Source: Erythrobacter oryzae
GTDB lineage: Bacteria > Pseudomonadota > Alphaproteobacteria > Sphingomonadales > Sphingomonadaceae
DNA length: 64,000 nt
Reading direction: 5' to 3'
NCBI RefSeq assembly: GCF_030271515.1
Contig: NZ_JASCXI010000005.1
Span: forward strand, 62,001-126,000
In this document: piece after piece, positions 1-64,000 of the stretch
Numbering within the stretch: position 1 is the first letter of the stretch
Layout: each line of letters begins with the position of its first letter
Program-made: the position numbers and the translations under genes
The notes under the pieces: model-generated
What the model saw: the letters and a program-made list of their open reading frames with translations, nothing else
Databases searched by the model: none
Told to the model about the DNA's origin: nothing

Positions 1-539
1 GCTGGAACGCCTCGCCCACCGCACAGGTGATCTTCGAGGATGCGCGCGTGCCCGTCGCCAACCGCGTCGGCGACGAGGGCGAGGGCTTCCGCTTTGCCAT
101 GATGGGCCTTGATGGCGGCCGCCTCAATATCGGCGCCTGCTCGCTGGGCGGCGCGCAGCGGTGCCTCGACGAGGCGATCGCCTACACCAGGGATCGCAAG
201 CAGTTCGACCAGCCGGTCGCCGATTTCCAGAACACCCAGTTCATGCTCGCCGACATGGCGACCGATCTCGAAGCCGCGCGCGCGCTGCTTTACCTCGCCG
301 CCGCCAAGGTCACCGACAATGCCCCCGACAAGTCGCGCTTCTCGGCGATGGCCAAGCGGCTGGCGACCGACAGCGGCTCGAAGATCGTCAACGACGCGCT
401 GCAATTGTTCGGCGGCTATGGCTACTTGAGGGATTATCCCATCGAACGCTTCTGGCGCGACCTGCGCGTGCACTCGATCCTCGAGGGCACCAACCAGGTG
501 ATGCGCATGATCGTGGGCCGCGACCTGCTGCGGCAGTAA
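1..539 (+). CDS. Acyl-CoA dehydrogenase, C-terminal part (probable isobutyryl-CoA dehydrogenase)
   Basis: Truncated by the window start; 178 residues are readable from base 3 to the TAA at 537-539. The visible part is the C-terminal half of a flavin acyl-CoA dehydrogenase. It has the arginine-containing YTRDRKQFDQPVADFQ segment, the FGGYGYLRDYPIERFWRD motif and the terminal ILEGTNQVMR motif. In this family the Glu of ILEGT is the usual catalytic base that abstracts the alpha proton. The enzyme transfers electrons from the acyl-CoA to ETF. The genes that follow are hydroxyisobutyryl-CoA hydrolase, enoyl-CoA hydratase and hydroxyisobutyrate dehydrogenase, so isobutyryl-CoA (valine catabolism) is the likely substrate. 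Exact chain specificity cannot be read from sequence alone. Confidence 0.9.
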   Translation, partial: WNASPTAQVIFEDARVPVANRVGDEGEGFRFAMMGLDGGRLNIGACSLGGAQRCLDEAIAYTRDRKQFDQPVADFQNTQFMLADMATDLEAARALLYLAAAKVTDNAPDKSRFSAMAKRLATDSGSKIVNDALQLFGGYGYLRDYPIERFWRDLRVHSILEGTNQVMRMIVGRDLLRQ

Positions 540-935
540 ATGGGCACCCGGCTCGCCCTGACGACATTGGTGGTGCCCGATTACGACGCCGGGATCGCCT
601 TCTGTGTCGATGCGCTCGGCTTCGACCTGATCGAGGACAGCGACATGGGCGGGGGCAAGCGCTGGGTAGTGGTCGGCGGCACGGAGGGGGGCCGCCTGCT
701 GCTTGCCAAACCCGCTACGCCCGCGCAGAGCGCCGCCATCGGCAACCAGACCGGCGGGCGGGTGGGCTTTTTCGCCCATACCGACGATTTCGCAGGGGCC
801 CATGCACGGCTCGTCGACGCTGGCGTGAATTTCCATGAAGAACCGCGCCACGAAAGCTATGGCACGGTAGCGGTGTTCAGCGATCCCTTCGGCAATCGCT
901 GGGACCTCATCGAACCGAAAGTACAGGGGCAATGA
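540..935 (+). CDS. VOC (glyoxalase/bleomycin-resistance) family protein
   Basis: 131 residues, starting at the ATG directly after the upstream TAA and overlapping the next gene by ATGA (932-935), so it is translationally coupled. It shows a single vicinal-oxygen-chelate unit: an N-terminal TTLVVPDYDAGIAFCVDALGFDLIEDSDMG stretch (given here only as the start of the first beta-alpha-beta) and a C-terminal VAVFSDPFGNRWDLIEP segment. The final Glu of WDLIEP is a typical metal ligand position in this fold. VOC proteins include glyoxalase I, methylmalonyl-CoA epimerase and dioxygenases. The location inside a valine-degradation operon hints at a CoA-ester or aldehyde role, but the substrate is not determinable here. 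Confidence 0.8.
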   Translation: MGTRLALTTLVVPDYDAGIAFCVDALGFDLIEDSDMGGGKRWVVVGGTEGGRLLLAKPATPAQSAAIGNQTGGRVGFFAHTDDFAGAHARLVDAGVNFHEEPRHESYGTVAVFSDPFGNRWDLIEPKVQGQ

Positions 936-1993
936 CTGACGACGTTCTGATCCGGGTGAATGGCCCCATCGGCCATATCAGCCTCAACCGGCCCAAGGCG
1001 CTCCACGCGCTGACCCTGCCGATGTGCCACGCGATGAGCGCGGCGCTCACCGAATGGGCGGCCGATGACGCGATCAAGGCGGTGATCCTCGACCATGCCG
1101 AAGGCCGCGGCTTCTGCGCGGGCGGGGATATCGCCTTTCTGCGCGAGTCGGCGCTGAACGACGGCGGCGCGAGCGGGCGGAAGTTCTTCCACGACGAGTA
1201 TCAGCTCAACCACCAGATGTTCACCTATGCCAAGCCGATCGTCGCCTTCATGGACGGCATCACGATGGGCGGGGGCGTAGGCATCTCCCAGCCCGCCAAG
1301 TTCCGCGTGGCGACCGAGAACACCCGTTTCGCCATGCCCGAGACGGGAATCGGCCTGTTCCCCGATGTCGGCGGCGGCTGGTATCTTGCACGCCTCGGCC
1401 AGCGGCTCGGGCAGTTCCTTGCGCTGACCGGCGCGCGGCTCGACGGGTCGGAGTGCCTGTGGACGGGCCTTGCGACCCACTACGTGCCGCACGCCATGCT
1501 CGAGGACTTGAAGGCGCGCATCCACGATCATCCCGATCGCATCGCCGGCATCCTCTCCGAGCCCGTGGGCACTCCGCCCAAGGCACGGATCGAGGCGAAT
1601 GCCGACAAGATCGCCAAGCATTTCCATTCCGATCGCTACGAGGACATCCTCGCCAGCCTCGAAGCCGCCGCCGCCGCGGGCGACGATTGGGCCGCGACCG
1701 AGCGCGACACGCTCGGCACCAAGAGCCCGCAGACCTGCAAGGTCGCGCTGCGCCAGCTGGCGGAGAGCGCTGCGCTCTCCGATTTCGCCGACAACATGCG
1801 GATGGAATACCGCATCGCCTCGCGCGTTCTGACCCGCCCCGATTTCGCCGAGGGGGTGCGCGCGGTGATCGTCGACAAGACCAATGATCCCAAGTGGGAC
1901 CCGGCGACGCCCGAGGACGTGACCGAAGACCTGCTCGACACGATCTTCGCGCCCCTGCCCGATGGCGAGGAATGGGCGCCGCTCCCTAACTAA
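932..1993 (+). CDS. 3-hydroxyisobutyryl-CoA hydrolase (enoyl-CoA hydratase/isomerase family)
   Basis: 353 residues, longer than a standard crotonase (about 260) and typical of the HIBYL-CoA hydrolase subgroup. It has the crotonase oxyanion-hole motifs GRGFCAGGDIAFL (near residue 60) and DGITMGGGVGISQPAKFRVA. The FAMPETGIGLFPDVGGGWYLARL-type region distinguishes the hydrolases from hydratases. It releases 3-hydroxyisobutyrate from its CoA ester in valine catabolism, just before the dehydrogenase encoded at 3001. It starts at the ATG overlapping the VOC stop codon. The C-terminal extension after residue 260 is the helical cap seen in this subgroup. Confidence 0.88.
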   Translation: MTDDVLIRVNGPIGHISLNRPKALHALTLPMCHAMSAALTEWAADDAIKAVILDHAEGRGFCAGGDIAFLRESALNDGGASGRKFFHDEYQLNHQMFTYAKPIVAFMDGITMGGGVGISQPAKFRVATENTRFAMPETGIGLFPDVGGGWYLARLGQRLGQFLALTGARLDGSECLWTGLATHYVPHAMLEDLKARIHDHPDRIAGILSEPVGTPPKARIEANADKIAKHFHSDRYEDILASLEAAAAAGDDWAATERDTLGTKSPQTCKVALRQLAESAALSDFADNMRMEYRIASRVLTRPDFAEGVRAVIVDKTNDPKWDPATPEDVTEDLLDTIFAPLPDGEEWAPLPN

Positions 1994-1999
1994 TCCGTC

Positions 2000-2019
2000 A
2001 TTCCCGCGAAGGCGGGAAT
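2000..2019. repeat. REP-like palindrome
   Basis: ATTCCCGCGAAGGCGGGAAT is a perfect inverted repeat with 8-base arms (2000-2007 and 2012-2019) around a GAAG loop. It lies in the 98-base gap between the hydrolase and the enoyl-CoA hydratase, and its flanks continue the GC-rich element to about 2065. Elements of this sequence type are familiar dispersed intergenic repeats in many proteobacterial genomes. Only one copy lies in this window. Confidence 0.75.
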
Positions 2020-2091
2020 CCCGCTAGGCTTCACGCGAAGCTGACGCGCCAGACAGGCCCCTGCCGTGTGCCGGGGCGACGAGGAAAGACC

Positions 2092-2886
2092 ATGGCTTAC
2101 GAAACCATCACCGTCGAAACCGATGCCCGCGGGACGAAGGGCGTCACGCTGCTGACGATCAATCGCCCGCAGGCGCTGAACGCGCTCAACTCGCAGGTGC
2201 TCGTCGAGCTGATCGACGCCTTTGCCGCCTATCAGGCCGATGGCTCGCAGCTCTGCGCAATCCTCACCGGCAGCGGCGACAAGGCCTTCGCGGCGGGTGC
2301 GGACATCAAGGAAATGAGCGAGAAGGCTCCGGCCGACTTCTATCTCGACGACTTCTTCAGCCCCTGGACGTCCGAGATCGTCAAGAAGACGAGGAAGCCG
2401 TGGATCGCGGCGGTCAACGGCTTTGCGCTTGGTGGCGGGTGCGAGCTTGCCATGATGGCGGACTTCATCATCGCGTCCGACAAGGCGAAGTTCGGCCAGC
2501 CCGAGATCAAGCTCGGCGTCGCGCCGGGGATGGGCGGCTCGCAGCGGCTGACCCGCGCGATCGGCAAGTCGAAGAGCATGGAAATGTGCCTCACCGGCCG
2601 GATGATGAACGCCGAGGAGGCCGAGCGGAGCAACCTTGTCGCCCGGGTTGTGCCGCATGAGGAGCTGATCGCCGAGACGCTCAAGACCGCCGCCGTGATC
2701 GCAGGAATGCCGCCGATGGCGACCATCGCCAACAAGGAGATGGTCAACTCGGCCTTCGAGATGACGCTCGACCAGGGCCTGATCGTCGAACGCCGGATCT
2801 TCCAGATCCTCACCGCCAGCGAGGACAAGGCCGAGGGCATGGCCGCCTTCATCGAGAAGCGCGAAGGGCAGTGGAAGGGGCGGTGA
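2092..2886 (+). CDS. Enoyl-CoA hydratase
   Basis: 264 residues from the ATG at 2092, chosen over an upstream in-frame GTG (2068) because GAGGAAAG (2081-2088) sits at ribosome-binding distance. Crotonase fold, with the FAAGADIKEM oxyanion motif near residue 65. Both catalytic glutamates are present, one in GGGCELAMMADF and one in KFGQPEIKLGV. The protein resembles short-chain enoyl-CoA hydratase (FadB1/EchA class), which hydrates 2-enoyl-CoA to 3-hydroxyacyl-CoA. In this operon it would hydrate methacrylyl-CoA. It follows a REP-like palindrome and precedes a second REP pair, so transcript stability may differ between its neighbours. Confidence 0.9.
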   Translation: MAYETITVETDARGTKGVTLLTINRPQALNALNSQVLVELIDAFAAYQADGSQLCAILTGSGDKAFAAGADIKEMSEKAPADFYLDDFFSPWTSEIVKKTRKPWIAAVNGFALGGGCELAMMADFIIASDKAKFGQPEIKLGVAPGMGGSQRLTRAIGKSKSMEMCLTGRMMNAEEAERSNLVARVVPHEELIAETLKTAAVIAGMPPMATIANKEMVNSAFEMTLDQGLIVERRIFQILTASEDKAEGMAAFIEKREGQWKGR

Positions 2887-2892
2887 GTTAGT

Positions 2893-2991
2893 CCCCCTCC
2901 CGCCTGCGGGAGGGGTTAGGGGTGGGCGTGTCCCATCGCAGTTTCCGCGGTGAGCGGGCCCACCCCCGGCCCCTCCCGCAAGCGGGAGGGG
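2893..2991. repeat. Pair of REP-like hairpins in inverted orientation
   Basis: Two near-identical hairpins with CCCCTCCCGC / GCGGGAGGGG arms: 2894-2903 with 2906-2915 (loop CT), and 2970-2979 with 2982-2991 (loop AA). The sequences between them (TTAGGGGTGGGC and GCCCACCCCCGGCC) are also roughly complementary, so the whole 99-base block can fold as a large cruciform. It fills the gap between the hydratase and mmsB. The last arm contributes the GGAGGGG that serves as the probable ribosome-binding site of the next gene. Confidence 0.8.
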
Positions 2992-3000
2992 AAAGACAGC

Positions 3001-3867
3001 ATGAAAATCGCATTCATCGGCCTCGGCAACATGGGCGGCGGGATGGCCGCGAACCTTGTGAAGGCAGGCCACGAAGTCCGCGCCTTCGACCTCGCCGAAC
3101 CCGCGCTCGCCGCCGCGCGCGAGGCGGGGTGCCAGACATTCGTCACCGCCAAAGAGGCCTGCCAAGGCGTCGAGGCGGTCGTCTCGATGCTCCCCAACGG
3201 CGCGATCGTGAAACAGGTCTACTGGGATGACGTCATCGGCCACGCCCCCGAAGGCGCGATCCTGCTCGATTGCTCGACCATCGACGTCGCCACCGCGCGC
3301 GAGGTGATCTCGGTCACCGAAGCGCACGGCTACCAGATGGTCGACGCGCCCGTCTCTGGCGGGATCGCGGCGGCGGCGGGGGGCACGCTCACCTTCATGG
3401 TCGGTGGCTCTGACGAAGCCTTCGCCCGCGCCCAGCCGATCCTCGCCGCGATGGGCAAGGCGGTGATCCATGCGGGTGCGGCGGGCAATGGGCAGGCGGC
3501 CAAGATCTGCAACAACATGCTGCTGGCGATCCACATGATCGGCACCTGCGAGGCCTTTGCCATGGCGGACAAGCTCGGGCTCGACGCGCAGACCTTCTAC
3601 GACATTTCGAGCGTCTCAAGCGGCCAGTGCTGGTCGATGACCTCCTATTGCCCGGTCCCGGGCGTCGGCCCGGTGACCCCGGCGGACAACGGCTATCAGG
3701 GCGGGTTCGCTGCCGGACTGATGCTCAAGGACCTGAAGCTCGCGATGGAAGCGGCGGCGGGGGCAGGGGCCAAGGTCGAACTCGGCGAGCACGCCCGTGC
3801 GATCTACGAAGCCTTCGCTGCCGAGAACGCGGCGACCGATTTCTCGGGCATTATCCGCACGCTCTAG
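3001..3867 (+). CDS. mmsB: 3-hydroxyisobutyrate dehydrogenase
   Basis: 288 residues from the ATG at 3001, where the Rossmann motif FIGLGNMGGGMAANLV begins; the open frame extends upstream into the repeat but has no sensible start. It has the family signature VDAPVSGGIAAAAGGTLTFM (substrate-binding loop) and the catalytic lysine in GNGQAAKICNNMLL. It oxidises 3-hydroxyisobutyrate to methylmalonate semialdehyde with NAD in valine catabolism. It is the last gene of the operon. Its TAG overlaps the stop of the convergent gene, the two sharing the tetranucleotide CTAG at 3864-3867. Confidence 0.92.
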   Translation: MKIAFIGLGNMGGGMAANLVKAGHEVRAFDLAEPALAAAREAGCQTFVTAKEACQGVEAVVSMLPNGAIVKQVYWDDVIGHAPEGAILLDCSTIDVATAREVISVTEAHGYQMVDAPVSGGIAAAAGGTLTFMVGGSDEAFARAQPILAAMGKAVIHAGAAGNGQAAKICNNMLLAIHMIGTCEAFAMADKLGLDAQTFYDISSVSSGQCWSMTSYCPVPGVGPVTPADNGYQGGFAAGLMLKDLKLAMEAAAGAGAKVELGEHARAIYEAFAAENAATDFSGIIRTL

Positions 3868-4598
3868 GACGCCAGACCCGGGCAGCGCTTGAGCGCCGCC
3901 GCGCGCAAGGTGGCGGCGGCATTCGCGTCGCGCTGCTTCAGCCCGCCGATGGTCTGGCCCAGAAGCCTGCAGTCAAAGGGGGCGCCCCTCACCAAGCTGT
4001 CGGCGGCGATGGCGGCGAAGGCAGCGGGGGGCATGACCCGCGCTCCTCGCCGTAGGAAGGCCGCGTGCCAGCGCTCGCCCCCGACGACGATCGCCACCAG
4101 CGTATCGCGCGCCGCCGCGTCCCCGTTGCCGAACACCGCCGGGCCGAGTTCGAGCAGCAGCGCATCGGGGGTGGCCGTGCGCAGGAACAGCGCGGCATAG
4201 CGGCGCGCGGCCTCGGGGCGGTCTGCATTGGCGAGCGCAAGACGCAGCATCACTTCCTGCGCCGCGGGCTCGCGCCAGCCGCGACGGCCGGCAATCTGCA
4301 TGGTGCGCAGCGCGGCCTCCTCCTGACCGGCCTTGGCCTGTGCGGCGGCGAGCAGGATGAGGTTCTCGGCCGGCAGCGGGCGGCGCGTGACCAGCGTCTG
4401 CGCCTCGGCAAGCGCCTGCTGCGCGTCGCCGCCAGCCAGCGCCTCGCGGGTAACGACCATCTGTGCCTGATCGCGCAGCAGCGAAGGCACGGCCGGCACA
4501 AGGCCGGGCACGCTGCGCGCGCGCAGGTCGAGCTGCAATCCCGCCGTCAGCAGCGCAGCAAGGACCAGCGCGGTGAACCAGAGGATCCGGCCGATCAT
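3864..4598 (-). CDS. Membrane-anchored tetratricopeptide-like protein of the polysaccharide locus
   Basis: 244 residues from the ATG at 4598, which overlaps the stop of the upstream ligase gene (ATGA, 4595-4598). The N-terminus is a single uncleaved-looking hydrophobic segment (ILWFTALVLAALLTAGLQL). An alanine/leucine-rich helical region follows with TPR-like periodicity (for example GGDAQQALAEAQTLVTRRPL and ENLILLAAAQAKAGQEEAAL). No enzymatic motif is seen. Coupling to an O-antigen-ligase-like gene suggests a helper or scaffold in polysaccharide polymerisation or ligation at the inner membrane. The function is inferred from context only. Confidence 0.65.
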   Translation of the reverse strand: MIGRILWFTALVLAALLTAGLQLDLRARSVPGLVPAVPSLLRDQAQMVVTREALAGGDAQQALAEAQTLVTRRPLPAENLILLAAAQAKAGQEEAALRTMQIAGRRGWREPAAQEVMLRLALANADRPEAARRYAALFLRTATPDALLLELGPAVFGNGDAAARDTLVAIVVGGERWHAAFLRRGARVMPPAAFAAIAADSLVRGAPFDCRLLGQTIGGLKQRDANAAATLRAAALKRCPGLAS

Positions 4599-5950
4599 GC
4601 GTCCCTCCTTGCGCGCTCGCGCCCGGGTTCGCCCGCGGCGATGCGGGTCAGCAGCAGCAGCGCGAAGCCTGCGAGCGCGAGGATCGTCTGGTTGCGCAAG
4701 GGGTAGTCGGTGACCGATTGCAATGCGATCGCGAGCAGGAAGGCGCTGCCTGCCCAGGCAGCCCAATGCGCCCTCGATCCGCGCGCGCGCCAGCTCAGCC
4801 ACGCCAGCAGCACCAGCCACGCGGCCACCAGTGCAAGGCCGAGGGCTCCGGCCTCGATGGTGATCTCGATATAGTCGTTATGCGCGCGGCCCGCGCGGCG
4901 CAGGGTCAGGTTCTCGAGCGATTCGTCGATCTGGTAGAGCTCGTCGAAGGTGCCGATCCCGGCCCCCACCGGCCAGTGGCGACCGGCGGTGTAGACCGCA
5001 TCATCCCAGATGAAGCGACGGGGATCGTCCTTGGCTTCGAACCGCTCGAGCGTCGCGGCGATCCGGCCGGGCGCGGCGACCACCAGCGCGCCCGCGCCCA
5101 TCGCCACGAGGGCGAGCGCCCCGAGCCCGATCATTGCCGTGCGGGGTGCCGAGCCGCCCGGCATGCGCTGGGTCAGCGCACGCAGCACGCCGAGCAGCAC
5201 CGGGATCGCCGCCAGCACGAGCGCGGTGCGCGACTGGGTGAGCACCACCGCCAGCAGCAGCAGCGCGCAGGTCGCGAGGCGCGCGGGCATCACCACGGGA
5301 TGCGGGCGCCGCGCGGGAAGCAGCGCGGCAAGCCCGAGCGCGAAGGTCAGGAACAGGCCGGTCGAGTTGCGGTTGGCGAAGGTGCCAAGCAGGATCTGGC
5401 CCGGCTGCCGCGACCCGTAGAGTGTCGCCGCGTCGCTCCCGCCGGCCAGCTGTGCCGCGCCGATGAGCACCGTGACCAGCCCCAGTGCGACCACACCCCA
5501 GCCGAGGTCGATCAGGCGCTCGCGCGGGAGCGTCCAGCCTGCGCACAGCACGGCAAGCGGCGTGACGAGGGCGGTCGCGGCGAGCAGCGTGCGGCGCGGG
5601 TCAAAGCTGAAGGGCATCCACTGCGCGCTGTTGCCGGCGCCGGTCAGCGCCAGCGAGGCAGTGACGGGTGCGCGGCCGGGCAGGCTCTGCCACAGCGCTT
5701 CGGGAAGCGGGATGATCTGCGCCAGCGGCAGGGCAATCGAGAGGACGACGAGCGCGCGCAGCGCCAAGGGCGATTCGCGCCAGAATGCCGCGAAGGCCTC
5801 GCGGCGCATTGCCAGCACCGCGAGCGCGGTGAGCTGCACCGCGAGATTGGCCAGCGCTGCCCCGATGCCGCCGCCGCCGAACAGGAAGGCGACCAGCAGC
5901 AGCGCGGCCAATAGCAGGAAGGGGAGCCGGTCTGTGGCTTGCTGGGTCAC
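4595..5950 (-). CDS. O-antigen ligase/polymerase (Wzy/WaaL-like) membrane protein
   Basis: 451 residues with about ten to twelve hydrophobic segments. The large periplasmic loop typical of the Wzy_C/WaaL family lies between about residues 300 and 370 and contains the family hallmark RAGRAHNDYIEITIEAG (H-N-D-Y). Such proteins link or polymerise undecaprenyl-linked oligosaccharides at the periplasmic face. It is coupled to the downstream TPR-like gene. It begins shortly before a strong terminator that closes the small secreted-protein gene, so its own promoter probably lies in 5951-6011. A second family member lies at 27048, so polymerase and ligase roles may be divided between them. Confidence 0.8.
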   Translation of the reverse strand: MTQQATDRLPFLLLAALLLVAFLFGGGGIGAALANLAVQLTALAVLAMRREAFAAFWRESPLALRALVVLSIALPLAQIIPLPEALWQSLPGRAPVTASLALTGAGNSAQWMPFSFDPRRTLLAATALVTPLAVLCAGWTLPRERLIDLGWGVVALGLVTVLIGAAQLAGGSDAATLYGSRQPGQILLGTFANRNSTGLFLTFALGLAALLPARRPHPVVMPARLATCALLLLAVVLTQSRTALVLAAIPVLLGVLRALTQRMPGGSAPRTAMIGLGALALVAMGAGALVVAAPGRIAATLERFEAKDDPRRFIWDDAVYTAGRHWPVGAGIGTFDELYQIDESLENLTLRRAGRAHNDYIEITIEAGALGLALVAAWLVLLAWLSWRARGSRAHWAAWAGSAFLLAIALQSVTDYPLRNQTILALAGFALLLLTRIAAGEPGRERARRDA

Positions 5951-6011
5951 ACGATAGATTCCGCGATCGATCCGGGCCGGCGTCGGGCGGATCCGGTCAA
6001 CGAGGTGCAGG

Positions 6012-6045
6012 ACAAAAGAAAACGCCCGGCACTGGGTACCGGGCG
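6012..6045 (-). terminator. Rho-independent terminator
   Basis: Perfect 7-base stem CGCCCGG/CCGGGCG (6023-6029 with 6039-6045) and a 9-base loop. On the minus strand it is followed by TTTTCTTTT (complement of 6014-6022). It lies 42 bases after the stop of the minus-strand gene at 6087 and would end that transcript. Confidence 0.85.
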
Positions 6046-6086
6046 ATCTATCGCAAATTCAAGGCTTTCGCGTCGGGCTCGCGCGA

Positions 6087-6377
6087 TCAGCAGGCGCCCG
6101 GCGAGGCGCAGCCGTTGTCGCCGCTGTCCGAGGCAACGACGATGCCGCCGATGATCACGGCAACCGCGACGCCGCCGATGAGCAGCGCGCTGCCGCCGGC
6201 GCCTTCTTCGGCCTGACCTTCACCGCCAGCCGCGCGGCCGAGGCCGGGGAGCGCGTTCGCGGTGCTGTAGGCCGCGGCGCTGTCAGCAGCGCGGGTGTTC
6301 GCCTGGGCCATGATCGGCGCGGCGACGAGGCCAAGCGCTGCGGTGGCAGCAAGCATGCGAGTCACGGTCTTGATCAT
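6087..6377 (-). CDS. Small secreted or membrane-anchored protein, function unknown
   Basis: 96 residues. A clear Sec signal peptide (MIKTVTRMLAATAALGLVAAPIMAQA) ends with an AQA cleavage site. A Gly/Ala/Glu-rich stretch follows, then a hydrophobic segment SALLIGGVAVAVIIGGIVVA, and a short tail NGCASPGAC with two cysteines. AAGGG upstream of the ATG is a reasonable ribosome-binding site, and a good terminator follows. It is on the same strand as the lasso cluster but separated from it by 155 bases. I see no catalytic motif. Its role in polysaccharide or envelope biology is a guess from position; it is not an obvious RiPP precursor because it carries a Sec signal. Confidence 0.6.
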   Translation of the reverse strand: MIKTVTRMLAATAALGLVAAPIMAQANTRAADSAAAYSTANALPGLGRAAGGEGQAEEGAGGSALLIGGVAVAVIIGGIVVASDSGDNGCASPGAC

Positions 6378-6532
6378 GTCAGAAGCCCTTTAATTCAAAT
6401 CCCTCGGACTATTGCGTAGTGCAATGCAGCAAGCTTTGCAACCTCCCATAGCTCGAATTTGGTAAATGAAGCGTGCCTGCAGCACCATTCATCGCATTGG
6501 TCCGTGAGGATAGTCAGGGTTTTCCGCCCGCC

Positions 6533-6976
6533 TCAGTCGGCCCTTGGCGCGGGGTCGGAAGCGTCAAGCAGGGGTTCGAAGCGGTCGATGTCGCCGCCCA
6601 GCAGGACCTGCGGGCCGCATACCAGCCATGCATGGGCCTCGAAGCTGCCGTCGTCGTGCTTGGCGGTGCCGACCCTGATTTCGCTCGCGATTCGCCGCCG
6701 AATCAGCATCTTCTGACCGGCCAACGCCTGCACCAGACAATCGGCCCGCCACGGCAGACGCCGCGACATCCATGTGATTGCCCAGGCGACCTCTGCACCT
6801 TGTCGCCCCGCGTGCGCTCCGCCCGGGGAGAGCCCCCCGGCAGCGGCGGCCTCGTGGTTACGCTGCTGGACGTCTGCCGGCTTGGTGCGGTGCAGCACGA
6901 ATCGGGCCGCAGCGAGCGCCAGCAGTGCCTCGGCCGCCAGCGCGAGCTTTCCGATGGTGGACGAGGGCCGCGTCAT
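6533..6976 (-). CDS. Lasso peptide leader protease B2 (transglutaminase-like)
   Basis: 147 residues. It matches the lasso-peptide B2 family: a helical N-terminus, then a papain/transglutaminase-like core with Cys80 in RADCLVQALAGQKMLIRR and His115 in SFEAHAWLVCG, the usual catalytic Cys-His pair. B2 removes the leader peptide C-terminal to the conserved Thr-x pair, freeing the core amine for cyclisation. It is the last gene of the lasso operon, 24 bases after the RRE protein (B1). The B protein is therefore split into two polypeptides, as in most clusters outside the microcin J25 type. Confidence 0.88.
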   Translation of the reverse strand: MTRPSSTIGKLALAAEALLALAAARFVLHRTKPADVQQRNHEAAAAGGLSPGGAHAGRQGAEVAWAITWMSRRLPWRADCLVQALAGQKMLIRRRIASEIRVGTAKHDDGSFEAHAWLVCGPQVLLGGDIDRFEPLLDASDPAPRAD

Positions 6977-7000
6977 GCCCCGGTCATGACCGCCGCCGGA

Positions 7001-7279
7001 TCAGGCCGGTTCGGCCAGATCGTTGCTGCGCAGCTCCTCGAGCAGCGCGCGCAGATCGGCGTTGAGCTGTTCGGGCTCGACGTCATAGGCCTCGAGCACC
7101 GCCGCGCAGATCGAGCTCGGCGGGTCGCCCGCCTTCAGCGCGTCCCACAGCCGGGCGCCGATCGGGTCGAGGCCGAAATAGGTGCCGTTGCCCAGATGCA
7201 GGATCACGGTCTCGTCGGCGACCGCATTGGCAATCGCCTGATCGCTGATGCGCCAACGGGCTTCCAGGGTATCGGACAC
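7001..7279 (-). CDS. Lasso peptide RRE protein B1 (PqqD-like)
   Basis: 92 residues from the GTG at 7279, preceded by GGAGGAG at ideal spacing; the longer frame upstream is rejected because it runs into the methyltransferase gene. The PqqD-like fold is recognisable from DETVILHLGNGTYFGLDPIG near residues 22-41 and a helical second half with LWDALKAG. In lasso systems this RiPP recognition element binds the leader, mainly its YxxP motif, and delivers the precursor to B2. The precursor at 9463-9609 carries exactly that motif, which supports the assignment. Confidence 0.87.
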   Translation of the reverse strand: MSDTLEARWRISDQAIANAVADETVILHLGNGTYFGLDPIGARLWDALKAGDPPSSICAAVLEAYDVEPEQLNADLRALLEELRSNDLAEPA

Positions 7280-7313
7280 AGTATCTCCTCCGAATATGAC
7301 GGTCAGGCCGGCC

Positions 7314-8477
7314 TCAGCCGCGGTTGTAGCGGCCCAGGCACAGTGCGGCATGGTCGAGTGCCGCCTGATGGGTCGGCAAATGCTCAGGGTGGCGTTCCTG
7401 CAACGTCCGGGCAATTTCGTCCAGCGTTCTTCCATCGCCCACCAGCGCGAGGCAATCGCGATCGATCATCATCTGGCTGTTCAATGCAGGGGTGTTCAGA
7501 TCTGAGGCACGTGCAAGCGCCTTGGGCGAGAACATGTGGCTGAGGAAGGTCGATTGCCGCACGCTGGGCCCACGCGGCGTGCCGGCGGCGTCCAGCACCT
7601 GCCAGTCCCAGGTCCACAGATAGTCATCGCCCTGCAGGATGCCCCGCAGCCGCACTGTCACCCGGTCACCCGCGGCGAGGCGCGGGGCGTTGTCGAGCGC
7701 GAGGAACATCTGGCCATAGACCAGCTCGGGCTCGCCCGGCGCGTTGGAATAGGTCAGGCCCTCGGCGATTTCGGCGTCGAACCAGATCAGCAGGCCATCG
7801 ACCGCGCCCCCCCGCTCTGCGACGAGTTCGACCGTCGCATCGAGATTGGGGTCGGTGATGGTCCTGAAGTCGATCACCGCCAGTTCCGCCGCAGCCGACA
7901 TCAGGTCTTCGGGCCGCAGATAGGCCTTGCGCTCCTCGTTGACGGCGAACCGGTAGCCGACCGACAGATCGAGGCCGAAATTGTTGGTCAGCCACGGCCG
8001 GATCGTGGAGCGGCGATTGCTGACCCACTGCGCCAGCGCGATCCGCAGGGTGTCACGCATCGGCAGCAAGGTGCCGCCGGGCGCCAGCAGCCGCGCGCGC
8101 GCGTCGGCCAGCGTGGCGACGTGGTGCTGGTAGAGCGAGATCGAGCCCCGGCAGTCGGACACGATCACATCGGCCTTGGTCTCGGGCGTGTAGTTGGTCG
8201 AGATGTCGCGGACCACGGTGATCCGGTCGGCAAACCCGTTCGCCTTCGCCATCGGCATCAGCTGCTCGATGCTGGGGTCGGGCTCGATCGCGATGACGTG
8301 GCCGGCGCCATATTTGCACGCCAGCAGGGCGAACACGCCGAAGCCCGCGCCCAGATCGATCACCGTGCAACCGGGTGTGATCGCGGCGCGCATCGCCTCG
8401 GCATAGATCCCCATGCGCGGCTCGCATTCGATCATGTGGCCGTAGTCGACAACGGAGTAACCGGCAGGGCGGAACAT
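7314..8477 (-). CDS. PRMT-like SAM-dependent methyltransferase of the lasso cluster
   Basis: 387 residues. SAM motif I is VIDLGAGFGVFALLACKYGA (39-58) with the acidic ribose-binding residue at E66 in AIEPD. The order of elements follows protein arginine methyltransferases, including an N-terminal SVVDYGHMI segment resembling the PRMT YxxxY helix and a beta-barrel C-terminal half. At the double-E loop, SDCRGSISLYQ has Asp108 and Gln117 where PRMTs have two glutamates nine residues apart. The last 80 residues form an extra helical domain. Position between kinase and B1 makes it a probable tailoring enzyme of the lasso peptide. Its acceptor (Arg side chain, C-terminal carboxylate or other) is unknown. 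Confidence 0.75.
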   Translation of the reverse strand: MFRPAGYSVVDYGHMIECEPRMGIYAEAMRAAITPGCTVIDLGAGFGVFALLACKYGAGHVIAIEPDPSIEQLMPMAKANGFADRITVVRDISTNYTPETKADVIVSDCRGSISLYQHHVATLADARARLLAPGGTLLPMRDTLRIALAQWVSNRRSTIRPWLTNNFGLDLSVGYRFAVNEERKAYLRPEDLMSAAAELAVIDFRTITDPNLDATVELVAERGGAVDGLLIWFDAEIAEGLTYSNAPGEPELVYGQMFLALDNAPRLAAGDRVTVRLRGILQGDDYLWTWDWQVLDAAGTPRGPSVRQSTFLSHMFSPKALARASDLNTPALNSQMMIDRDCLALVGDGRTLDEIARTLQERHPEHLPTHQAALDHAALCLGRYNRG

Positions 8478-8505
8478 GGGTCAGAACCTTTTCGGGAGTG
8501 CCGCT

Positions 8506-9342
8506 TTATGCGGGCGGGGAGAGGTGGGCCAGCGCGGCAAGCGCCTGCGCGCGAACCTCGCCCAGCTGGCCAAAATCATGCGGATAGGTCAGTTCGTAGC
8601 AGGGGACGGCCGACACGACCCGTGCGGCCTTGGCCATCCTGTGCATCGCACCGGTCTGGTCATTGGGATCGAAGGCGAAGCTGTTTTCAACGAGGCCGAA
8701 GCAGGCATCGGAGGGGTAGGTTGTCTCCAGCGTGATCGCATCGCCTTCGGACAGAAAGAAGACCGCGCCGAGTGGAAATTGTTCGGGCGCGGGGCTGCCG
8801 AATTCGGGCGCCGCGACATGGAGCTTGTCCGAATAGAACGCCATCGGCGAGGTCTCGACGCTTCGGTCGAACACCTGCTCGATCGATCGGCGATAGAGCC
8901 GCAGGCTGGGATAGACGGCCTCGCCATGCAGCACGCCGCCCTTGTCGCTGATGACGATGGCATCATCGCCGAGCAGCCTGTGCCCGATCCCGTGCATGCT
9001 GGCAGCGAAGGTGGACTTGCCCGATCCCGTCCCGCCGAGAAAGGCGACCAGGTGCGAGCCGACGACGATCGAACTGCCGTGCAGCACGAGCGTGCCGTCA
9101 GCCGCGATGATGCGCGGGGCGATGTGGTCGTCAAGCAGGTGGTCGATGGTGTCCTGATCGGCCTCGGGCCGGGCGGCGACCAGCCGGACCGAGCGGTCTT
9201 CGAAGCTCACGACAAACCGCGCCAAGCTACCGAAGTCGAGGGTGAACACCCCGGGAGCGGTCTGCTCGACCGCGGGACCGAATTCCTCGGCATCGCCGAG
9301 GGCCTGCACCCCTGTCTTTGCGCCGGCCGAGTCGGACGACAC
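8506..9342 (-). CDS. HPr-kinase-like lasso peptide kinase
   Basis: 278 residues from the GTG at 9342, which has AGGA seven bases upstream. An in-frame GTG at 9447 would force translation through a hairpin at 9374-9405 and has no usable ribosome-binding site. The protein is HprK-like: LHGSSIVVGSHLVAFLGG leads into the P-loop GGTGSGKST (103-111) and LLGDDAIVI supplies the acidic pair (126-127). Proteins of this type in lasso clusters (for example that of paeninodin) phosphorylate a serine at the C-terminus of the precursor. The precursor here ends in MVRP without a terminal Ser, so the target must differ or the enzyme has another role. Confidence 0.8.
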   Translation of the reverse strand: MSSDSAGAKTGVQALGDAEEFGPAVEQTAPGVFTLDFGSLARFVVSFEDRSVRLVAARPEADQDTIDHLLDDHIAPRIIAADGTLVLHGSSIVVGSHLVAFLGGTGSGKSTFAASMHGIGHRLLGDDAIVISDKGGVLHGEAVYPSLRLYRRSIEQVFDRSVETSPMAFYSDKLHVAAPEFGSPAPEQFPLGAVFFLSEGDAITLETTYPSDACFGLVENSFAFDPNDQTGAMHRMAKAARVVSAVPCYELTYPHDFGQLGEVRAQALAALAHLSPPA

Positions 9343-9373
9343 GGCTATGTCCTGAGACACCGCCCATGCAGAA

Positions 9374-9405
9374 AGTCGGCCCGACCCGAAAGGGCGGGGC
9401 CGACT
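9374..9405 (-). terminator. Hairpin between lasso precursor and kinase genes (attenuator-like)
   Basis: Nine-base perfect arms AGTCGGCCC/GGGCCGACT (9374-9382 and 9397-9405) enclose an inner CCC-GAAA-GGG stem-loop. On the minus strand the stem is followed only by TTTC, so termination would be partial. It lies 57 bases after the precursor stop codon and before the kinase start. Similar placement elsewhere lets the precursor be made in excess over its enzymes, or protects the precursor mRNA end. Confidence 0.7.
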
Positions 9406-9462
9406 ATTTGGAGCACCAGAATCAACCGATTCAATCAGTTGCAGCACACCTCAATCGATGTG

Positions 9463-9609
9463 TTACGGGCGCACCATCATGAGACCCATCATGGTGGGCG
9501 TTTCGACGGCGTTGATGCTGCCCGATGCAGTCAGCTGCGAGAAGCCGCCATAGACGGCCAGCTTCGGCTGCGCGTAGGGGGCCTTGGCGGTCTTTTCCTG
9601 CTTCGACAT
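9463..9609 (-). CDS. Lasso peptide precursor (A)
   Basis: 48 residues from the ATG at 9609, with GGAG (complement of 9616-9619) at six-base spacing; the gene begins 12 bases after the cyclase stop. The leader (1-28) matches the YxxPxLxxxGxxxxxTx consensus exactly, with Tyr12, Pro15, Leu17, Gly21 and Thr27 at the penultimate leader position. The predicted core is residues 29-48, SGSINAVETPTMMGLMMVRP. Ser1 can form a macrolactam with Glu8, the only acidic residue in the core, giving an 8-residue ring and a 12-residue tail. The tail is methionine-rich (four Met) with one Arg at position 19 and a terminal Pro. All neighbours are lasso enzymes, which makes this assignment strong although the gene is short. 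Confidence 0.93.
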   Translation of the reverse strand: MSKQEKTAKAPYAQPKLAVYGGFSQLTASGSINAVETPTMMGLMMVRP

Positions 9610-9621
9610 CGTGGTCTCCAA

Positions 9622-11514
9622 TCAATCCCGGGAGGTGTTAAATTTCGCTAACCAGAAAGCCAGATAAATCAGATCGGTCTCGGATACAACCCCATCTTCG
9701 CTGCACCGCAGCGCAAATTCGCCTCCTTCGGGCGCATTCCTGACATATCTAGCAAGATTTGAAGAAGCCGAATCATCAAGCACTTGCGGCGCAGTTCCAA
9801 GGAAAATTTCGACGAATCGGAACCCGACATGGTCGCGTCCGAGCTTCCACCGCACCGAATCGGGCAGGCGGCCTGCCATGCTGCGGCGCATGATGAACTT
9901 GGCCCAGCCCCGGCCGTGCAATTGTTCCGGAGGGAGGGTCAGGCAAAACTCCAGCACCCGGACATCGAGAAACGGATCGCGCGGCTCTATCCCGATCGCG
10001 CCGGCGACACGGTCGTACCTTTCTCGCGCGACAATGATGTAGGGGTGCAGCATGCGGCGGGCCTGGTTGGCCTGATCGTTGCTCTGCCCGACTGTTATGT
10101 GGCGCATATTGGCGCGTCGCCGCGCCGGCATGTCGACCCTTGCGGCAAGGTTGGGAGCGACCATGCTGCGGGCGGCGAGCCTTTCCACCTCGGCCTCCTG
10201 CCAGGTTGCCCGCCTTCGCTCGCGCAGCGATTCGGGGACCAGCAGCCGCCGCGCGGCGGACATGAGGGCGGGCAGCGCCTTGGCTTCATCCCCCCAGTAA
10301 CGCTCCTGCGCGAGAGCATCGCGCACAGCCGCCCGCACCTCGCCGCGGCGCAGATGGTGGGCCACCATGTCGCCGGTCGCCAGCGTCGTATCACCGCCCA
10401 CTCCGTCGAGCATGACCCTGATCCCTGCGCGCCGCGCTGCAACATAGATCGACCGGCTGAACACCATGCCGACGTCGAAAGGATCGCTCTGCCCCGTGGT
10501 CAGGCGCATCACCTCTTCGCGGAAGCTCTCGGCATCCTCGGGCGAGACGAGCTGCGGGGCGATGTGCGGAATGTGCGCCACCGACGCGCGCACGCAGGCG
10601 CTTTCCGGGCAGGCCGGATCGGTGTCGATCCCGGAAAAGGTCCTGAGCGGCGGTGCACCCGCTTCGTGCAGCAGCGCGGCGGCGATCGCGGTGACCGTGC
10701 CCGAATCCATCCCGCCCGACAGCATCGCACCGACCGGAGCCGGCGAGCGCAGCCGGGCGCGCACGGCCTCGGTAAAGACGTCGAGGAAGGCGGCGTCATA
10801 TTCGGCGTCGCTGGCGCGGTGGATCACCGGGCCGGGCGCGGCCAGTTCCCAGTAGCGCCATTGGCGCAGGGCCCCGTCCTCGATCACCAGCGCATGGGCC
10901 GGCGGTAGGCGGCTGATGCACTCGAAGAAGGTCGAGACATGGTCGATCGCCTCGAGCTGGTCGATGAAGTCCGCGACCCGCGCCTCGTTGATGCGATCCG
11001 GCACTTCGGCATGGACCGCAAGCGCTTCGGGATCGGTGGCGCAGGCGAACAGGCGGCCCGGCGCGAAATGGTAGGTCAGCTGCCGCATCCCGACCTTGTC
11101 GCGCGCGCACAGCAGCCGGTGCGCGCGCGGGTCCCACAGCGCGAAGGCGAAATCGCCGAGCAGGCGCGGGAGGCAGTCGTAGCCCCAGCGCAGGTAGGCG
11201 CAGACGATCAGCTCGCCGTCGCCCACCACCCGCTCGCCGGATGTCAGGCCGAGATCGGCCATCAGCTCGGCGCGGTTGTCGAGCCGGACGTGGGCGGTGA
11301 TGATGCAGCCGCTGCCGGGATGGCGATACGGCATGGGCTCGACCACAGCTTCGGGCGTGGTCGCATTGAGCGCATGGCCGAAGGCTGCAGGGCCATCGGC
11401 GTCGAGGGCCGATCCGTCTGGCCCGCGCGCTTCCATCACAGCGAGGACGGGGGCAAGGCTGGCGGTCTCGGCGGGTGCGCCATTGAGGCGCAGCACGGCG
11501 CAAATGCCGCTCAT
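9622..11514 (-). CDS. Lasso cyclase C (asparagine-synthetase-like)
   Basis: 630 residues. It has a glutaminase-like N-terminal domain (1-210) and an ATP-dependent synthetase domain with the PP-loop LSGGMDSGT (265-273). Lasso C proteins adenylate the ring Glu/Asp side chain and close the macrolactam with the freed core amine. The N-terminus reads MSGICAV rather than MCGI, so the nucleophilic Cys2 needed for glutamine hydrolysis is absent (a Cys sits at position 5). That is expected for an enzyme using an internal amine instead of ammonia. It starts 1 base after the end of the exporter gene and is followed by the precursor. Confidence 0.92.
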   Translation of the reverse strand: MSGICAVLRLNGAPAETASLAPVLAVMEARGPDGSALDADGPAAFGHALNATTPEAVVEPMPYRHPGSGCIITAHVRLDNRAELMADLGLTSGERVVGDGELIVCAYLRWGYDCLPRLLGDFAFALWDPRAHRLLCARDKVGMRQLTYHFAPGRLFACATDPEALAVHAEVPDRINEARVADFIDQLEAIDHVSTFFECISRLPPAHALVIEDGALRQWRYWELAAPGPVIHRASDAEYDAAFLDVFTEAVRARLRSPAPVGAMLSGGMDSGTVTAIAAALLHEAGAPPLRTFSGIDTDPACPESACVRASVAHIPHIAPQLVSPEDAESFREEVMRLTTGQSDPFDVGMVFSRSIYVAARRAGIRVMLDGVGGDTTLATGDMVAHHLRRGEVRAAVRDALAQERYWGDEAKALPALMSAARRLLVPESLRERRRATWQEAEVERLAARSMVAPNLAARVDMPARRRANMRHITVGQSNDQANQARRMLHPYIIVARERYDRVAGAIGIEPRDPFLDVRVLEFCLTLPPEQLHGRGWAKFIMRRSMAGRLPDSVRWKLGRDHVGFRFVEIFLGTAPQVLDDSASSNLARYVRNAPEGGEFALRCSEDGVVSETDLIYLAFWLAKFNTSRD

Positions 11515-11515
11515 G

Positions 11516-13171
11516 TCAGGCGTCCTGTCCCACCACGCTCCAGCCGTCGGGAGAGAGCCGGATGATGCGGTCGGCGAGCGCGAGGCTGGCGGGGCGGTGG
11601 GTGATTAGGATGACGGTACGGCCTGACAGAGCGCGCACGCATTCCTCGACGAAAGCTGCCTCGCCCTCGAGGTCGTACATGCTGGTCGCCTCGTCGAAGA
11701 TGTAGACCGGTGGATCGCGCAGCAGCGCACGGGCGAGGGCGATGCGCTGGCGTTGCCCGCCCGACAGGCGCACCCCGTCATCGCCGATCCGGGTGTCCAT
11801 CCCCTCGGGCAGCTGGCTGATGAAATCCCACGCCTGAGCCTGCCGCGCGGCGCGCTCGAGGCTGGCCGCATCGGGATCGGGCAGGCCGAAGGCGATATTC
11901 TCGCGGATCGTCCCGTCGACCAGCAGCGCCCGCTGCGGCACGACCCCGAACTGGCGGCGTAGCGCCTTCACGTCGAGGCTCGTGATGTCGGCCCCGTCGA
12001 GCGTGATGCGCCCCGCCTGCGGCTCGTAGAACCGCAGCAGCAGGTTCACGAGCGTGGACTTGCCGACCCCGTTCGGCCCGGTGAGCGCAATGGTCTCGCC
12101 CGGGGCGATGTTGAGGCTGAACCCCGACAGCACCGGCGGGCGGCCGGGATAGGCGAAATCCACCGCTTCGAACCCGATCGCGCCCTGCGCGCGGCCCGGG
12201 TCGCCCGTCTGGCGATACCCCGCCTCTCCGGGCAGCGCGAGCACCGCCTCCAGCCGCTCCATCGCCCCGCGCGCCAGCTGATAGGCGCCGTAGGTGCCCG
12301 CAAGGCTGCCGACCGGGCGGGTCAGCAGCGCGGCATAAAACAGGAAGGCAAAGATCTCGCCCGGACTGCGGTTGCCGCTGGCGAGCGACGACGTGCCGGC
12401 GACCAGAATGCCGATCGCGGCCAGCCCGGCAATCAAGGTGACGACCGGGCCGATGAAGGCTGTGATGCGCGCCTGCGCCAGCTTCATCTGCCGGGCCTTC
12501 TCGATCGCGGCGCGGTATCGCGCGAAGCGCTCATCCTCGACCGCGAAGGCCTTGATCGCGGGCAGCATCTCGAGATCGCATTCGGCCTGCCACAGCACCT
12601 CGACCTCGGCATCGCGCACGCTGCGCCCCATGGTGCGCAGGCGCCGGGCGAGCAGCCGCATGCCGAGATAGAACAGCGGGATCAGCACCGGCACCACCAG
12701 CGCCATCACCGGGTCGATCAGGAACATCAGCACCACCGCGCCGCCTGCGGTCATCAGCATCGCGGGCAATTGCGCCAGCGTGGCGGTGAGGAAGGTGCTG
12801 AGGGTCTGCACCTCGTAGCTCATCAGCGACAGCAGGTCGCCCTGCCGGCTGGTGTCGTGGAAGGACACCGGCATTGCATGGATATGGGCATAGGCATCGC
12901 GGCGCAGCCCGGCGAGGATCTGGCCCGTTGCCTGCTCCGAGACGATGGTGACGAGGATGCTGGCGCCCGTCATCGCCACCAGCGCGATCGTCAGCAGCAC
13001 GAGCGTGGTGTCGAGGTCGATCGCCGCCTCGCCCACGATCGCTGCCGCCAGTTGCGCCGCCAGCCACGGCATCGCCAGAGTCGCCAGCGAGCCGAGCAGC
13101 GACAGGCCGCCGATCACGGCAAGGCTGCGTGCATGCTGCCGCGCCCAGGGAAGCATGGCGGTCAGCCCCAT
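11516..13171 (-). CDS. Lasso peptide ABC exporter D
   Basis: 551 residues from the ATG at 13171, one base after the upstream stop; a longer frame would overlap the nucleotidyltransferase. It is a half-transporter with an N-terminal six-helix membrane domain (about 1-310) and a C-terminal nucleotide-binding domain. Walker A is TGPNGVGKST, the signature is LSGGQRQRIALARAL, and Walker B is VYIFDEATS. In lasso clusters the D protein exports the mature peptide and gives self-immunity. No N-terminal C39 peptidase domain is present, consistent with leader removal by the separate B2 protein. Confidence 0.9.
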   Translation of the reverse strand: MGLTAMLPWARQHARSLAVIGGLSLLGSLATLAMPWLAAQLAAAIVGEAAIDLDTTLVLLTIALVAMTGASILVTIVSEQATGQILAGLRRDAYAHIHAMPVSFHDTSRQGDLLSLMSYEVQTLSTFLTATLAQLPAMLMTAGGAVVLMFLIDPVMALVVPVLIPLFYLGMRLLARRLRTMGRSVRDAEVEVLWQAECDLEMLPAIKAFAVEDERFARYRAAIEKARQMKLAQARITAFIGPVVTLIAGLAAIGILVAGTSSLASGNRSPGEIFAFLFYAALLTRPVGSLAGTYGAYQLARGAMERLEAVLALPGEAGYRQTGDPGRAQGAIGFEAVDFAYPGRPPVLSGFSLNIAPGETIALTGPNGVGKSTLVNLLLRFYEPQAGRITLDGADITSLDVKALRRQFGVVPQRALLVDGTIRENIAFGLPDPDAASLERAARQAQAWDFISQLPEGMDTRIGDDGVRLSGGQRQRIALARALLRDPPVYIFDEATSMYDLEGEAAFVEECVRALSGRTVILITHRPASLALADRIIRLSPDGWSVVGQDA

Positions 13172-13172
13172 G

Positions 13173-14321
13173 TCAGGTGCGATGCTGCGGACGGCGGCCG
13201 AGCGCCCCGAGGATGCGCTTGGCCTGCAGGGCGTAAAGCGGCAGGTGCGTTGCATCGGGGAAGCGCTCGTGGAGCACTTCGGCGCCGGGAAAGACGGTAT
13301 AGGCGATCAGCGCCAGCTTGTCGCGCAAGGTCGGGCTGGCGGACAGATCGAGCCGCAGCCGCGCCGCACCCGAAAGCGGGCCGAGGCACCGCGCCAGCCG
13401 CTCGTCGCCGGGATGGGCGGCGAGCGCTTCTCGGATTGCCGGCGGCACGGCTGTCTCCAGCGCCCCGGCCGCGAAGTCGAGCGCCGAGAGCACGAACGGC
13501 GCGGTGCCGCTGGCGATCGCGGTGTCGAGCAGGTGCTGCCAGTCGCCGGGCGTGAAGGCGGCGCACAGCAGGTGGACGTCGAGCGCCCAGATCAGCCGGT
13601 CACCCTCGAACAGCTTGCGCCGGTCCGACTGGTATCCGAACACCCCGTGCGAGGCGCGGTTGATCGCCACCAGCACCAGATTGTCAGGCCCGGCGATCGC
13701 GCGCGCCTGGGGTGCAAGCCGCGTCAGCGCTGCGGTGCGCGTGCCGATTCCGCCGCGCTCCAGACATTGCGCGATCATCGGGCTGGCATTGATGCGCCAG
13801 TGCAGATCGAAGGAATGGGTGAAGCCCATCGGACATTCGCTGGCCCAGTTTTCCTGTAGCGGACGGGCATCCCCCAGCGGGCGGAAGCCGGCTTCGCGCA
13901 GCACCCGCCGCACTGCGGGCTTCTGCCGGTCGTCGAGCAAGACGTCACTGTCGCCCCGTCGCCGCATCGCGGCATCGGGATAGACCGAATAGGCGAGCGC
14001 CGTCCCCTTGGTCACCGCGCTGGCGATCCCGGCCGCATCGAGGCTGGCGATCATGCGCGAGCAGACCTGCCGATGGCCCAATTCCCAGAAGCTCTGCGCG
14101 CGCGCCTCTGCGCGGACCTGCTCGCCCACTGCGGGCCAGGCCGCCAGCCGGTCGCCCCCTTCCAGCAGGACCCGCGAGATGCCGTGGAAGGCGATCCGGC
14201 GGAAAAGCCTGTCCGCAAATGCTTCGTCCTGCGGCCATTGTTCGGGCCAGACCGGCAGGCCTTCCCCTTTGACGGCGCAGCGGACGGCGACAGCAAGGAA
14301 GCGGTCGATGGCTTCGTTCAT
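13173..14321 (-). CDS. Nucleotidyltransferase-family protein, first gene of the lasso operon
   Basis: 382 residues from the ATG at 14321 (MNEAIDRF); the open frame upstream lacks a credible start and covers the rml-side intergenic region. It resembles the NTP_transf_5 group found in lasso and other RiPP clusters, with [12 protein letters not shown] near residues 155-166 as the Gly-Asp-Ser-Asp metal-binding motif and a VTKGTALAY segment before it. Such proteins often accompany kinases in phosphorylating lasso clusters, where they are proposed to modify the peptide, but no reaction is settled. It is tightly coupled to the exporter gene. Confidence 0.78.
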
Positions 14322-14538
14322 CTGTCCGTGCGCTCCGTTACACCTGCCCGGTTCGATCCTGTTCCGCCGCCCATGTTCCGGCAACGGTTCGGCGGCAGCC
14401 GCAACCGCAGCAAAAGCAGTTAGCCAATTCTCGTTTCGGCACAAGCCGCTTCGCGCTTTTGCGGTTGACCTCGTCCGACCATGCTGCAATGCAGCGCGCG
14501 GTCGCTACGGATATCTCCCTAAAAGGTGCGCACCCCTC

Positions 14539-15435
14539 ATGCAGATCCAAACGAAGCGGCGCGGGATCATTCTGGCGGGGGGCTCGGGCACCAGACTGTA
14601 TCCGCTGACGCGCGGCGTGTCGAAGCAGCTGATGCCGATCTACGACAAGCCGATGATCTACTACCCGCTCAGCACGCTGATGCTGGCCGGGATCCGCGAA
14701 ATCCTGATCATCACCACCCCCGAAGACGCCGCCCAGTTCAAGCGTGTGCTGGGCGATGGTTCGGACTTCGGGGTGGAGCTGTCCTATGAAGTCCAGCCCC
14801 GGCCCGAGGGGCTCGCGCAGGCGTTCCATATCGGCGCGGATTTCGTCAAGGGCGGGCCGAGCGCGCTGATCCTCGGCGACAATATCTTCTACGGCCACGG
14901 CCTGCCGCAGCTGCTGCAAAGCGCCAATGCGCGCGAGAGCGGGGCCACGGTGTTCGCCTATCGGGTGAACGACCCGCAGGCCTTCGGCGTGGTCGAATTC
15001 GATGCCGGCGGCAAGGCCGTCTCGATCGAGGAAAAGCCCAAGGTCCCCAAGTCGAACTATGCGGTGACCGGCCTCTATTTCTACGACGAGACCGTGGCCG
15101 ATCGCGCCCGCGAGCTTGCGCCTTCGCCGCGCGGCGAGCTGGAGATCACCGATTTGAACCGCCTCTATCTCGATGAAGGCACCATGTCGGTCGAGATCAT
15201 GGGGCGCGGTTTCGCCTGGCTCGACACCGGCACCCATGCCTCGCTGCTCGATGCTGCGACTTACGTGCGCATCACCGAGGAACGGCAGGGCCTCAAGATC
15301 TGCTGCCCCGAGGAAATCGCGCTGCGGCAGGGCTTCATCACGGCGGGCCGCCTGCGCGAAATCGCCGAGCCGCTGCGCAAGTCGGGCTATGGCGAATATC
15401 TCCTCAAACTGCTCGACCAGCCGGTGCTGCCGTGA
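14539..15435 (+). CDS. rfbA: Glucose-1-phosphate thymidylyltransferase
   Basis: 298 residues from the ATG at 14539, with AAAAGG upstream at somewhat long spacing. The pyrophosphorylase signature [18 protein letters not shown] (14-31) and [18 protein letters not shown] are diagnostic of RmlA. It makes dTDP-glucose from dTTP and glucose-1-phosphate, the first step to dTDP-L-rhamnose. It is the first of four overlapping genes in the order A-C-D-B. It is divergent from the lasso operon across 217 bases (14322-14538), in which I find TTGACC at 14465 but no convincing -10 box. Confidence 0.95.
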
Positions 15436-15977
15436 ACATCATCGAAACCGCCATTCCGGGCGTGTTGATCATCGAGCCGCGCGTGTTCGGGGATGCGCGC
15501 GGGTTTTTCATGGAGACGTGGAACGCCGCGGCCTTTGCTGCCGCGGGCCTCGATCTCGCCTTCGTGCAGGACAACCACAGCCGCTCGCAGAAGGGCGTGC
15601 TGCGCGGCCTGCATTTCCAGAACCCGGGGCCGCAGGGCAAGCTGGTGCGGGTGACGAACGGCGCGGTGTTCGACGTCGCGGTCGATCTGCGCGCCGCCTC
15701 GCCGACCTTCGGCAACTGGGTGGGCGTCGAACTGAGCGCCGCCAACAAGCGGATGTTCTGGGTGCCCGAGGGCTTCGCCCACGGCTTCCTGACGCTCGAG
15801 GACGACACCGACTTCCTCTACAAGTGCACCGCGCCCTATGCGCCGCAGTCGGAATTCACGCTGGCGTGGAACGATCCGGCGGTCGGGATCGAATGGCCGG
15901 TCGATGGGCTCGACCCGCTGATCTCCGAAAAGGACGCGCGGGGCCTCGCGCTCGCTGACGTGCCGGTGTTCGCATGA
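15432..15977 (+). CDS. rfbC: dTDP-4-dehydrorhamnose 3,5-epimerase
   Basis: 181 residues, GTG start overlapping the rfbA stop (GTGA, 15432-15435). Cupin fold with [19 protein letters not shown], whose His is the catalytic base, and [14 protein letters not shown] with the conserved tyrosine region. It epimerises C3 and C5 of dTDP-4-keto-6-deoxyglucose. It is translationally coupled to both neighbours, which keeps the pathway enzymes stoichiometric. Confidence 0.95.
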
Positions 15978-16831
15978 GAGTGCTCATCACCGGCGCGAAC
16001 GGCCAGCTCGGCGGGGCCTTGCAGCGCACCGCCCCGGCCTGGGCGGACATCAACGCCATCGATGTCGAGGATGTCGACCTCACCGACAGCGCGATGCTGA
16101 CCGCGCGGCTGGTAGTCGAGGCGCCCGATCTCATCATCAATGCGGCTGCCTATACCGCGGTCGACAAGGCCGAGAGCGACGAGGATACGGCGCGGGCGAT
16201 CAACGTCGATGCGGTCGCCACTATGGTTGCGGCGATGGAGAGCACGGGCGGCAGGTTCGTCCATGTTTCGACCGATTACGTCTTCGATGGCACCGCGTCT
16301 TCGCCCTATCTGCCAGACGCGCCGCGCAATCCGCAATCGGCCTATGGCCGCACCAAGGCCGAAGGCGAGGACAAGCTGCGCCGGCAGGACATCCTCGTGC
16401 GCACCGCATGGGTCTATGAAGCGGGCGGGGCGAACTTCGTGCGGACCATGATCCGCCTGATGAAGGAGCGCGAGGAGCTCGGCGTCGTCGCCGACCAGAT
16501 CGGCGCGCCCACCTGGGCGACGGGGTTGGCGCGCACCATCTGGGGGCTGGTCGAGCGCGAGGCCACCGGCACCTTCCACCACAGCGATGCCGGGGTCGCA
16601 AGCTGGTATGATTTCGCTGTCGCCATCGCCGAGGAAGCACACTCGCTCGGTCTGCTGGCACGCATACCGACCATCCGGCCGCTCACCACGGCCGACTACC
16701 CCACCCCGGCAAAGCGCCCGGCCTTCTCGCTGCTCGACTGCCGCGCCACCCGCGCGGCGCTGGACGAGACGCCGGTCCACTGGCGCACCCATCTGCGCCT
16801 GATGCTCAAAGAGGAAGCAAAGCTTGGCTAA
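15974..16831 (+). CDS. rfbD: dTDP-4-dehydrorhamnose reductase
   Basis: 285 residues. N-terminal Rossmann motif ITGANGQLGGAL, the HVSTDYVFDGTASSPY strand-loop and the SAYGRTKAEGE catalytic Tyr-x3-Lys. It reduces dTDP-4-keto-L-rhamnose with NAD(P)H to give dTDP-L-rhamnose. The ATG lies inside the rfbC stop (ATGA) and the 3' end overlaps the TTG start of rfbB by eight bases. Confidence 0.94.
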   Translation: MRVLITGANGQLGGALQRTAPAWADINAIDVEDVDLTDSAMLTARLVVEAPDLIINAAAYTAVDKAESDEDTARAINVDAVATMVAAMESTGGRFVHVSTDYVFDGTASSPYLPDAPRNPQSAYGRTKAEGEDKLRRQDILVRTAWVYEAGGANFVRTMIRLMKEREELGVVADQIGAPTWATGLARTIWGLVEREATGTFHHSDAGVASWYDFAVAIAEEAHSLGLLARIPTIRPLTTADYPTPAKRPAFSLLDCRATRAALDETPVHWRTHLRLMLKEEAKLG

Positions 16832-17882
16832 TCTTCTCGTTACTGGCGGCGCCGGATTCATCGGCGGCAATTTCGTGCACTATTGGAACGCCAAGCATCC
16901 CGAAGACCGGGTCATCGTGCTCGACGCGCTGACCTATGCCGGCAACCGCTCGACCCTCGAAGGCGCGCCCCATGCCGAGCTGGTCGAAGGCGACATCCGC
17001 GACACCGCGCTGGTCGAACGCCTGCTGCGCGATCATGACATCACGACGCTGGTGCACTTCGCCGCCGAAAGCCATGTCGACCGATCGATCAGCGGGCCGG
17101 ACGCCTTCATCGACACCAACATCCTCGGCACCAACAGCCTGTTGAAGGCCGCGCGCGCCGTGTGGCTGTCGGGCAGCGGGGTGGCCCACCGGTTCCACCA
17201 CATCTCGACCGACGAGGTGTTCGGCTCGCTCGGGCCCAACGATCCTGCCTTCAGCGAGACGACGCCCTATGCCCCTAACTCGCCCTATTCGGCATCCAAG
17301 GCCGCGTCCGATCACCTGGTGCGCGCCTATCACCACACCTACGGGCTGGAAGTGACGACCAGCAACTGCTCGAACAATTACGGCCCGTACCAATACCCCG
17401 AAAAGCTGATCCCGCTGTTCCTGCTGAACGCGCTCCACGGCCGCAACCTGCCGATCTACGGCGACGGGATGAACGTGCGCGACTGGCTGCATGTCGAGGA
17501 TCACTGCCGCGGGATCGAGGCCTGCCTCGTCAACGGCAAGCCGGGCGAGACCTATAATATCGGCGGCGGGGCGGAGCTGCCCAACCTCGAAGTGATCGCC
17601 GCCATCTGCCGCGAGGTCGATCGCGCCTTTGCCGAAATCGAAGGCCTTGCCGAACGCTACCCCGATGCACCCGCCGCCAAGGGCCAGCCGACCGAGAGCC
17701 TCAAGACCTTCGTCACCGACCGCGCCGGCCACGACCGCCGCTACGCGATCGACGAAACCAAGGCCCGCGCCGAACTGGACTATGCGCCGGTGCACGGCTT
17801 CGACGATGGCCTGCGCCAGACCTTGCGCTGGTATCTCGACCGCGAAGCCTGGTGGCGGCCGCTGATCGCGAAACATGCCTAG
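16824..17882 (+). CDS. rfbB: dTDP-glucose 4,6-dehydratase
   Basis: 352 residues from a TTG at 16824 with AGAGGAAG (16810-16817) as ribosome-binding site. GGAGFIGGNFVHYW is the NAD-binding motif; HISTDEVFG supplies the Thr-Asp-Glu catalytic residues, and SPYSASKAASDHLVRAYHHTYGL the Tyr-x3-Lys. It converts dTDP-glucose to the 4-keto-6-deoxy sugar. It closes the rml group. A downstream acyltransferase starts within its last eight bases. Confidence 0.95.
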   Translation: MANLLVTGGAGFIGGNFVHYWNAKHPEDRVIVLDALTYAGNRSTLEGAPHAELVEGDIRDTALVERLLRDHDITTLVHFAAESHVDRSISGPDAFIDTNILGTNSLLKAARAVWLSGSGVAHRFHHISTDEVFGSLGPNDPAFSETTPYAPNSPYSASKAASDHLVRAYHHTYGLEVTTSNCSNNYGPYQYPEKLIPLFLLNALHGRNLPIYGDGMNVRDWLHVEDHCRGIEACLVNGKPGETYNIGGGAELPNLEVIAAICREVDRAFAEIEGLAERYPDAPAAKGQPTESLKTFVTDRAGHDRRYAIDETKARAELDYAPVHGFDDGLRQTLRWYLDREAWWRPLIAKHA

Positions 17883-18990
17883 CGCGCAAGCCGACCGGGC
17901 GGGCCATCCGACGCTTGGTCAATGCCTTTCCGGCAGGCAGAACAATCTCAACGCGATCCGCATGTTCGCGGCGACCTGCGTGCTGGTCTCCCACGCCTTC
18001 CCGATCGCGCTCGGCGAGGGAACGCCCGAGCCGCTTCAGGCGCTGACCGGCGAAACCCTAGGCGGTCATGCGGTGATCATTTTCTTCATCCTGTCGGGCC
18101 TGCTGATCGCGCGCAGTTACGATCGCGGGCAGAACCTGAAGCGGTTCGCGCTGGCCCGCGCGGCGCGGCTCTACCCTGCCTTGATCGTGGTGACCGTGCT
18201 GACGGTGCTGGCGGGGGCGTTCTTCACCACCTTGCCGCTGGCGCAATATCTCGCCGCGCCACAAACACTGACCTACGTGCCGCGCAATCTCAGCCTTGCG
18301 TTCCTGCAATACCCGCTTCCGGGCGTGTTCGAGGCCAACCCCCTGCCGCGCTCGATCAATGGCAGCCTGTGGACGCTGTTCTACGAGGTCGTCTGCTACG
18401 GGATGGTCGTGGTCGTGGGGATGGCGGGCCTGCTGCGTCGGCGGCTCGCGTTCACGGCGACATTTGTGGCTCTCACGCTCGCCTACCTCGCCAGTCAGCA
18501 ATGGCAGCCCGATGCCGGCGCTGCCGTCCGGCTGAAGCTGCTGCTGGTGCTGGGTTTCCCCTTCGCGCTCGGTTCGCTGGCCTATGTGTGGCGCGATCAC
18601 GTTGTGCTCGACCCGAGGATTGCCGCGGTACTCTGGGTCTTGCCCTTTCTCGGCCACGGCACCGTGCTGCAATCCTTCACGATCGTGGTGCCGCTCGGCT
18701 ACACCATCGCTTGTCTGGGCTTTCTGCCGGGCGGGCGGGTGCTGGCCTATAACCGGCTCGGGGACTATTCCTACGGCACCTATCTCTATGCCTTTCCGGT
18801 GCAGCAGGCGGCGGCGTACCTCTTCCCCGGCACGGGGCCGCTGGGCAATATCCTCATCGCTCTGCCGGTGACGCTGGTCCTTGCCGCGCTGTCATGGCAC
18901 CTCATCGAGGAGCGCGCGCTCGCGAGCATCAGAAGCGCAAACCGCGCTAGCGCAGCGCCTCGACTAGCGCAGACCGCAGATCATCCATGA
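17875..18990 (+). CDS. Acyltransferase family 3 membrane protein
   Basis: 371 residues with about ten hydrophobic segments. The N-terminal region NNLNAIRMFAATCVLVSHAFPI carries the conserved Arg and His of the acyltransferase-3 (OafA/YrhL) family, and VIIFFILSGLLIARSY is the next family segment. Such enzymes O-acylate (usually O-acetylate) cell-surface sugars. It is coupled to the rml genes (start at 17875 inside rfbB), so a rhamnose-containing repeat unit is a likely target. Its 3' end overlaps the convergent glycosyltransferase gene by 44 bases. Confidence 0.83.
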   Translation: MPSAQADRAGHPTLGQCLSGRQNNLNAIRMFAATCVLVSHAFPIALGEGTPEPLQALTGETLGGHAVIIFFILSGLLIARSYDRGQNLKRFALARAARLYPALIVVTVLTVLAGAFFTTLPLAQYLAAPQTLTYVPRNLSLAFLQYPLPGVFEANPLPRSINGSLWTLFYEVVCYGMVVVVGMAGLLRRRLAFTATFVALTLAYLASQQWQPDAGAAVRLKLLLVLGFPFALGSLAYVWRDHVVLDPRIAAVLWVLPFLGHGTVLQSFTIVVPLGYTIACLGFLPGGRVLAYNRLGDYSYGTYLYAFPVQQAAAYLFPGTGPLGNILIALPVTLVLAALSWHLIEERALASIRSANRASAAPRLAQTADHP

Positions 18991-20203
18991 ACGGATAGGC
19001 GTCCTCGCGCAGGTATTCGGGATTGCCGAAGGCCTGCGCAGGGGTGCCCGACGCGCGGCAGGCATCGGCCAGCGCCGCAGCGAGCGGGGCTTCGGCGATC
19101 GAGGTCACCGAGGTGATGTTGGGGTGGAAGGTCGAAAGGTCCTTGCAGACATAGCCGTTGGTCACCGTGCGCACCCCGAAATGGGCCATCTCAAGCGGCG
19201 GATAGCTCGGATGGGGCGAGGCCATCAGGCTGACCCCGGCCGAGGTCTCGAGCAGCATCCGCGCATAATCGTCGAGCGACAATTTGCCGACCGACGTCAG
19301 CTTGCGGCCATCGCCCAGATCGACCGGATCGTGGGACATCCCGGCAGACACCACCTCCCAGCTGCCGAACTCGGGATAGTCCCGCGCCCAGCGCCTGAGG
19401 CCCCGGACCAGCGCGGGAAAGCAGTTGCGCGCCACATTCGGCCGCCCGTAGACCAGCACGCGCGGCTTGCGCGGGGCCGTGCCGACCTGCGCCAGATAGG
19501 GCCGCAGCGCGTCCGATATCACCGGCTCGAACATGAAGCTGCGTTCGACCGAATGGCCGACGGCGGTGATGTACTCGGCGAGGTTCGAGCTGTTGATGAT
19601 GCCCCACAGCGGTGCGCTCGTATCATAGGCGGCGCGGGCGAGCATGTGGGCGGAGGAGAACTCCATGAACGCCGGTTCGTAGTCCTGCATCAGCCATACG
19701 AGCGGGCGCGGCGGCTGGCCGAAGGCCCTGGCCTGCGCATCGCGCACGGCGGCGAAGTTGAGCGTCGTCCACCAGTTATAGGTGACGAAGATCTCGTGCG
19801 GCCGCACAGGGATAGCTGCATGCGGACTGCGGACCAGCTCGATCTGGTCGGGCGTGATCGTCAGCCCCGCTTTCGCGGCGCGCGTGGTGATGATCGTGGG
19901 ATCGGTTTCGGACACTACATCGGTGATGATGACCCGCACATCGAGCGGCCCCGTGGCCCTGAGGGCAAGGCAGGCCCGCGCGAAGATGTCGATACCGGTC
20001 GCGGTGCCGCCGAAGTCCGCGCCCTTTTGCAGCAGCGGCACCACCATGGTCAGGCGCGGCGTAATGCTGGCATCGGGCGCGATCCCGAATTCCGCGAGCA
20101 CCACTTCGTCGATCGGCGGCGATGCGATCCTGCCGCGCAGCTGGTGCACGATCGCCTTCATCTGCGGCGGCAGGTTCTGCTTCAGGAAATTGCGGGCGTT
20201 CAT
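18947..20203 (-). CDS. WsaF-like glycosyltransferase (probable rhamnosyltransferase)
   Basis: 418 residues. Two Rossmann-like halves; YNWWTTLNFAAV and LVWLMQDYEPAFMEFSS in the first half and SLDDYARMLLETSAGVSLMASPHPSYPPLEMAHFGV in the second resemble the WsaF group of rhamnosyltransferases, a GT4-like fold. The Pro-x-x-Glu of YPPLEMAHFG fits the nucleotide-sugar binding site. A dTDP-rhamnose pathway is encoded next door, so rhamnose transfer is a reasonable inference. The start (20203) overlaps the stop of the upstream methyltransferase (ATGA). Confidence 0.72.
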   Translation of the reverse strand: MNARNFLKQNLPPQMKAIVHQLRGRIASPPIDEVVLAEFGIAPDASITPRLTMVVPLLQKGADFGGTATGIDIFARACLALRATGPLDVRVIITDVVSETDPTIITTRAAKAGLTITPDQIELVRSPHAAIPVRPHEIFVTYNWWTTLNFAAVRDAQARAFGQPPRPLVWLMQDYEPAFMEFSSAHMLARAAYDTSAPLWGIINSSNLAEYITAVGHSVERSFMFEPVISDALRPYLAQVGTAPRKPRVLVYGRPNVARNCFPALVRGLRRWARDYPEFGSWEVVSAGMSHDPVDLGDGRKLTSVGKLSLDDYARMLLETSAGVSLMASPHPSYPPLEMAHFGVRTVTNGYVCKDLSTFHPNITSVTSIAEAPLAAALADACRASGTPAQAFGNPEYLREDAYPFMDDLRSALVEALR

Positions 20204-21216
20204 GCGTCAGGCTTGCGGGCAACGAAGGTCAGGAATTCGGCGTTGGCCCGGGTTTCGGGCGGTGCGGCGGCCATCTTGGCCTGAAGCGCCGCGCGGTCTT
20301 CCACGGGCGTAGCCTCGAGCGATTCCGCCCACACCCAGCCGCGCGCGCAGGTGTTGATGTGCTGCGTCCAGCTCGCGAAGCCCGCCGCTTCGAGCGCGCG
20401 GGTGAGGGCGGGCTGACTCGGCAGCGCGAAATGGCGCGGTGCTTCGAGGCCGCGCCAGTAGCGTCCGAACATCGCAAGCCCCGTCGCATCGGCGTTGGGC
20501 ACCTCGAGATAGAGTGTGCCGCCGGGCTTCAGCCATCCATGGAGACGCCGCAGCAAGGCCGCCGGGTCCGGTACATGTTCGAGCACATGGGCGAGCGTGA
20601 TGTGGTCGAATTCGCTCTGCCAATGCGACTCCTCGAGCGTGGCGACATCGGCGATGGCGATCCCGCGACCGGCCATGCTGCCGATCAGCTGCGGATCATA
20701 TTCCGCGCCGGCGAGGTCGTGGCCGAGCGGGTGTAGCCGCAGCAGATACTCGCCGCTCCCACAGCCATAGTCGAGCACCTTGGCGGGCGCCTTGGGCGCG
20801 AAACGGAACTGCTCGTCGATCCCGGAGGTGTCGTAGCTGGCAGCCCGCAGCGCCGTGCCGATCAACCGGTCGATGATGCCGCTCGCGGCGGCATAGCGGT
20901 TCCGGACATAGGCGGAGCGGATGAACCGTTTGGCCGCCGACCCGCCGCCACCTCCGCCCGTCGCCTCGCCATGGGTGTAGTAGCTCGCATAGGCGCGCAG
21001 CAGGCGTTCGCCCACCGGCCGGTTGCGCAACAGGATGGCGCTGCAGGCGGTGCACCTCAGATAGTCGAAGTGCCCGTCATCGCATTTGAAGAAAAAGTCC
21101 CGAACATCTTGCGCTTCGACTTCAAATTCATCGTTCCCGCAGAAAAGACAGGACGAAGCGAGCTCAATACCCTCTTCTGAAGGGGACTGTGCCAGTGAAG
21201 ATAAATCTGATGCCAT
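20200..21216 (-). CDS. Class I SAM methyltransferase with N-terminal zinc-binding motif
   Basis: 338 residues from the ATG at 21216. An N-terminal CLFCGN motif is paired with CTAC about 35 residues later, forming a probable zinc knuckle. The methyltransferase core follows with VLDYGCGSGEYLLRL, the acidic AEYDP, and ITLAHVLEHVPDPAALLRRLHGWLKPGGTLYLEVPN, a Methyltransf_23-type layout. A Gly-rich linker (GGGGGG) lies near residue 90. Enzymes of this kind in glycan loci methylate sugar hydroxyls, often capping chains, but small-molecule substrates are possible. It is cotranscribed with the WsaF-like gene and divergent from the flippase across 234 bases with no clear site in it. Confidence 0.75.
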   Translation of the reverse strand: MASDLSSLAQSPSEEGIELASSCLFCGNDEFEVEAQDVRDFFFKCDDGHFDYLRCTACSAILLRNRPVGERLLRAYASYYTHGEATGGGGGGSAAKRFIRSAYVRNRYAAASGIIDRLIGTALRAASYDTSGIDEQFRFAPKAPAKVLDYGCGSGEYLLRLHPLGHDLAGAEYDPQLIGSMAGRGIAIADVATLEESHWQSEFDHITLAHVLEHVPDPAALLRRLHGWLKPGGTLYLEVPNADATGLAMFGRYWRGLEAPRHFALPSQPALTRALEAAGFASWTQHINTCARGWVWAESLEATPVEDRAALQAKMAAAPPETRANAEFLTFVARKPDA

Positions 21217-21450
21217 CACTATTCTTCTAGGCCCATGAGAAGGAGAGGAGTTTTCCTGTCCGGACTGTGCGAATTACCGCAAATTTTATGGCAAATTCGA
21301 CAAGCTTGATTGGCTATGATCTGTTGCCTGTTGGCCTTGCATAAGGCAATAACCCGCCGTGCACGGCTTTGAAACAGCAAAATGTAGCTTTGCCGCGATT
21401 TTTGCCGCATTGCAGCATGCTCGTTTGATGCTGCTGCCAAGGGTTCCCGG

Positions 21451-22905
21451 ATGAAACTGGCGAAGAATTCGCTGCTTAGCCTGATGCCGACTGTTGCCGG
21501 GGTGGTCGTCAGCATCCTGACCGTGCCGTTCTACATCTCGCTGATCGGCAACGAGCGGTATGGCGCCCTGCTGATCGCCTGGATCCTGCTCGGCTATTTC
21601 GGGCAGGCCGATTTCGGGCTCGGTCGCGCGATCACCCAGCGGCTCTCGTCGATGCCCGATGCCGACGCGTCCGAGCGCGCGGGCGTGGTGTGGTCGGCGC
21701 TCTACGGGGCGACATTGATCGCGCTCGCCGGGGCAGCCCTGGTGTTCGTCGCGGCCAATGTGTTCTTCGGATCCTACTTCGAAGCGGGCGAGGCGCTCAA
21801 GGCCGAGGCCCTGCGGTCGACCTGGCTGTTCGCGCTGTGCGTCCCGGTGATCATGTATACCGGCGTGTCCTCGGGGGCGTTGACCGGGCTCGAACGGTTC
21901 GGGGTCGTGTCGGTCGGGACCACCGTCAGCAATCTGCTGGCCCAGATCCTGCCGCTGCTGGTGGCGATCTTCTATTCGGCGGATCTCAGTTCGCTGCTCG
22001 CGGCATCGCTCGTCGGCCGGGTGGCGGGCCTGCTGATGGTGATGGCGAGCATGTGGCGGGTGTTCCTGCGGCGCCAGACGGTCAATCCCTCGACCGCCGA
22101 GCTGCGGCGGCTGTTCACCTTCGGCGTGTGGATCATGGTGACAGCCATCATCGGACCACTGATGACGATGTCCGATCGGGTGGTCATCGGGGCCGCGATC
22201 GGTGCAGCGGCGGTGGTCGCCTATTCGGTCCCGTTCCAGATTGCCCAGCGCACGGTAATGCTGCCGATGGCTATCGTGCAGGCGCTGTTCCCGCGCCTCG
22301 CATCGCAATCTGCCGAGCGCGCGGAGGCGCTGGGCAAGGATGCCGTGGTGCTCGTCGGGCAGATGTATGCCTTCGTGGTGATTGGCCTGATCTGCATGGC
22401 CGAGCCGCTGCTGCGGCTCTGGCTGGGCGACAATCTCGATCAGCGTTCGGTGATTGTGGGCCAAATCGCGCTGGTCGGGTTCTGGGTCAATGCACTGGCG
22501 AATGTGCCCTATGCGCATATCCATGCGCGCGGGGATTCGCGTTTCACCGCGCTGGTCCATCTGGCCGAGCTGCCGCTCTATTGCGCAATGCTCTACGGCT
22601 TCGGACTGTGGCTGGGTCTGGCGGGGATCGCGCTGGCCTTCTCGCTTCGCGCCTTGATCGACTGCGTCATCATGTTCGCCAAGGCCGGCTTCGGCGAGGC
22701 ACGGGTGCTGTTCCATCTGGCCGGCCCCGCCGCGCTGATCGCCGCAGCGCTGGCCGTGTCGCCTTACGCCGATGGCTGGCTGCCTGCCATGGCCTGCGCC
22801 GTCATCCTTGGAGGACTACTTGCCCCCCTGTGCTGGTTCCAGATGCCGGCTGCGGCCAAGCAGGCCATCCTGACGCGGCTCGGGCGGCCGGCCAATCCCG
22901 CCTGA
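21451..22905 (+). CDS. Polysaccharide repeat-unit flippase (Wzx-like, MOP superfamily)
   Basis: 484 residues with about 12 to 14 hydrophobic helices. The N-terminal region (LAKNSLLSLMPTVAGVVVSI, NERYGALLIAWILLGYFGQADFGLGRAITQRL) is typical of Wzx-type oligosaccharide flippases of the MATE-like superfamily. It would move undecaprenyl-linked repeat units to the periplasm for Wzy polymerisation. It faces the methyltransferase gene divergently and ends convergently with the large spike-like gene, separated by a small hairpin. Confidence 0.85.
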   Translation: MKLAKNSLLSLMPTVAGVVVSILTVPFYISLIGNERYGALLIAWILLGYFGQADFGLGRAITQRLSSMPDADASERAGVVWSALYGATLIALAGAALVFVAANVFFGSYFEAGEALKAEALRSTWLFALCVPVIMYTGVSSGALTGLERFGVVSVGTTVSNLLAQILPLLVAIFYSADLSSLLAASLVGRVAGLLMVMASMWRVFLRRQTVNPSTAELRRLFTFGVWIMVTAIIGPLMTMSDRVVIGAAIGAAAVVAYSVPFQIAQRTVMLPMAIVQALFPRLASQSAERAEALGKDAVVLVGQMYAFVVIGLICMAEPLLRLWLGDNLDQRSVIVGQIALVGFWVNALANVPYAHIHARGDSRFTALVHLAELPLYCAMLYGFGLWLGLAGIALAFSLRALIDCVIMFAKAGFGEARVLFHLAGPAALIAAALAVSPYADGWLPAMACAVILGGLLAPLCWFQMPAAAKQAILTRLGRPANPA

Positions 22906-22915
22906 CCGCCCGAGC

Positions 22916-22932
22916 CTCGCCAAAGTGGCGAG
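22916..22932. terminator. Small bidirectional hairpin between convergent genes
   Basis: CTCGCCA/TGGCGAG arms (22916-22922 and 22926-22932) with a 3-base loop sit between the flippase stop and the stop of the minus-strand 818-residue gene. There is no T-tract on either strand, so it may be an mRNA end stabiliser rather than a true terminator. Confidence 0.4.
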
Positions 22933-25389
22933 TCAGATCCAGTCCGCCCCGCTGATCAGCGTCGTCGCGCCGCTCGTGACGAAGAACCGTCCCGCCGCGC
23001 TGCCCCGGTTCATGCCGCCCGCATCGTTCCACTGGGTGGCGCTGCCGACCAGGAATTGCGCCGGAATCGCACCCGTGATCCCGTCGCCGCGCGTCAGGAT
23101 ATCGAGATTCCCCGAAGTGACGCTGGAGAACTTGGCGCGGTTGGCGCTGTTCGCCAGATCGAGCCGGGTCGCGGTATTGAGATAGAACGCTCCGAGGCGG
23201 AAGGTAGCGTTGCCATGGTTGAGCAGCGTTCCGGAGAAGCCTGCGCGGGTCCAGCCTGCGCTTCCTCCGGCGACCCAGGTCAATCCCGTCACTGTCACGG
23301 CATTGCCATTGGCGTAGCAGTTGCAGCCCGCCACGGCCGTCGGCTGGGCAAGGTCGAGGCTGATCAGGATGTCGTAGTCGGTGTTCGGCGCAAACGCGCC
23401 TGCCGCGCCGATCTGCACGCGCGCCTGCGCCGTGCCTGCGGCATTGGCGATCCGCATTTCCAGCTGGCCATTGCTGCGCAGCATGAGCCTCAGTCCGGGC
23501 GTGCCCGAAGTGTTGCCGATAAGATCGACGTCGGCTGCCGGCAGGGCCGGAAAGCGGAACCTGAGCAGCGCCATGGTCCCCACCTGGCTATCGGCCGCCG
23601 CCAGACCGCCACCGGTAAGGGTGCGCCGCACACCGTTGGTGAACTCGACCACCGGATAGGCCGGGTTGGGCCCGCCCGTGGTCTCGGAGATGTTGGTGAC
23701 GGCCTGACCGGTGAAGCTCGCCACGTTGATCCCGTCCACGCTGCGCAGCTTGTTCAGACCGCTGGTGTAGCTGACAGTGACCACATCGCCGCCTGTCACG
23801 GCGTTTACGAGCGAGAGGCCCGCGTTCTGGCGCCACACGGATGCAGTGGCGACAGTCACCGGCGCACCGTTCACGGTCACGACGAAATCGGAGACCGCCG
23901 GGGGAGTGGCGAGCTCGTTCAGGGCATGATCGAAGCGCAGCCAGATCGCGTTGCCTCTGATGCCTGCTTCCACCAGCGCCGGAACCGTCGTCTTGGCAGG
24001 GCGGTAGGCGTTCGTCATTTCAAGGCCGAAGGGCAGCATCGTGTTGCCTGCTCCGCCTTCGGTGCGGCGCAGATAGAGGGTGTCCATGTACAGCCAGAAT
24101 TCCGGATTATCCCACAGGGCCTTGCCGCCGGTGGCGAGTTCCACTGCCAGCACGCCGGGGTAAAGCGAGTAGCCCACGACATCGCGATAATAGGCGTTCC
24201 AGTTGGACCCGTCCCGTTCACGGGTGACCGAGTGCAGTTCGCCCCATTCGGCGCTGCCGAACATCTGGTAGGTATAGGGTGCCCGGGGGCGACCATCACC
24301 GGCGAATTTCGGGACGGAAATATCCAGCGCCTCGACCCGGAAGATCTGGCTGTCTTCGGCCCAGCGGAAGTTTTCGGCGGCCGACAGGTATTTGAGCCAC
24401 GATTGCGGGGCATTCGCTCCCAAGGCGAGAGCGCACATCACCACGATCGGCTTCTTCCATTGGTTCCCCCCGCCGCCGCCGAGCACGACGGCGCCTTCCT
24501 CCATGCGCGAGACGATGTCGTCGGCAATGGCGGCCATGTAGGTGAGAAGGGTCAGCTTTTGCTCGGCGGTGAAGCTGGAAAGGTGCAGGCAGAGCAGGGC
24601 CCGGTGCAGGTCATTGCCCACGTTGCGGCCATATTCGTCGTGATTGTTGACCCCCTTGGCCGAGTTGCTGTTGATGAAGTCGGGGAACGATGTCTCGATA
24701 TAGCGATCGACCGCATCGAGCGCCTGCGCGTAGGTGAACGCGCTCGGCGTCGGCGCAAGGTTGCGAAAGGGCGCGAGCGAGAAGTTCGACCGCCGGATGC
24801 GCCATGACTTGTTGCCACGCGATACGCCCGGGCGGGCCGCATCAAGAGGAGGGATGCTGCTCACGACCGTGAGAACCACCATGTCGAGCCCGACGGGGCG
24901 GTTCTGGAACGGGATGTTGGTGAGTGCCGACACGAATTTCATGACGCTCCCCTCGACCACCACGAGGGGAACGCCGGTCGCCCCCGGGTCGACGTTCATG
25001 GCCGGATCATATTGCAGGGCCAGACCGACCCCGCTCCCCAACGTGTCGAAGCCTTGCCGCACACCGTTGCCGGTGTTGTTGGTGGTGAGGCCGCCGGGCG
25101 CATAGCTGCGATGGCCCGGGTTGACGACCGTCCCGTGGACGCGCCGGTTGGTGAAGGTCGCGCCGTTCCCGTCGACCCCGCTCGCCTGAACGCCGCCCGG
25201 CGGCGAGATCGCGGTGATCGCCACCGGTCCGAGCACCCACCAGTCGCCGTTGGCGTATTGGCCTGCAGGCCGCGGCGCGGCGAAAGTGAAGGTGACCCCG
25301 GTGACCGTGAGGCTATTGAGGATCTGTGCACTGCTGCTCGTGAATTGCTGTCGCCGGGAGCCCCGGTGGCCGAAGCCGAAACCGGACAT
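22933..25389 (-). CDS. Large spike-like protein with SwmB-type and LamG-like domains
   Basis: 818 residues, no signal peptide (starts MSGFGFGHRGSRRQQ). I see four parts. An N-terminal beta-rich module (20-190) contains NGDWWVLGPV. A helical section (215-440) includes EYGRNVGNDLHRALLCL and GGGGNQWKKPIVVMCALALG, reminiscent of helical-toroid polysaccharide lyases or hydrolases. An Ig-like SwmB-type repeat (about 470-565) contains VVTVSYTSG and SVDGINVASFTG. A concanavalin/LamG-like region (about 595-745) and a short beta-rich tail follow. It overlaps the spike-base gene by ATGA. Together these suggest a cytoplasmically assembled, glycan-binding or glycan-cleaving spike. An intracellular EPS-processing enzyme is an alternative. 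No catalytic residues can be assigned. Confidence 0.6.
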   Translation of the reverse strand: MSGFGFGHRGSRRQQFTSSSAQILNSLTVTGVTFTFAAPRPAGQYANGDWWVLGPVAITAISPPGGVQASGVDGNGATFTNRRVHGTVVNPGHRSYAPGGLTTNNTGNGVRQGFDTLGSGVGLALQYDPAMNVDPGATGVPLVVVEGSVMKFVSALTNIPFQNRPVGLDMVVLTVVSSIPPLDAARPGVSRGNKSWRIRRSNFSLAPFRNLAPTPSAFTYAQALDAVDRYIETSFPDFINSNSAKGVNNHDEYGRNVGNDLHRALLCLHLSSFTAEQKLTLLTYMAAIADDIVSRMEEGAVVLGGGGGNQWKKPIVVMCALALGANAPQSWLKYLSAAENFRWAEDSQIFRVEALDISVPKFAGDGRPRAPYTYQMFGSAEWGELHSVTRERDGSNWNAYYRDVVGYSLYPGVLAVELATGGKALWDNPEFWLYMDTLYLRRTEGGAGNTMLPFGLEMTNAYRPAKTTVPALVEAGIRGNAIWLRFDHALNELATPPAVSDFVVTVNGAPVTVATASVWRQNAGLSLVNAVTGGDVVTVSYTSGLNKLRSVDGINVASFTGQAVTNISETTGGPNPAYPVVEFTNGVRRTLTGGGLAAADSQVGTMALLRFRFPALPAADVDLIGNTSGTPGLRLMLRSNGQLEMRIANAAGTAQARVQIGAAGAFAPNTDYDILISLDLAQPTAVAGCNCYANGNAVTVTGLTWVAGGSAGWTRAGFSGTLLNHGNATFRLGAFYLNTATRLDLANSANRAKFSSVTSGNLDILTRGDGITGAIPAQFLVGSATQWNDAGGMNRGSAAGRFFVTSGATTLISGADWI

Positions 25390-25658
25390 CAGAGCAGCCC
25401 CACCAGAGCCGACGCCGTCGTCCCCGTCACCCGCACGGCCCGCACCCGCACGTCCAGCGTGCTACCGGTCGGCACGTTCTTGAAGAGCACGTCTGCATTG
25501 CCCAGCGCGGGACGCAGGACGACGTTGCCACCTTCCCCGACATAGATCGCCTTGGTGATCTGGGGCAGGTCGAGCGTGTCGCTGGGCGTGATGGTGATGC
25601 AATCGAGCGAAGGCGCGGTCGGGCTGTCGACGGAATTTTCGAAGGTGCGTTCGGGCAT
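25389..25658 (-). CDS. Small protein of the GTA head-spike base family (RCAP_rcc01079-like)
   Basis: 89 residues from the ATG at 25658. AAAGGAG lies six bases before this ATG but abuts an alternative ATG at 25664. The sequence pattern CITITPSDTLDLP, KAIYVGEGGNVVLRP, NVPTGSTLDVRVRAVRVTGTTAS matches the spike-base family named after rcc01079 (GhsA) of the Rhodobacter capsulatus gene transfer agent, a head-spike component needed for binding capsule. No signal peptide. It is coupled to the 818-residue gene, which then takes the place of the fibre. A 210-base gap (25659-25868) with an AACAACTTGTT palindrome at 25684-25694 separates it from a divergent acyltransferase. Confidence 0.72.
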   Translation of the reverse strand: MPERTFENSVDSPTAPSLDCITITPSDTLDLPQITKAIYVGEGGNVVLRPALGNADVLFKNVPTGSTLDVRVRAVRVTGTTASALVGLL

Positions 25659-25868
25659 AGTCATCTCCTTTGAACAAAGTGAGAACAACTTGTTTCACAT
25701 CGATCGGGAGTAGGAAAACGCTTTTTGGCCCCGGTGCAGCGAGATTGGACTGGTCTCGGTGATCAAAATTGACGAAGGAAAGGCAGCGCGCCCTCCAAAC
25801 TCTCTCTCTCCCGCTTTGGACTGAAGGGGCGCGGCCGAAATCCTGCTCAGGGCACGAATGGGGCAAGA

Positions 25869-26963
25869 ATGCTTGAACGTAGCACCTCCAGTGATCAGCA
25901 AGCGGTGCCCAGGACGTTCAAGCATGTGCCCGAGCTCGATGGCATGCGGGCGATTGCGGTTTCGATCGTCTTTATCGGCCATGCCCAGATATTGCCGAGC
26001 TTTCCTTCGGGATTCGGGGTGACGATCTTCTTCTTTCTCAGCGGGTATCTGATCACTTCGCTGATGCGGGTCGAATTCGCCAGGAACGGCCGGGTCGATC
26101 TCAAGGCGTTCTACATCCGCCGTTTTCTGCGCATCAACCCGCCGCTCTGGATATCCATGATCGCGATGGGGTCGATGGTTGCGCTCGGCGTGCTCAAGGT
26201 CGAGCTGACCTGGTACGACATCCTCAGCCAGGCGCTGTTTTTCGCGAACTACATGCCTGACTTTGCACAAAGAACAGGCTTGCCCTCGCCGCTCTGGTCG
26301 CTCGCTGTGGAGGAGCATTTCTATCTCGCCTTCCCGCTGCTGTTCGGATTGATGGCGCGGCGGTTCGAACCCCGGAAGATTGCGCTGATCTGTGCGGTCA
26401 TGTGCATGGCGGTCCTGCTGATCCGCATGTTCAACATCGCGATCCTCGATATCGCCTATTCCAACTATTACTGGACCCACACGCGGATCGACTCGATCCT
26501 GTTCGGATCGGTGCTGGCGCTGTGGTCGAACCCGCTGCTGGACGAGCCGGACGAGTGCATCGAGGTCGGGTTCTGGCACCTCGCGGCGGCCGGTCTGGCC
26601 GTGCTGGTGTCCTTTGTCATCAAGTTCGATGCCTTCGAATATGGCTTCAAATACACCGTTCAGGGCATCGCTCTGTTCTTCGTTTTCGCCTTCATCCTGC
26701 AAGGCAGGTCGCCCTTGATCGCGCCGCTGCGATGGAAGGCCGTGCAGCTGGTCGGGCTGTATTCCTATACCATCTACCTGATCCACTACGCCTTCATCAT
26801 CGCCGTCAAGCAAGGCGCGCCCGATGCGCCGGCAATCGTGCGGGCGGTAATTGCCGCCGCGCTTTCGCTGGCCTTTGCCTACGTCATGTACCGGCTTGTG
26901 GAGTCGCCCATGGCTGCCATTCGTAAACGCATGAATGCGCGCGCCGGAGCGTCACATGGTTGA
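25869..26963 (+). CDS. Acyltransferase family 3 membrane protein
   Basis: 364 residues, about ten hydrophobic helices. The N-terminus FKHVPELDGMRAIAVSIVFIGHAQ has the family Arg and His, followed by VTIFFFLSGYLITSLM and the RRFLRINPPLW basic segment. SPLWSLAVEEHFYLAFPLLFGL is also diagnostic (OafA-like). It probably O-acylates a sugar of the exopolysaccharide on the cytoplasmic or periplasmic side. It is the first gene of a plus-strand group with ligase, acetyltransferases and a glycosyltransferase, and is the second such acyltransferase in the window. Confidence 0.85.
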   Translation: MLERSTSSDQQAVPRTFKHVPELDGMRAIAVSIVFIGHAQILPSFPSGFGVTIFFFLSGYLITSLMRVEFARNGRVDLKAFYIRRFLRINPPLWISMIAMGSMVALGVLKVELTWYDILSQALFFANYMPDFAQRTGLPSPLWSLAVEEHFYLAFPLLFGLMARRFEPRKIALICAVMCMAVLLIRMFNIAILDIAYSNYYWTHTRIDSILFGSVLALWSNPLLDEPDECIEVGFWHLAAAGLAVLVSFVIKFDAFEYGFKYTVQGIALFFVFAFILQGRSPLIAPLRWKAVQLVGLYSYTIYLIHYAFIIAVKQGAPDAPAIVRAVIAAALSLAFAYVMYRLVESPMAAIRKRMNARAGASHG

Positions 26964-27047
26964 GATGCGGCGGAGCGCAGGGCGGGCGGGGCAATCTGTG
27001 TTGCCACCGTCTGGCACGCGGTTTAGTGCCGGGGACGGAACAGACCT

Positions 27048-28439
27048 GTGACGACAAGCAACAAGTCCCCTAGCCTCAGGGTGCCTGCGGGCGCCATCAT
27101 TCCGCCGGGCGTACCGGGGGGAATGGCCGGGCCTCGCCATGTCGTCCGTCCCAGGCCCGCCAGCGCCGCATCGGAATATCTCCGGATTGCGCCGCTGCTG
27201 ATCCTCGCCCTCGCGCTGCTGATGCCGGCCGAGGTCAGGGTCGCTCTGGCTGGCCAGACGCTTTACGCCTACCGGATCGCGTGGATCGCCCTGCTGCCTT
27301 TCGTCTTCTTCCAGTTCTCGCGCGGCGCGATGCAATTCCGGGCGAACGATCTGTTCGTGACGATCGGTGCGGGCTGGATCACCGTTTCCTTTGTGGCCAA
27401 CTACGGAGCCGTGATCGGTATCCCTTCGGGGATCGGCGCATCGCTCGACCTCATCGCCCCCTATTTCATCGCGCGCGCGTCGATCCGGAACATGAACGAT
27501 TTCCGGCGCCTTATGATCATCCTTTCGCCGGTCGTGTTCGTGTTTGCGGTTCTGATGCCGGTCGAAGGCGTTACCCAGAGCCGCTTCATTCGCGATGCGG
27601 CGGCGGCTGCGTTCGGCAGCCTCGGCACGTCGGAATACGGCCAGACCTCCGCCTTCCGGATCGCGACCGATACGCGCATGGGCCTGCTGCGCGCGATGGG
27701 GCCGTTCTCCCACCCCATTCTGGCAGGGGTGTTCTTCTCGACCCTGCTGCCGATCTACTACTTCTCCAAGACCCGCGGGATCCCGCGGTTCCTCGGCTTC
27801 TCGGCGGGCTTTGCTGCCTTCTTCTCGCTCAGCTCGGCGGCGATCCTCGGGGTGGTCCTGTTCATCGCGCTGGCGATCTACGATTATCTGCGCCGTGTCG
27901 TCTCGTTCCTGAGCTGGCCGCTGTTCCTGGGTTCTGTCGCGGCGCTGTTCGCCGTCCTGCACGTGGTGTCCAAGAACGGCATCCTCTCCGTCCTCATCCG
28001 CTTCACGATGGACCCGGCCACAGGGCTCTACCGCCTGCTGATCTGGGAATACGGGGGCAAGTCCGTGGTGCGCCATCCGCTCTTCGGCATCGGGTATCAG
28101 AAATTCGAAGCGCTGGCATGGATGGGCGACAGTATCGACACCCTCTGGCTGCACCTCGCAGTCCGCAGCGGCCTGCCTTCGGCACTGTTCCTGCTGCTCG
28201 CGACGCTGTGGGCCGTGGCGGGCACAGCGCTGACGGCCGGGCGCAGGTCCGATCCCGATCATTCGACGCTCATCGGCCTGTCGATCGCGCTGGCCATCCT
28301 TGCGATCGCCGCCTTCTCCGTGTCCTTCTTCGGCGGGATGCTGACCTGGTATGCCATGTTGCTGGGCATCGGCTCGACCCTGGGAACCGTGAAGGCTGAG
28401 CCCCAGCCACAAAGGCGCGCCATAATCAGGCGCATCTGA
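27048..28439 (+). CDS. O-antigen polymerase/ligase-like membrane protein
   Basis: 463 residues from a GTG at 27048. A Gly/Pro-rich cytoplasmic start (about 45 residues) is followed by roughly ten hydrophobic helices. A periplasmic loop near residues 310-370 has LYRLLIWEYGGKSVVRHPLFGIGYQKFE, resembling the Wzy/ligase loop, although the H-N-D-Y motif of the 4595 gene is replaced. It is followed after three bases by an acetyltransferase gene. I favour Wzy polymerase for one of the two paralogues but cannot say which. Confidence 0.72.
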   Translation: MTTSNKSPSLRVPAGAIIPPGVPGGMAGPRHVVRPRPASAASEYLRIAPLLILALALLMPAEVRVALAGQTLYAYRIAWIALLPFVFFQFSRGAMQFRANDLFVTIGAGWITVSFVANYGAVIGIPSGIGASLDLIAPYFIARASIRNMNDFRRLMIILSPVVFVFAVLMPVEGVTQSRFIRDAAAAAFGSLGTSEYGQTSAFRIATDTRMGLLRAMGPFSHPILAGVFFSTLLPIYYFSKTRGIPRFLGFSAGFAAFFSLSSAAILGVVLFIALAIYDYLRRVVSFLSWPLFLGSVAALFAVLHVVSKNGILSVLIRFTMDPATGLYRLLIWEYGGKSVVRHPLFGIGYQKFEALAWMGDSIDTLWLHLAVRSGLPSALFLLLATLWAVAGTALTAGRRSDPDHSTLIGLSIALAILAIAAFSVSFFGGMLTWYAMLLGIGSTLGTVKAEPQPQRRAIIRRI

Positions 28440-28442
28440 CCC

Positions 28443-28973
28443 ATGAGCTTGAACCGGTCAACCTGGCTGCGTCAGCTGGTCCTGAAAGGCAGATGGGCCT
28501 ACCTGTGCCACATCTCCAAGATGGACATCCATCCCACGGTGCAGATGTCCTTCTCTGCCAAGCCGGACCAGACCTTTCCGCGCGGCGTGCATATCGGCGA
28601 ATACAGCTATGTCGCCTTCGACGCGCGCATCCTGACCCACGACCGCACGCGCGGGCTCTACCTGCACACGCGCATCGGCCGGAACTGCTTCATCGGCGGG
28701 GGAAGCATCATCCTGCCCGGTGTCACCATCGGTGACGGCTCGGTTGTCGGTGCCGGCAGCGTGGTGACGAAGGACGTGCCGCCGGGGTCGGTGGTTGCGG
28801 GCAATCCGGCCCGGATCATCAAGTCGGGCATCGCCGTGGGACACTACGGACGTTTCGCCGACGCCGACGTACGCGAGCAACATCTGCGTGCCATCGATCC
28901 GGCAGTGGGGCGCTTGCCGGACCGTGAACTCCGAAGGAACATCGATGACGCAGGGAACAACGATCATGACTGA
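28443..28973 (+). CDS. Hexapeptide-repeat acetyltransferase (WcaF/LbH type)
   Basis: 176 residues. A left-handed beta-helix is visible as repeated hexapeptides: [49 protein letters not shown] (described here by its ends IGRNCF and PARII; residues about 78-126). HDRT near residue 60 provides the likely catalytic His. It would acetylate a sugar of the repeat unit. Its last bases overlap the next gene, whose ATG lies 26 bases before its stop. Confidence 0.82.
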
Positions 28974-29943
28974 CAACCTTGCGGAAGAGCGCGAAGGTGC
29001 CGTGACGCCGAGGACGCAGGCCGTTCCCGAACTGACCGTGATCATGGTCAGCTACAACACCCGCGAGCTCACCCTGATCGCGCTCGAGACCCTTCTGGCC
29101 AATGCCGGCGATGTCTCGATGGATGTGGTGCTGTGGGACAATGCCTCGGTTGACGGCTCGGCCGATGCCGTGGCCGAACGCTTCCCGACCGAGGTCAAGC
29201 TGGTGCGCTCGGCCGACAATCTCGGCTTTGCCGCCGCCAACAATGCTGCCGCTGCCGAGGCCCGCACACCCTGGCTGCTGCTGCTCAATCCCGACACCGA
29301 GACCCACCCGCGCGCGATCGAGAACCTGCTCGCCTTTGCCAAGGCCCATCCCGAGGCGGGCATTGTCGGCGGACGCACGGTCTTTCCGGACGGCTCGCTC
29401 AACATTGCCTCGTGCTGGAACCGGATGACCGTCTGGAGCCTGCTGTCGCGCGCCCTCGGCCTGTCGCGGGCCTTTCCCAATTCGGTGCTGTTCAACCCCG
29501 AGGCGATCGGCGGCTGGAAGCGCGACACGGTGCGCCATGTCGACATCGTCGTGGGCTGCCTGCTGATGACCAGCAAGAAGGTGTGGGACGAACTCGGCGG
29601 CTTTCACGAGAAGTACTTCATGTTCGGCGAGGAGGCCGATCTGTGCCTGCGCGCCGCCAAGCTCGGCTATCGCCCGATGGTGACCCCCGATGCGCAGATC
29701 GTCCACCATGTCGGCGCCTCCTATAGCGAGAGCGAGAACCGGATGGTCAAGGTCCTCAAGGGACAGGTGACCCTGATCCGCGATCACTGGAACGCGCTCA
29801 CCCGACCCCTGGGCATTGTCCTGCTGGTCGTATGGGCGATGATGCGGACGCTGCTGGAGAGCGTCACCGGTCGCAAGCCCGAGGCGGCGCGCCCGTGGCG
29901 ATCGGTCTGGCGGCGGCGCAGCGAATGGTTGGCAGGCTACTGA
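28945..29943 (+). CDS. Glycosyltransferase family 2 (rhamnosyltransferase-like)
   Basis: 332 residues from the ATG at 28945, where GAAGGA gives a good ribosome-binding site; a second ATG at 28966 is possible. GT2 fold: [44 protein letters not shown] and the DXD-type [13 protein letters not shown]-terminal [20 protein letters not shown] carries the catalytic base region. WbbL-type rhamnosyltransferases share this layout. A hydrophobic helix near the C-terminus anchors it to the membrane. It transfers a sugar to the growing lipid-linked repeat unit. Confidence 0.85.
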
Positions 29944-30533
29944 TGGAACAGATCGGGGCATCTCCTCTGGCCGAGGGTGCGCGCAAGGTCTCCCTGTCGC
30001 GCTCGGAGCGGCTGGTGCGGCTGATCAAGTCCGTGCTGAATATCCGCGCATGGCTTCACCTTGTGAAAATCGTCAATTATTACAATTACTCGCATGTGAA
30101 GCCGATGCAGGTGATGCGGCCATCGAAGGATTGCCGCATCTCGCCGGACGTCAATTTCAGCAACGAGCGGAATATCGTCATCGGGGCGCGGGTCAGCATC
30201 GGATCGCGCTGCTTCATCTGGGCCGGCCCGGAGCAGGGCCGCGTCGTGATCGGGGATGACGTGCTGTTCGGCCCCGACGTGCTGATCACCGCCGCCAATT
30301 ACCGCTTCAACGACGGCGCGCCCGTCACCAAGCAATTGATGGACGAAGCCGATGTCGTGATCGGCCGGGATGTCTGGCTGGGTGCGCGGGTGATCGTGTT
30401 GCCGGGCGCGACCATCGGCGATGGCGCGATCATCGGGGCGGGGGCGCTGGTGCGCGGGGACATTCCCGCCAATGCCATTGCGGTCGGTGTGCCTGCGCGG
30501 GTGGTCGGCACCCGGCAGATCCCCTCAACCTGA
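29943..30533 (+). CDS. Hexapeptide-repeat acyltransferase
   Basis: 196 residues from the ATG at 29943, overlapping the upstream stop (TGATG); longer starts lie inside the glycosyltransferase gene. A beta-helix with hexapeptide repeats runs from about residue 65 (NIVIGARVSIGSRCFI) to VIGRDVWLGARVIVLPGATIGDGAIIGAGA. ITAANYRFND contains the residues around the active-site loop. It is similar to WcaF/WbbJ-type sugar O-acetyltransferases. Its 3' end overlaps the convergent glycosyltransferase gene by nine bases. Confidence 0.8.
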   Translation: MEQIGASPLAEGARKVSLSRSERLVRLIKSVLNIRAWLHLVKIVNYYNYSHVKPMQVMRPSKDCRISPDVNFSNERNIVIGARVSIGSRCFIWAGPEQGRVVIGDDVLFGPDVLITAANYRFNDGAPVTKQLMDEADVVIGRDVWLGARVIVLPGATIGDGAIIGAGALVRGDIPANAIAVGVPARVVGTRQIPST

Positions 30534-31829
30534 CGCCGCGCTGCCCGCCATCGCCCGGTTGAGGCCCGCGGCGAAGGTGGCCGCGATCGCGGGCCGCATG
30601 AACTGCCGGGCATGTTCGCTGGTCTGCCAGACGGCGAGCTCCGCCTTGAGTGCCTGTTCCTCACGGCAGGCCCGCGCCATCGCATCGGCGATCGCGCGCG
30701 GATCGCGGGCATCGACCCTTATCGCAAAACCGCAGTCGTCGAAGTAGCCGTCAACCGCGGTGCCGGCCGGGTAGATGATCGGCGTTCCGGCAAACAGCGC
30801 CTCTACGAACACCAGTCCGAAAGTTTCGCTCACCGACGGCAGGACGAAAGCAGTCGCGCGGTTGAGGCGTTGACGCACATCCTCCCGTCCCATCGGTCCC
30901 GCCAGAACCACTCCGGGGGTGTCGCCGATCAGGGCCTTGCAGGCCGCAACCTCCCCGGGTTCGCCGCCGCCGATGACAGTGAGCCCCGGAAAGCCGCTAC
31001 TATCCTGCGCCAGAAGCCGCGCGGCACCGACCATATGGCCGAGGTTCTTGCGCTTGAAGCTCTTGAGATGGAACACCGATACGCATCCCTCGCCGCCGAT
31101 GCGCGGTGCGAGCGGGGTGTCGATATCGGTCGGGCAGGGCAGCATCAGGAAGGGCAGCTCGGCAATGCCCAGCTGCGACAGGATGCGCTCGAACGCCCAG
31201 GGGGAGAAGGGGAACACCATGCTCGCGCCCTCGAGGATCCGCCGGTATTCCCCTCCCAGATCGCGGCGCACCGACAGGATCTTGGTGTCCGTGTCGCCCT
31301 GTATCGAGATCGCGTAGGGAATGCCGAGGCGCTCGGCGACTTGCCGCACGGCGATCCCCTCGATCGTGAGCTTGTGGCCGACAATCAGATCGGGGCGCCG
31401 GTCTTCGGCGAGCAGCCGCGCGGTCAGCCAGTCAGCGAGCTTTCGCAGCATGGTGCGATGCATGATCCCGCGCCCGGGTGCCACATAGCTGAGCGCGATC
31501 CCATGCTCGAAGGCCTGCTCGACGATCCGGATCGGCTGGCCCGGCAGCAGAGACGCCAAGGCCCCGGCCTTGGGGCTGACCCGGTTGATCGATACCACGC
31601 GGTGATCGAAGGCATCCGCGGTCAGGTCGACCAGGGTCTTGATCACCTTGGTCTTGAAGGATTCTACGGGATCGGGAAAGTCGCCTGACAGGTGCAGGAC
31701 ATAGGGCCTGTCACGCCCGCCAGCTTTCGACAAGGGAGGCGCGAGGCGCGTCACGGGAGAGGGCTGGCTCCGGTTGCGGGAACGGTGACGGGAAAGGAAG
31801 CGCCCGGCCTGCCGCAGCAGACCGGACAC
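30525..31829 (-). CDS. Glycosyltransferase family 4
   Basis: 434 residues, GTG start at 31829, three bases after the tyrosine-kinase stop. GT-B fold with N-terminal YVLHLSGDFPDPVESFKTKVI and the C-terminal donor-binding motif FVLPSVSETFGLVFVEALFAGTPII (E-x7-E). VLAGPMGREDVRQRL lies before it. It transfers a nucleotide-activated sugar with retention of configuration. Cotranscription with the Wzc-like kinase and Wza-like exporter ties it to capsule assembly. Confidence 0.85.
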   Translation of the reverse strand: MSGLLRQAGRFLSRHRSRNRSQPSPVTRLAPPLSKAGGRDRPYVLHLSGDFPDPVESFKTKVIKTLVDLTADAFDHRVVSINRVSPKAGALASLLPGQPIRIVEQAFEHGIALSYVAPGRGIMHRTMLRKLADWLTARLLAEDRRPDLIVGHKLTIEGIAVRQVAERLGIPYAISIQGDTDTKILSVRRDLGGEYRRILEGASMVFPFSPWAFERILSQLGIAELPFLMLPCPTDIDTPLAPRIGGEGCVSVFHLKSFKRKNLGHMVGAARLLAQDSSGFPGLTVIGGGEPGEVAACKALIGDTPGVVLAGPMGREDVRQRLNRATAFVLPSVSETFGLVFVEALFAGTPIIYPAGTAVDGYFDDCGFAIRVDARDPRAIADAMARACREEQALKAELAVWQTSEHARQFMRPAIAATFAAGLNRAMAGSAASG

Positions 31830-31832
31830 CCG

Positions 31833-34049
31833 TCAGTTCTTGCCGTACTGGTAGTACTGGTACTGGTAGGAATAGTCGGCCCCCGCTTCCAGCGCGCGGT
31901 ACTTGGTCAGCACGCCGCCGAGCAGGTTGGCGCCCACCGCGCGCAGGCGGTTGATCGAGGTGCGGGCCTGCGCGAGGCTGGTGCGGTTGGCTTCGATCAC
32001 GAACACGGTCGCATCGACAACCTTCGCGATTTCCGCGGAGTCGGCGAGGCCCAGCATCGGGCTCGAATCGATGATGACCATCGAGTATTCCGCGCGCCGC
32101 TCCTCGACGAAATCGCGGAAGGCCTGCGAGGACACCAGCTCCACCGGGTTCGGCGGAACCCCCGCCACCGAAAGCACCGTGAGGTTTTCGCGCACGATGT
32201 CGATCTTGGCATCGTCGAAGCTGACATGGCCCAGCAGCACTTCGGCAAGCCCTGCCGGGGGCCGCTCGAGGTCCAGCAGCGCGTGCACCGAAGGCTTGCG
32301 CAAGTCGCCGTCGATCAGCAGCACGTTGCGGCCCAAACGCGCGAACAGCTGCGCGAGGATCAGCGAGGTCGTGCTCTTGCCTTCGGACGCCTGACTGCTG
32401 GTGAACTGCACCACCGCGCCGCGGCGCGGCACGGCGTAGTCGATCGTCGACCGGATCGCGGCATAGGCTTCCATGAGCGTGCTGAACTGGTTGGCTTCCT
32501 CGCCCTCCAGGTCCTCGGTCTTCACGAAAGGCGTCTGGCCGAGGAAGGTCAGGCCCAGACGATCCTCGATGTCCTCGCCGCGGCGGAACTGGTCGACGAA
32601 GGTCTCGCGCACCAGCGCAAGCCCGCCCGCTGCCGCAATCCCGAGCACCAGCGCGATCAGCAGATTGCGCGAAAGGCTGGGAGAGACCGGGCTGGTGGGC
32701 ACGGTGGCCGTATCGAGCGGCGTGATCGAGCTGCTCTGCAGGTTGGAACCGGTGTTGATCTGGTTGAAGCGGTCAAGCAGCGCCTTGAGCTGTTCGCGCA
32801 GCGCCTCGGCTTCGCGCTCCAGACCCGAATATTCGATGCTCTTGTCCTGCTCGACCATGGCCTTCGAGGTGACCGAGCCGAGTTCCTGCTCCATCGCGGC
32901 TTCCTGCTGGCGCGCGATCTGGAACTGGCTGCGGATCGAGGACTTCACGTCGGCCCCGGTGCGCTCGATCTGCTGATCGATGAAGGACAGCCGCGACCGG
33001 ATGTCCTTGATCGCGGGAAAATCGTCATTGTAGCGCTGGCGCAGCACCGCCAGCTCGGCGTTCAGCTTGGCGCGCTCCTCGGTCAGGCCCTGCACGACCG
33101 GGCTGCTGAGCACTTCGGGGATCTGCGAGGCGGGCAGGTTGGCGATCGCACGCCATTTCTGCTCGGCCGCAATGCGGTTGGCCCGGACGGTCGCGAAGGT
33201 CGCATTGACGCTCGAGAGGTTGGCCCCGACGATCGTGCTCGCACCGCCTTCCGGGTCGGTGCCCATGGTCTGCTGGGTGACGATGCCGGCATTGCGGGCA
33301 TAGGCGTTGGCCGCCAGTTCCGCCTCGTTCAGACGGCCGCGCACCTGCTCGATCTGTTGCATCAGATATTCGCGCGCATAGGCGTTGCTGTCGATGCTGC
33401 GGCGCACGTCGGTCTGCACGAAGGCGGCGGCATAGCCATTGGCGATCTCTGCCGCGAGGGCCGGCTTTTCCGAGGACGCACTGATCGCAATGATCAGCGC
33501 GCCGCCGGTCGTCTCGGCCGAGACGCTGCCGCGCAGGATGCCGGCGGCCATCTTGATCTTGTCTTCTTCCCACTGCGCGTCGGTGCGGTTGGACGGGCGG
33601 CTGGCTTCGACATCCGCACCGAGAAGATCGGTCCGCTTGCCGAAATTGAGCGCGCGGGCGACCTGCTCGGCAAGGCTGCGGCTCTGGATGATTTCGATCT
33701 GCGTCTGGATGTAGTTGTCGATTTCGCTCGCCGAAGCGATCGGCGATTCGACTTCCTGTCCCTCCATGATTTTGGTGCCCCAGGGCGAGACGCGCACGGT
33801 CGCGCTGGCCTGGTAGGTCGGCGGCGTCACCAATGTCAGCGCCACGCCCCCGATCAGGGCGAGGGCGATGATCGCTCCGATCAGCCAGCGCTGGCGGAAG
33901 AGCGCGCCGCGCAGCCAGGCAACGTCGATCTGCGGGCCCTTGGGCTGCTCCACCACGGTCGATGGCAGATACTGGTCGACCCACAGGTTGCCGCCGTTCG
34001 GTTCCGGGGCTTGGATGATGGATCGTTCGTTCATTAAAGCAAAATCCAT
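31833..34049 (-). CDS. Polysaccharide co-polymerase / bacterial tyrosine autokinase (Wzc/ExoP-like)
   Basis: 738 residues from the ATG at 34049 (an ATG at 34034 is an alternative; no start has a strong ribosome-binding site). An N-terminal membrane helix (about 55-75) begins the Wzz-type periplasmic domain, with long coiled-coil helices at about 200-450. A second membrane helix near 490 leads into the cytoplasmic BY-kinase. The kinase has SSQASEGKSTTS (Walker A), LLIDGDLRKPS (Walker A'), MVIIDSSPML (Walker B) and a tyrosine-rich tail (ADYSYQYQYYQYGKN) for autophosphorylation. It controls chain length and export together with the Wza-type lipoprotein encoded upstream. Confidence 0.9.
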   Translation of the reverse strand: MDFALMNERSIIQAPEPNGGNLWVDQYLPSTVVEQPKGPQIDVAWLRGALFRQRWLIGAIIALALIGGVALTLVTPPTYQASATVRVSPWGTKIMEGQEVESPIASASEIDNYIQTQIEIIQSRSLAEQVARALNFGKRTDLLGADVEASRPSNRTDAQWEEDKIKMAAGILRGSVSAETTGGALIIAISASSEKPALAAEIANGYAAAFVQTDVRRSIDSNAYAREYLMQQIEQVRGRLNEAELAANAYARNAGIVTQQTMGTDPEGGASTIVGANLSSVNATFATVRANRIAAEQKWRAIANLPASQIPEVLSSPVVQGLTEERAKLNAELAVLRQRYNDDFPAIKDIRSRLSFIDQQIERTGADVKSSIRSQFQIARQQEAAMEQELGSVTSKAMVEQDKSIEYSGLEREAEALREQLKALLDRFNQINTGSNLQSSSITPLDTATVPTSPVSPSLSRNLLIALVLGIAAAGGLALVRETFVDQFRRGEDIEDRLGLTFLGQTPFVKTEDLEGEEANQFSTLMEAYAAIRSTIDYAVPRRGAVVQFTSSQASEGKSTTSLILAQLFARLGRNVLLIDGDLRKPSVHALLDLERPPAGLAEVLLGHVSFDDAKIDIVRENLTVLSVAGVPPNPVELVSSQAFRDFVEERRAEYSMVIIDSSPMLGLADSAEIAKVVDATVFVIEANRTSLAQARTSINRLRAVGANLLGGVLTKYRALEAGADYSYQYQYYQYGKN

Positions 34050-34135
34050 GTTCTTGAGCACTGCGGGGTGCGCGCGCTTTTCATCATTCCCAACGCGCAA
34101 CCCGCCGCGTCATGCGGGCGACCGACCGATCAGGG

Positions 34136-34879
34136 TCAGTTGTTGTTCAGCCCGGCAACGGCAAACACGCCGAAGACCGGAAGGGCCTTGAGCAGGTCTT
34201 CCCAGAACGCCGAAAGGCCGTCAGTCCCCATCACCACGCGGTCGCCCGGTTCCAGCACCGGATCAAGCATCGTGCCCTGCCGTACCTGCTGGTAATCGAA
34301 CTTTGCGATCATGATCCCTTCCGGGCTTTCACGGAAGACGGCGACCTGATCGACCTTGGCGACCCGCTTCGGCCCGGCCGCCATCGCGATGGCGCCCGAA
34401 AGCCGGGTGCCCGGCTGGAAGCTGTAGACGCCCGGCTTTTCGACCGCACCTTCGACGGTGACCAGATGCGAGGCGAATTCGGTCACGTTCACGCTCACCA
34501 TCGGCGACTTCAGCCCGAGCGCGGCGAATCGGCGGGTGAGGTCCTGTTCGAACTGCTTGGCGGTCATCCCCGAGGCGGGGATCGAGCCGAGCATCGGGAG
34601 AGAGACATTGCCCTCCACCCCGATTCGTACCGCCTCGACGGTGAGATCGGGTTCGCGGAACACGGTCACGGAAATCTTGTCGGTCGGGCGCAGCAGATAG
34701 GTGCTCGGCCGGGCGACGCTGAAGGCGGCCTGCCCCAGGCTGCTGTCCGGCTGCGAGGCCGCAGCGCCGATCATCGGTTCCGGCGTCGACGCGCAGCCCG
34801 AAAGCGCCATTGCCGTCACGGCACCCAACATTGCGCCAAGCCCAGTTTTAATCCTGCGTTGCTTCACCACAGCCTCCAT
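34136..34879 (-). CDS. Polysaccharide export lipoprotein (Wza-like)
   Basis: 247 residues from the ATG at 34879 (a GTG a few codons further in has better ribosome-binding spacing). A lipoprotein signal peptide ends in the lipobox LSGC, with Cys29 lipidated. The Poly_export domain begins STYLLRPTDKISVTVFREPDL, and a SLBB-type segment VTVEGAVEKPGVYSFQPGTRLSGAIAMAAG follows. It forms the outer-membrane export channel with the Wzc-like kinase. It lacks the long C-terminal helix region of E. coli Wza (about 380 residues), so it belongs to the shorter class common in alphaproteobacteria. Confidence 0.88.
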   Translation of the reverse strand: MEAVVKQRRIKTGLGAMLGAVTAMALSGCASTPEPMIGAAASQPDSSLGQAAFSVARPSTYLLRPTDKISVTVFREPDLTVEAVRIGVEGNVSLPMLGSIPASGMTAKQFEQDLTRRFAALGLKSPMVSVNVTEFASHLVTVEGAVEKPGVYSFQPGTRLSGAIAMAAGPKRVAKVDQVAVFRESPEGIMIAKFDYQQVRQGTMLDPVLEPGDRVVMGTDGLSAFWEDLLKALPVFGVFAVAGLNNN

Positions 34880-35063
34880 CACATCCGCTTTTGGGCTTAT
34901 ACCCTCGGTTTCTGCGGTGCAACATTATTGCGGCCTTCCGAGGACGCTGGCTGGTTTCGGGTCGCCTTGGACTCTTCCGGATCGAGCCGAACTGATGCAA
35001 GAGCGTCACGCTGCTGTTGCCGGCAAGCCACCTCTTCGCTTTCGCATCCAGGAACACCGATCA

Positions 35064-35624
35064 ATGGCGTTTTCCGCTTCTTCGATCTTCAGCGTGAGTG
35101 CTGCAGGACTTTACGGCCTGGTCATGCTGGCTTGCGTTCTGGCAACGACAACGGCCGCAAGATACCGCCAGCTGCCGCACCATGCACGGACCTGGGCGAT
35201 GCTGGCCGCCATGTTCCTGTTGCTGGCATGCAATCGCTTTACCGGGTTCGAGGAATTTGTGCGCAGCCTGTTGCGCGAAGAGTTGAGGGTGTTCGGCACC
35301 TACGAAGATCGTCGCAGCGTGCAGGGGCCTCTGGCGGTCGCGGTGATCGTGCTGTTCAGCGCAGCGGTCGGCTGGAGCCTGTATTTCCGCTGGAGAACCG
35401 CGCGGGGGCAGCGGGACAGGGCGGTGCTGGTGGCGCTGGGTGCGGCGGTGGTGATGCTGGCTCTGGTGGTGATGCGGATCGTCTCGCTGCACCAGATGGA
35501 CACGCTGCTCTACGGGCCGCTCAAGCTGAACTGGATCGCGGATCTGGGGAGCAGCGTTGCAGTGCTTGGGGCGGCGCTGAAATATGTGAGGCTGGTCAGA
35601 CTGCGCAATGCCGGTCGGCGATGA
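35064..35624 (+). CDS. Hypothetical inner-membrane protein
   Basis: 186 residues from the ATG at 35064, with AGGA ten bases upstream. Five hydrophobic stretches (about residues 10-30, 45-60, 90-110, 120-140 and 155-170) separated by short Arg-rich loops. One longer loop (FEEFVRSLLREELRVFGTYEDRR) lies between helices two and three. No family is recognised. It lies on the opposite strand between wza and wecB and overlaps the end of wecB by 29 bases. Function unknown. Confidence 0.55.
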   Translation: MAFSASSIFSVSAAGLYGLVMLACVLATTTAARYRQLPHHARTWAMLAAMFLLLACNRFTGFEEFVRSLLREELRVFGTYEDRRSVQGPLAVAVIVLFSAAVGWSLYFRWRTARGQRDRAVLVALGAAVVMLALVVMRIVSLHQMDTLLYGPLKLNWIADLGSSVAVLGAALKYVRLVRLRNAGRR

Positions 35625-36741
35625 TCCGCGCGATCCGGCGGCTGGCGGTGCCGTCGCCATAGGGATTGTGCGCCTTGGCCATCGCCTCGTAGGCGCGCGG
35701 ATCGTCCAGTAGGCGGGATGTTTCGGCAACGATCACGGAAGCCTCTGCGCCCACCAGTTTGGCGGTGCCGGCAGTGACACCTTCCGGCCGCTCGGTCGTA
35801 TCGCGCATCACCAGCACCGGCTTGCCGAGGCTGGGGGCTTCTTCCTGGATGCCGCCGGAATCGGTCAGCACGATATCGCTCGCCGCCATCATCGCGACAA
35901 AATCGAGGTAATCGAGCGGATCGATCAGGGCGATGTTGTCGTGGCCCGCAAGCGCCGGGCGCATCACGCCGCCGACATTGGGATTGGGGTGCAGCGGATA
36001 GATGATCGCGACATCGTCGCGCGCGGCGAGCTGCTGCAAGCCCTTGGCGATCTCGACCATGCCGGCCCCGAAATTCTCGCGCCGGTGGGCGGTCACGGCG
36101 AGGATCCGCCTGCCTGCGAAGCGTTCACGCAGCGGCGCGATAGCCGGAGCCAGCGACGGATTTGCTGCAAGCCTTTGCTGCGCAAAAAACAGGGCGTCGA
36201 TCACCGTGTTGCCGGTGATGTGAATGGCGGCTGCGTCGACGTTCTCGGCGCGCAGGGCGGCCGCCGCGGTTTCGGTCGGGGCGAAGTGCAGATCGGTGAT
36301 GACCCCGGTGACCTTGCGGTTCACCTCCTCGGGCCAGGGCGAATAGATGTCGCCGCTGCGCAGCCCCGCCTCGACATGGCCGACGGGAATGCGCCGGAAA
36401 TAGCAGGCGAGGCTCGCCATCATGGTGGTGAGGGTGTCGCCGTGGACGAGCACCCGGTCGGGCTTCAAATCGTCGAGCGCCGCCCCGAAGCTGGTGAGGA
36501 TGCGGCTCGCCAGCCCGTCGAGCGTCTGGTCGGGCTGCATCAGGTCGAGGTCGACATCGGGCTCGATCCCGGCGAGCGCCAGAACGGAATCGAGCAGCTC
36601 GCGGTGCTGCGCGGTGACCACCACCTTGACGTCGAACAGCCCCGTCTCGCGCAGCGCGAAGACCACCGGGAACATCTTGATCGCTTCGGGCCGGGTGCCG
36701 AAGGTCACCACGAAGCGCGGTTTCGCGCGCTCGGAAGTCAT
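35596..36741 (-). CDS. wecB: UDP-N-acetylglucosamine 2-epimerase (non-hydrolysing)
   Basis: 381 residues. FGTRPEAIKMFPVV (11-24), GHVEAGLRSGDIYSPWPEE and TDSGGIQEEAPSLGKPVLVMRDTTERPEG are hallmark motifs of the non-hydrolysing epimerase, including the UDP-binding Ser-Gly-Gly and Glu residues. It interconverts UDP-GlcNAc and UDP-ManNAc. Its start overlaps the stop of wecC (ATGA, 36738-36741), so both steps to UDP-ManNAcA are coupled. Confidence 0.94.
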   Translation of the reverse strand: MTSERAKPRFVVTFGTRPEAIKMFPVVFALRETGLFDVKVVVTAQHRELLDSVLALAGIEPDVDLDLMQPDQTLDGLASRILTSFGAALDDLKPDRVLVHGDTLTTMMASLACYFRRIPVGHVEAGLRSGDIYSPWPEEVNRKVTGVITDLHFAPTETAAAALRAENVDAAAIHITGNTVIDALFFAQQRLAANPSLAPAIAPLRERFAGRRILAVTAHRRENFGAGMVEIAKGLQQLAARDDVAIIYPLHPNPNVGGVMRPALAGHDNIALIDPLDYLDFVAMMAASDIVLTDSGGIQEEAPSLGKPVLVMRDTTERPEGVTAGTAKLVGAEASVIVAETSRLLDDPRAYEAMAKAHNPYGDGTASRRIARIIADRHCAV

Positions 36742-38042
36742 CGCCGCAGCATGCCCCGCGTGTCGAACACGAGCTTGCCCGAAAGATCCTCGGAGCCCAG
36801 ATGCTTGAAGGCGGTGTGATCGACCAGCACGACGACAATCTCCGCCTGCCGGAGCCCGGCGTCAAGCGTCACCAGCTCGGCGCCCGTGCCGTCGAAAGCC
36901 TTGGGCAATTCGTCGGTGAAGGGTTCGACGACGAGGATGCGGTCGCCATGGGTGTGCGCGAGCGCCTCGGCGATCTCGAGCGCGGGGCTTTCGCGGAAGT
37001 CGTCGATGTCGGGCTTGAACGCGAGGCCGAGCAGCGCGACCTTGCCGTCGGGCGCCGCATCGAGCAGCGCGCGGATCTTGCCTTCGGTGTGGACCGCCTT
37101 GTGGTCGTTGACCTCGCGCGCGGTCTTCACCAGCCGCGCGGCCGAGGGTGCGCCCGCCACCAGAAACCACGGGTCGACCGCGATGCAATGCCCGCCGACG
37201 CCCGGGCCGGGCTGGAGGATGTTGACGCGCGGGTGACGGTTGGCGAGGCGGATCACCTCCCACACATCGACCCCGATCACATCGGCGATCATGGACAGCT
37301 CGTTGGCAAAGGCGATATTCACGTCGCGGAAGCTGTTCTCGACCAGCTTCACCGTCTCGGCGACGCGCGCGGTGGTGTAGAGGCAGTCGCCCTTCACGAA
37401 GCTGGTGTAGAGCACCGCCGCGCGCTCGGCGCAGGCGGGGGTGACGCCGCCGATCACGCGGTCGTTGTGGACCAGTTCGTTGACGATCCGGCCCGGCAAC
37501 ACACGCTCGGGGCAATAGGCGAGCGCGATGTCGGCCTCGTCATCGCTGCCGTCCTTGGGCACGACCAGATCGGGGCGCAGCTCGCTGATGATTTCGGCAA
37601 CGCGCTCGGTGGTGCCGACCGGTGAGGTGCTCTCGACGATTACGCAGGCCCCGGGCAGGATCTTGGGCGCGATCGCGCGCGCGGCGGCTTCGACATAGGT
37701 GATGTCGGGCGCCTTGCCCTCGCCCAGCGGGGTGGGTACGGCGATCATGTAGAAGCTGGCGGTGGGCACTTCGGTCGAGGCGACCAAAGTCTGGGCGGTG
37801 ATGGCGTCGTGCACCAGCTTGTCGAGATCGCGCTCCTCGATATGCACGCCGCCCGCATTGACCGTGTCGACCACGCGCTGCGACACGTCCACGCCGCACA
37901 CGCTCCACCCGTAGGAGGCGAGCAGCGCGGCGGTGGGCAAGCCGATATAGCCGAGGCCGATCACCGCAACCTGATGGTCGGGCGCGGGGTGGGCCAGAGC
38001 CTTGCGCCCGAGCGCGGCGGTGGCATCGAAAGGAGCGTTCAT
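36738..38042 (-). CDS. wecC: UDP-N-acetyl-D-mannosamine dehydrogenase
   Basis: 434 residues. NAD-binding VIGLGYIGLPTAALLASYG, then YCPERVLPG, and the catalytic cysteine in GPGVGGHCIAVDPWFL. The C-terminal UDP-binding LGLAFKPDIDDFRESPALEIA is complete. The paired epimerase makes UDP-ManNAc the probable substrate, oxidised twice to UDP-ManNAcA, an acidic sugar for the exopolysaccharide. Transcription probably begins in the 91-base gap 38043-38133, where a terminator for the preceding gene also lies. Confidence 0.92.
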   Translation of the reverse strand: MNAPFDATAALGRKALAHPAPDHQVAVIGLGYIGLPTAALLASYGWSVCGVDVSQRVVDTVNAGGVHIEERDLDKLVHDAITAQTLVASTEVPTASFYMIAVPTPLGEGKAPDITYVEAAARAIAPKILPGACVIVESTSPVGTTERVAEIISELRPDLVVPKDGSDDEADIALAYCPERVLPGRIVNELVHNDRVIGGVTPACAERAAVLYTSFVKGDCLYTTARVAETVKLVENSFRDVNIAFANELSMIADVIGVDVWEVIRLANRHPRVNILQPGPGVGGHCIAVDPWFLVAGAPSAARLVKTAREVNDHKAVHTEGKIRALLDAAPDGKVALLGLAFKPDIDDFRESPALEIAEALAHTHGDRILVVEPFTDELPKAFDGTGAELVTLDAGLRQAEIVVVLVDHTAFKHLGSEDLSGKLVFDTRGMLRR

Positions 38043-38090
38043 GCGGTCAGGGTCCCGGTTCTCGGGAGCCGTGATGGCCGCAAAGCCCTT

Positions 38091-38118
38091 AAAATCGCGT
38101 TAGGCTTGCCGCGATTTT
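38091..38118 (-). terminator. Rho-independent terminator-like hairpin
   Basis: Perfect arms AAAATCGCG (38091-38099) and CGCGATTTT (38110-38118) around a 10-base loop, 15 bases after the stop of the glycosyltransferase gene. The U-run of the minus-strand transcript is the end of the stem itself. It separates that gene from wecC. Confidence 0.6.
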
Positions 38119-38133
38119 ACCATGTGAAGCGGC

Positions 38134-39384
38134 TTACTTCGCCAGCGCTTGGGTATAGGCGGCGAGCAAGGGCGTGATCTGGTGCTGCCAGTTCAATTCA
38201 TTGACCACCCGCTCGCGGCCATAGGCGCCCATCCGCTCGCGCGCGGCGGGATCGTCGACCAGCGCGACGATCTTCTCGGCCATGTCGACCGGGTTGTTCG
38301 CCTCGGCATAGAGCGAGGCTTCCTGCGCCGAGAACCGCCCCTCGGTCACGTCGAACTGCACCATGGCTTTTCCGAGGCTCATATATTCCATGATCTTGTT
38401 CATGGTCGACTTGTCGTTCATCGCGTTGACCCGGTCGGGGTTCACGCCGAGGTCCATGGTCGAGAGCACTTCGAACAGGTCCTGATCGGGCGCGCGGCCG
38501 GTGAAGGTGATGTAGTCGCCAAGGCCGCGGCGCGCGGTCATGTCCTTCAGCTCGGCCAGCGCCGGGCCGCCGCCGACAAGGACGAACTGGATGTCCTCGC
38601 GGCCCTTCTGGCGCACGAGGTGATCCACGGCGTCGATCAAGAGGTCGATCCCCTCCTGCTCGCCCATCACCCCGACATAGCCGACCATATGCGCGCGGCC
38701 GTTCTTCCAGCTCTCCACCGGAGCGACGCGCTTGAGCTTCGACAGGTCAGGCCCGGAGCGCACCACATGCACCCGCTCAGGTCTCATCCCGCCGCGCTCG
38801 ACGGCGATCTTGCGGTAGGAGTGGTTGGTCGCGATCGAGACGTCGGCGGCCATGAAGGTCAGCTTCTCGAACAGCACCATCAGCCGCCAGAAGAAGCCGC
38901 GCTTGTTGAACTTGGCTTCGTAGAGCTCGGGATTGATGTCGTGGTGATCGAAGATGTAGCGCACGCCCAGCAGCTTGAACGGCAGCGCGACGAGGAAGAT
39001 GAGATCGGGCGGATTGCAGCCCTGGATCACGTCGATCCGGCGCTTCAAATGGATCTTCCACGCCAGCACCGTCTCCCAGAACAGCGCTGCGCCATATTCG
39101 GCGAAGAAGCCGATCGCGCCCTTGGCTTCGAGCGGTAGCGGGTGGCGGTGGATTTCGATGCCATCGATGACTTCGAAGCGGCTCTCGTAGCCCTTGCCCG
39201 TCGGGCAGATGATCGAGACCTGCGCGCCCGCCGCCTTGAGCGTCCGCGCCTCCTGCCACACCCGCCGGTCGAAAGGCAGGGGGAGGTTCTCGACCACGAT
39301 CAGCACGTGGCGGCCCTTGAGCGGCTCGCCCTCGATGACCGCGGGGATGCCTTCCTCGGCGGCAATGGTGGCGGGCGCGTTCAT
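38134..39384 (-). CDS. Glycosyltransferase family 4 (WbuB-like)
   Basis: 416 residues, GT-B fold. N-terminal HVLIVVENLPLPFDRRVWQEARTL is typical of this GT4 group (WbuB/WcaI-like). FDHHDINPELYEAKF and ATNHSYRKIAVERGG follow, and the donor site is MNKIMEYMSLGKAMVQFDVTEGR. It starts two bases after the stop of the sugar-nucleotide dehydrogenase gene. It probably adds an aminosugar or uronic acid to the lipid-linked repeat unit. Confidence 0.87.
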   Translation of the reverse strand: MNAPATIAAEEGIPAVIEGEPLKGRHVLIVVENLPLPFDRRVWQEARTLKAAGAQVSIICPTGKGYESRFEVIDGIEIHRHPLPLEAKGAIGFFAEYGAALFWETVLAWKIHLKRRIDVIQGCNPPDLIFLVALPFKLLGVRYIFDHHDINPELYEAKFNKRGFFWRLMVLFEKLTFMAADVSIATNHSYRKIAVERGGMRPERVHVVRSGPDLSKLKRVAPVESWKNGRAHMVGYVGVMGEQEGIDLLIDAVDHLVRQKGREDIQFVLVGGGPALAELKDMTARRGLGDYITFTGRAPDQDLFEVLSTMDLGVNPDRVNAMNDKSTMNKIMEYMSLGKAMVQFDVTEGRFSAQEASLYAEANNPVDMAEKIVALVDDPAARERMGAYGRERVVNELNWQHQITPLLAAYTQALAK

Positions 39385-39386
39385 CG

Positions 39387-40652
39387 TCAGGCGATGGCGC
39401 TGGTGTCGACCACCTTCGCCTTGTCGACGTTGATGGTGTCGATCAGGCGGTTGGTGGCGATGATGCGCGCGTAGTCGCGGCTTTCGGCAGCAGCCTTGTC
39501 GACCATCAGCCCGTCGATCCGCGGCAGCACCGAATAGGCATAGCCGAGGTTCTGGCCGACCAGATTGTCGGGCGCGACCTTGGGATCGTAGATGTCGAGA
39601 TCATAGCCCGCTTCGAGCAGCTTCCTCGCCATGTCGACCGCCGGGCTTTCGCGCAGGTCATCGGTCTCCAGCTTGAAGGCGAGGCCGACCAGCAGCACCT
39701 TCGCGCCCGGCTCGATCCCGGCCGTGGCGTGCAGGAACTGGTGGTGCTTGTGCGCCTCGTTGGAGCGGATCAGCGAGTCGACGAGGTGCGTGGCAGAGCC
39801 GGTGTCGGCGGCGATATACTGGAGTGCGCGCACATCCTTGGGCAGGCACGATCCGCCAAAGGCGCCGCCGGGGCGGGTGTAATAGGCGGAGAGGTTGAGC
39901 TTGGTGTCGCTTTTGAAGATCGCGTGGACTTCCTTCGCCGAAATGCCGAGGTTCTGGCACACGCGCCCGATCTCGTTGGCGAAGGCGACCTTGACCGCGT
40001 GCCACGAATTATCGACGAACTTGGTGATCTCCGCCTCGCGCAGGCCCACTTCGAAGACCGGCGCGTCGATGCCTTCGTTGAGCTTCGCCATGTTGGCGGA
40101 CGGCTTGCCGCCAAGCGTGCCGATGACGATCTTGGGCGGGTGGAAGAAGTCATCGATCGCGGTGGCTTCGCGCAGGAATTCGGGGTTGTAGACCAGCTCG
40201 ACCGCGCTCGCGGCGGCGTCGCCCAAGTGGCTCTCGAGGATCGGCCAGATGATGTTCTCGCAGGAACCGGGCCGCATGGTCGAACGGTAGGCGAGGGTCA
40301 GCGGGGTCTTGCGATCGGGCTTGAGCGCAGCGGCGATCGCGCGGGTGACCTGCGCGATGTAGCTCATGTTGTGCGCGCCATCGACGCCGCTCGGCGTGCC
40401 GACGCAGACGATGGCGATGTCGGCATCGTCGAGCTCGTCGGTGAGCTTCGTTGTCGCCTTCACGCGGCCATCGGCATGGGCGGCGGCGAGCAGATCGTCG
40501 AGCCCGGGTTCGTAGACCGGCGCACGCCCCTCATTGAGGGCGGCGACCTTGGCCTCGCTGACGTCGACCCCGATGATCGTGTGGCCCTGACTGGCAATGC
40601 AGCCCGCAGCAGTCGAGCCGACATAACCCAGTCCGAAAATGGCAACTTTCAC
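39387..40652 (-). CDS. UDP-glucose/GDP-mannose dehydrogenase family enzyme
   Basis: 421 residues from a GTG at 40652 with AGGGGA seven bases upstream; the open frame further upstream is not coding-like. NAD-binding AIFGLGYVGSTAAGCIASQGH, VYEPGLDDLL, the catalytic cysteine in GGAFGGSCLPKDVRAL, and LVGLAFKLETDDLRESPAVDMA. The motif spacing and GGAFGGSCLPKD resemble GDP-mannose 6-dehydrogenase (AlgD) at least as much as UDP-glucose dehydrogenase. It supplies a uronic acid nucleotide for the polymer. Which hexose is oxidised is not decided by sequence reading. Confidence 0.85.
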   Translation of the reverse strand: MKVAIFGLGYVGSTAAGCIASQGHTIIGVDVSEAKVAALNEGRAPVYEPGLDDLLAAAHADGRVKATTKLTDELDDADIAIVCVGTPSGVDGAHNMSYIAQVTRAIAAALKPDRKTPLTLAYRSTMRPGSCENIIWPILESHLGDAAASAVELVYNPEFLREATAIDDFFHPPKIVIGTLGGKPSANMAKLNEGIDAPVFEVGLREAEITKFVDNSWHAVKVAFANEIGRVCQNLGISAKEVHAIFKSDTKLNLSAYYTRPGGAFGGSCLPKDVRALQYIAADTGSATHLVDSLIRSNEAHKHHQFLHATAGIEPGAKVLLVGLAFKLETDDLRESPAVDMARKLLEAGYDLDIYDPKVAPDNLVGQNLGYAYSVLPRIDGLMVDKAAAESRDYARIIATNRLIDTINVDKAKVVDTSAIA

Positions 40653-40852
40653 GATCGATCCCCTGAAGTGCGACCCTCCGGACGCCGACCGCGTAGCAAG
40701 CGGGTCGGCGTGTTGCAATGCACAAGAGGCGTCCGGAGCGACGAAGATACCGGTGCATGCGGCGCATTCCGGCAGGAGGTCCGGGGCTGGCAATGTCGGC
40801 ACTTGCCCTCGGTCGGGCGGCTTGCTTAAGGCGGGGGCAGAGGGAGAGACAT

Positions 40853-41932
40853 ATGAGCCAATCGTCGGGTCCGCTTACGGGTCTTCGTGTTCTGGAATTC
40901 GCCGGTATCGGGCCGGGGCCGCATGTCGCGATGCTGCTCGCCGACCTTGGCGCCGAGGTGGTGCGGGTCGACCGGCCGGGCGCGCGGCCGACCAACCCGG
41001 TGGTGGAACGCGCGCGGCACCGGCTGGCGCTGGACCTCAAGAGCGAGGAGGGCCGCGCCGCCGTGCTCGCCGCCGCCGCCAGCGCCGACGTGCTGATCGA
41101 GGGCTTCCGCCCCGGCGTGATGGAGCGGCTGGGCCTCGGGCCCGACACGCTGCTCGAGGCCAATCCGCGCTTGGTCTATGCGCGGATGACCGGCTGGGGA
41201 CAGGAAGGCCCGCTCGCGCAGGCTGCGGGGCACGACATCAACTACATCGCCATCACCGGCGCTCTCGCCGCCGTGGGCCGCCCAAGCGAGACCGCGACCC
41301 CGCCGCAGAACCTCGTCGGCGATTTCGGCGGCGGGTCGATGTATTGCGCCTTCGGGATCATGGCCGCGCTCTACGAACGCGATCGTTCGGGCAAGGGCCA
41401 GGTGGTCGACGCCGCGATCGTCGACGGGGCGACCAGCCTCATGAGCTTCTTCTTCGGCGTGCGCGCGGTGCCGCACCTCTCCACGACACGCGGCAAAGGG
41501 ATGCTCGGCGGGGCGGCGCATTTCTACCGCTGCTTCACCTGCGCCGACGGCAAGGAGATCAGCCTCGGATCGATCGAGCCGCAGTTCTACGCCGAGATGC
41601 TGGCGCGGGCGGGGGCTCCGGCGGAGCTGGCCGAGGGGCAGATGAACCCGGCCAATTGGGACGACTACGCGGCAAAGCTGGCCGCGCTGTTCCTGACGAA
41701 GACCCAGGCCGAATGGTGCGAACTGCTGGAGGGCACCGACGCCTGCTTTGCCCCCGTGCTGGGGATCGAGGAAGCGCGCGAGCATCCGCATATGAAGGCG
41801 CGCGGGGCTTACGTGGAGCATGACGGCATCTGGCACACCGCCCCCGCGCCGCGCTTTAGCCGCACACCGGGGACGTTGCGTTCGAGCGCGGACGACGGGG
41901 CCGACGTGGTCGCGCGCTGGGGTGCTGCCTGA
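40853..41932 (+). CDS. CoA-transferase family III, alpha-methylacyl-CoA racemase-like
   Basis: 359 residues from the ATG at 40853, preceded by a GAGGGAGAG ribosome-binding site; the upstream frame is rejected. [33 protein letters not shown] is the family opening (described by its ends GLRVLEF and VVRVDRP). [30 protein letters not shown] contains the His-Asp pair (GHDINY) characteristic of AMACR-type racemases rather than CoA transferases. It would interconvert (R)- and (S)-2-methylacyl-CoA esters. It is coupled to a MaoC dehydratase and looks like a lipid/CoA metabolism pair unrelated to the EPS genes. Confidence 0.85.
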
Positions 41933-42381
41933 TGGCCGGCAAGTACTTCGAGGAATGGCAGGTCGGCGAGCGCATCGAACACCCGATCCGCCGCACCGTG
42001 ACCGAGACCGACAACCTCCTCTTCTCGACCATGACCCACAACCCCCAGCCGCTCCACATCGATGTCGAGGCGGCGAGGGCCAGCGGGTTCGGGCAGATCC
42101 TCGTCAATTCGACCTTCACCTTCAGCCTGCTGGTCGGCTTGTCGGTCGGCGAGACGACGCTGGGCACGCTGGTTGCCAACCTCGGCTTCGACAAGGTGGT
42201 GACGCCCAAGCCGGTGTTCATCGGCGACACCCTGCGGGCCTCTTCCGAGGTCAAGGAACTGCGCGAGAGCAAGTCGCGCCCCGATGCCGGGATCGTCACC
42301 TGGGTGCACGAGATGACCAACCAGCGCGATGAAGTGGTGTGCCGCTGCGAGCGTTCGGCGCTGATCCAGCGGCGGGGGTGA
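41932..42381 (+). CDS. MaoC-like dehydratase
   Basis: 149 residues; the ATG overlaps the upstream stop (TGATG). Hot-dog fold with the hydratase motif of the MaoC family, seen as [20 protein letters not shown], where the Asp and His (N-x-x-P-x-H) form the catalytic dyad. [20 protein letters not shown] and [13 protein letters not shown] follow. It probably hydrates or dehydrates an acyl-CoA, such as mesaconyl/methylmalyl-type esters or branched enoyl-CoA. Pairing with a racemase supports branched-chain acyl-CoA metabolism. Confidence 0.85.
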
Positions 42382-42424
42382 ACCTTTCGGCCCTGTGGCG
42401 TGTAACCCTCCCGAAGGAGGATGC

Positions 42425-43018
42425 ATGGCCAAGGGCAGTAACGCGGACAGCATCGGCGAAGTCGTCGACGGGCTCGAGGAGGTCGCGGAGAAGCAGGACA
42501 CAGTCGCGATCGACGACCTGCTCGACACCTTCGGCGACCGTTCCTTCGCGCCGCTGATGCTGATCCTCGCGCTGGTCGGGATCACCCCGGTCGGCGCGAT
42601 CCCGAGCGTGCCGACAATCCTCGGCCTGTGCATCGCGGTGATCGCCGCGCAGATGGCGTGGGGTCGGGAGCACGTCTGGCTACCCAAATTCGTCACCCGG
42701 CGCGGGATCAAGTCGAAGCGGCTGACCAGGGGCAAGGACAAGCTCGACAAGGTGGCGGACGTCATGGACTCCGTCGCCAAGCAGCGGCTCAAAGCGCTGG
42801 CGAGCGGGCCGGCGCGGCGGGTGGCGGCGGGGCTGGTCGTGGTGCTGTGCCTCGCGTTGCCGGTGCTCGAGCTGGTGCCCTTCGCGGCGGCGGCGCCGTT
42901 CCTGTCGATCGCCATCCTCAGCCTCGCGCTGATGGTGCGCGACGGGCTGGTGCTGCTGATCGGCGGCGCGGTGGCACTGGCGGCGCTGACTTACGGGGTG
43001 TGGTGGTTCGTCGCCTGA
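42425..43018 (+). CDS. ExoD-family exopolysaccharide synthesis protein
   Basis: 197 residues from the ATG at 42425, with AAGGAGG (42414-42420) upstream. The ExoD-type layout is clear: an N-terminal soluble helix, LLDTFGDRSFAPLMLILALVGITPVGAIPSVPTILGL, then GREHVWLPKFVTRRGIKSKRL and two or three C-terminal membrane helices. ExoD was named for an exopolysaccharide and symbiosis phenotype in rhizobia; its biochemical role is unclear. It is the last gene at the EPS side before an intergenic region with small repeats. Confidence 0.8.
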   Translation: MAKGSNADSIGEVVDGLEEVAEKQDTVAIDDLLDTFGDRSFAPLMLILALVGITPVGAIPSVPTILGLCIAVIAAQMAWGREHVWLPKFVTRRGIKSKRLTRGKDKLDKVADVMDSVAKQRLKALASGPARRVAAGLVVVLCLALPVLELVPFAAAAPFLSIAILSLALMVRDGLVLLIGGAVALAALTYGVWWFVA

Positions 43019-43031
43019 GTCGGACGGCGAC

Positions 43032-43121
43032 GAAGTTCACGAAGTTCACATTGCAAAACGTGCAATCCTACAGGATTTACTCTGCAATATCAGTTTGATA
43101 CCGCGCAAAAACAAAGTTCAC
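43032..43121. repeat. AAGTTCAC direct repeats and a TTGCA inverted repeat
   Basis: GAAGTTCAC occurs twice in perfect tandem (43032-43040 and 43041-43049) and AAGTTCAC again at 43114-43121. Between them is the palindrome TTGCA-AAACG-TGCAA (43051-43065). The 204-base region 43019-43222, between the convergent ExoD-like and efflux outer-membrane genes, holds nothing else I recognise and no clear terminator. Confidence 0.55.
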
Positions 43122-43222
43122 ACATTTTTCGGCGTTGCGCGGGCCTGTGGCGGTGCTTGCGGGGGGAGCGACGATGGGAAAGATCGCCCCCCGCTTAGCA
43201 GACCGCCGGCCTGTAGGAAAAT

Positions 43223-44629
43223 CTACCGCGCCGCCATCACCTCGCCGCCCAGCGCCTGCCACAGCACGATCCGCGCGCGCTGCGCCCGGCCGAGCGCGGC
43301 TGCCGCGTTCTCGCCGCTCGAATCCGCCGCGCGGCGGGCTTCGAGCACGTCGAGGAAGCTCGCCAGCCCCGCGCGGTAGCGGGTCTCGGCAATCGCGGCG
43401 GCGCGGGAGAGCTGGTCGCGCTGGGTAATGGCGAGTGCCGCCTCGGCATCGGCAGCGGTGACCACGCCGTAAGCCGCCTCGGCATCGCCCAAAGCCTGAT
43501 AGACCGCGCCGCGATAGGCGGCGAAGGCGGCACGCTTGTTCGCGGCGGCGCCATCGATCTGAGCGGCCACCCGCCCGAAATCGAGCAGCGGCCCGGCAAT
43601 CCCGCCGGTGAGCGTGCCGACCACCGAATCGTCGAAGAAATCCGCCGGGCGGAACGACAGCAGCCCGATCACCCCCGAAAGCGTGATGCGCGGGAAGCGC
43701 GCGCGTGCCGCCGCGGCGAGATCGGCGTCGGTCGCGGCGAGTTCGGCGGCAGCGGCGGCGACATCGGGCCGGTTGGCGAGGAGGTCGGAAGGCAGGCTCG
43801 CGGGCGCGGGCGCAGCGGCCAGCGCCGGGGCGGGCGCGGCGAGGGCGGCGCGCACCGTGGCGGCATCCTGCGCGGTCAGCGTCACCAGCCGGCCGATCAG
43901 CTGCGCGCGCTCGCTTTCGAGCGCGGCGAGGCGGGTGGCGGAGCCGCTCGCGGTCGCCTCGGCGCGCACGCGGTCGAAGCCGGGGGCGATGCCTGCATCC
44001 TCGCGCACCTTGGCCAGCGCGGCGAGCTGGCGCGCAGCCTCGCCGTCGGCCTTGATCGCTGCGGCGCGCGCGTCGAGCACGCGCCAGTCGGTGACGCTCG
44101 CAGCGATCTCGGCGAGCAGCGCGAGACGCACGCCCTGCGCCTGCGCGGTGGCGCCGTCGATCCGGGCGAGCGCGGCGCGTTCCTGCGCTTTCAGCTGGCC
44201 GAAAATGTCCGGGTCCCAGCTCGCGGTGATGTTCGCGCCGTAGGAGGTCTGCTCGCGCGGAATGAAGCCCTGCTGGCCCGCCTGCCCGAACTGCGCAGGG
44301 TTGATGCGGTTGCGGGTGACATCGGCGTCGGCGGTGATGTTGGGCAGGCGCGCGGCCCCTGCACCGCGGGCTCCGGCGCGCGCGGCGTCGATCCGCGCGG
44401 CGGCCTCGGCGAGGTTGGGCGCATCGGCGAGCGCGGCCTGCGACAGCGCGGCATAGGCCGGGTCGCCGTTCGGCATCAGTGCCGCGAGCGCCGCCCCGGC
44501 CGCGGCCTCGGGCTGGGCGAAGAAGGCGCGCGGCAGCTCCGGCGTCGGCGTGGCGACCTCGGGGACACTCGCGCAGGCAGCGAGTGTCAGCGGGGCCAGC
44601 ATCGCCCCGATCACAGGCAGGCGGCGCAT
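43223..44629 (-). CDS. Efflux outer-membrane lipoprotein (NodT/OprM family)
   Basis: 468 residues from the ATG at 44629, four bases after the adaptor gene stop. A lipoprotein signal peptide (MRRLPVIGAMLAPLTLAAC) has Cys19 as the lipidation site. Two OEP repeats follow: long alpha-helical hairpins rich in Ala, with WDPDIFGQLKAQERAALARID and LLANRPDVAAAAAELAATDADLAAAARARFPRI being hallmark NodT segments. It forms the TolC-like outer-membrane duct for the tripartite efflux system encoded with it. Confidence 0.9.
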   Translation of the reverse strand: MRRLPVIGAMLAPLTLAACASVPEVATPTPELPRAFFAQPEAAAGAALAALMPNGDPAYAALSQAALADAPNLAEAAARIDAARAGARGAGAARLPNITADADVTRNRINPAQFGQAGQQGFIPREQTSYGANITASWDPDIFGQLKAQERAALARIDGATAQAQGVRLALLAEIAASVTDWRVLDARAAAIKADGEAARQLAALAKVREDAGIAPGFDRVRAEATASGSATRLAALESERAQLIGRLVTLTAQDAATVRAALAAPAPALAAAPAPASLPSDLLANRPDVAAAAAELAATDADLAAAARARFPRITLSGVIGLLSFRPADFFDDSVVGTLTGGIAGPLLDFGRVAAQIDGAAANKRAAFAAYRGAVYQALGDAEAAYGVVTAADAEAALAITQRDQLSRAAAIAETRYRAGLASFLDVLEARRAADSSGENAAAALGRAQRARIVLWQALGGEVMAAR

Positions 44630-44633
44630 CGCC

Positions 44634-45620
44634 TCAGCCCTCCGTCTTGGCAGGCGCACCCGCCTTGGCCGGAATGAAGGCGTCGATCTGCTGGCCGACG
44701 CGGAAGGCCTCGGACGGGGGCAGGGCGTAGATCAGCTGGAGCACGCGCACATCGACGCGCTCGGCGGCCGAGTTGGTGAGCGAGCGCTTGGGCACCACCT
44801 GCGGCTCGGCGCGCACGAAGGTGGCCTTGACGTGGAGCTCGGCCGCGCCGCGCGGGGAGACGATGGCGGGCGCGCCGATGGCGAGGCGGCTGACCTCGTT
44901 CTCGTCGATGTCGATGCGCACGTGGAGCGGGTTGGTCTCGCCCATCTGGATGAAGGGCGTCGAGTTGCCCCCGCCCTGGGTGGAGACGAATTCGCCGCTG
45001 CGGATGTTGACCGCGAGGATCTCGCCCGCGATCGGCGCGCGGACCACGAGGCGCTCGATCTCGGTGCGCGCGGCGGCGGCGGCGGCCTGCGCCGAGGCGA
45101 GCCGCGCGCGGGCGAGGCCGAGGCGGGTGGTGGCGGCGGCTTCCTCGCCCTCGGCACGGATCACTTCGGAGCGGCTGACCGCGGCGGGATCGGCCAGCCC
45201 GCGATAGAGCGCGAGCTGCTGGCGCGCGGTCGCCTGCGCGGCGCTCGCCTCGGCGATCGAGGCGCGGGCTTCGGCGATGGCGGCATTGGACTGCGCAAGG
45301 CTCGCCTGCGCGGCGCGGGCGTCGACGGTGAACAGCACGTCGCCCTTCGCCACGCGGTCGCCCGGGCGCACGCGCACATCGGTAACGAGGCCCGACAGCG
45401 CCGAGCCGATGTCGATGATCTCGCTCGCGGGCTCGACGATCCCCGCCCCCGCGACCCGCGCCTTGCCGGCGAGGTCGCCCACCGCCTTGGGGGGCTGCTC
45501 GGCGGGCTCGGCGGTCGAGCGGTCGGGGAGCCCGGCAAGGATCAGCCACGCGGCGATGGCAAGACCGATCACCGCGAGCGCGGGCAAGATCTGGCGGGCA
45601 AAACTCAGGTTGCGGAGCAT
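44634..45620 (-). CDS. HlyD/DevB-type periplasmic adaptor
   Basis: 328 residues. An N-terminal membrane anchor (LPALAVIGLAIAAWLILAGL) is followed by a lipoyl/barrel-sandwich half (RVAGAGIVEPASEIIDIGSALSG), a long coiled-coil hairpin (about 100-190) and the second lipoyl half (VRAPIAGEILAVNIRSGEFV). It links the inner-membrane ABC exporter to the outer-membrane channel. The DevBCA-like gene set (adaptor, permease, ATPase) plus an outer-membrane lipoprotein suggests export of a lipid, glycolipid or toxic compound. Confidence 0.87.
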   Translation of the reverse strand: MLRNLSFARQILPALAVIGLAIAAWLILAGLPDRSTAEPAEQPPKAVGDLAGKARVAGAGIVEPASEIIDIGSALSGLVTDVRVRPGDRVAKGDVLFTVDARAAQASLAQSNAAIAEARASIAEASAAQATARQQLALYRGLADPAAVSRSEVIRAEGEEAAATTRLGLARARLASAQAAAAAARTEIERLVVRAPIAGEILAVNIRSGEFVSTQGGGNSTPFIQMGETNPLHVRIDIDENEVSRLAIGAPAIVSPRGAAELHVKATFVRAEPQVVPKRSLTNSAAERVDVRVLQLIYALPPSEAFRVGQQIDAFIPAKAGAPAKTEG

Positions 45621-45653
45621 GGCGTCCTCGGCGGGTTGGAGAGGGTAGGGGTG

Positions 45654-46385
45654 TCAGTGGTCATCGGGCATCTCGGTGCCGTCATGGGTGATGCGCCCGT
45701 CCTCGAGCACGATGATGCGGTCGGCGAGATCGAAGATGCGGTTGTCGTGGGTGACGATGATGCAGGCGCGGTCGGGCGAGACGGCGACCTCGCGCAGCAG
45801 GTCCATCACCCGGCGGCCCGAGGAGGCATCGAGCGCGGCGGTCGGCTCGTCGCACACGACGAGGCGCGGCTCGTGGACGAGGGCGCGGGCGATGGCGACG
45901 CGCTGCTGCTGCCCGCCCGAAAGCTGGCGCGGCAGCTTGTCGGCCTGGTTGCCGATATTGAGCTTGTCGAGCAGCACCTTGGCCCGCTCGCGCGCTTCCT
46001 TGATCGGCACGCCCTGCGCGATCAGCGGCACCGCGGCGTTGGCGGCGGCGTCGATCGAGGGGATGAGGTTGTACTGCTGGAAGATGAAGCCGATGTTCTT
46101 GAGGCGGAAGTTCACCAGCTCGGTATCGGTCAGCTTGTAGATGTCGGTGCCGAACACGCGCACCTCGCCCTCGGTCGGGTAGAGGATGCCGCACATGATC
46201 GAGATCAGCGTGGTCTTGCCGCTGCCGCTCTCGCCCACGACGTAGGTGAGCTCGCCCGGGCGGATGTCGGTGTCGATCCCGTGGAGCACGCGGATGGTGG
46301 TCTGCCCGGCCTCGAAATCGCGGGTGATGCCGCGCGCGCAGATCGCCGCTTCGGGGGCGCAGCCGGGGGTGGTTTGCTGGGTCAT
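45654..46385 (-). CDS. ABC transporter ATPase (DevA/LolD-like)
   Basis: 243 residues from the ATG at 46385; an in-frame GTG six codons upstream (46403) overlaps the permease stop and could be the true start. Walker A VGESGSGKTTLISIMCG, Q-loop IGFIFQQYNLIPS, signature LSGGQQQRVAIARAL, Walker B LVVCDEPTAALD and the H-loop VTHDNRIF are all intact. It powers the FtsX-type permease encoded just upstream, in the MacB/LolD class. Confidence 0.92.
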   Translation of the reverse strand: MTQQTTPGCAPEAAICARGITRDFEAGQTTIRVLHGIDTDIRPGELTYVVGESGSGKTTLISIMCGILYPTEGEVRVFGTDIYKLTDTELVNFRLKNIGFIFQQYNLIPSIDAAANAAVPLIAQGVPIKEARERAKVLLDKLNIGNQADKLPRQLSGGQQQRVAIARALVHEPRLVVCDEPTAALDASSGRRVMDLLREVAVSPDRACIIVTHDNRIFDLADRIIVLEDGRITHDGTEMPDDH

Positions 46386-46399
46386 GATCGCCGTCTCGC

Positions 46400-47536
46400 T
46401 CACCGGAACACCGCCGCCGGTTCGGTCCTGAGCACGCTTCGGATCGCGATGAAGCCGGTCAGCGCGAGGATGATCACCACCGCTGCAAGGCTGATCAGCG
46501 GGATCTGCCAGGGGATGTAGAAGCCCTTGAAGAACGGGTTCGACCCGAAACCGCGGATGAAGGCGATGGTGCCGACGACGCCGATGCCGTAGCCGACCAG
46601 CCCGACGAGGCCCGCCTGCACGCCGACCATCTGCATGATCTTGCTGTTGGTCACGCCGATCGCCTTCAGCGCGCCGAACTGCTTGATGTTGTCGCGCAGG
46701 AACAGGCTGAAGGTGAGCCCGACGATCGCCACCCCGACCACGAAGCCGAGGAACACCGTGATCCCGAAATTGATCGGGATGCCGGTGTTCTCGATGATGA
46801 AATTGACGCCCGCCTGCGCAAGTTCGGCGCGGGTTTCGGCCTTGAGGCCGGTTTCCTGCTCGATCCGCGCGGCCACGGCCTCGGGCGTCTCGCCCTTGGC
46901 CACCCCCACCAGCACGAAGGACAGGCGGTTGCGCGTGCCGGGGACGAAGTTGAGGGCGCTCGAATAGCGGGTGTAGAGCGTCACCTGGCTGGTGAAGGAG
47001 GGAATCGCGTCGGCGATGCCGCGGATGATCGCGCGCTGGTCGTTCAGCTCGAGCCGCTCGCCCAGCGGGCTCGCGCCGTTCGAGAACAGGCGGTCGACCC
47101 CGACATCGTCGATCACCACCGTATCGGGGGCAAAGAACACCGACTTGTCGCCCACCGCCATGCGCTTGGGCAGGCCGATGAGGGTCGCATCGTCGACCCC
47201 GATCACCGTCACGCCTTCGAGATCGCCGTCCTTGGTGCGGACATTGGCGACCGCGCGCAGATGCGGCACGGCCCATTCGACCCCGGGGATCGCGCGCACC
47301 TTGTCGAGCGCGGTGCCCGGCATGGCATAGCTCACATCGGTGGTGCGGCTGACCGGGTCCATCACCCACACCTCGGCCTCGGGCGCGTTGTAGACCCCGC
47401 TTGCCCCGCGTTCGACGAGGTTGACGAAGATCGTCATCTGCTGGGTGATGAGCAGGGTCGAAAAGCCGATACCGAACAGCAGCCCATAGAACTTCTGGGC
47501 GTCCCCGGTGAGCATTCTGATGGCGATCCAGAGCAC
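46400..47536 (-). CDS. ABC transporter permease (DevC/FtsX-like)
   Basis: 378 residues. One N-terminal membrane helix (about 20-40), a large periplasmic MacB-type domain (60-240) and three C-terminal helices (about 255-275, 305-335 and 345-370) form the FtsX layout. It is the first gene of the efflux operon (order permease, ATPase, adaptor, outer-membrane lipoprotein). It faces tetR across 95 bases that contain two operator-like palindromes, so TetR repression is expected. Confidence 0.87.
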   Translation of the reverse strand: MLWIAIRMLTGDAQKFYGLLFGIGFSTLLITQQMTIFVNLVERGASGVYNAPEAEVWVMDPVSRTTDVSYAMPGTALDKVRAIPGVEWAVPHLRAVANVRTKDGDLEGVTVIGVDDATLIGLPKRMAVGDKSVFFAPDTVVIDDVGVDRLFSNGASPLGERLELNDQRAIIRGIADAIPSFTSQVTLYTRYSSALNFVPGTRNRLSFVLVGVAKGETPEAVAARIEQETGLKAETRAELAQAGVNFIIENTGIPINFGITVFLGFVVGVAIVGLTFSLFLRDNIKQFGALKAIGVTNSKIMQMVGVQAGLVGLVGYGIGVVGTIAFIRGFGSNPFFKGFYIPWQIPLISLAAVVIILALTGFIAIRSVLRTEPAAVFR

Positions 47537-47594
47537 GTGGGCAGGAACCTTTATCAGCAGGTGGGGTTGCGCGAGGGAGAGACTCGCTGCATTA

Positions 47595-47629
47595 TTGAAC
47601 GGTCGCGTTTAACTGAACGGAGCCGTTCA
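47595..47629. promoter_or_regulatory. Probable TetR operators between the efflux operon and tetR
   Basis: Two inverted repeats: TGAACGG-AG-CCGTTCA (47614-47629, perfect 7-base arms) and TTGAACG-GTCG-CGTTTAA (47595-47612, one mismatch). They lie in the divergent promoter region, and GAACGG occurs as the shared half-site. The second palindrome overlaps the GGAG ribosome-binding site of the regulator gene, which suggests autorepression. Confidence 0.75.
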
Positions 47630-47631
47630 TT

Positions 47632-48294
47632 TTGTCAATCGGGCATTCAGCCAGTCCTGAAAAAAAACCTGTTCGCCGGAAAGCGGGCAGGCCGCTCGAT
47701 GCCGCCAAGCGCGCCGCGATCGTCGACAGCGCGGCTCATCACTTCTTCCACCACGGCTATGCCGCCACCGCGATCGAGCAGATTGCGGCCGATGCGGGCG
47801 TCTCCAAGGTCACGATCTACAACCAGTTCGGCGACAAGCGCGCGCTCTTCACCGCTGCGGTCGAATGCGAATGCGAGAAGATGCGCGGGCACTTCTCGCT
47901 CGACGCCACGCCGCAGGGCACCATCCGCGAGCGCCTGACCGCCATCGGCGAGGCGGTCTACGGCTTCCTGTTCCGCCCCGAGATGATCCAGTTCGAGCGC
48001 CGCATCGCCGCCGAGACCGAGGCCGATCCCGCGATCGGCATCGCCTTTCTCGAAGCCGGCCCGTGGCGCATGAAGCAGGGCTTCGGCGCGTGGCTGGCGC
48101 GCGAGCGCGAGCTGGGCGAGTTGGCGATCCCCGACCCCATGCTGGCGGCCGAGCAATTCGTCTCGATGGTCAAGGGCATGGGCGATCTCGAGCGCCGCTT
48201 TGGCGCCAGCGGCAGCGCCGCCGAGCGCGACCGGCGGATCACCGGGGCGGTCGATGTCTTCCTCGCCGCCTACGGTAAGCGGCAAGATCGATAA
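47632..48294 (+). CDS. TetR-family repressor
   Basis: 220 residues from a TTG at 47632; the frame closes 18 bases upstream, so no ATG is available. The N-terminal helix-turn-helix is DSAAHHFFHHGYAATAIEQIAADAGVSKVTIYNQFGDKRALFTAAV (bounded by DSAAHHFF and ALFTAAV, residues about 32-77). The C-terminal domain is of the AcrR/TetR_C type with LEAGPWRMKQGFGAWLARERE. It probably represses the divergent efflux genes and is relieved by a ligand they export. Confidence 0.88.
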   Translation: MSIGHSASPEKKPVRRKAGRPLDAAKRAAIVDSAAHHFFHHGYAATAIEQIAADAGVSKVTIYNQFGDKRALFTAAVECECEKMRGHFSLDATPQGTIRERLTAIGEAVYGFLFRPEMIQFERRIAAETEADPAIGIAFLEAGPWRMKQGFGAWLARERELGELAIPDPMLAAEQFVSMVKGMGDLERRFGASGSAAERDRRITGAVDVFLAAYGKRQDR

Positions 48295-48346
48295 TTCGCA
48301 CCCTCGTGTTCGAAAATTAGCATCGGCTCCGCGCCCGCGCATTATC

Positions 48347-48374
48347 TTGCCATTCACAAGCGGCATCCTACATT
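48347..48374 (+). promoter_or_regulatory. Possible sigma-70 promoter of ftsH
   Basis: TTGCCA (48347-48352) and TACATT (48369-48374) are separated by 16 bases and lie 29 bases before the ftsH ATG. The -10 box is weak, so this is a suggestion only. Confidence 0.3.
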
Positions 48375-48402
48375 GCGAAGCTGACGAAAGGATTCCCCGA
48401 GC

Positions 48403-50373
<1,971 letters not shown>

Positions 50374-50404
50374 TCCGCACAGAGCCGCCGCGCGGAGCCC
50401 GGTG

Positions 50405-51124
50405 ATGGAAGCCTTCAGCCTGCACGGCGGGATCGACGCTGCGGCGCTTGCGGAGGAATTCGCGCGGGCCAAGCGGGTGACGATCGCGCCATTCCTGGCC
50501 CATGAGCAGGCGCTGGCGCTCCATGCCCTGCTCCAGACGCGCGAGGATTGGCGCCAGGTGATGAACAGCGGCCCCGACAAGGTCTTCGAGCTCGACCGTG
50601 CAACCCGCGCGGGCTTCACCCCCGAACGGCGCACGGCGATCGACGAGGTGGTCTATGCCGGGGCCCGCAACGACTTCCAGTTCCGCTATGAAAGCGTGCG
50701 CGTGCCGGACGAGGACGAGGCACGGTCCGCCTCGGACGATCCGCTGTTCGCCTTTGCCCGCTTCATGTCGTCCGGCCCCGCGCGCGATCTGCTGCGCACG
50801 GTCGTCGGCGAGCCGGAGGTTGCCTTCGCCGATGCGCAGGCGACCGCCTTTTCCCCCGGCGATTTCCTCACCCGCCACCACGATCACGTCCCCGGCAAGA
50901 ACCGCATCGCGGCCTATGTCTTCAGCCTCAACCCGGTGTGGCGGATCGAATGGGGCGGATTGCTGCTGATGCACCATGTGGGCGACGAACATGGCGCGGA
51001 TGCGCTGGTGCCCGGGTTCAACCGGCTGAACCTTTTCGCGGTCCCCCAATACCACTCGGTCTCCGAAGTCAGCCGCGCCGCGCCCTGCGCGCGCTATTCG
51101 GTGACCGGCTGGCTGCGGGGCTAG
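50405..51124 (+). CDS. 2-oxoglutarate/Fe(II)-dependent oxygenase
   Basis: 239 residues from the ATG at 50405, the second of two adjacent starts. The double-stranded beta-helix iron site is readable: His158-x-Asp160 in LTRHHDHVPGKNR, the distal His217 in PQYHSVSEV, and Arg230 in ARYSVTGWL for 2-oxoglutarate. The C-terminal half resembles prolyl-4-hydroxylase-like 2OG-FeII_Oxy_3 proteins. The target is unknown; peptides, proteins or small molecules are all possible. It lies 31 bases after ftsH. Its TAG shares CTAG (51121-51124) with the stop of the convergent pseudogene. Confidence 0.8.
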   Translation: MEAFSLHGGIDAAALAEEFARAKRVTIAPFLAHEQALALHALLQTREDWRQVMNSGPDKVFELDRATRAGFTPERRTAIDEVVYAGARNDFQFRYESVRVPDEDEARSASDDPLFAFARFMSSGPARDLLRTVVGEPEVAFADAQATAFSPGDFLTRHHDHVPGKNRIAAYVFSLNPVWRIEWGGLLLMHHVGDEHGADALVPGFNRLNLFAVPQYHSVSEVSRAAPCARYSVTGWLRG

Positions 51125-51559
51125 GCGGGCAGGGCTGCGGTCTTCGCGGCGCGTTGCGCCAGCTTGCGCTCGATCCCGTCCCACAGCCGCGCGAAGGCAC
51201 CCACCGGCCGCCGCTGCACGGCGCATTGCTCGATCACGTTCACCATCGGGATCGCAGGCCACGCCGGGTTGGCCGCCAGCGCCTCGCGGTGGAGCGTGCG
51301 CCGCCGGTCGATCATCGAGAGCACCGGCAGGATCGGCGCCAGCCTGTGGCGCTGGCCCATCCGCAGCAGCATCGCAGCGAGCTCACGCAGCGAGCTGTCG
51401 GCCGGCAGCAGGTCGAGCCCGACAAAGCAGCTGGGGTGGATCAGGGTGTGGGCGGGGATGTCGCCGGCAAACAGGCTGCGCGCTGCACCAAGCGAGGTTG
51501 GTGGCTATTGTCGTCTTGCCGACGCCGCCCTTTGCGCTGTAGACCGCGATCACCGCCAT
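51121..51559 (-). pseudogene. Decayed ParA-like ATPase gene
   Basis: The 5' part from the ATG at 51559 encodes MAVIAVYSAKGGVGKTTIAT followed by NLAWCSA, with an intact Walker A. It is then frameshifted: the next frame reads SLFAGDIPAHTLIHPSCFVGLDLLPADSSLREL, matching GLDLLPADESIRAL of the intact ParA at 52800. It jumps to MLLRMGQRHRLAPILPVLSMIDRRRTLH and ends PVGAFARLWDGIERKLAQR, matching the same protein's C-terminus. At least one frameshift (near 51480), a loss of about 30 residues after the Walker A region and a loss of about 80 residues in the middle (including the Walker B region) are visible. It is a degraded paralogue of the gene at 52800-53531. Confidence 0.85.
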
Positions 51560-51670
51560 CTCGCACTCCTGCGTGTGCACCTGCCCTTCGTAAGTTAAGG
51601 CGCAAGCGGACCGGCGAGGTGTTTCCGCCGCGGCACAGGCCGAGCGCTAATGCTTGCGCGCCGACGGCGC

Positions 51671-52729
51671 TCAGAAGGCTCCGAGAAGGCCTAGAATAAT
51701 CACGAACAGCAACACCACGATCTGCATGCAGAACACAAGCGCGCAGAACCGCCAGAACGCCGAAAAGCGGCTGAGGCCATAGGCATTGCGAAGCTGCTTG
51801 TAGAGGTGGAGGGGGGCGCCAATCGCGAACAGCAAAAAGGCCCAGCCGCCGCCATCCGGAATCGTGCTGAGGATCGACATGACGATGAACAACAGCGACA
51901 TGAAGCTCAGGGAGTAGGTGACGAATACCGCGTGGTCATAGGCCTTGAACTGCCGCCGCCATGCGAACATCAGCCACAGGAACGGCACCGATAGAGGGAT
52001 CAGCAGCCAGCTGAATTTGTACCCGTTGGCCTGGAGCTTGTAGAGCATAAGGCCCGGGTTCTTCTTCCATTTTTCCAGCAGAACCTTGTCAAACCACGGC
52101 ATGCCCGTGTTCACGCTGACGACCTTATCCTTCGCGTCGCTCGGGCTTCCTGCCTTGGCAAAAACCAGATTCAGCCCCTTGAGCTCGCTGTCGATCTGTG
52201 AGCGGCGGGGGCTTTTGGCGGGTAGGGTGGCGCGCTCCTTTTCAAGCGCTTCCATCTGCTTGCGCACTTCGGTCTGAACCGGATTGTCGCCGTCCGATCC
52301 GAACAGATCGTTTGCAATATCGGTTGGCGCTCCGATGCCGACCATCTGGAACACCGCGAACATGGCAAAGACGGTGAACAGGAACATCGCCATCGGGCTG
52401 ACGAATTTCGCCCGCTCGCCCGCGATGTAGCGGCGGGTGAGCTGGCCGGGCTTGAAGGTCAGCAGCGGCAGCGTCTCCCACAGCTTGCCGTCGAGGTGCA
52501 GCACCCCGTGCATGATGTCGTGGCCGATCGCGGCAAGGCTGCGGTGGATGTGGGCCTTCTGGCCGCATTCGGGGCAGAAATTGCCCGAGAACACGGTCTG
52601 GCAATTGGCGCAGGTGACCGGCCCGGCGTGGGCGTGCTCCCCCGCCTCGCCGGCCTTCTCGCGGTCGAGCGTGCGGCCGAGCAGCCCGCCCTCGATCGCC
52701 GTCCCCAACCCTTCGCCGAAATCGCTCAT
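51671..52729 (-). CDS. DUF3667 zinc-ribbon membrane protein
   Basis: 352 residues from the ATG at 52729. An N-terminal zinc ribbon (CANCQTVFSGNFCPECGQ) is followed by HRSLAAIGHDIMHGVLHLDGKLWETLPLLTFKPGQLTRRYIAGERAKFVSPM (bounded by HRSLAAIG and FVSPM), the core of DUF3667. About five membrane helices follow. A charged coiled-coil region (EVRKQMEALEKERATLPAKS) lies between the first and second pairs of helices. Function is unknown for the family. It lies between the decayed and the intact ParA-like genes. Confidence 0.85.
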   Translation of the reverse strand: MSDFGEGLGTAIEGGLLGRTLDREKAGEAGEHAHAGPVTCANCQTVFSGNFCPECGQKAHIHRSLAAIGHDIMHGVLHLDGKLWETLPLLTFKPGQLTRRYIAGERAKFVSPMAMFLFTVFAMFAVFQMVGIGAPTDIANDLFGSDGDNPVQTEVRKQMEALEKERATLPAKSPRRSQIDSELKGLNLVFAKAGSPSDAKDKVVSVNTGMPWFDKVLLEKWKKNPGLMLYKLQANGYKFSWLLIPLSVPFLWLMFAWRRQFKAYDHAVFVTYSLSFMSLLFIVMSILSTIPDGGGWAFLLFAIGAPLHLYKQLRNAYGLSRFSAFWRFCALVFCMQIVVLLFVIILGLLGAF

Positions 52730-52799
52730 GCATTGCGCCCCTGCTTCGCCGCGAACTATAGGCGCAATTGCCGCGGGCACGAAAGCGGGGATTTGGCCC

Positions 52800-53531
52800 C
52801 TATTTGCTCGCGAGCTTGCGCTCGATCGCCGTCCACAGCTGCGCGATCGCGCGCGCGGCGGGCGAGCGCGGGGCGAAGGCGCCGACCGGTTGGCGCAGGC
52901 TCGCGCATTGTTCGACCGCGCTTGCGAGCGGGATCGCTGGCCAGGTCGGGTTCGCCTCGCGCGCGGCCTTGTGGAGCGAGCGGCGCAGGTCCAGCATCGA
53001 GAGCACCGGCAGGATCGGCGGGTGCCCCTTGCCGGTCCCGCGCACTTCCTCGACCACCACCTCGAAGGCGCGGGCCGAGAGCGGCGAGGGTGGCAGCGGC
53101 ACGATCACCAGATCGGCAGCGCGCATCACCTGCGCGGAAAGCTCGTTGAGCACCGGCGGGCAATCGAAGATGATCCGTTCGTAGTTCTTGCCCAGTGCCT
53201 CGGCGAGCCGCGCCAGCCGCTTCTTCTTGCCCAGCTTGTCGAGCCGGCGGTCCAGCGCGCGGATGCTCTCGTCCGCGGGCAGCAGGTCGAGCCCGGGATA
53301 GGCCGTCGGTTGGATCAGCTTCTCGGGATCGGCGCCCTCGTCGAACATGCTATCGGCGCTGCGCTTCTTCCTCGGGTCGATCCCGAGGAGAAAGCCCGAT
53401 CCGTTCGAGGCGTCGAGGTCCCACAGCAGGGTCTTGCGGCGCGAGATGGCGCTGGCGCACCACGCCAGATTGACCGAGAGCGTCGTCTTCCCGACCCCGC
53501 CCTTGACGCTGTAGATCGCGATCGATGCCAT
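52800..53531 (-). CDS. ParA-like ATPase
   Basis: 243 residues. Deviant Walker A KGGVGKTT at residues 10-17 with the signature lysine, Walker A' as LLWDLDASNGSGF and Walker B as IIFDCPPVL. MASIAIYSVKGGVGKTTLSV opens the protein. There is no DNA-binding N-terminal domain and no adjacent parB or parS site, so it is an orphan rather than a chromosomal parAB pair. Members of this class position cell structures such as chemoreceptor arrays or pili, or act in cellulose/EPS synthesis. The chemotaxis operon begins 640 bases away. Three helical-phase repeats (53610-53640) lie upstream. Confidence 0.85.
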   Translation of the reverse strand: MASIAIYSVKGGVGKTTLSVNLAWCASAISRRKTLLWDLDASNGSGFLLGIDPRKKRSADSMFDEGADPEKLIQPTAYPGLDLLPADESIRALDRRLDKLGKKKRLARLAEALGKNYERIIFDCPPVLNELSAQVMRAADLVIVPLPPSPLSARAFEVVVEEVRGTGKGHPPILPVLSMLDLRRSLHKAAREANPTWPAIPLASAVEQCASLRQPVGAFAPRSPAARAIAQLWTAIERKLASK

Positions 53532-53609
53532 GCGTCCCGTCCGTGTTGCAGTTTGATTGCAGGGACGAGGGATAGCGCTGCTGCTGCCATTGGCAAGCGT
53601 GGGGCGCGG

Positions 53610-53640
53610 CGGTCAAACGGCGGTCAAACGCCGGTCAAAC
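53610..53640. repeat. Three 11-base direct repeats upstream of the ParA-like gene
   Basis: CGGTCAAACGG (53610-53620), CGGTCAAACGC (53621-53631) and CGGTCAAAC (53632-53640) repeat with an 11-base period, about one helical turn. On the minus strand each contains TTTGACC, so each unit holds a -35-like TTGACC. They lie 78 to 109 bases upstream of the ParA-like ATG, a position suited to an operator or multiple promoter elements. Confidence 0.65.
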
Positions 53641-53650
53641 ATGACGCGCG

Positions 53651-53682
53651 CAAAGCAAAAGGGCCGGCTCTCGCCGACCCTT
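53651..53682 (-). terminator. Rho-independent terminator of rpoZ
   Basis: Ten-base stem AAGGGTCGGC/GCCGGCCCTT on the minus strand with one G-U pair (plus strand 53659-53668 and 53673-53682), a GAGA loop, and TTTTGCTTT after it. It lies about 50 bases after the rpoZ stop. Confidence 0.75.
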
Positions 53683-53732
53683 GCCATTTCTTGTGATGCA
53701 GCGCCGAGGGGCGAACCCCCGGGCCCGGGCAA

Positions 53733-54077
53733 TCAGCCGTCGTAATCGCCGCCGAGCGACGAGGTGCGCGCGGGCGCCGAGGCGGTGATCCGCAGCGCTT
53801 CGGCCGACTGGCTGAGCGAGCCGATCTCGTCGGCCTCGTCCTCGTCGTCGGGGAGGATCTTCTGGAGGCCGGTCACCAGCGATTCATGCAGGCCCGCCGG
53901 GGTGATGGTTTCCTCGGCGATCTCGCGCAGCGCGACGACCGGGTTCTTGTCGCGGTCACGGTCGATGGTCAGCTCGGCCCCGCCCGAAATCTCGCGCGCA
54001 CGCTGTGCGGCGAGCAGCACCAGGTCAAACCGGTTGGGAACCTTGTCGACGCAATCTTCAACGGTAACGCGTGCCAT
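53733..54077 (-). CDS. rpoZ: DNA-directed RNA polymerase subunit omega
   Basis: 114 residues. [30 protein letters not shown] is the conserved N-terminal core, followed by [15 protein letters not shown]. The acidic tail ([13 protein letters not shown]) is usual for alphaproteobacteria. Omega stabilises RNA polymerase assembly and forms part of the ppGpp site. It has its own terminator and is separated by 96 bases from the chemotaxis operon on the same strand. Confidence 0.96.
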
Positions 54078-54173
54078 GAGCGGGCCTTTTGCAAGAATCG
54101 CGAATATAGGGAAGCGCGCCAGCTAGGGCGGTGCCCTCGCGAAGTCAAGGAAAAGGCGGGGAGGCCAGCGGCA

Positions 54174-55385
54174 TCAGAACAGCTCGATCCGCCGCACCGG
54201 CGCTTCGGCGGCCATGTCCGCCGGGGCCTCGCCCCCGCCGCCGAACACCGCGTGCACCACCTTCTGGCTTTCCATCACATAGCTGCGCTGCTGGTCCTCG
54301 AGCAGATCGCGCACGCTGCGGCGGCCGTCCACGCCGTCCGCCGCTTCGGCCGCGAGCGCCCGCAGGTCGCCGAGCGCATCGCCGACCTGGCCGAGCCGCT
54401 GCCGCATCACGTCCTCGAACTGCAGGCGCCCGAGAATGTCCGAGAGCGAATGCACCAGATCGCCGTGCCCGGCCTCCATGATCGCGATCAGCTCGCCCAG
54501 CCGCGCGCTGATGGCGGCGATCTCGGCCTGCGCCGCATCAAGCTCGCCCATCAGCCGCGCCACTTCCTGCGTGCCGGCATCGTTGCGGCCGGGCATGGCG
54601 GCGCTGATCTGCGCCTGCATCCGGTCGGCGAAGGAGTTGATCCGCTGGCCGACATTGCGCGCACCCTCGGCGGTCTGGGTGGCGAGCGCGCGCATCTCGG
54701 TCGCGATCAGCCCGAAGGCCTTGCCGGCCTCGCCGTGGCGGTGCGCCTCGACCGAGGCGTTGACGGCGAGGAAGAAGGCCTTGTCGGCGACCTGCGAGAT
54801 CACGTCGACCGCGCCGCGCAGCTCGTGGAATTCCTGCGCCAGCTGTTCGAGCCCCTGATAATTGCCCGCGATCATCCGGTCGCGCTCGGCGAGCATGGCG
54901 CTCAGCCGGGCGATGATCGTCCCCGGCACCGCGACCGCCGCGCGCATGGTGGAAACGCCCGAAAGCGAATGGGCGATCCGCTCGCGTTGCCCGGTCGAGA
55001 GGCGGCTCACCACCTCCACCTGTTCGACCACCGCCATCACCCCTTGCGCGACATCCTGCTGCACGCCGTCGATCTGGCCGCGCAGCGTGTCGAGGAAGGG
55101 CAGGGTCGCTTCGATGTCCTCGCGCAAGGGTTCGGGCAGGTCGGCGGGGCCGAGAATGGTCACGCCGCCGAAACCGAGGAAGTCGGACGCGCGCCGCTTC
55201 ATCGGGCCGATGAAGGGCGGCGGGGCGGGGCGCGGGCGCTGGGCGAGCACGAAGGCCGCGGCCGCGGCGCAGATCAGCGCGGCCGACGCCCATGCGCCCT
55301 CGACCGCCGCACCGGCGAGCGCGGCGGCGAGCAGCAGGGCGCCGGCCAGCCAGCGGCGCGGGTGGAGGGGGCGGGCGAAGACCAC
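54174..55385 (-). CDS. Membrane-anchored MCP-like protein with CheZ-like motif
   Basis: 403 residues, GTG start at 55385. Two N-terminal hydrophobic segments (about 13-28 and 31-46) are followed directly by a cytoplasmic coiled coil, with no periplasmic sensor domain. The signalling hairpin is degenerate: ISQVADKAFFLAVNASVEAHRHGEAGKAFGLIATEMRALATQTAEGARNVGQRI (bounded by ISQVADK and VGQRI). Near the C-terminus LGRLQFEDVMRQRLGQV contains Asp325 and Gln329 spaced as the catalytic Asp143/Gln147 of CheZ. It is the last gene of the chemotaxis operon and may combine receptor-like scaffolding with phosphatase activity. That combination is inferred. Confidence 0.7.
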   Translation of the reverse strand: MVFARPLHPRRWLAGALLLAAALAGAAVEGAWASAALICAAAAAFVLAQRPRPAPPPFIGPMKRRASDFLGFGGVTILGPADLPEPLREDIEATLPFLDTLRGQIDGVQQDVAQGVMAVVEQVEVVSRLSTGQRERIAHSLSGVSTMRAAVAVPGTIIARLSAMLAERDRMIAGNYQGLEQLAQEFHELRGAVDVISQVADKAFFLAVNASVEAHRHGEAGKAFGLIATEMRALATQTAEGARNVGQRINSFADRMQAQISAAMPGRNDAGTQEVARLMGELDAAQAEIAAISARLGELIAIMEAGHGDLVHSLSDILGRLQFEDVMRQRLGQVGDALGDLRALAAEAADGVDGRRSVRDLLEDQQRSYVMESQKVVHAVFGGGGEAPADMAAEAPVRRIELF

Positions 55386-55405
55386 GGGCGCGCGTCTTGC
55401 GGGTG

Positions 55406-55783
55406 TCAGGCCGCCGCGGGCAGCACCTGGCGGACCACGCCGACGAGGTCAGGGCCGGACAGCGGCTTGACCAGCCAGCCGGTCGCGCCGAGGCGGCGGC
55501 TCTCCTCGCGCTTGGCCGGATCGCTTTCGGTGGTGAGCGTCAGGATCGGGGTGAATCGGCAGGACGGCAGGGCGCGCGCGCCGCGGATGAATTCGAGCCC
55601 GCCCATGTTGGGCATGTTGATATCGGTGATGATGAGATGCGGCCGCAGCCCGCCTTCGAGCATCGCGAGCGCGCGCGCGCCGTCGCTGGCGCTTTCGACG
55701 GCGAAGCCGTTCATCTCGAGCGTGCTGCGCAGGCTCATGATCATGGTCGGGGAATCGTCGACGATCAGGATGGTCTTGCTCAT
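55406..55783 (-). CDS. Single-domain response regulator (CheY-like)
   Basis: 125 residues from the ATG at 55783 (the longer frame has no credible start). TILIVDDSPTMIMSL gives the acidic pocket, Asp54 in IITDINMPNMGG is the phospho-acceptor, and Thr/Lys follow as LTLTTES and WLVKPLSG. No output domain, so it acts by protein binding. It is one of two CheY-like proteins in the operon; it lies between the STAS-like gene and the MCP-like gene. Confidence 0.9.
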   Translation of the reverse strand: MSKTILIVDDSPTMIMSLRSTLEMNGFAVESASDGARALAMLEGGLRPHLIITDINMPNMGGLEFIRGARALPSCRFTPILTLTTESDPAKREESRRLGATGWLVKPLSGPDLVGVVRQVLPAAA

Positions 55784-55895
55784 GGTGCTGCTTGTCCTTG
55801 CCAATGTCGCTTGGCCGCGTGCCGGATTTTTGCCGAGCGGGATGAATTCCGGAGCCACGGCGGCCCCGCGGTAACTACGTAGTCGGGCCGGGCGA

Positions 55896-56186
55896 TCAGG
55901 CGGCGACCTTGCGGCGACGCCGCGCGGGCTTTGCGGGCGGCGGGTCTTCCGGCAGGACGAGCACCGGGGCGAGCCAGCGCGCGAGGGTCTCGTCCTGCGG
56001 CGCGGCGGTCACGTGCGGCGTCAGCGCCATCAGGCATTGCAGCACCGCAGCGTGCATCCCGGTGCAGGCGGCCAGATCGACCTTGCGCGCGGCGCCTGCG
56101 ATCAGCCACGCGGCGAGATCGCCCGCCTCCTCGACCGCGGCATGGCCTTCGACCACCGCGCGCGTCTTGTCGTAGCGGATCGGCAT
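55896..56186 (-). CDS. STAS-like small protein in the chemotaxis operon
   Basis: 96 residues from the ATG at 56186 (overlapping the cheA stop, ATGA) with AAGGAG eight bases upstream. A long opposite-frame reading over cheA is discarded. ARKVDLAACTGMHAAVLQCLMALT has the shape of a STAS domain's central strand and helix, but the usual phosphorylatable Asp-Ser pair is replaced. It ends in a basic tail (PARRRRKVAA). It may bridge the kinase to other partners. STAS assignment is tentative. Confidence 0.6.
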   Translation of the reverse strand: MPIRYDKTRAVVEGHAAVEEAGDLAAWLIAGAARKVDLAACTGMHAAVLQCLMALTPHVTAAPQDETLARWLAPVLVLPEDPPPAKPARRRRKVAA

Positions 56187-58414
56187 CACAGCATCTCCTT
56201 CAAGTTGAGCACCAGCAGCACCCGCCCGTCGCCCAGCACTGCGGAGCCGGAAAAGCCGCTCATGTGGGCGAGGATCCCGGCGAAGGGCTTGAGGATGATG
56301 TCCATGCAGGTGCCGAAATCGTCGATCACGAGGCCGATGGTGGCGTGGCCCAGGCGCAGGATCAGGACGGATTCGAGCTTGGCCGGATGCGGCTCCATGC
56401 CCAGCAGGCTGCGCAGGCGGGCGATGGGGATGACAGCATCGCGCAGCACGATCGCCTCGGCGCTCTTGAGGCGGCGGATGTCGGCGGGATCGACCTTGAC
56501 GGTCTCGATCACCAGGTCGATCGGAATGCCGTAGGCCTGCCCGCCGAGGTCGATCGTCAGCACCCGCGTGACCGCCATCGACAGCGGCAGTTCGAGCCGC
56601 ACGTGGGTGCCCTCGCCGCAGCGGCTCTCGAGCGTGACAGTGCCGCCCAGCCGCTCGACCACGCTGCGCACCGCGTCCATCCCGACCCCGCGGCCCGAAA
56701 GGTCGGAGACGGTCTCGGCGGTCGAGAAGCCGGGGAGGAAGACCAGCTGCACGGCCTGCGCATCGGTGAGCTGCGCGGCGCGGGCCTCGTCGATCAGGCC
56801 GCGCTCGATCGCCTTGGCGCGCACGCGTGCGGGATCGACGCCGCGGCCATCGTCGGTGACGTCGATCACCACCCGGTCGGCCTCCTGCGCGGCGGCAAGG
56901 CGCACGCAGGCGGTCTCGGGCTTGCCCGCGGCGAGGCGCGCTTCGCGGCTCTCGATCCCGTGGTCGAGGCTGTTCCTGAGGATGTGGGTGAGCGGTTCGG
57001 CGAGCGCTTCGATCACGTTCTTGTCGGCCTCGGTCGCCTCGCCCTCGATCTCGAGCCGGACGAGCTTGTCCTGCTTCCTCGCGATGTCGCGCACCAGCCG
57101 GGGGAAGCGCTTGAACAGGTCGCCGACCGGCATCATCCGCACCTCCATCACCGCGCTCTGGAGCTGGCGGGTGATGCGGTCGATGACGGCGTATTTGTCC
57201 TTGATCTCGCGCGCGAGCTCGCGGCTGCCGAAGCGGGCTTCGGCATCGCGGGCGAGGAAGGGGAGGGCGTTCTTGGCGACCACCATCTCGCCGACGAGGT
57301 TCATCAGCGTGTCGATCTTGGCCTGCTCGACGCGGAGCGTGCGTTCGGCGGGGGTATCGGAGCGGGTGGCGGAGCCTTCCGCGATGGCGAGCGGCTCGGG
57401 TTCGGACGCGGGCGGGGCGGTGGCGAGGAGCGCGGCAATCGCGGCGGCAGGCTCTTCGGGCGGCACCGGCAGGCCGAGCGCGGCGGCGACATTGCGCAAG
57501 GTCGCCGCGACGTGCGCGCCCCCGCGTGGATGTTCGGCGAGCGCGCGGCGTTGGGCCTCTATCAGCTCCACCGCGAGCGGGCTGAGGGGGCCCGTCGGCG
57601 CCTTCGGCGCCTCCGGGTCCGGCGCGGGTTCGGATTCGCGCAGGCCGATGGTGACGGCATCGGGCATGTAGCGGAAATGCGCCTCGACCTCGCTGTGCGG
57701 GGCCTCGGACACCAGCCGGAAGACGAGGTTGCAGACATAGGGGTCGAAGGCTTCGGGCGCGGCCCAGGGCTCGCGCGGGGCGAGTTCGGACCACACGAGG
57801 CCCGGAAGCGATTGCGCGATCCGCAGGGGATCATCGCCGCTGAAGAAGCAGGATTCGTCGGGGGTGTATTCGATGGTGACCAGCGGCGCGCCCTCGGGCA
57901 GCCCGGCGGCATCGGCCCAGGCGTGGCGCACCGCAGCGGCGGCCGGGGCGGGTGCTCCCTCCGCCCCCTCCAGCCCCGCCAGCCGCGCGCGGTAGATCGC
58001 GGCGTAGCGGCGCGCGGTCTCCATCAGCTCGGGCGGCAGGCTCCCCTGCGCGGCGAAGAGCTCGACCCAGCGGCCGACATGGTCGAGCCCCTCGAACAGC
58101 GCGTCGGCCGCGCCGCTGTCCATCCTGAGCCGCCCCTCGCGCATCGCGCCCAGCAGGTCCTCGCCCGCGTGGACCAGATGCACTAGCGCGGGCAGATCGA
58201 ACAACCCGGCCGCGCCCTTGATCGAATGCACCGCGCGGAAAAGCGCGCCCATCGCCTGCCCGTCATCCGGATCGCGTTCGAGCGCGAGCAGCGCCTCGCC
58301 CGCTTCCTCGAGCAGCTTGCGGCTTTCCTCGACAAAGCTGGCGGCGAGCTGCGCCATCTCGGCGTTCGCTTCGGCCGGCGGCGGGGCGTGGGGGGCGGGC
58401 TTCTTCAGCGGCAT
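56186..58414 (-). CDS. cheA: Chemotaxis histidine kinase CheA
   Basis: 742 residues from the ATG at 58414, overlapping the upstream receiver gene by ten bases. An Hpt domain with His63 in RAVHSIKGAAGLFD is followed by a long variable linker. The dimerisation helix contains LMNLVGEMVVAKNALPF. The ATP-binding boxes are N (EPLTHILRNSLDHGIESREAR), G1 (IDVTDDGRGVDPARV) and G2 (SGRGVGMDAVRS). A C-terminal CheW-like domain (about 600-742) follows with MAVTRVLTIDLGGQAYGIPIDLVIETV. It phosphorylates the receivers encoded beside it in response to the MCP. It has one Hpt, unlike multi-Hpt ChpA kinases. Confidence 0.94.
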   Translation of the reverse strand: MPLKKPAPHAPPPAEANAEMAQLAASFVEESRKLLEEAGEALLALERDPDDGQAMGALFRAVHSIKGAAGLFDLPALVHLVHAGEDLLGAMREGRLRMDSGAADALFEGLDHVGRWVELFAAQGSLPPELMETARRYAAIYRARLAGLEGAEGAPAPAAAAVRHAWADAAGLPEGAPLVTIEYTPDESCFFSGDDPLRIAQSLPGLVWSELAPREPWAAPEAFDPYVCNLVFRLVSEAPHSEVEAHFRYMPDAVTIGLRESEPAPDPEAPKAPTGPLSPLAVELIEAQRRALAEHPRGGAHVAATLRNVAAALGLPVPPEEPAAAIAALLATAPPASEPEPLAIAEGSATRSDTPAERTLRVEQAKIDTLMNLVGEMVVAKNALPFLARDAEARFGSRELAREIKDKYAVIDRITRQLQSAVMEVRMMPVGDLFKRFPRLVRDIARKQDKLVRLEIEGEATEADKNVIEALAEPLTHILRNSLDHGIESREARLAAGKPETACVRLAAAQEADRVVIDVTDDGRGVDPARVRAKAIERGLIDEARAAQLTDAQAVQLVFLPGFSTAETVSDLSGRGVGMDAVRSVVERLGGTVTLESRCGEGTHVRLELPLSMAVTRVLTIDLGGQAYGIPIDLVIETVKVDPADIRRLKSAEAIVLRDAVIPIARLRSLLGMEPHPAKLESVLILRLGHATIGLVIDDFGTCMDIILKPFAGILAHMSGFSGSAVLGDGRVLLVLNLKEML

Positions 58415-58845
58415 GGCACACCTGTCATCAGCTTGACCGTCGCCACGAAACGTTCCGGGTCGACCGGCTTGGTGAGGTAGAAATTGGCCCCCGCCTGATA
58501 GGCGCGCGCGATGTCGCCCTCGGCGGCTTCGGTGCTGAGCATCACCGCCGGGATCGCCTGCAAGGCGGGCGTGCGGCGCACCTCGGCGAGGAAGGCGTAG
58601 CCGTCCATCCGGGCCATGTTGATGTCGACCACGAAGAGGTCGAAGTCCTGCTCCAGCGCCTGCTCGAGCGCCTCGACCCCGTTCACCGCCTCGGCCACTT
58701 CGAAGCCCTCGCGCGCGAGCAGCTGGGCGCAGTAGAGGCGCACGGTGAGCGTGTCGTCGACCACCAGCACGCGCGGGCAGGGGGCGGGGCCGCGCGGGAA
58801 GGGATGCTCTCCGAAAGGCTGGGGGCCAAAAGGCTGGATCGTCAT
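58405..58845 (-). CDS. Response regulator receiver protein (CheY-like)
   Basis: 146 residues. A Pro/Phe-rich N-terminal extension of about 25 residues precedes RVLVVDDTLTVRLYCAQLLARE. Asp74 in FVVDINMARMDG is the phospho-acceptor, and LSTEA and FYLTKPVD supply Ser/Thr and Lys. It overlaps cheR by ATGA upstream and cheA by ten bases downstream, so it is tightly coupled to both. Confidence 0.9.
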   Translation of the reverse strand: MTIQPFGPQPFGEHPFPRGPAPCPRVLVVDDTLTVRLYCAQLLAREGFEVAEAVNGVEALEQALEQDFDLFVVDINMARMDGYAFLAEVRRTPALQAIPAVMLSTEAAEGDIARAYQAGANFYLTKPVDPERFVATVKLMTGVPCR

Positions 58846-59717
58846 GAGAGGGGCCTCTGGTGGACGAGGGCTTCGGGAAACTTGCGCGGGGCAAACAGGC
58901 CGGAGATGCGGCTCATGCTCTCCGAATGGCCGAGCGCGATGAAGCCGCCCGGATTGAGCGCGTCGTAGAAATGCTCGGCCGTCCGGCGGCGCGAGGGGTC
59001 GTCGAAATAGATCAGCAGGTTGCGGCAGAAGATCACGTCGATCCGGCGGATCCGCGCCATCGCGACGGGGTCCGAGACGTTGACGAGGCTGAAGTCGATC
59101 GAATCCCTGAGGTCGCCGATGATCTGCCAGCTTTCGGCCCCGCGCTGCTCGAAATAGCGGCTGCGGATGCGCGGGCCCACGCGGTGCAGCGCGCGCGGGC
59201 CGTAGACCCCGGCGCGCGCCTGTTCCAATGCGCGGCTGTCGATGTCGGAGGCAAGGATCTCAATGTCGAAATCGCTCGCACGCGGCCAGTCTTCCAGCAC
59301 CGAAATCGCGATCGAATAGGGCTCTTCCCCGGTCGAGCAGGGGACCGACCAGATGCGGATCGGCGGATCGCCCGGACGCTTGCGGTCGGCGATCTCGTCG
59401 AGCATCCGGCGGGTGAGGCAGGTGAGCTGGTAATCCTCGCGGAAGAAATAGGTCTCGTTGACCGTCATCGCGTTGATCAGCGCCTGCAATTCCGCGCCGT
59501 CGTGCTCGAACTTCACCAGCGCGAGATATTCGCGCAAGTTCGCGCAGCGGGTCGCCGCGATGCGCTCCTCGAGCCGCTTGTCGATGAAATAGCGGCGGCT
59601 GGCATCGAGGCTGATGCCGGTCTTGCGGTAGAAGAAATCGCAGAAGCAGACGATGTCCTCGAAGGCGAAGATCGCCGCGCCGGTCTTGCCGGGATCGAGA
59701 GAGGGGGAAGCGGCCAC
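58842..59717 (-). CDS. cheR: Chemotaxis protein methyltransferase CheR
   Basis: 291 residues from a GTG at 59717. An N-terminal helical domain (FCDFFYRKTGISLDASRRYFIDKRLEERI) leads to the SAM-binding core: NETYFFREDYQLTCL, RIWSVPCSTGEEPYSIAI and IDVIFCRNLLIYFDDPSRRRT. It methylates MCP glutamates with SAM, opposite to CheB. No TPR extension is present. Confidence 0.95.
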   Translation of the reverse strand: MAASPSLDPGKTGAAIFAFEDIVCFCDFFYRKTGISLDASRRYFIDKRLEERIAATRCANLREYLALVKFEHDGAELQALINAMTVNETYFFREDYQLTCLTRRMLDEIADRKRPGDPPIRIWSVPCSTGEEPYSIAISVLEDWPRASDFDIEILASDIDSRALEQARAGVYGPRALHRVGPRIRSRYFEQRGAESWQIIGDLRDSIDFSLVNVSDPVAMARIRRIDVIFCRNLLIYFDDPSRRRTAEHFYDALNPGGFIALGHSESMSRISGLFAPRKFPEALVHQRPLS

Positions 59718-59731
59718 GACCCTGTCGCGCT

Positions 59732-60340
59732 TCAGCCGTCGCCGAGCCGGCGCAGCGCCATGTCGATGGCGAAGGCGAGATAGGCGCTGCCGGCAAACCG
59801 CGCGCGGATCGCCTCCAGCCCGGCGACCGCGCCGGGCGCGCCGGTGCTGCCGAGCGCTTCGGCAAGGTGCGCGGCGACATTGGGCTCGTCCTCGCGCGCG
59901 GCGAGCGCGATCAGCCAGTCGCAGGCCTCCGCGCGGTGGAGCCCGGCGGCGAGCAGCACGGCAAAGCTGCGGACATCGGGATCGGCATGGTGGCCGAGCG
60001 GTTCGAGCATGGCGGTCGCCGCGTCCGGCATCGCGCTCAGGGCCTCTAGCGCGCCGTTGCGCAGGGCCGGATCGTCCTCGGTGAGGAGCCCTGCCGTGGC
60101 CTGTGCCGCTTCAAGACTGCCGCAGTCCGCCAGCGCCGAGAAGGCCGCGGCCCGCACGCTGCGGTCGGCTTCGCTGCGCAGCAACCAGACCAGCGTCTCG
60201 ACCGCGCCCTCGGCGTCGGCCGCAAGCCCCTGCACCGCGCGGCGGCGGATAGCGGGATCGGGATCGGTCAGGCTCGGCGGCGCGAGCTCCGCATCGGGGA
60301 GCGCGAAATCGCTGCGGCTGCCCGCTTTCATCAGGCCCAT
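59732..60340 (-). CDS. HEAT-repeat protein in the chemotaxis operon
   Basis: 202 residues from the ATG at 60340 with AAGGAG six bases upstream. Roughly five HEAT-like helical pairs are readable, for example DPDPAIRRRAVQGLAADAEGAVETLVWLLRSEADRSVRAAAFSAL (bounded by DPDPAIRR and AAAFSAL), then EDDPALRNGALEALSAM and HADPDVRSFAVLLA. Such proteins are adaptors. The gene lies between cheB and cheR with ten bases of cheB overlap. HEAT proteins of this sort occur in a few chemosensory operons, where they may link receptors or receivers. No catalytic motif. Confidence 0.8.
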   Translation of the reverse strand: MGLMKAGSRSDFALPDAELAPPSLTDPDPAIRRRAVQGLAADAEGAVETLVWLLRSEADRSVRAAAFSALADCGSLEAAQATAGLLTEDDPALRNGALEALSAMPDAATAMLEPLGHHADPDVRSFAVLLAAGLHRAEACDWLIALAAREDEPNVAAHLAEALGSTGAPGAVAGLEAIRARFAGSAYLAFAIDMALRRLGDG

Positions 60341-61446
60341 GAGCTTCTCCTTGGGGCTGGCCGTGCTTGCCCGCGCATCCGGGCATGGGCGACCCGTTCG
60401 AGCCGCGCGGCAATCTGGGCGGCGGGCAGGATTTCCGAGGCCCCGCCGCGCTCGACCAGCGCGCGCGGCATGCCGTAGACGACGCAGCTCTCCTCGCTCT
60501 CGGCGATGGTGTGCCCGCCCGCCTTGCGCAGCTGTGCGAGCTCGGCCGCGCCGTCATCGCCCATGCCGGTGAGCAGCACGCCGATGAGCGAATCCGCGGT
60601 GACGACCTTCATCGCCGAGGCGACGAGGCGGCTCATGCTCGGGTGCCAGGCGTGCTCCCTGGAGGCCGGAACCATCGCGGCGAACAGGCTGCCGCCGCGC
60701 TCCTGCACGATCATGTCGGCATCGCCGCGCGCGAGGTAGATCGTGCCCGCGCGCAGCTCGGTCTGGCGGCGCACTTCCTCGACCCGGATCAGGCAGCACT
60801 GGTCGAGGCGCTGCGCGAAGTGGCGGGTGACGCTGGCGGGCATGTGCTGGCAGACAAGGATCGGCATGGGGTAATCATTGGCGAGCGCGGAGAGGATTTC
60901 CTCGAGCACCGCCGGCCCGCCGGTCGATGCGCCGATCAGGGTCAGCGCCTCGTTTCCCGGGCCATAGGTCGCCTCGCGCACGCGGGGGCGGTGGGGCGCG
61001 CGCATGATCGCGTCGCGCCGGGCGACGAGCCGCTGCCTGAGGCCGGTCGCGCGGCGCACGCGGGCACCGGTCGCGGCGAGAACCTTGGCGATGATCACGT
61101 CCTCCTGCTCGCGCAGCGCGGTCGAGACCGTGCCGCCCGGCTTGTGGACGAAATCGACCGCGCCGAGCGCCACCGCCTCCAGCGTGGCGAGCGCGCCTTC
61201 CTCGGTCAGCGAGGAGATCATCACCACGGGCCGCGGAAATTCCTCCATGATCCGGCTGAGGCAGGTCAGTCCGTCCATCTCGGGCATGTTGATGTCGAGC
61301 GTGACGACATCGGGCTGGTCCTCGGGGATCCGCGCGAGCGCCTCGGCGCCGGTGCGCGCGGTCACCACCTCGAACCCGCCGCGGGTCAGGATGTCGCCGA
61401 TCTGGCGGCGCATCAGCGCGGAATCGTCGACGACGAGCGCCTTCAT
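60331..61446 (-). CDS. cheB: Chemotaxis protein-glutamate methylesterase CheB
   Basis: 371 residues. A receiver domain (1-120) with Asp51 in VVTLDINMPEMDGL is joined through an Arg-rich linker to the methylesterase domain. The catalytic triad lies in LIGASTGGPAVLEEIL (Ser), LVCQHMPASVTRHFAQRLD (His) and LLTGMGDDGAAEL (Asp). It demethylates and deamidates MCPs when phosphorylated. It is complete and of normal length. Confidence 0.95.
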   Translation of the reverse strand: MKALVVDDSALMRRQIGDILTRGGFEVVTARTGAEALARIPEDQPDVVTLDINMPEMDGLTCLSRIMEEFPRPVVMISSLTEEGALATLEAVALGAVDFVHKPGGTVSTALREQEDVIIAKVLAATGARVRRATGLRQRLVARRDAIMRAPHRPRVREATYGPGNEALTLIGASTGGPAVLEEILSALANDYPMPILVCQHMPASVTRHFAQRLDQCCLIRVEEVRRQTELRAGTIYLARGDADMIVQERGGSLFAAMVPASREHAWHPSMSRLVASAMKVVTADSLIGVLLTGMGDDGAAELAQLRKAGGHTIAESEESCVVYGMPRALVERGGASEILPAAQIAARLERVAHARMRGQARPAPRRSSWA

Positions 61447-61466
61447 GGTCGCGTCCCCTCGGGCTG

Positions 61467-63038
61467 TCAGGCAGCGGCTGCCACGGGTTCGAGGTCGATC
61501 AGCTTTTCGGTATCGAGCAGCAGGATCATGCGGCGCGTGTCCGGCAGGTTCGCCACCCGGCGGATCATCCGCCGCGCCGGGTCGGTCATCTCGGGCGCGG
61601 GCTTGATGTCGGCCCGTGCGATGCGCATCACTTCGGCGACGCTGTCGACAATGAACCCGGTCTGCGTGCCCGCGATGGTGAAGACGACGATGCGCTGGCG
61701 ATCATGGTCCTCGCAAGCGGGAAGGCCGAAGCGCGCGCGCTGGTCGACCAGCGGGATCACCGCGCCGCGCAGGTTCATGACGCCGCGGATATAGTCCTCG
61801 GTGCGCGGCACCTTGGCGAGATCCTCGGGCACGCGGACGATCTCCTGCACCGTGGCGATCTCGACCCCGAACTCCTCGTCCTCGAGCCGGAAGACGACGA
61901 ATTGTTCCATATCCTCGGCGCGGGTCGCGGTGCGGCTGGCGGTGTGGGTCATGGCGGCCTCCTGATTGTCCTCGACGTCCTTGATCGCCTCGGCGACGGC
62001 GGGGGCTTCGAACATCGCCTCGGCCGAGAGGATCGAGACGAGCCGCTTGCCGCCATCGAGGCGGCAGATCGCGGTGATTTCGGCAAGGTTGCGGTCGGCG
62101 GCGAGCATCGGGGGCATGGCATCGACCCCGCTGCGGCGCACCCTGAGCACTTCGTTGACCTTGTCGAGCAGCAGGCCGACGACCAGCGCGCTCGCGCCTT
62201 CTCCCAGCGAGACCACCGCCACGCGGTCGGTCTCGGCGGAGTCCTTGGCGGCAAGGCCGAACAGGCGGCGCAGGCTGACCACGGGGAGCAGCCGGTCGCG
62301 CAGGGCGATGACGCCGACGACGCTGGTGGCGGCCTTGGGGACGCGGGTCACCGCCTCGGGCAGCTGCACGATCTCGCGCACCGACTGGATCGGGAGGGCA
62401 TATTCCTGCCCCGCGACCTCGAAGCTGACGAGCTGGATTTCCTCGTCGGCGGCCGCCTCGGGGGCCTGCGCGGCGGCAGCGGAAGCCTCGCCCCCGGCGG
62501 CGAGCAGCCCTGCGCCCGCCATGCCGCCCAGTGTCAGTGCATCGAATTCCTGCGCGATCAGCCGCGCGCTATCGAGCACCATGACAAGGCCCAGCGCGCC
62601 CTGATCCTTGATAACGCCGCGCAGCAGATCGGAGCGGACGCTGGTCTCGACCCCGGCGGCATCCTCGATCCGCGCGGCATCGACCGAGACCACGCTCACC
62701 ACCCGATCGACCACGATGCCGACCGGCTGGCCGTGGTCGAGCACCACGACGCGGGTCGCATCGTCGGGCTCGGCGGCCTCGCACCCGAACAGCGCGCGGG
62801 TGCTGACCACGGGGAGCACCGTGCCGCGCAGATTGGTGAGACCTTCGAGGCTCGGCGGGGTGAGCGGCACCCGCACCACCTGCGGCATGCGGACGATCTC
62901 CTTCACCTCCTCGAGGCCCACCGCGAAGGTCTCGCCGTCGACGGTGAAGACGGTGAACTGCCGCTGGCCGCTGCCCCCTGCCAGCTCTGCGGGCGGGGGG
63001 ACTTCGCCCGCGGCGGCATCTATTTTCGAATGCTTCAT
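61467..63038 (-). CDS. Triple CheW-domain coupling protein
   Basis: 523 residues. Three CheW domains in series: about 27-165 (QFTVFTVDGETFAVGLEEVKEIVRM, LTNLRGTVLPVVSTRALFG), about 200-345 (LVSFEVAGQEYALPIQSVREIVQL, VIALRDRLLPVVSLRRLFG) and about 385-520 (FVVFRLEDEEFGVEIATVQEIVRV, VMNLRGAVIPLVDQRARFG). The linkers are Ala/Glu-rich. CheW couples CheA to MCPs; a triple version could bridge several receptor or kinase units and change array geometry. It is the only CheW-type gene in view and follows the MCP by 23 bases. Confidence 0.92.
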   Translation of the reverse strand: MKHSKIDAAAGEVPPPAELAGGSGQRQFTVFTVDGETFAVGLEEVKEIVRMPQVVRVPLTPPSLEGLTNLRGTVLPVVSTRALFGCEAAEPDDATRVVVLDHGQPVGIVVDRVVSVVSVDAARIEDAAGVETSVRSDLLRGVIKDQGALGLVMVLDSARLIAQEFDALTLGGMAGAGLLAAGGEASAAAAQAPEAAADEEIQLVSFEVAGQEYALPIQSVREIVQLPEAVTRVPKAATSVVGVIALRDRLLPVVSLRRLFGLAAKDSAETDRVAVVSLGEGASALVVGLLLDKVNEVLRVRRSGVDAMPPMLAADRNLAEITAICRLDGGKRLVSILSAEAMFEAPAVAEAIKDVEDNQEAAMTHTASRTATRAEDMEQFVVFRLEDEEFGVEIATVQEIVRVPEDLAKVPRTEDYIRGVMNLRGAVIPLVDQRARFGLPACEDHDRQRIVVFTIAGTQTGFIVDSVAEVMRIARADIKPAPEMTDPARRMIRRVANLPDTRRMILLLDTEKLIDLEPVAAAA

Positions 63039-63061
63039 CGCATCGGCCCTTTCGCAGGGGT

Positions 63062-64000
63062 TCAGGCGTTCGACTGGAGCTCGTCGGCCATCGAGGCGAC
63101 ATCCTCGATCGCCACCGCCAGCTCCTCGGCGCCCTGGCTCTGCTGCTTGGCAGCGCTGGCGGCCTGCGCGGAGGCCTGGTCGGCCTGGGTCGCGGCGGCG
63201 GCGATCTGGTTGATCCCGGCCTGCACCTCGGTCACCTGCCTGAGCATCTCGTCGGCGGCCTCGCGGATCGACTTGTTGCCGCCCAGCACCTCGGCCATGT
63301 CCTCGGTGACCTTGGCAAGATCGGCGGTGATCGCCTTGTTGGTCTCGACCTCGCCGAGCGCGGCGCTGCTGATCTCGTCGAGATCGCCCGCGACATTGGC
63401 GATCTGTTCCTGGATGGTGCGCACCAGATCCTTGATCCGGTCGGCGTTCTCCGAGGATTCCTCGGCGAGGTTGCGGATGTCGTTGCTGACCACCGCGAAG
63501 CCCTGCCCGAAATCGCCCGCGCGCGCGGCTTCGACCGAGCCGTTGACCGCGAGCATGTTGGTCTTGATCCCCACCGTGGTGATCGCCTCGACGATCTTGT
63601 CGATCTTGCGCGAGACCTGCCCCAGCTGCGTCACCTGACCGCGCAGGGCGGCGTTGCTGTCGACCGAGGCGGCGACCCCGGCGATCATCTCTTCGACCGA
63701 AGCGCGGCTCTCGGCGATGAGGCCCGAGACCGCCTCGCCGCGCTCGAGCCCGGTCAGCGCGGCTTCGGCGGAGAGCTGGGCGCCCTTCCTGATCTGCTCC
63801 ATCGCCGCGCCCGACTGGTTGGCCGCCGCCGAAGCGGTGCGCGCACCGCCCGCGATCTGGTCGATGGCGACGAGGATCTGGCTCGCCGAACGGTTGATTT
63901 CCTCGACCGCGCTCGAAAGCTCTTCGGCCGCCGAGGCGACTTCTTCGGCGCTCTTCCTCACGTCGGTCGAGTTCTTCATCTCCTCGGCGACTTCGGAGAG
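63062..64000 (-). CDS. Methyl-accepting chemotaxis protein, C-terminal part
   Basis: Truncated at the window end; the reading frame continues upstream of base 64000 (LSEVAEE precedes the first visible Met). The 312 visible residues are the cytoplasmic coiled coil, with the hairpin tip IVEAITTVGIKTNMLAVNGSVEAARAGDFGQGFAVVSNDIRNLAEES (bounded by IVEAITT and NLAEES). Ala-rich adaptation regions lie on both sides. It would signal to CheA through the triple-CheW protein. The sensor domain is not visible. Confidence 0.92.
   Translation of the reverse strand, partial: LSEVAEEMKNSTDVRKSAEEVASAAEELSSAVEEINRSASQILVAIDQIAGGARTASAAANQSGAAMEQIRKGAQLSAEAALTGLERGEAVSGLIAESRASVEEMIAGVAASVDSNAALRGQVTQLGQVSRKIDKIVEAITTVGIKTNMLAVNGSVEAARAGDFGQGFAVVSNDIRNLAEESSENADRIKDLVRTIQEQIANVAGDLDEISSAALGEVETNKAITADLAKVTEDMAEVLGGNKSIREAADEMLRQVTEVQAGINQIAAAATQADQASAQAASAAKQQSQGAEELAVAIEDVASMADELQSNA

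Follow-up and report, generated by a model that had tools for sequence, protein, structure and literature searches.

Parts of the locus described here have counterparts in published lasso-peptide systems, which are cited by PMC accession and represented by excerpts of the papers. The window, i.e., the whole stretch of 64,000 nucleotides analyzed from Erythrobacter oryzae (contig NZ_JASCXI010000005.1, positions 62,001 to 126,000), encodes A, B1, B2, C, D, a kinase and N together, as does the bsf cluster of Bradymonas sediminis; the kinase motif is identical and at constant spacing, and both cores have a ring Ser3 and no C-terminal Ser (PMC10368454). The bsf cluster differs from the window in gene order and setting and in having Ile instead of Thr at leader position -2, and no methyltransferase is reported in the excerpt (PMC10368454). 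HprK-like kinases of split-B lasso clusters are also represented by paeninodin, ThcoK and SyanK, but their target is the C-terminal Ser while the core in the window ends in Pro (PMC8498205, PMC9266682). The pseudomycoidin (psm) cluster combines a kinase with N as the window does, but its C-terminal Ser phosphate bears a hexose and the excerpt mentions no methyltransferase, whereas the window has one and lacks the C-terminal Ser (PMC9266682).

Tailoring methyltransferases have been described for lasso peptides as well. StspM, which acts on the linear precursor, and the lassomycin enzyme are O-methyltransferases of another kind, for which the excerpts mention no kinase alongside (PMC9266682, PMC8498205), while LihM and TceM are PIMT homologues forming aspartimide on the ring Asp of the threaded peptide, and the core in the window is free of Asp (PMC9266682, PMC13352647). 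LopH and longipeptin A resemble the window by product, the product proposed here being a RiPP Met sulfonium, and in the excerpt the enzyme for the longipeptin A sulfonium is itself only proposed (PMC11285071). No lasso cluster with a PRMT-type enzyme, no lasso-Wzy link and no lasso-S74 link was found in open-licence PMC text, outside which most subscription papers lie, nor did that open-licence text yield a description of a kinase combined with this methyltransferase in lasso clusters. An excerpt of PMC12670498 mentions lasso clusters from soil in which genes occur for 'phospho- or methyltransferases, where present', so others have met such tailoring genes.

Positions 6533 to 14321 of the window held a complete split-B lasso-peptide cluster of eight intact minus-strand genes, located in a sugar-polymer (exopolysaccharide, EPS) locus. 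A check of the sequence found all eight ORFs open at the coordinates of an earlier interpretation made from the letters alone (the sequence-only reading). The genes and their flanks were as follows:

4595 to 5950, minus strand: Wzy_C protein (O-antigen ligase/polymerase) at one edge of the cassette site (PF04932, 62.8 bits, cut-off 31.7)
6087 to 6377, minus strand: small protein whose start resembles a signal peptide, conserved beside Wzy, also at sites without a lasso cassette
6533 to 6976, minus strand: B2, leader peptidase (lasso_biosyn_B2 NF033537, 87.5 bits, cut-off 33)
7001 to 7279, minus strand: B1, leader-binding RRE, PqqD-like (PqqD PF05402, 67.2 bits, cut-off 23.4)
7314 to 8477, minus strand: MT, PRMT-fold methyltransferase (PrmA, 29.9 bits, cut-off 22; PRMT_C, 26.1, just below 27)
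8506 to 9447, minus strand: K, HprK-like peptide kinase (by motif; HprK_rel_A, 44.8 bits, far below the cut-off of 200)
9463 to 9609, minus strand: A, precursor of 48 aa (by sequence; same plan in relatives)
9622 to 11514, minus strand: C, lasso macrolactam cyclase (Asn_synthase, 135.2 bits, cut-off 21)
11516 to 13171, minus strand: D, ABC exporter (ABC_membrane, 137.4 bits, cut-off 28; ABC_tran, 123.1 bits)
13173 to 14321, minus strand: N, NTP_transf_5 protein, by name a homologue of PsmN/BsfN (PF14907, 83.0 bits, cut-off 31.2)
14539 to 15435, plus strand: rmlA (named after the sequence-only reading), other edge of the site, followed by rmlC and rmlD; conserved flank

Open reading frames, family scores and the invariant motifs of B2 and C bore out the earlier claim of intact core functions. 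Residues C80, H115 and D129, which we take to be the Cys-His-Asp triad of the leader peptidase, were invariant in nine B2 proteins, as were S266-G-G-x-D270-S271 (SGGxDS) in nine C proteins and G123-D124-x-D126 in seven N proteins. The top NCBIfam model for C was the lasso cyclase NF033535 (431 bits, below the curated cut-off of 525), and B1 scored 45.5 bits against the lasso-specific PqqD model, below its cut-off of 80. The coordinates agreed with a B function split into B1 and B2 and with a precursor lying mid-cluster, after N, D and C, and motif and fold comparisons supported the presence of both a kinase and a PRMT-fold methyltransferase, all as had been read from the letters. Gene order was the same across 14 window-type clusters, save L034 (cut by a contig end), L037 (no N found) and L040 (no D found). 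An alternative in-frame start of D is possible at 13255.

Precursor A displayed the attributes by which lasso precursors are recognized, namely a YxxPxL leader (9526 to 9609), Thr at -2 and an acid within core positions 7 to 9. Its predicted core, SGSINAVETPTMMGLMMVRP (9466 to 9525), would carry a Ser1-Glu8 macrolactam ring, with tail Met at positions 12, 13, 16 and 17, a penultimate Arg19 and the ending ...VRP. Although A stayed below threshold against the lasso leader model (14.5, cut-off 19), a short ORF of the same plan (leader YxxPxLxxxGxxxLTx, core xG[ST]xxxxE) was found in 14 of 14 window-type clusters, so the precursor is more than a chance ORF; lack of a conserved precursor at this position in relatives had been named earlier as a possible refutation.

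Core Ser3 is the predicted target of K. The K motif (H123 G138 G141 G143 K144 S145 D161 D162) is that of BsfK at a constant offset of 25, and BsfK phosphorylates ring Ser3 according to the excerpt of PMC10368454. Position 3 was Ser or Thr in all 19 distinct cores of the window's group; the C-terminal Ser that is the PadeK-type target was absent from the 18 of them other than L007. A third modification may come from N, a possibility left aside in the sequence-only reading.

The methyltransferase MT kept the fold of PRMTs (Rossmann domain and barrel; PRMT1 match, E 2.8e-20) and lost their arginine clamp. It shares this fold with PRMT1, PRMT2 and bacterial PRMT-like paralogues, but lacks their double-Glu and THW loops and has a C-terminal helical extension (about residues 318 to 387), the structure model showing only helices from 318 on. 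The SE..E of PRMT1 was SD..Q in the window; in the alignment, the first clamp Glu was Asp in all lasso-type rows, whereas both Glu were kept in nine of nine paralogues. The THW loop was replaced by VYG in the window, in a stretch where the alignment is weak. The extension had been suspected by eye to be a fused RRE, which was rejected on an hhalign probability against B1 of at most 1.2% and on the all-helical model; the control is rough, as the B1 profile held one over-long ORF.

Across 65 clusters, MT went with tail Met and not with Arg. The comparison comprised the window's group (G1, 14 clusters) and a sister group (G2, 27 clusters with MT and 24 without), the tail being defined as the residues after the ring acid. 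Tail Met occurred in 38 of 41 clusters with MT, versus one of 24 without. The exceptions were L037 and L040 (window-type MT, no tail Met), L216 (Met in the ring only) and L219 (tail Met, no MT). Duplicate genomes were counted once (L031/L140, L032/L007, L033/L142, L035/L146, L036/L148, L008/L040), and L230 was in the table and absent from the trees. Left out of the table were L149, L159 and L196 (no precursor found), several contig pieces that lacked a usable C row (L153, L170 and L171, all of which follow the MT-Met rule, plus L228 and L229), two satellites (L157 and L161, both of which fit), L038, and the fourth cassette type. L038 was considered as a further case for its 50% identical MT; it was not counted, since this MT lies in a different cluster of kinase, B1, B2 and C and the sole precursor candidate had no acid at 7 to 9.

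On the cyclase and kinase trees, MT changed at least seven times, only two of the seven changes being forced by starred branches. Tail Met was lacking in six of seven MT-less lineages, as read from a printed tree in which several forks are open; these included L220, whose MT had lost about 93 residues together with the catalytic loop and which was scored as MT-less owing to this deletion. In a Pagel-type test with a midpoint root, Met ranked first of the 17 residues that vary (LRT 21.5, nominal p 2.6e-4), followed by Arg (nominal p 0.067), while independent-pair tests had too few pairs for significance.

These distributions bear on three other acceptors for MT. N-methylation of the penultimate tail Arg (Arg19 in the window) would suit the PRMT fold and the Arg found among the last three residues of 17 of 18 distinct G1 cores (17 of 19 with L007), and the C-terminal RRP of the first relatives had suggested it. 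It was dropped as a general rule after the sister-group cores, in which tail Arg was present in 22 of 24 clusters without MT and in only six of 27 with MT; it was absent from the other 21 and from two of 14 G1 clusters, and L040 and L007 have MT and no tail Arg. With the double-Glu and THW also lost, and Q in the window at the second Glu of PRMT1, an Arg acceptor, if 'PRMT-like' was so meant in the sequence-only reading, was not upheld and is unlikely. Formation of a C-terminal methyl ester, as by StspM, with Met-rich tails merely accompanying the same cluster types, would accommodate L037, L040 and L216 because every core has a carboxylate, and C-terminal O-methylation is a lasso modification with loose substrate choice in the excerpts of PMC9266682 and PMC8498205. 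This gives no reason for the missing tail Met in the MT-less lineages, and MT is PRMT-like while StspM, compared by its description in those excerpts, was modelled after a different kind of O-methyltransferase; we judge the ester rather improbable, if less so than the Arg target. Least probable of all, and in our view quite unlikely, is methylation of Ser/Thr or of a phosphate or phosphosugar that K and N would produce. All 41 MT-bearing clusters had K, and Arg110, invariant in G1 enzymes within the lost clamp, could bind an anion; but K was also present in all 24 MT-less clusters, Arg110 is missing from G2 enzymes, L037 has MT with no N found, and the Met pattern is not predicted. The same 41 of 41 count removed the rarity that had been attached to the kinase and methyltransferase pair.

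The proposed methylation of tail Met by MT was further echoed by satellite pairs of precursor and MT in genomes G432 and G493, apart from their MT-less main cassettes. The satellite cores had Met and no Arg-tail, whereas the main cores ended in Arg-Phe. The main cores of both genomes do hold one ring Met. The contrast between clusters with and without MT exists only in G2, since in G1 MT was present in 14 of 14 clusters and tail Arg in 12 of 14. As the MT tree, which carries a long-branch warning, did not group the MTs of G1 and G2 in a single clade separate from other paralogues, the MT chemistry of G2 may not carry over to the window. The Met reading of the window MT is an extrapolation from the sister group, whose MT need not have a common origin with that of the window.

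The cluster is not a one-off insertion. Its position between a Wzy-like gene and rmlA was sustained by the Wzy_C family score and the conserved rmlA flank, so that of the earlier 'inserted among EPS genes' the EPS setting stood and the single insertion did not. Tallied by hand, lasso cassettes of four types adjoined the same Wzy gene in 50 of 60 genus genomes, these 60 being the ones with a best E of at most 6.9e-98 among 85 with a match, a cut chosen after the list was seen. A search for a plasmid link gave one weak PLSDB match. Whether the site is a mere recombination hot spot, with lasso cassettes unrelated to the polysaccharide, appeared evenly balanced: the four types, the cassette-free sites and the remnants of single genes, all at one place, resemble the outcome of cassette exchange and decay, and for L037 and L040 the stretches read contained no match to rml or Wzy, but the occupancy is high for a neutral place, and in the sister genus g15 both Wzy and rmlA matches lay beside the cassette in 11 of 16 loci read. 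The hot-spot reading is compatible with the tailoring pathway proposed for K and MT.

Taken as a whole, the sequence-only reading was supported on the cluster, its order, the enzyme pair and the EPS setting, and was not supported on the Arg acceptor (if so meant), the rarity and the single insertion. We give slightly less than even credence to a working lasso cluster whose peptide probably undergoes two tailoring steps ahead of knotting, namely phosphorylation of Ser3 and S-methylation of tail Met. B1 would bind the leader, K would place a phosphate on core Ser3, and MT would methylate at least one tail Met (12, 13, 16 or 17), creating a fixed positive sulfonium charge, for which the Met sulfonium of longipeptin A is a precedent in the excerpt of PMC11285071. 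B2 would then cleave after LTA, C would close the ring between the Ser1 amine and Glu8, with the tail enclosed, and D would export the product; N may decorate the phosphate with a sugar or a nucleotide. The monoisotopic masses calculated for the product are 2102.9985 for the lasso, 2182.9648 with phosphate, and m/z 2118.0214 for the methyl-sulfonium cation. G2 relatives without MT have tail Arg in place of Met, as if one charge substituted for the other. More tentatively, a PRMT-fold enzyme may have given up Arg to become a peptidyl-Met S-methyltransferase that places sulfonium cations in the tail threaded through the ring of a phosphorylated lasso peptide (phosphate on the ring), with relatives that lost MT encoding tail Arg instead; the peptide cassette, and at times a detached pair of precursor and MT, would move as one unit in exchanges at a fixed EPS site.

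If MT methylates Met, it would become a strong candidate for catalyzing a RiPP modification for which the excerpt on LopH only proposes an enzyme (PMC11285071), and it would show the PRMT fold switching substrate. Relatives provide natural controls: clusters bearing or lacking MT, one MT with a deletion, and two genomes that carry a satellite precursor and MT. With four interchangeable lasso cassettes at the EPS site, a connection of these peptides to the cell surface becomes testable. Should the target be something other than Met, lasso clusters that pair a kinase with a PRMT-fold methyltransferase would still appear to form a common, undescribed group in the genus and its relatives.

All eight genes that the sequence-only reading had assigned to the lasso-peptide cluster (minus strand, 6533..14321) were confirmed as open frames on that strand and at the coordinates claimed. 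Family searches bore out the identities proposed for the peptidase B2 (87.5 bits, cut-off 33), the RRE protein B1 (67.2 bits with PqqD, cut-off 23.4), the cyclase C (431 bits with the lasso cyclase model, below the curated 525; Asn_synthase 135.2), the exporter D and the nucleotidyltransferase N (83.0 bits, cut-off 31.2). The kinase K scored 44.8 bits with the HprK-type model (cut-off 200) and is a distant relative of HprK. The precursor A, 48 aa long (MSKQEKTAKAPYAQPKLAVYGGFSQLTA / SGSINAVETPTMMGLMMVRP), reached a sub-threshold 14.5 with the lasso leader model (threshold 19), and the conserved precursor expected in relatives was found there with the same plan and position.

Among 397 family genomes, the PRMT-fold methyltransferase (MT) was matched at E <= 1e-40 in 3 genomes, and at E <= 1.4e-137 a window-type (G1) MT was detected in 11 of 114 genus genomes, the window's own being counted in both cases. 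Of the 11 loci that a GTDB contig scan with an alignment of three MTs returned, eight were G1 clusters, one was L038 and two lacked lasso genes. The order N-D-C-A-K-MT-B1-B2 was kept in genus and GTDB clusters, except that a contig end cut L034 short, N was not found in L037 and D was not found in L040. Gly2, Ser/Thr3 and Glu8 were present in all 18 distinct G1 cores and in the L007 core, Glu8 fitting the requirement of an 8-residue ring. In some G1 clusters an unannotated extra 0.6-0.9 kb separated MT from B1 (L036 11162-12062, L145 9106-9715). L038 (5032-11563) held a G1-type MT inside another kind of kinase/B1/B2/C/D cluster, with a precursor candidate ending GTSGTKGQGMVSMS (tail Met present, ring acid absent). 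The Pseudomonas cluster L037 encoded two precursors (9683-9853 and 8430-8588); one of the predicted cores has Asn as its first residue, a start also reported for metanodin (PMC12670498).

Nine K proteins shared invariant H123, G138, G141, G143, K144, S145, D161 and D162, each 25 positions away from its counterpart in the BsfK motif H148...D187. BsfK phosphorylates Ser3 in the BsfA ring, and the bsf cluster also contains N (PMC10368454). Position 3 was likewise the conserved hydroxyl residue of G1 cores (Ser in the window), whereas paeninodin-type substrates have a C-terminal Ser, which the window core lacks. PsmN, annotated like the window's N, leads to a hexose on the phosphate in pseudomycoidin (PMC9266682). 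Methylation of the phosphate or of Ser/Thr by MT remains a rival to the Met chemistry proposed below.

The best solved relatives of MT (METHYLTRANSFERASE) by sequence were PRMTs (PRMT1, E 2.8e-20), which made up nearly all of the 60 matches listed from 79 at E <= 0.1. Its AlphaFold model (10 sequences, mean pLDDT 81.9) matched PRMT2 (E 1.4e-23) and PRMT1 (4.1e-22) among the top 50 listed. The arginine clamp of PRMTs is not preserved, PRMT1 SEWMGY...YE being aligned to SDCRGS...YQ in the window; the E153Q change abolishes PRMT1 activity. The second clamp position was Q, E or G across G1 enzymes, enzymes of the sister group (G2) read CDHxGxxGxDYG at the clamp loop, and both clamp Glu were kept in 9/9 PRMT-like paralogues compared, two from the window's genome. 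Besides MT, the window's genome encodes two PRMT-like proteins with the double-Glu loop (L009:9808-10893 and an ORF matched at L010:8543-9301). On the MT tree, for which the program warned of long branches, G1, G2 and paralogues were each confined to one side of a branch, and no G1+G2 clade stood apart from the paralogues; MT may thus have been recruited separately in the two groups.

Kinase matches at E <= 1e-8 were found in 61 of the 397 family genomes; 40 of these loci were taken, then further ones from the genus and from a sister genus, g15, where 21/40 genomes held a C relative. G2 clusters, with core pattern GSxxxxxD, displayed the layout C-A-(MT)-K-B1 facing D and N, with MT present or absent. 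Some lasso precursors of g15 carried Peptidase_S74, an endosialidase chaperone domain, fused at their C-terminal end:

Peptidase_S74 fusions (cut-off 22 bits)
L073:9413-9790, 29.3 bits
L076:5904-6284, 33.9 bits
L075:8515-8910, 27.3 bits

Similar fusions were judged from an SDxRxKxN motif after the core in L218, L221, L222, L224, L225 and L227. Peptidase_S74 proteins are self-cleaving, and self-cleavage would fix the C-terminus of the lasso core; a literature search joining lasso peptides with Peptidase_S74 found no paper.

Methionine in the tail, the core residues after the ring acid, followed MT. Leaving g15 aside, Met occurred in 18/18 distinct G2 cores with MT (21.8% of residues; Arg 1.2%) and in 1/16 without (0.4%), 15 of these 16 having Arg within the last three residues. 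G1 cores combined Met (16/18) with Arg within the last three residues (17/18). Over 65 clusters, g15 included, tail Met was present in 38/41 with MT (G1 12/14, G2 26/27) versus 1/24 without, and tail Arg in 12/14 G1, 6/27 G2 with MT and 22/24 without. L037, L040, L216 and L219 broke the rule. In L220, MT had a deletion of about residues 101-193, including the catalytic loop, and the core (GSGGTRGDGQLGQTRL) lacked Met. The main cassettes of genomes G432 and G493 lacked MT and encoded a core (GSGTMFRDGAVNNSRF) with one ring Met and a tail Arg; elsewhere in each genome an MT came after a solitary precursor, whose core was GSANVGQDGALGMTMNP or GSANRGSDGALGMTMNP. These satellite pairs, with G2-type MT, lay distant from the main cassette (L157:7749-9167 in G493, L161:7619-9038 in G432).

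MT changes (INDEPENDENCE) numbered at least 7 on the cyclase tree and likewise on the kinase tree, starred branches forcing only 2 (64-row tree) or 3 (earlier 48-row tree, mixture model). Among independent pairs on the 48-row tree, Met tracked MT in 2.8/3 on average, pairs too few for significance to be reached. The 64-row tree as read showed seven MT-less lineages, six without tail Met, the exception being L219. In a Pagel-type likelihood test Met came first among 17 residues (LRT 21.5, nominal p 2.6e-4), and Arg, whose association ran the other way, came second (8.8, p 0.067).

The chemistry fitting this pattern most simply is S-methylation of a tail Met by MT, because the resulting fixed positive charge would take the place of Arg in MT-less relatives and the arginine clamp would not be needed. 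Methylation of Arg remains a rival, as does esterification of the core C-terminus. S-methylation by the window's own MT is an extrapolation, since G1 has no MT-less member and has Met together with Arg. The RiPP longipeptin A contains a Met sulfonium like that proposed here, with LopH as its proposed enzyme (PMC11285071). Lasso clusters with kinase and N, and lasso methyltransferases of other folds, are already known. The accessible text of the literature searched, reviews included, yielded neither a PRMT-fold enzyme in a lasso cluster nor a kinase-plus-methyltransferase lasso product, in line with the first reading, which knew of no described phosphorylated and methylated combination.

All 11 genus G1 clusters sat between rmlA (14539..15435, plus strand, in the window) and a small protein followed by Wzy (4595..5950, minus strand). 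The small protein (6087-6377) has a signal-peptide-like start, is conserved with or without the lasso cassette and had no Pfam match over cut-off. Wzy was matched in 85 genus genomes; the 60 whose best E was <= 6.9e-98 were taken to have the same Wzy and were counted. Four sites were unreadable (three contig ends, one stretch without rmlA), three held no lasso genes (rmlA-Wzy gap about 0.83 kb in G413 and G435, 2.7 kb in G399) and three held a single one: B1 in G483 (L191), or D in G490 (L190) and G430 (L206), where it might be retained for immunity. The other 50 carried G1 (11), G2 with MT (14), G2 without MT (18) or a fourth type (7). In some of these 50 the search did not find every gene, for example B2 in G456 and G405 and C in G444; L149 (G444) and L159 (G405) seemed to be decaying cassettes, a clear precursor being found in neither. 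Among 16 g15 loci, Wzy (40-45% identical) and rmlA were both matched in 11, Wzy only in three and neither in two. The sequence-only reading had the cluster inserted among exopolysaccharide genes; that setting held, but a one-off insertion did not, as 50 of the 60 Wzy genomes hold cassettes there. The survey of site occupancy instead points to a lasso cassette that is resident at this exopolysaccharide site and exchangeable.
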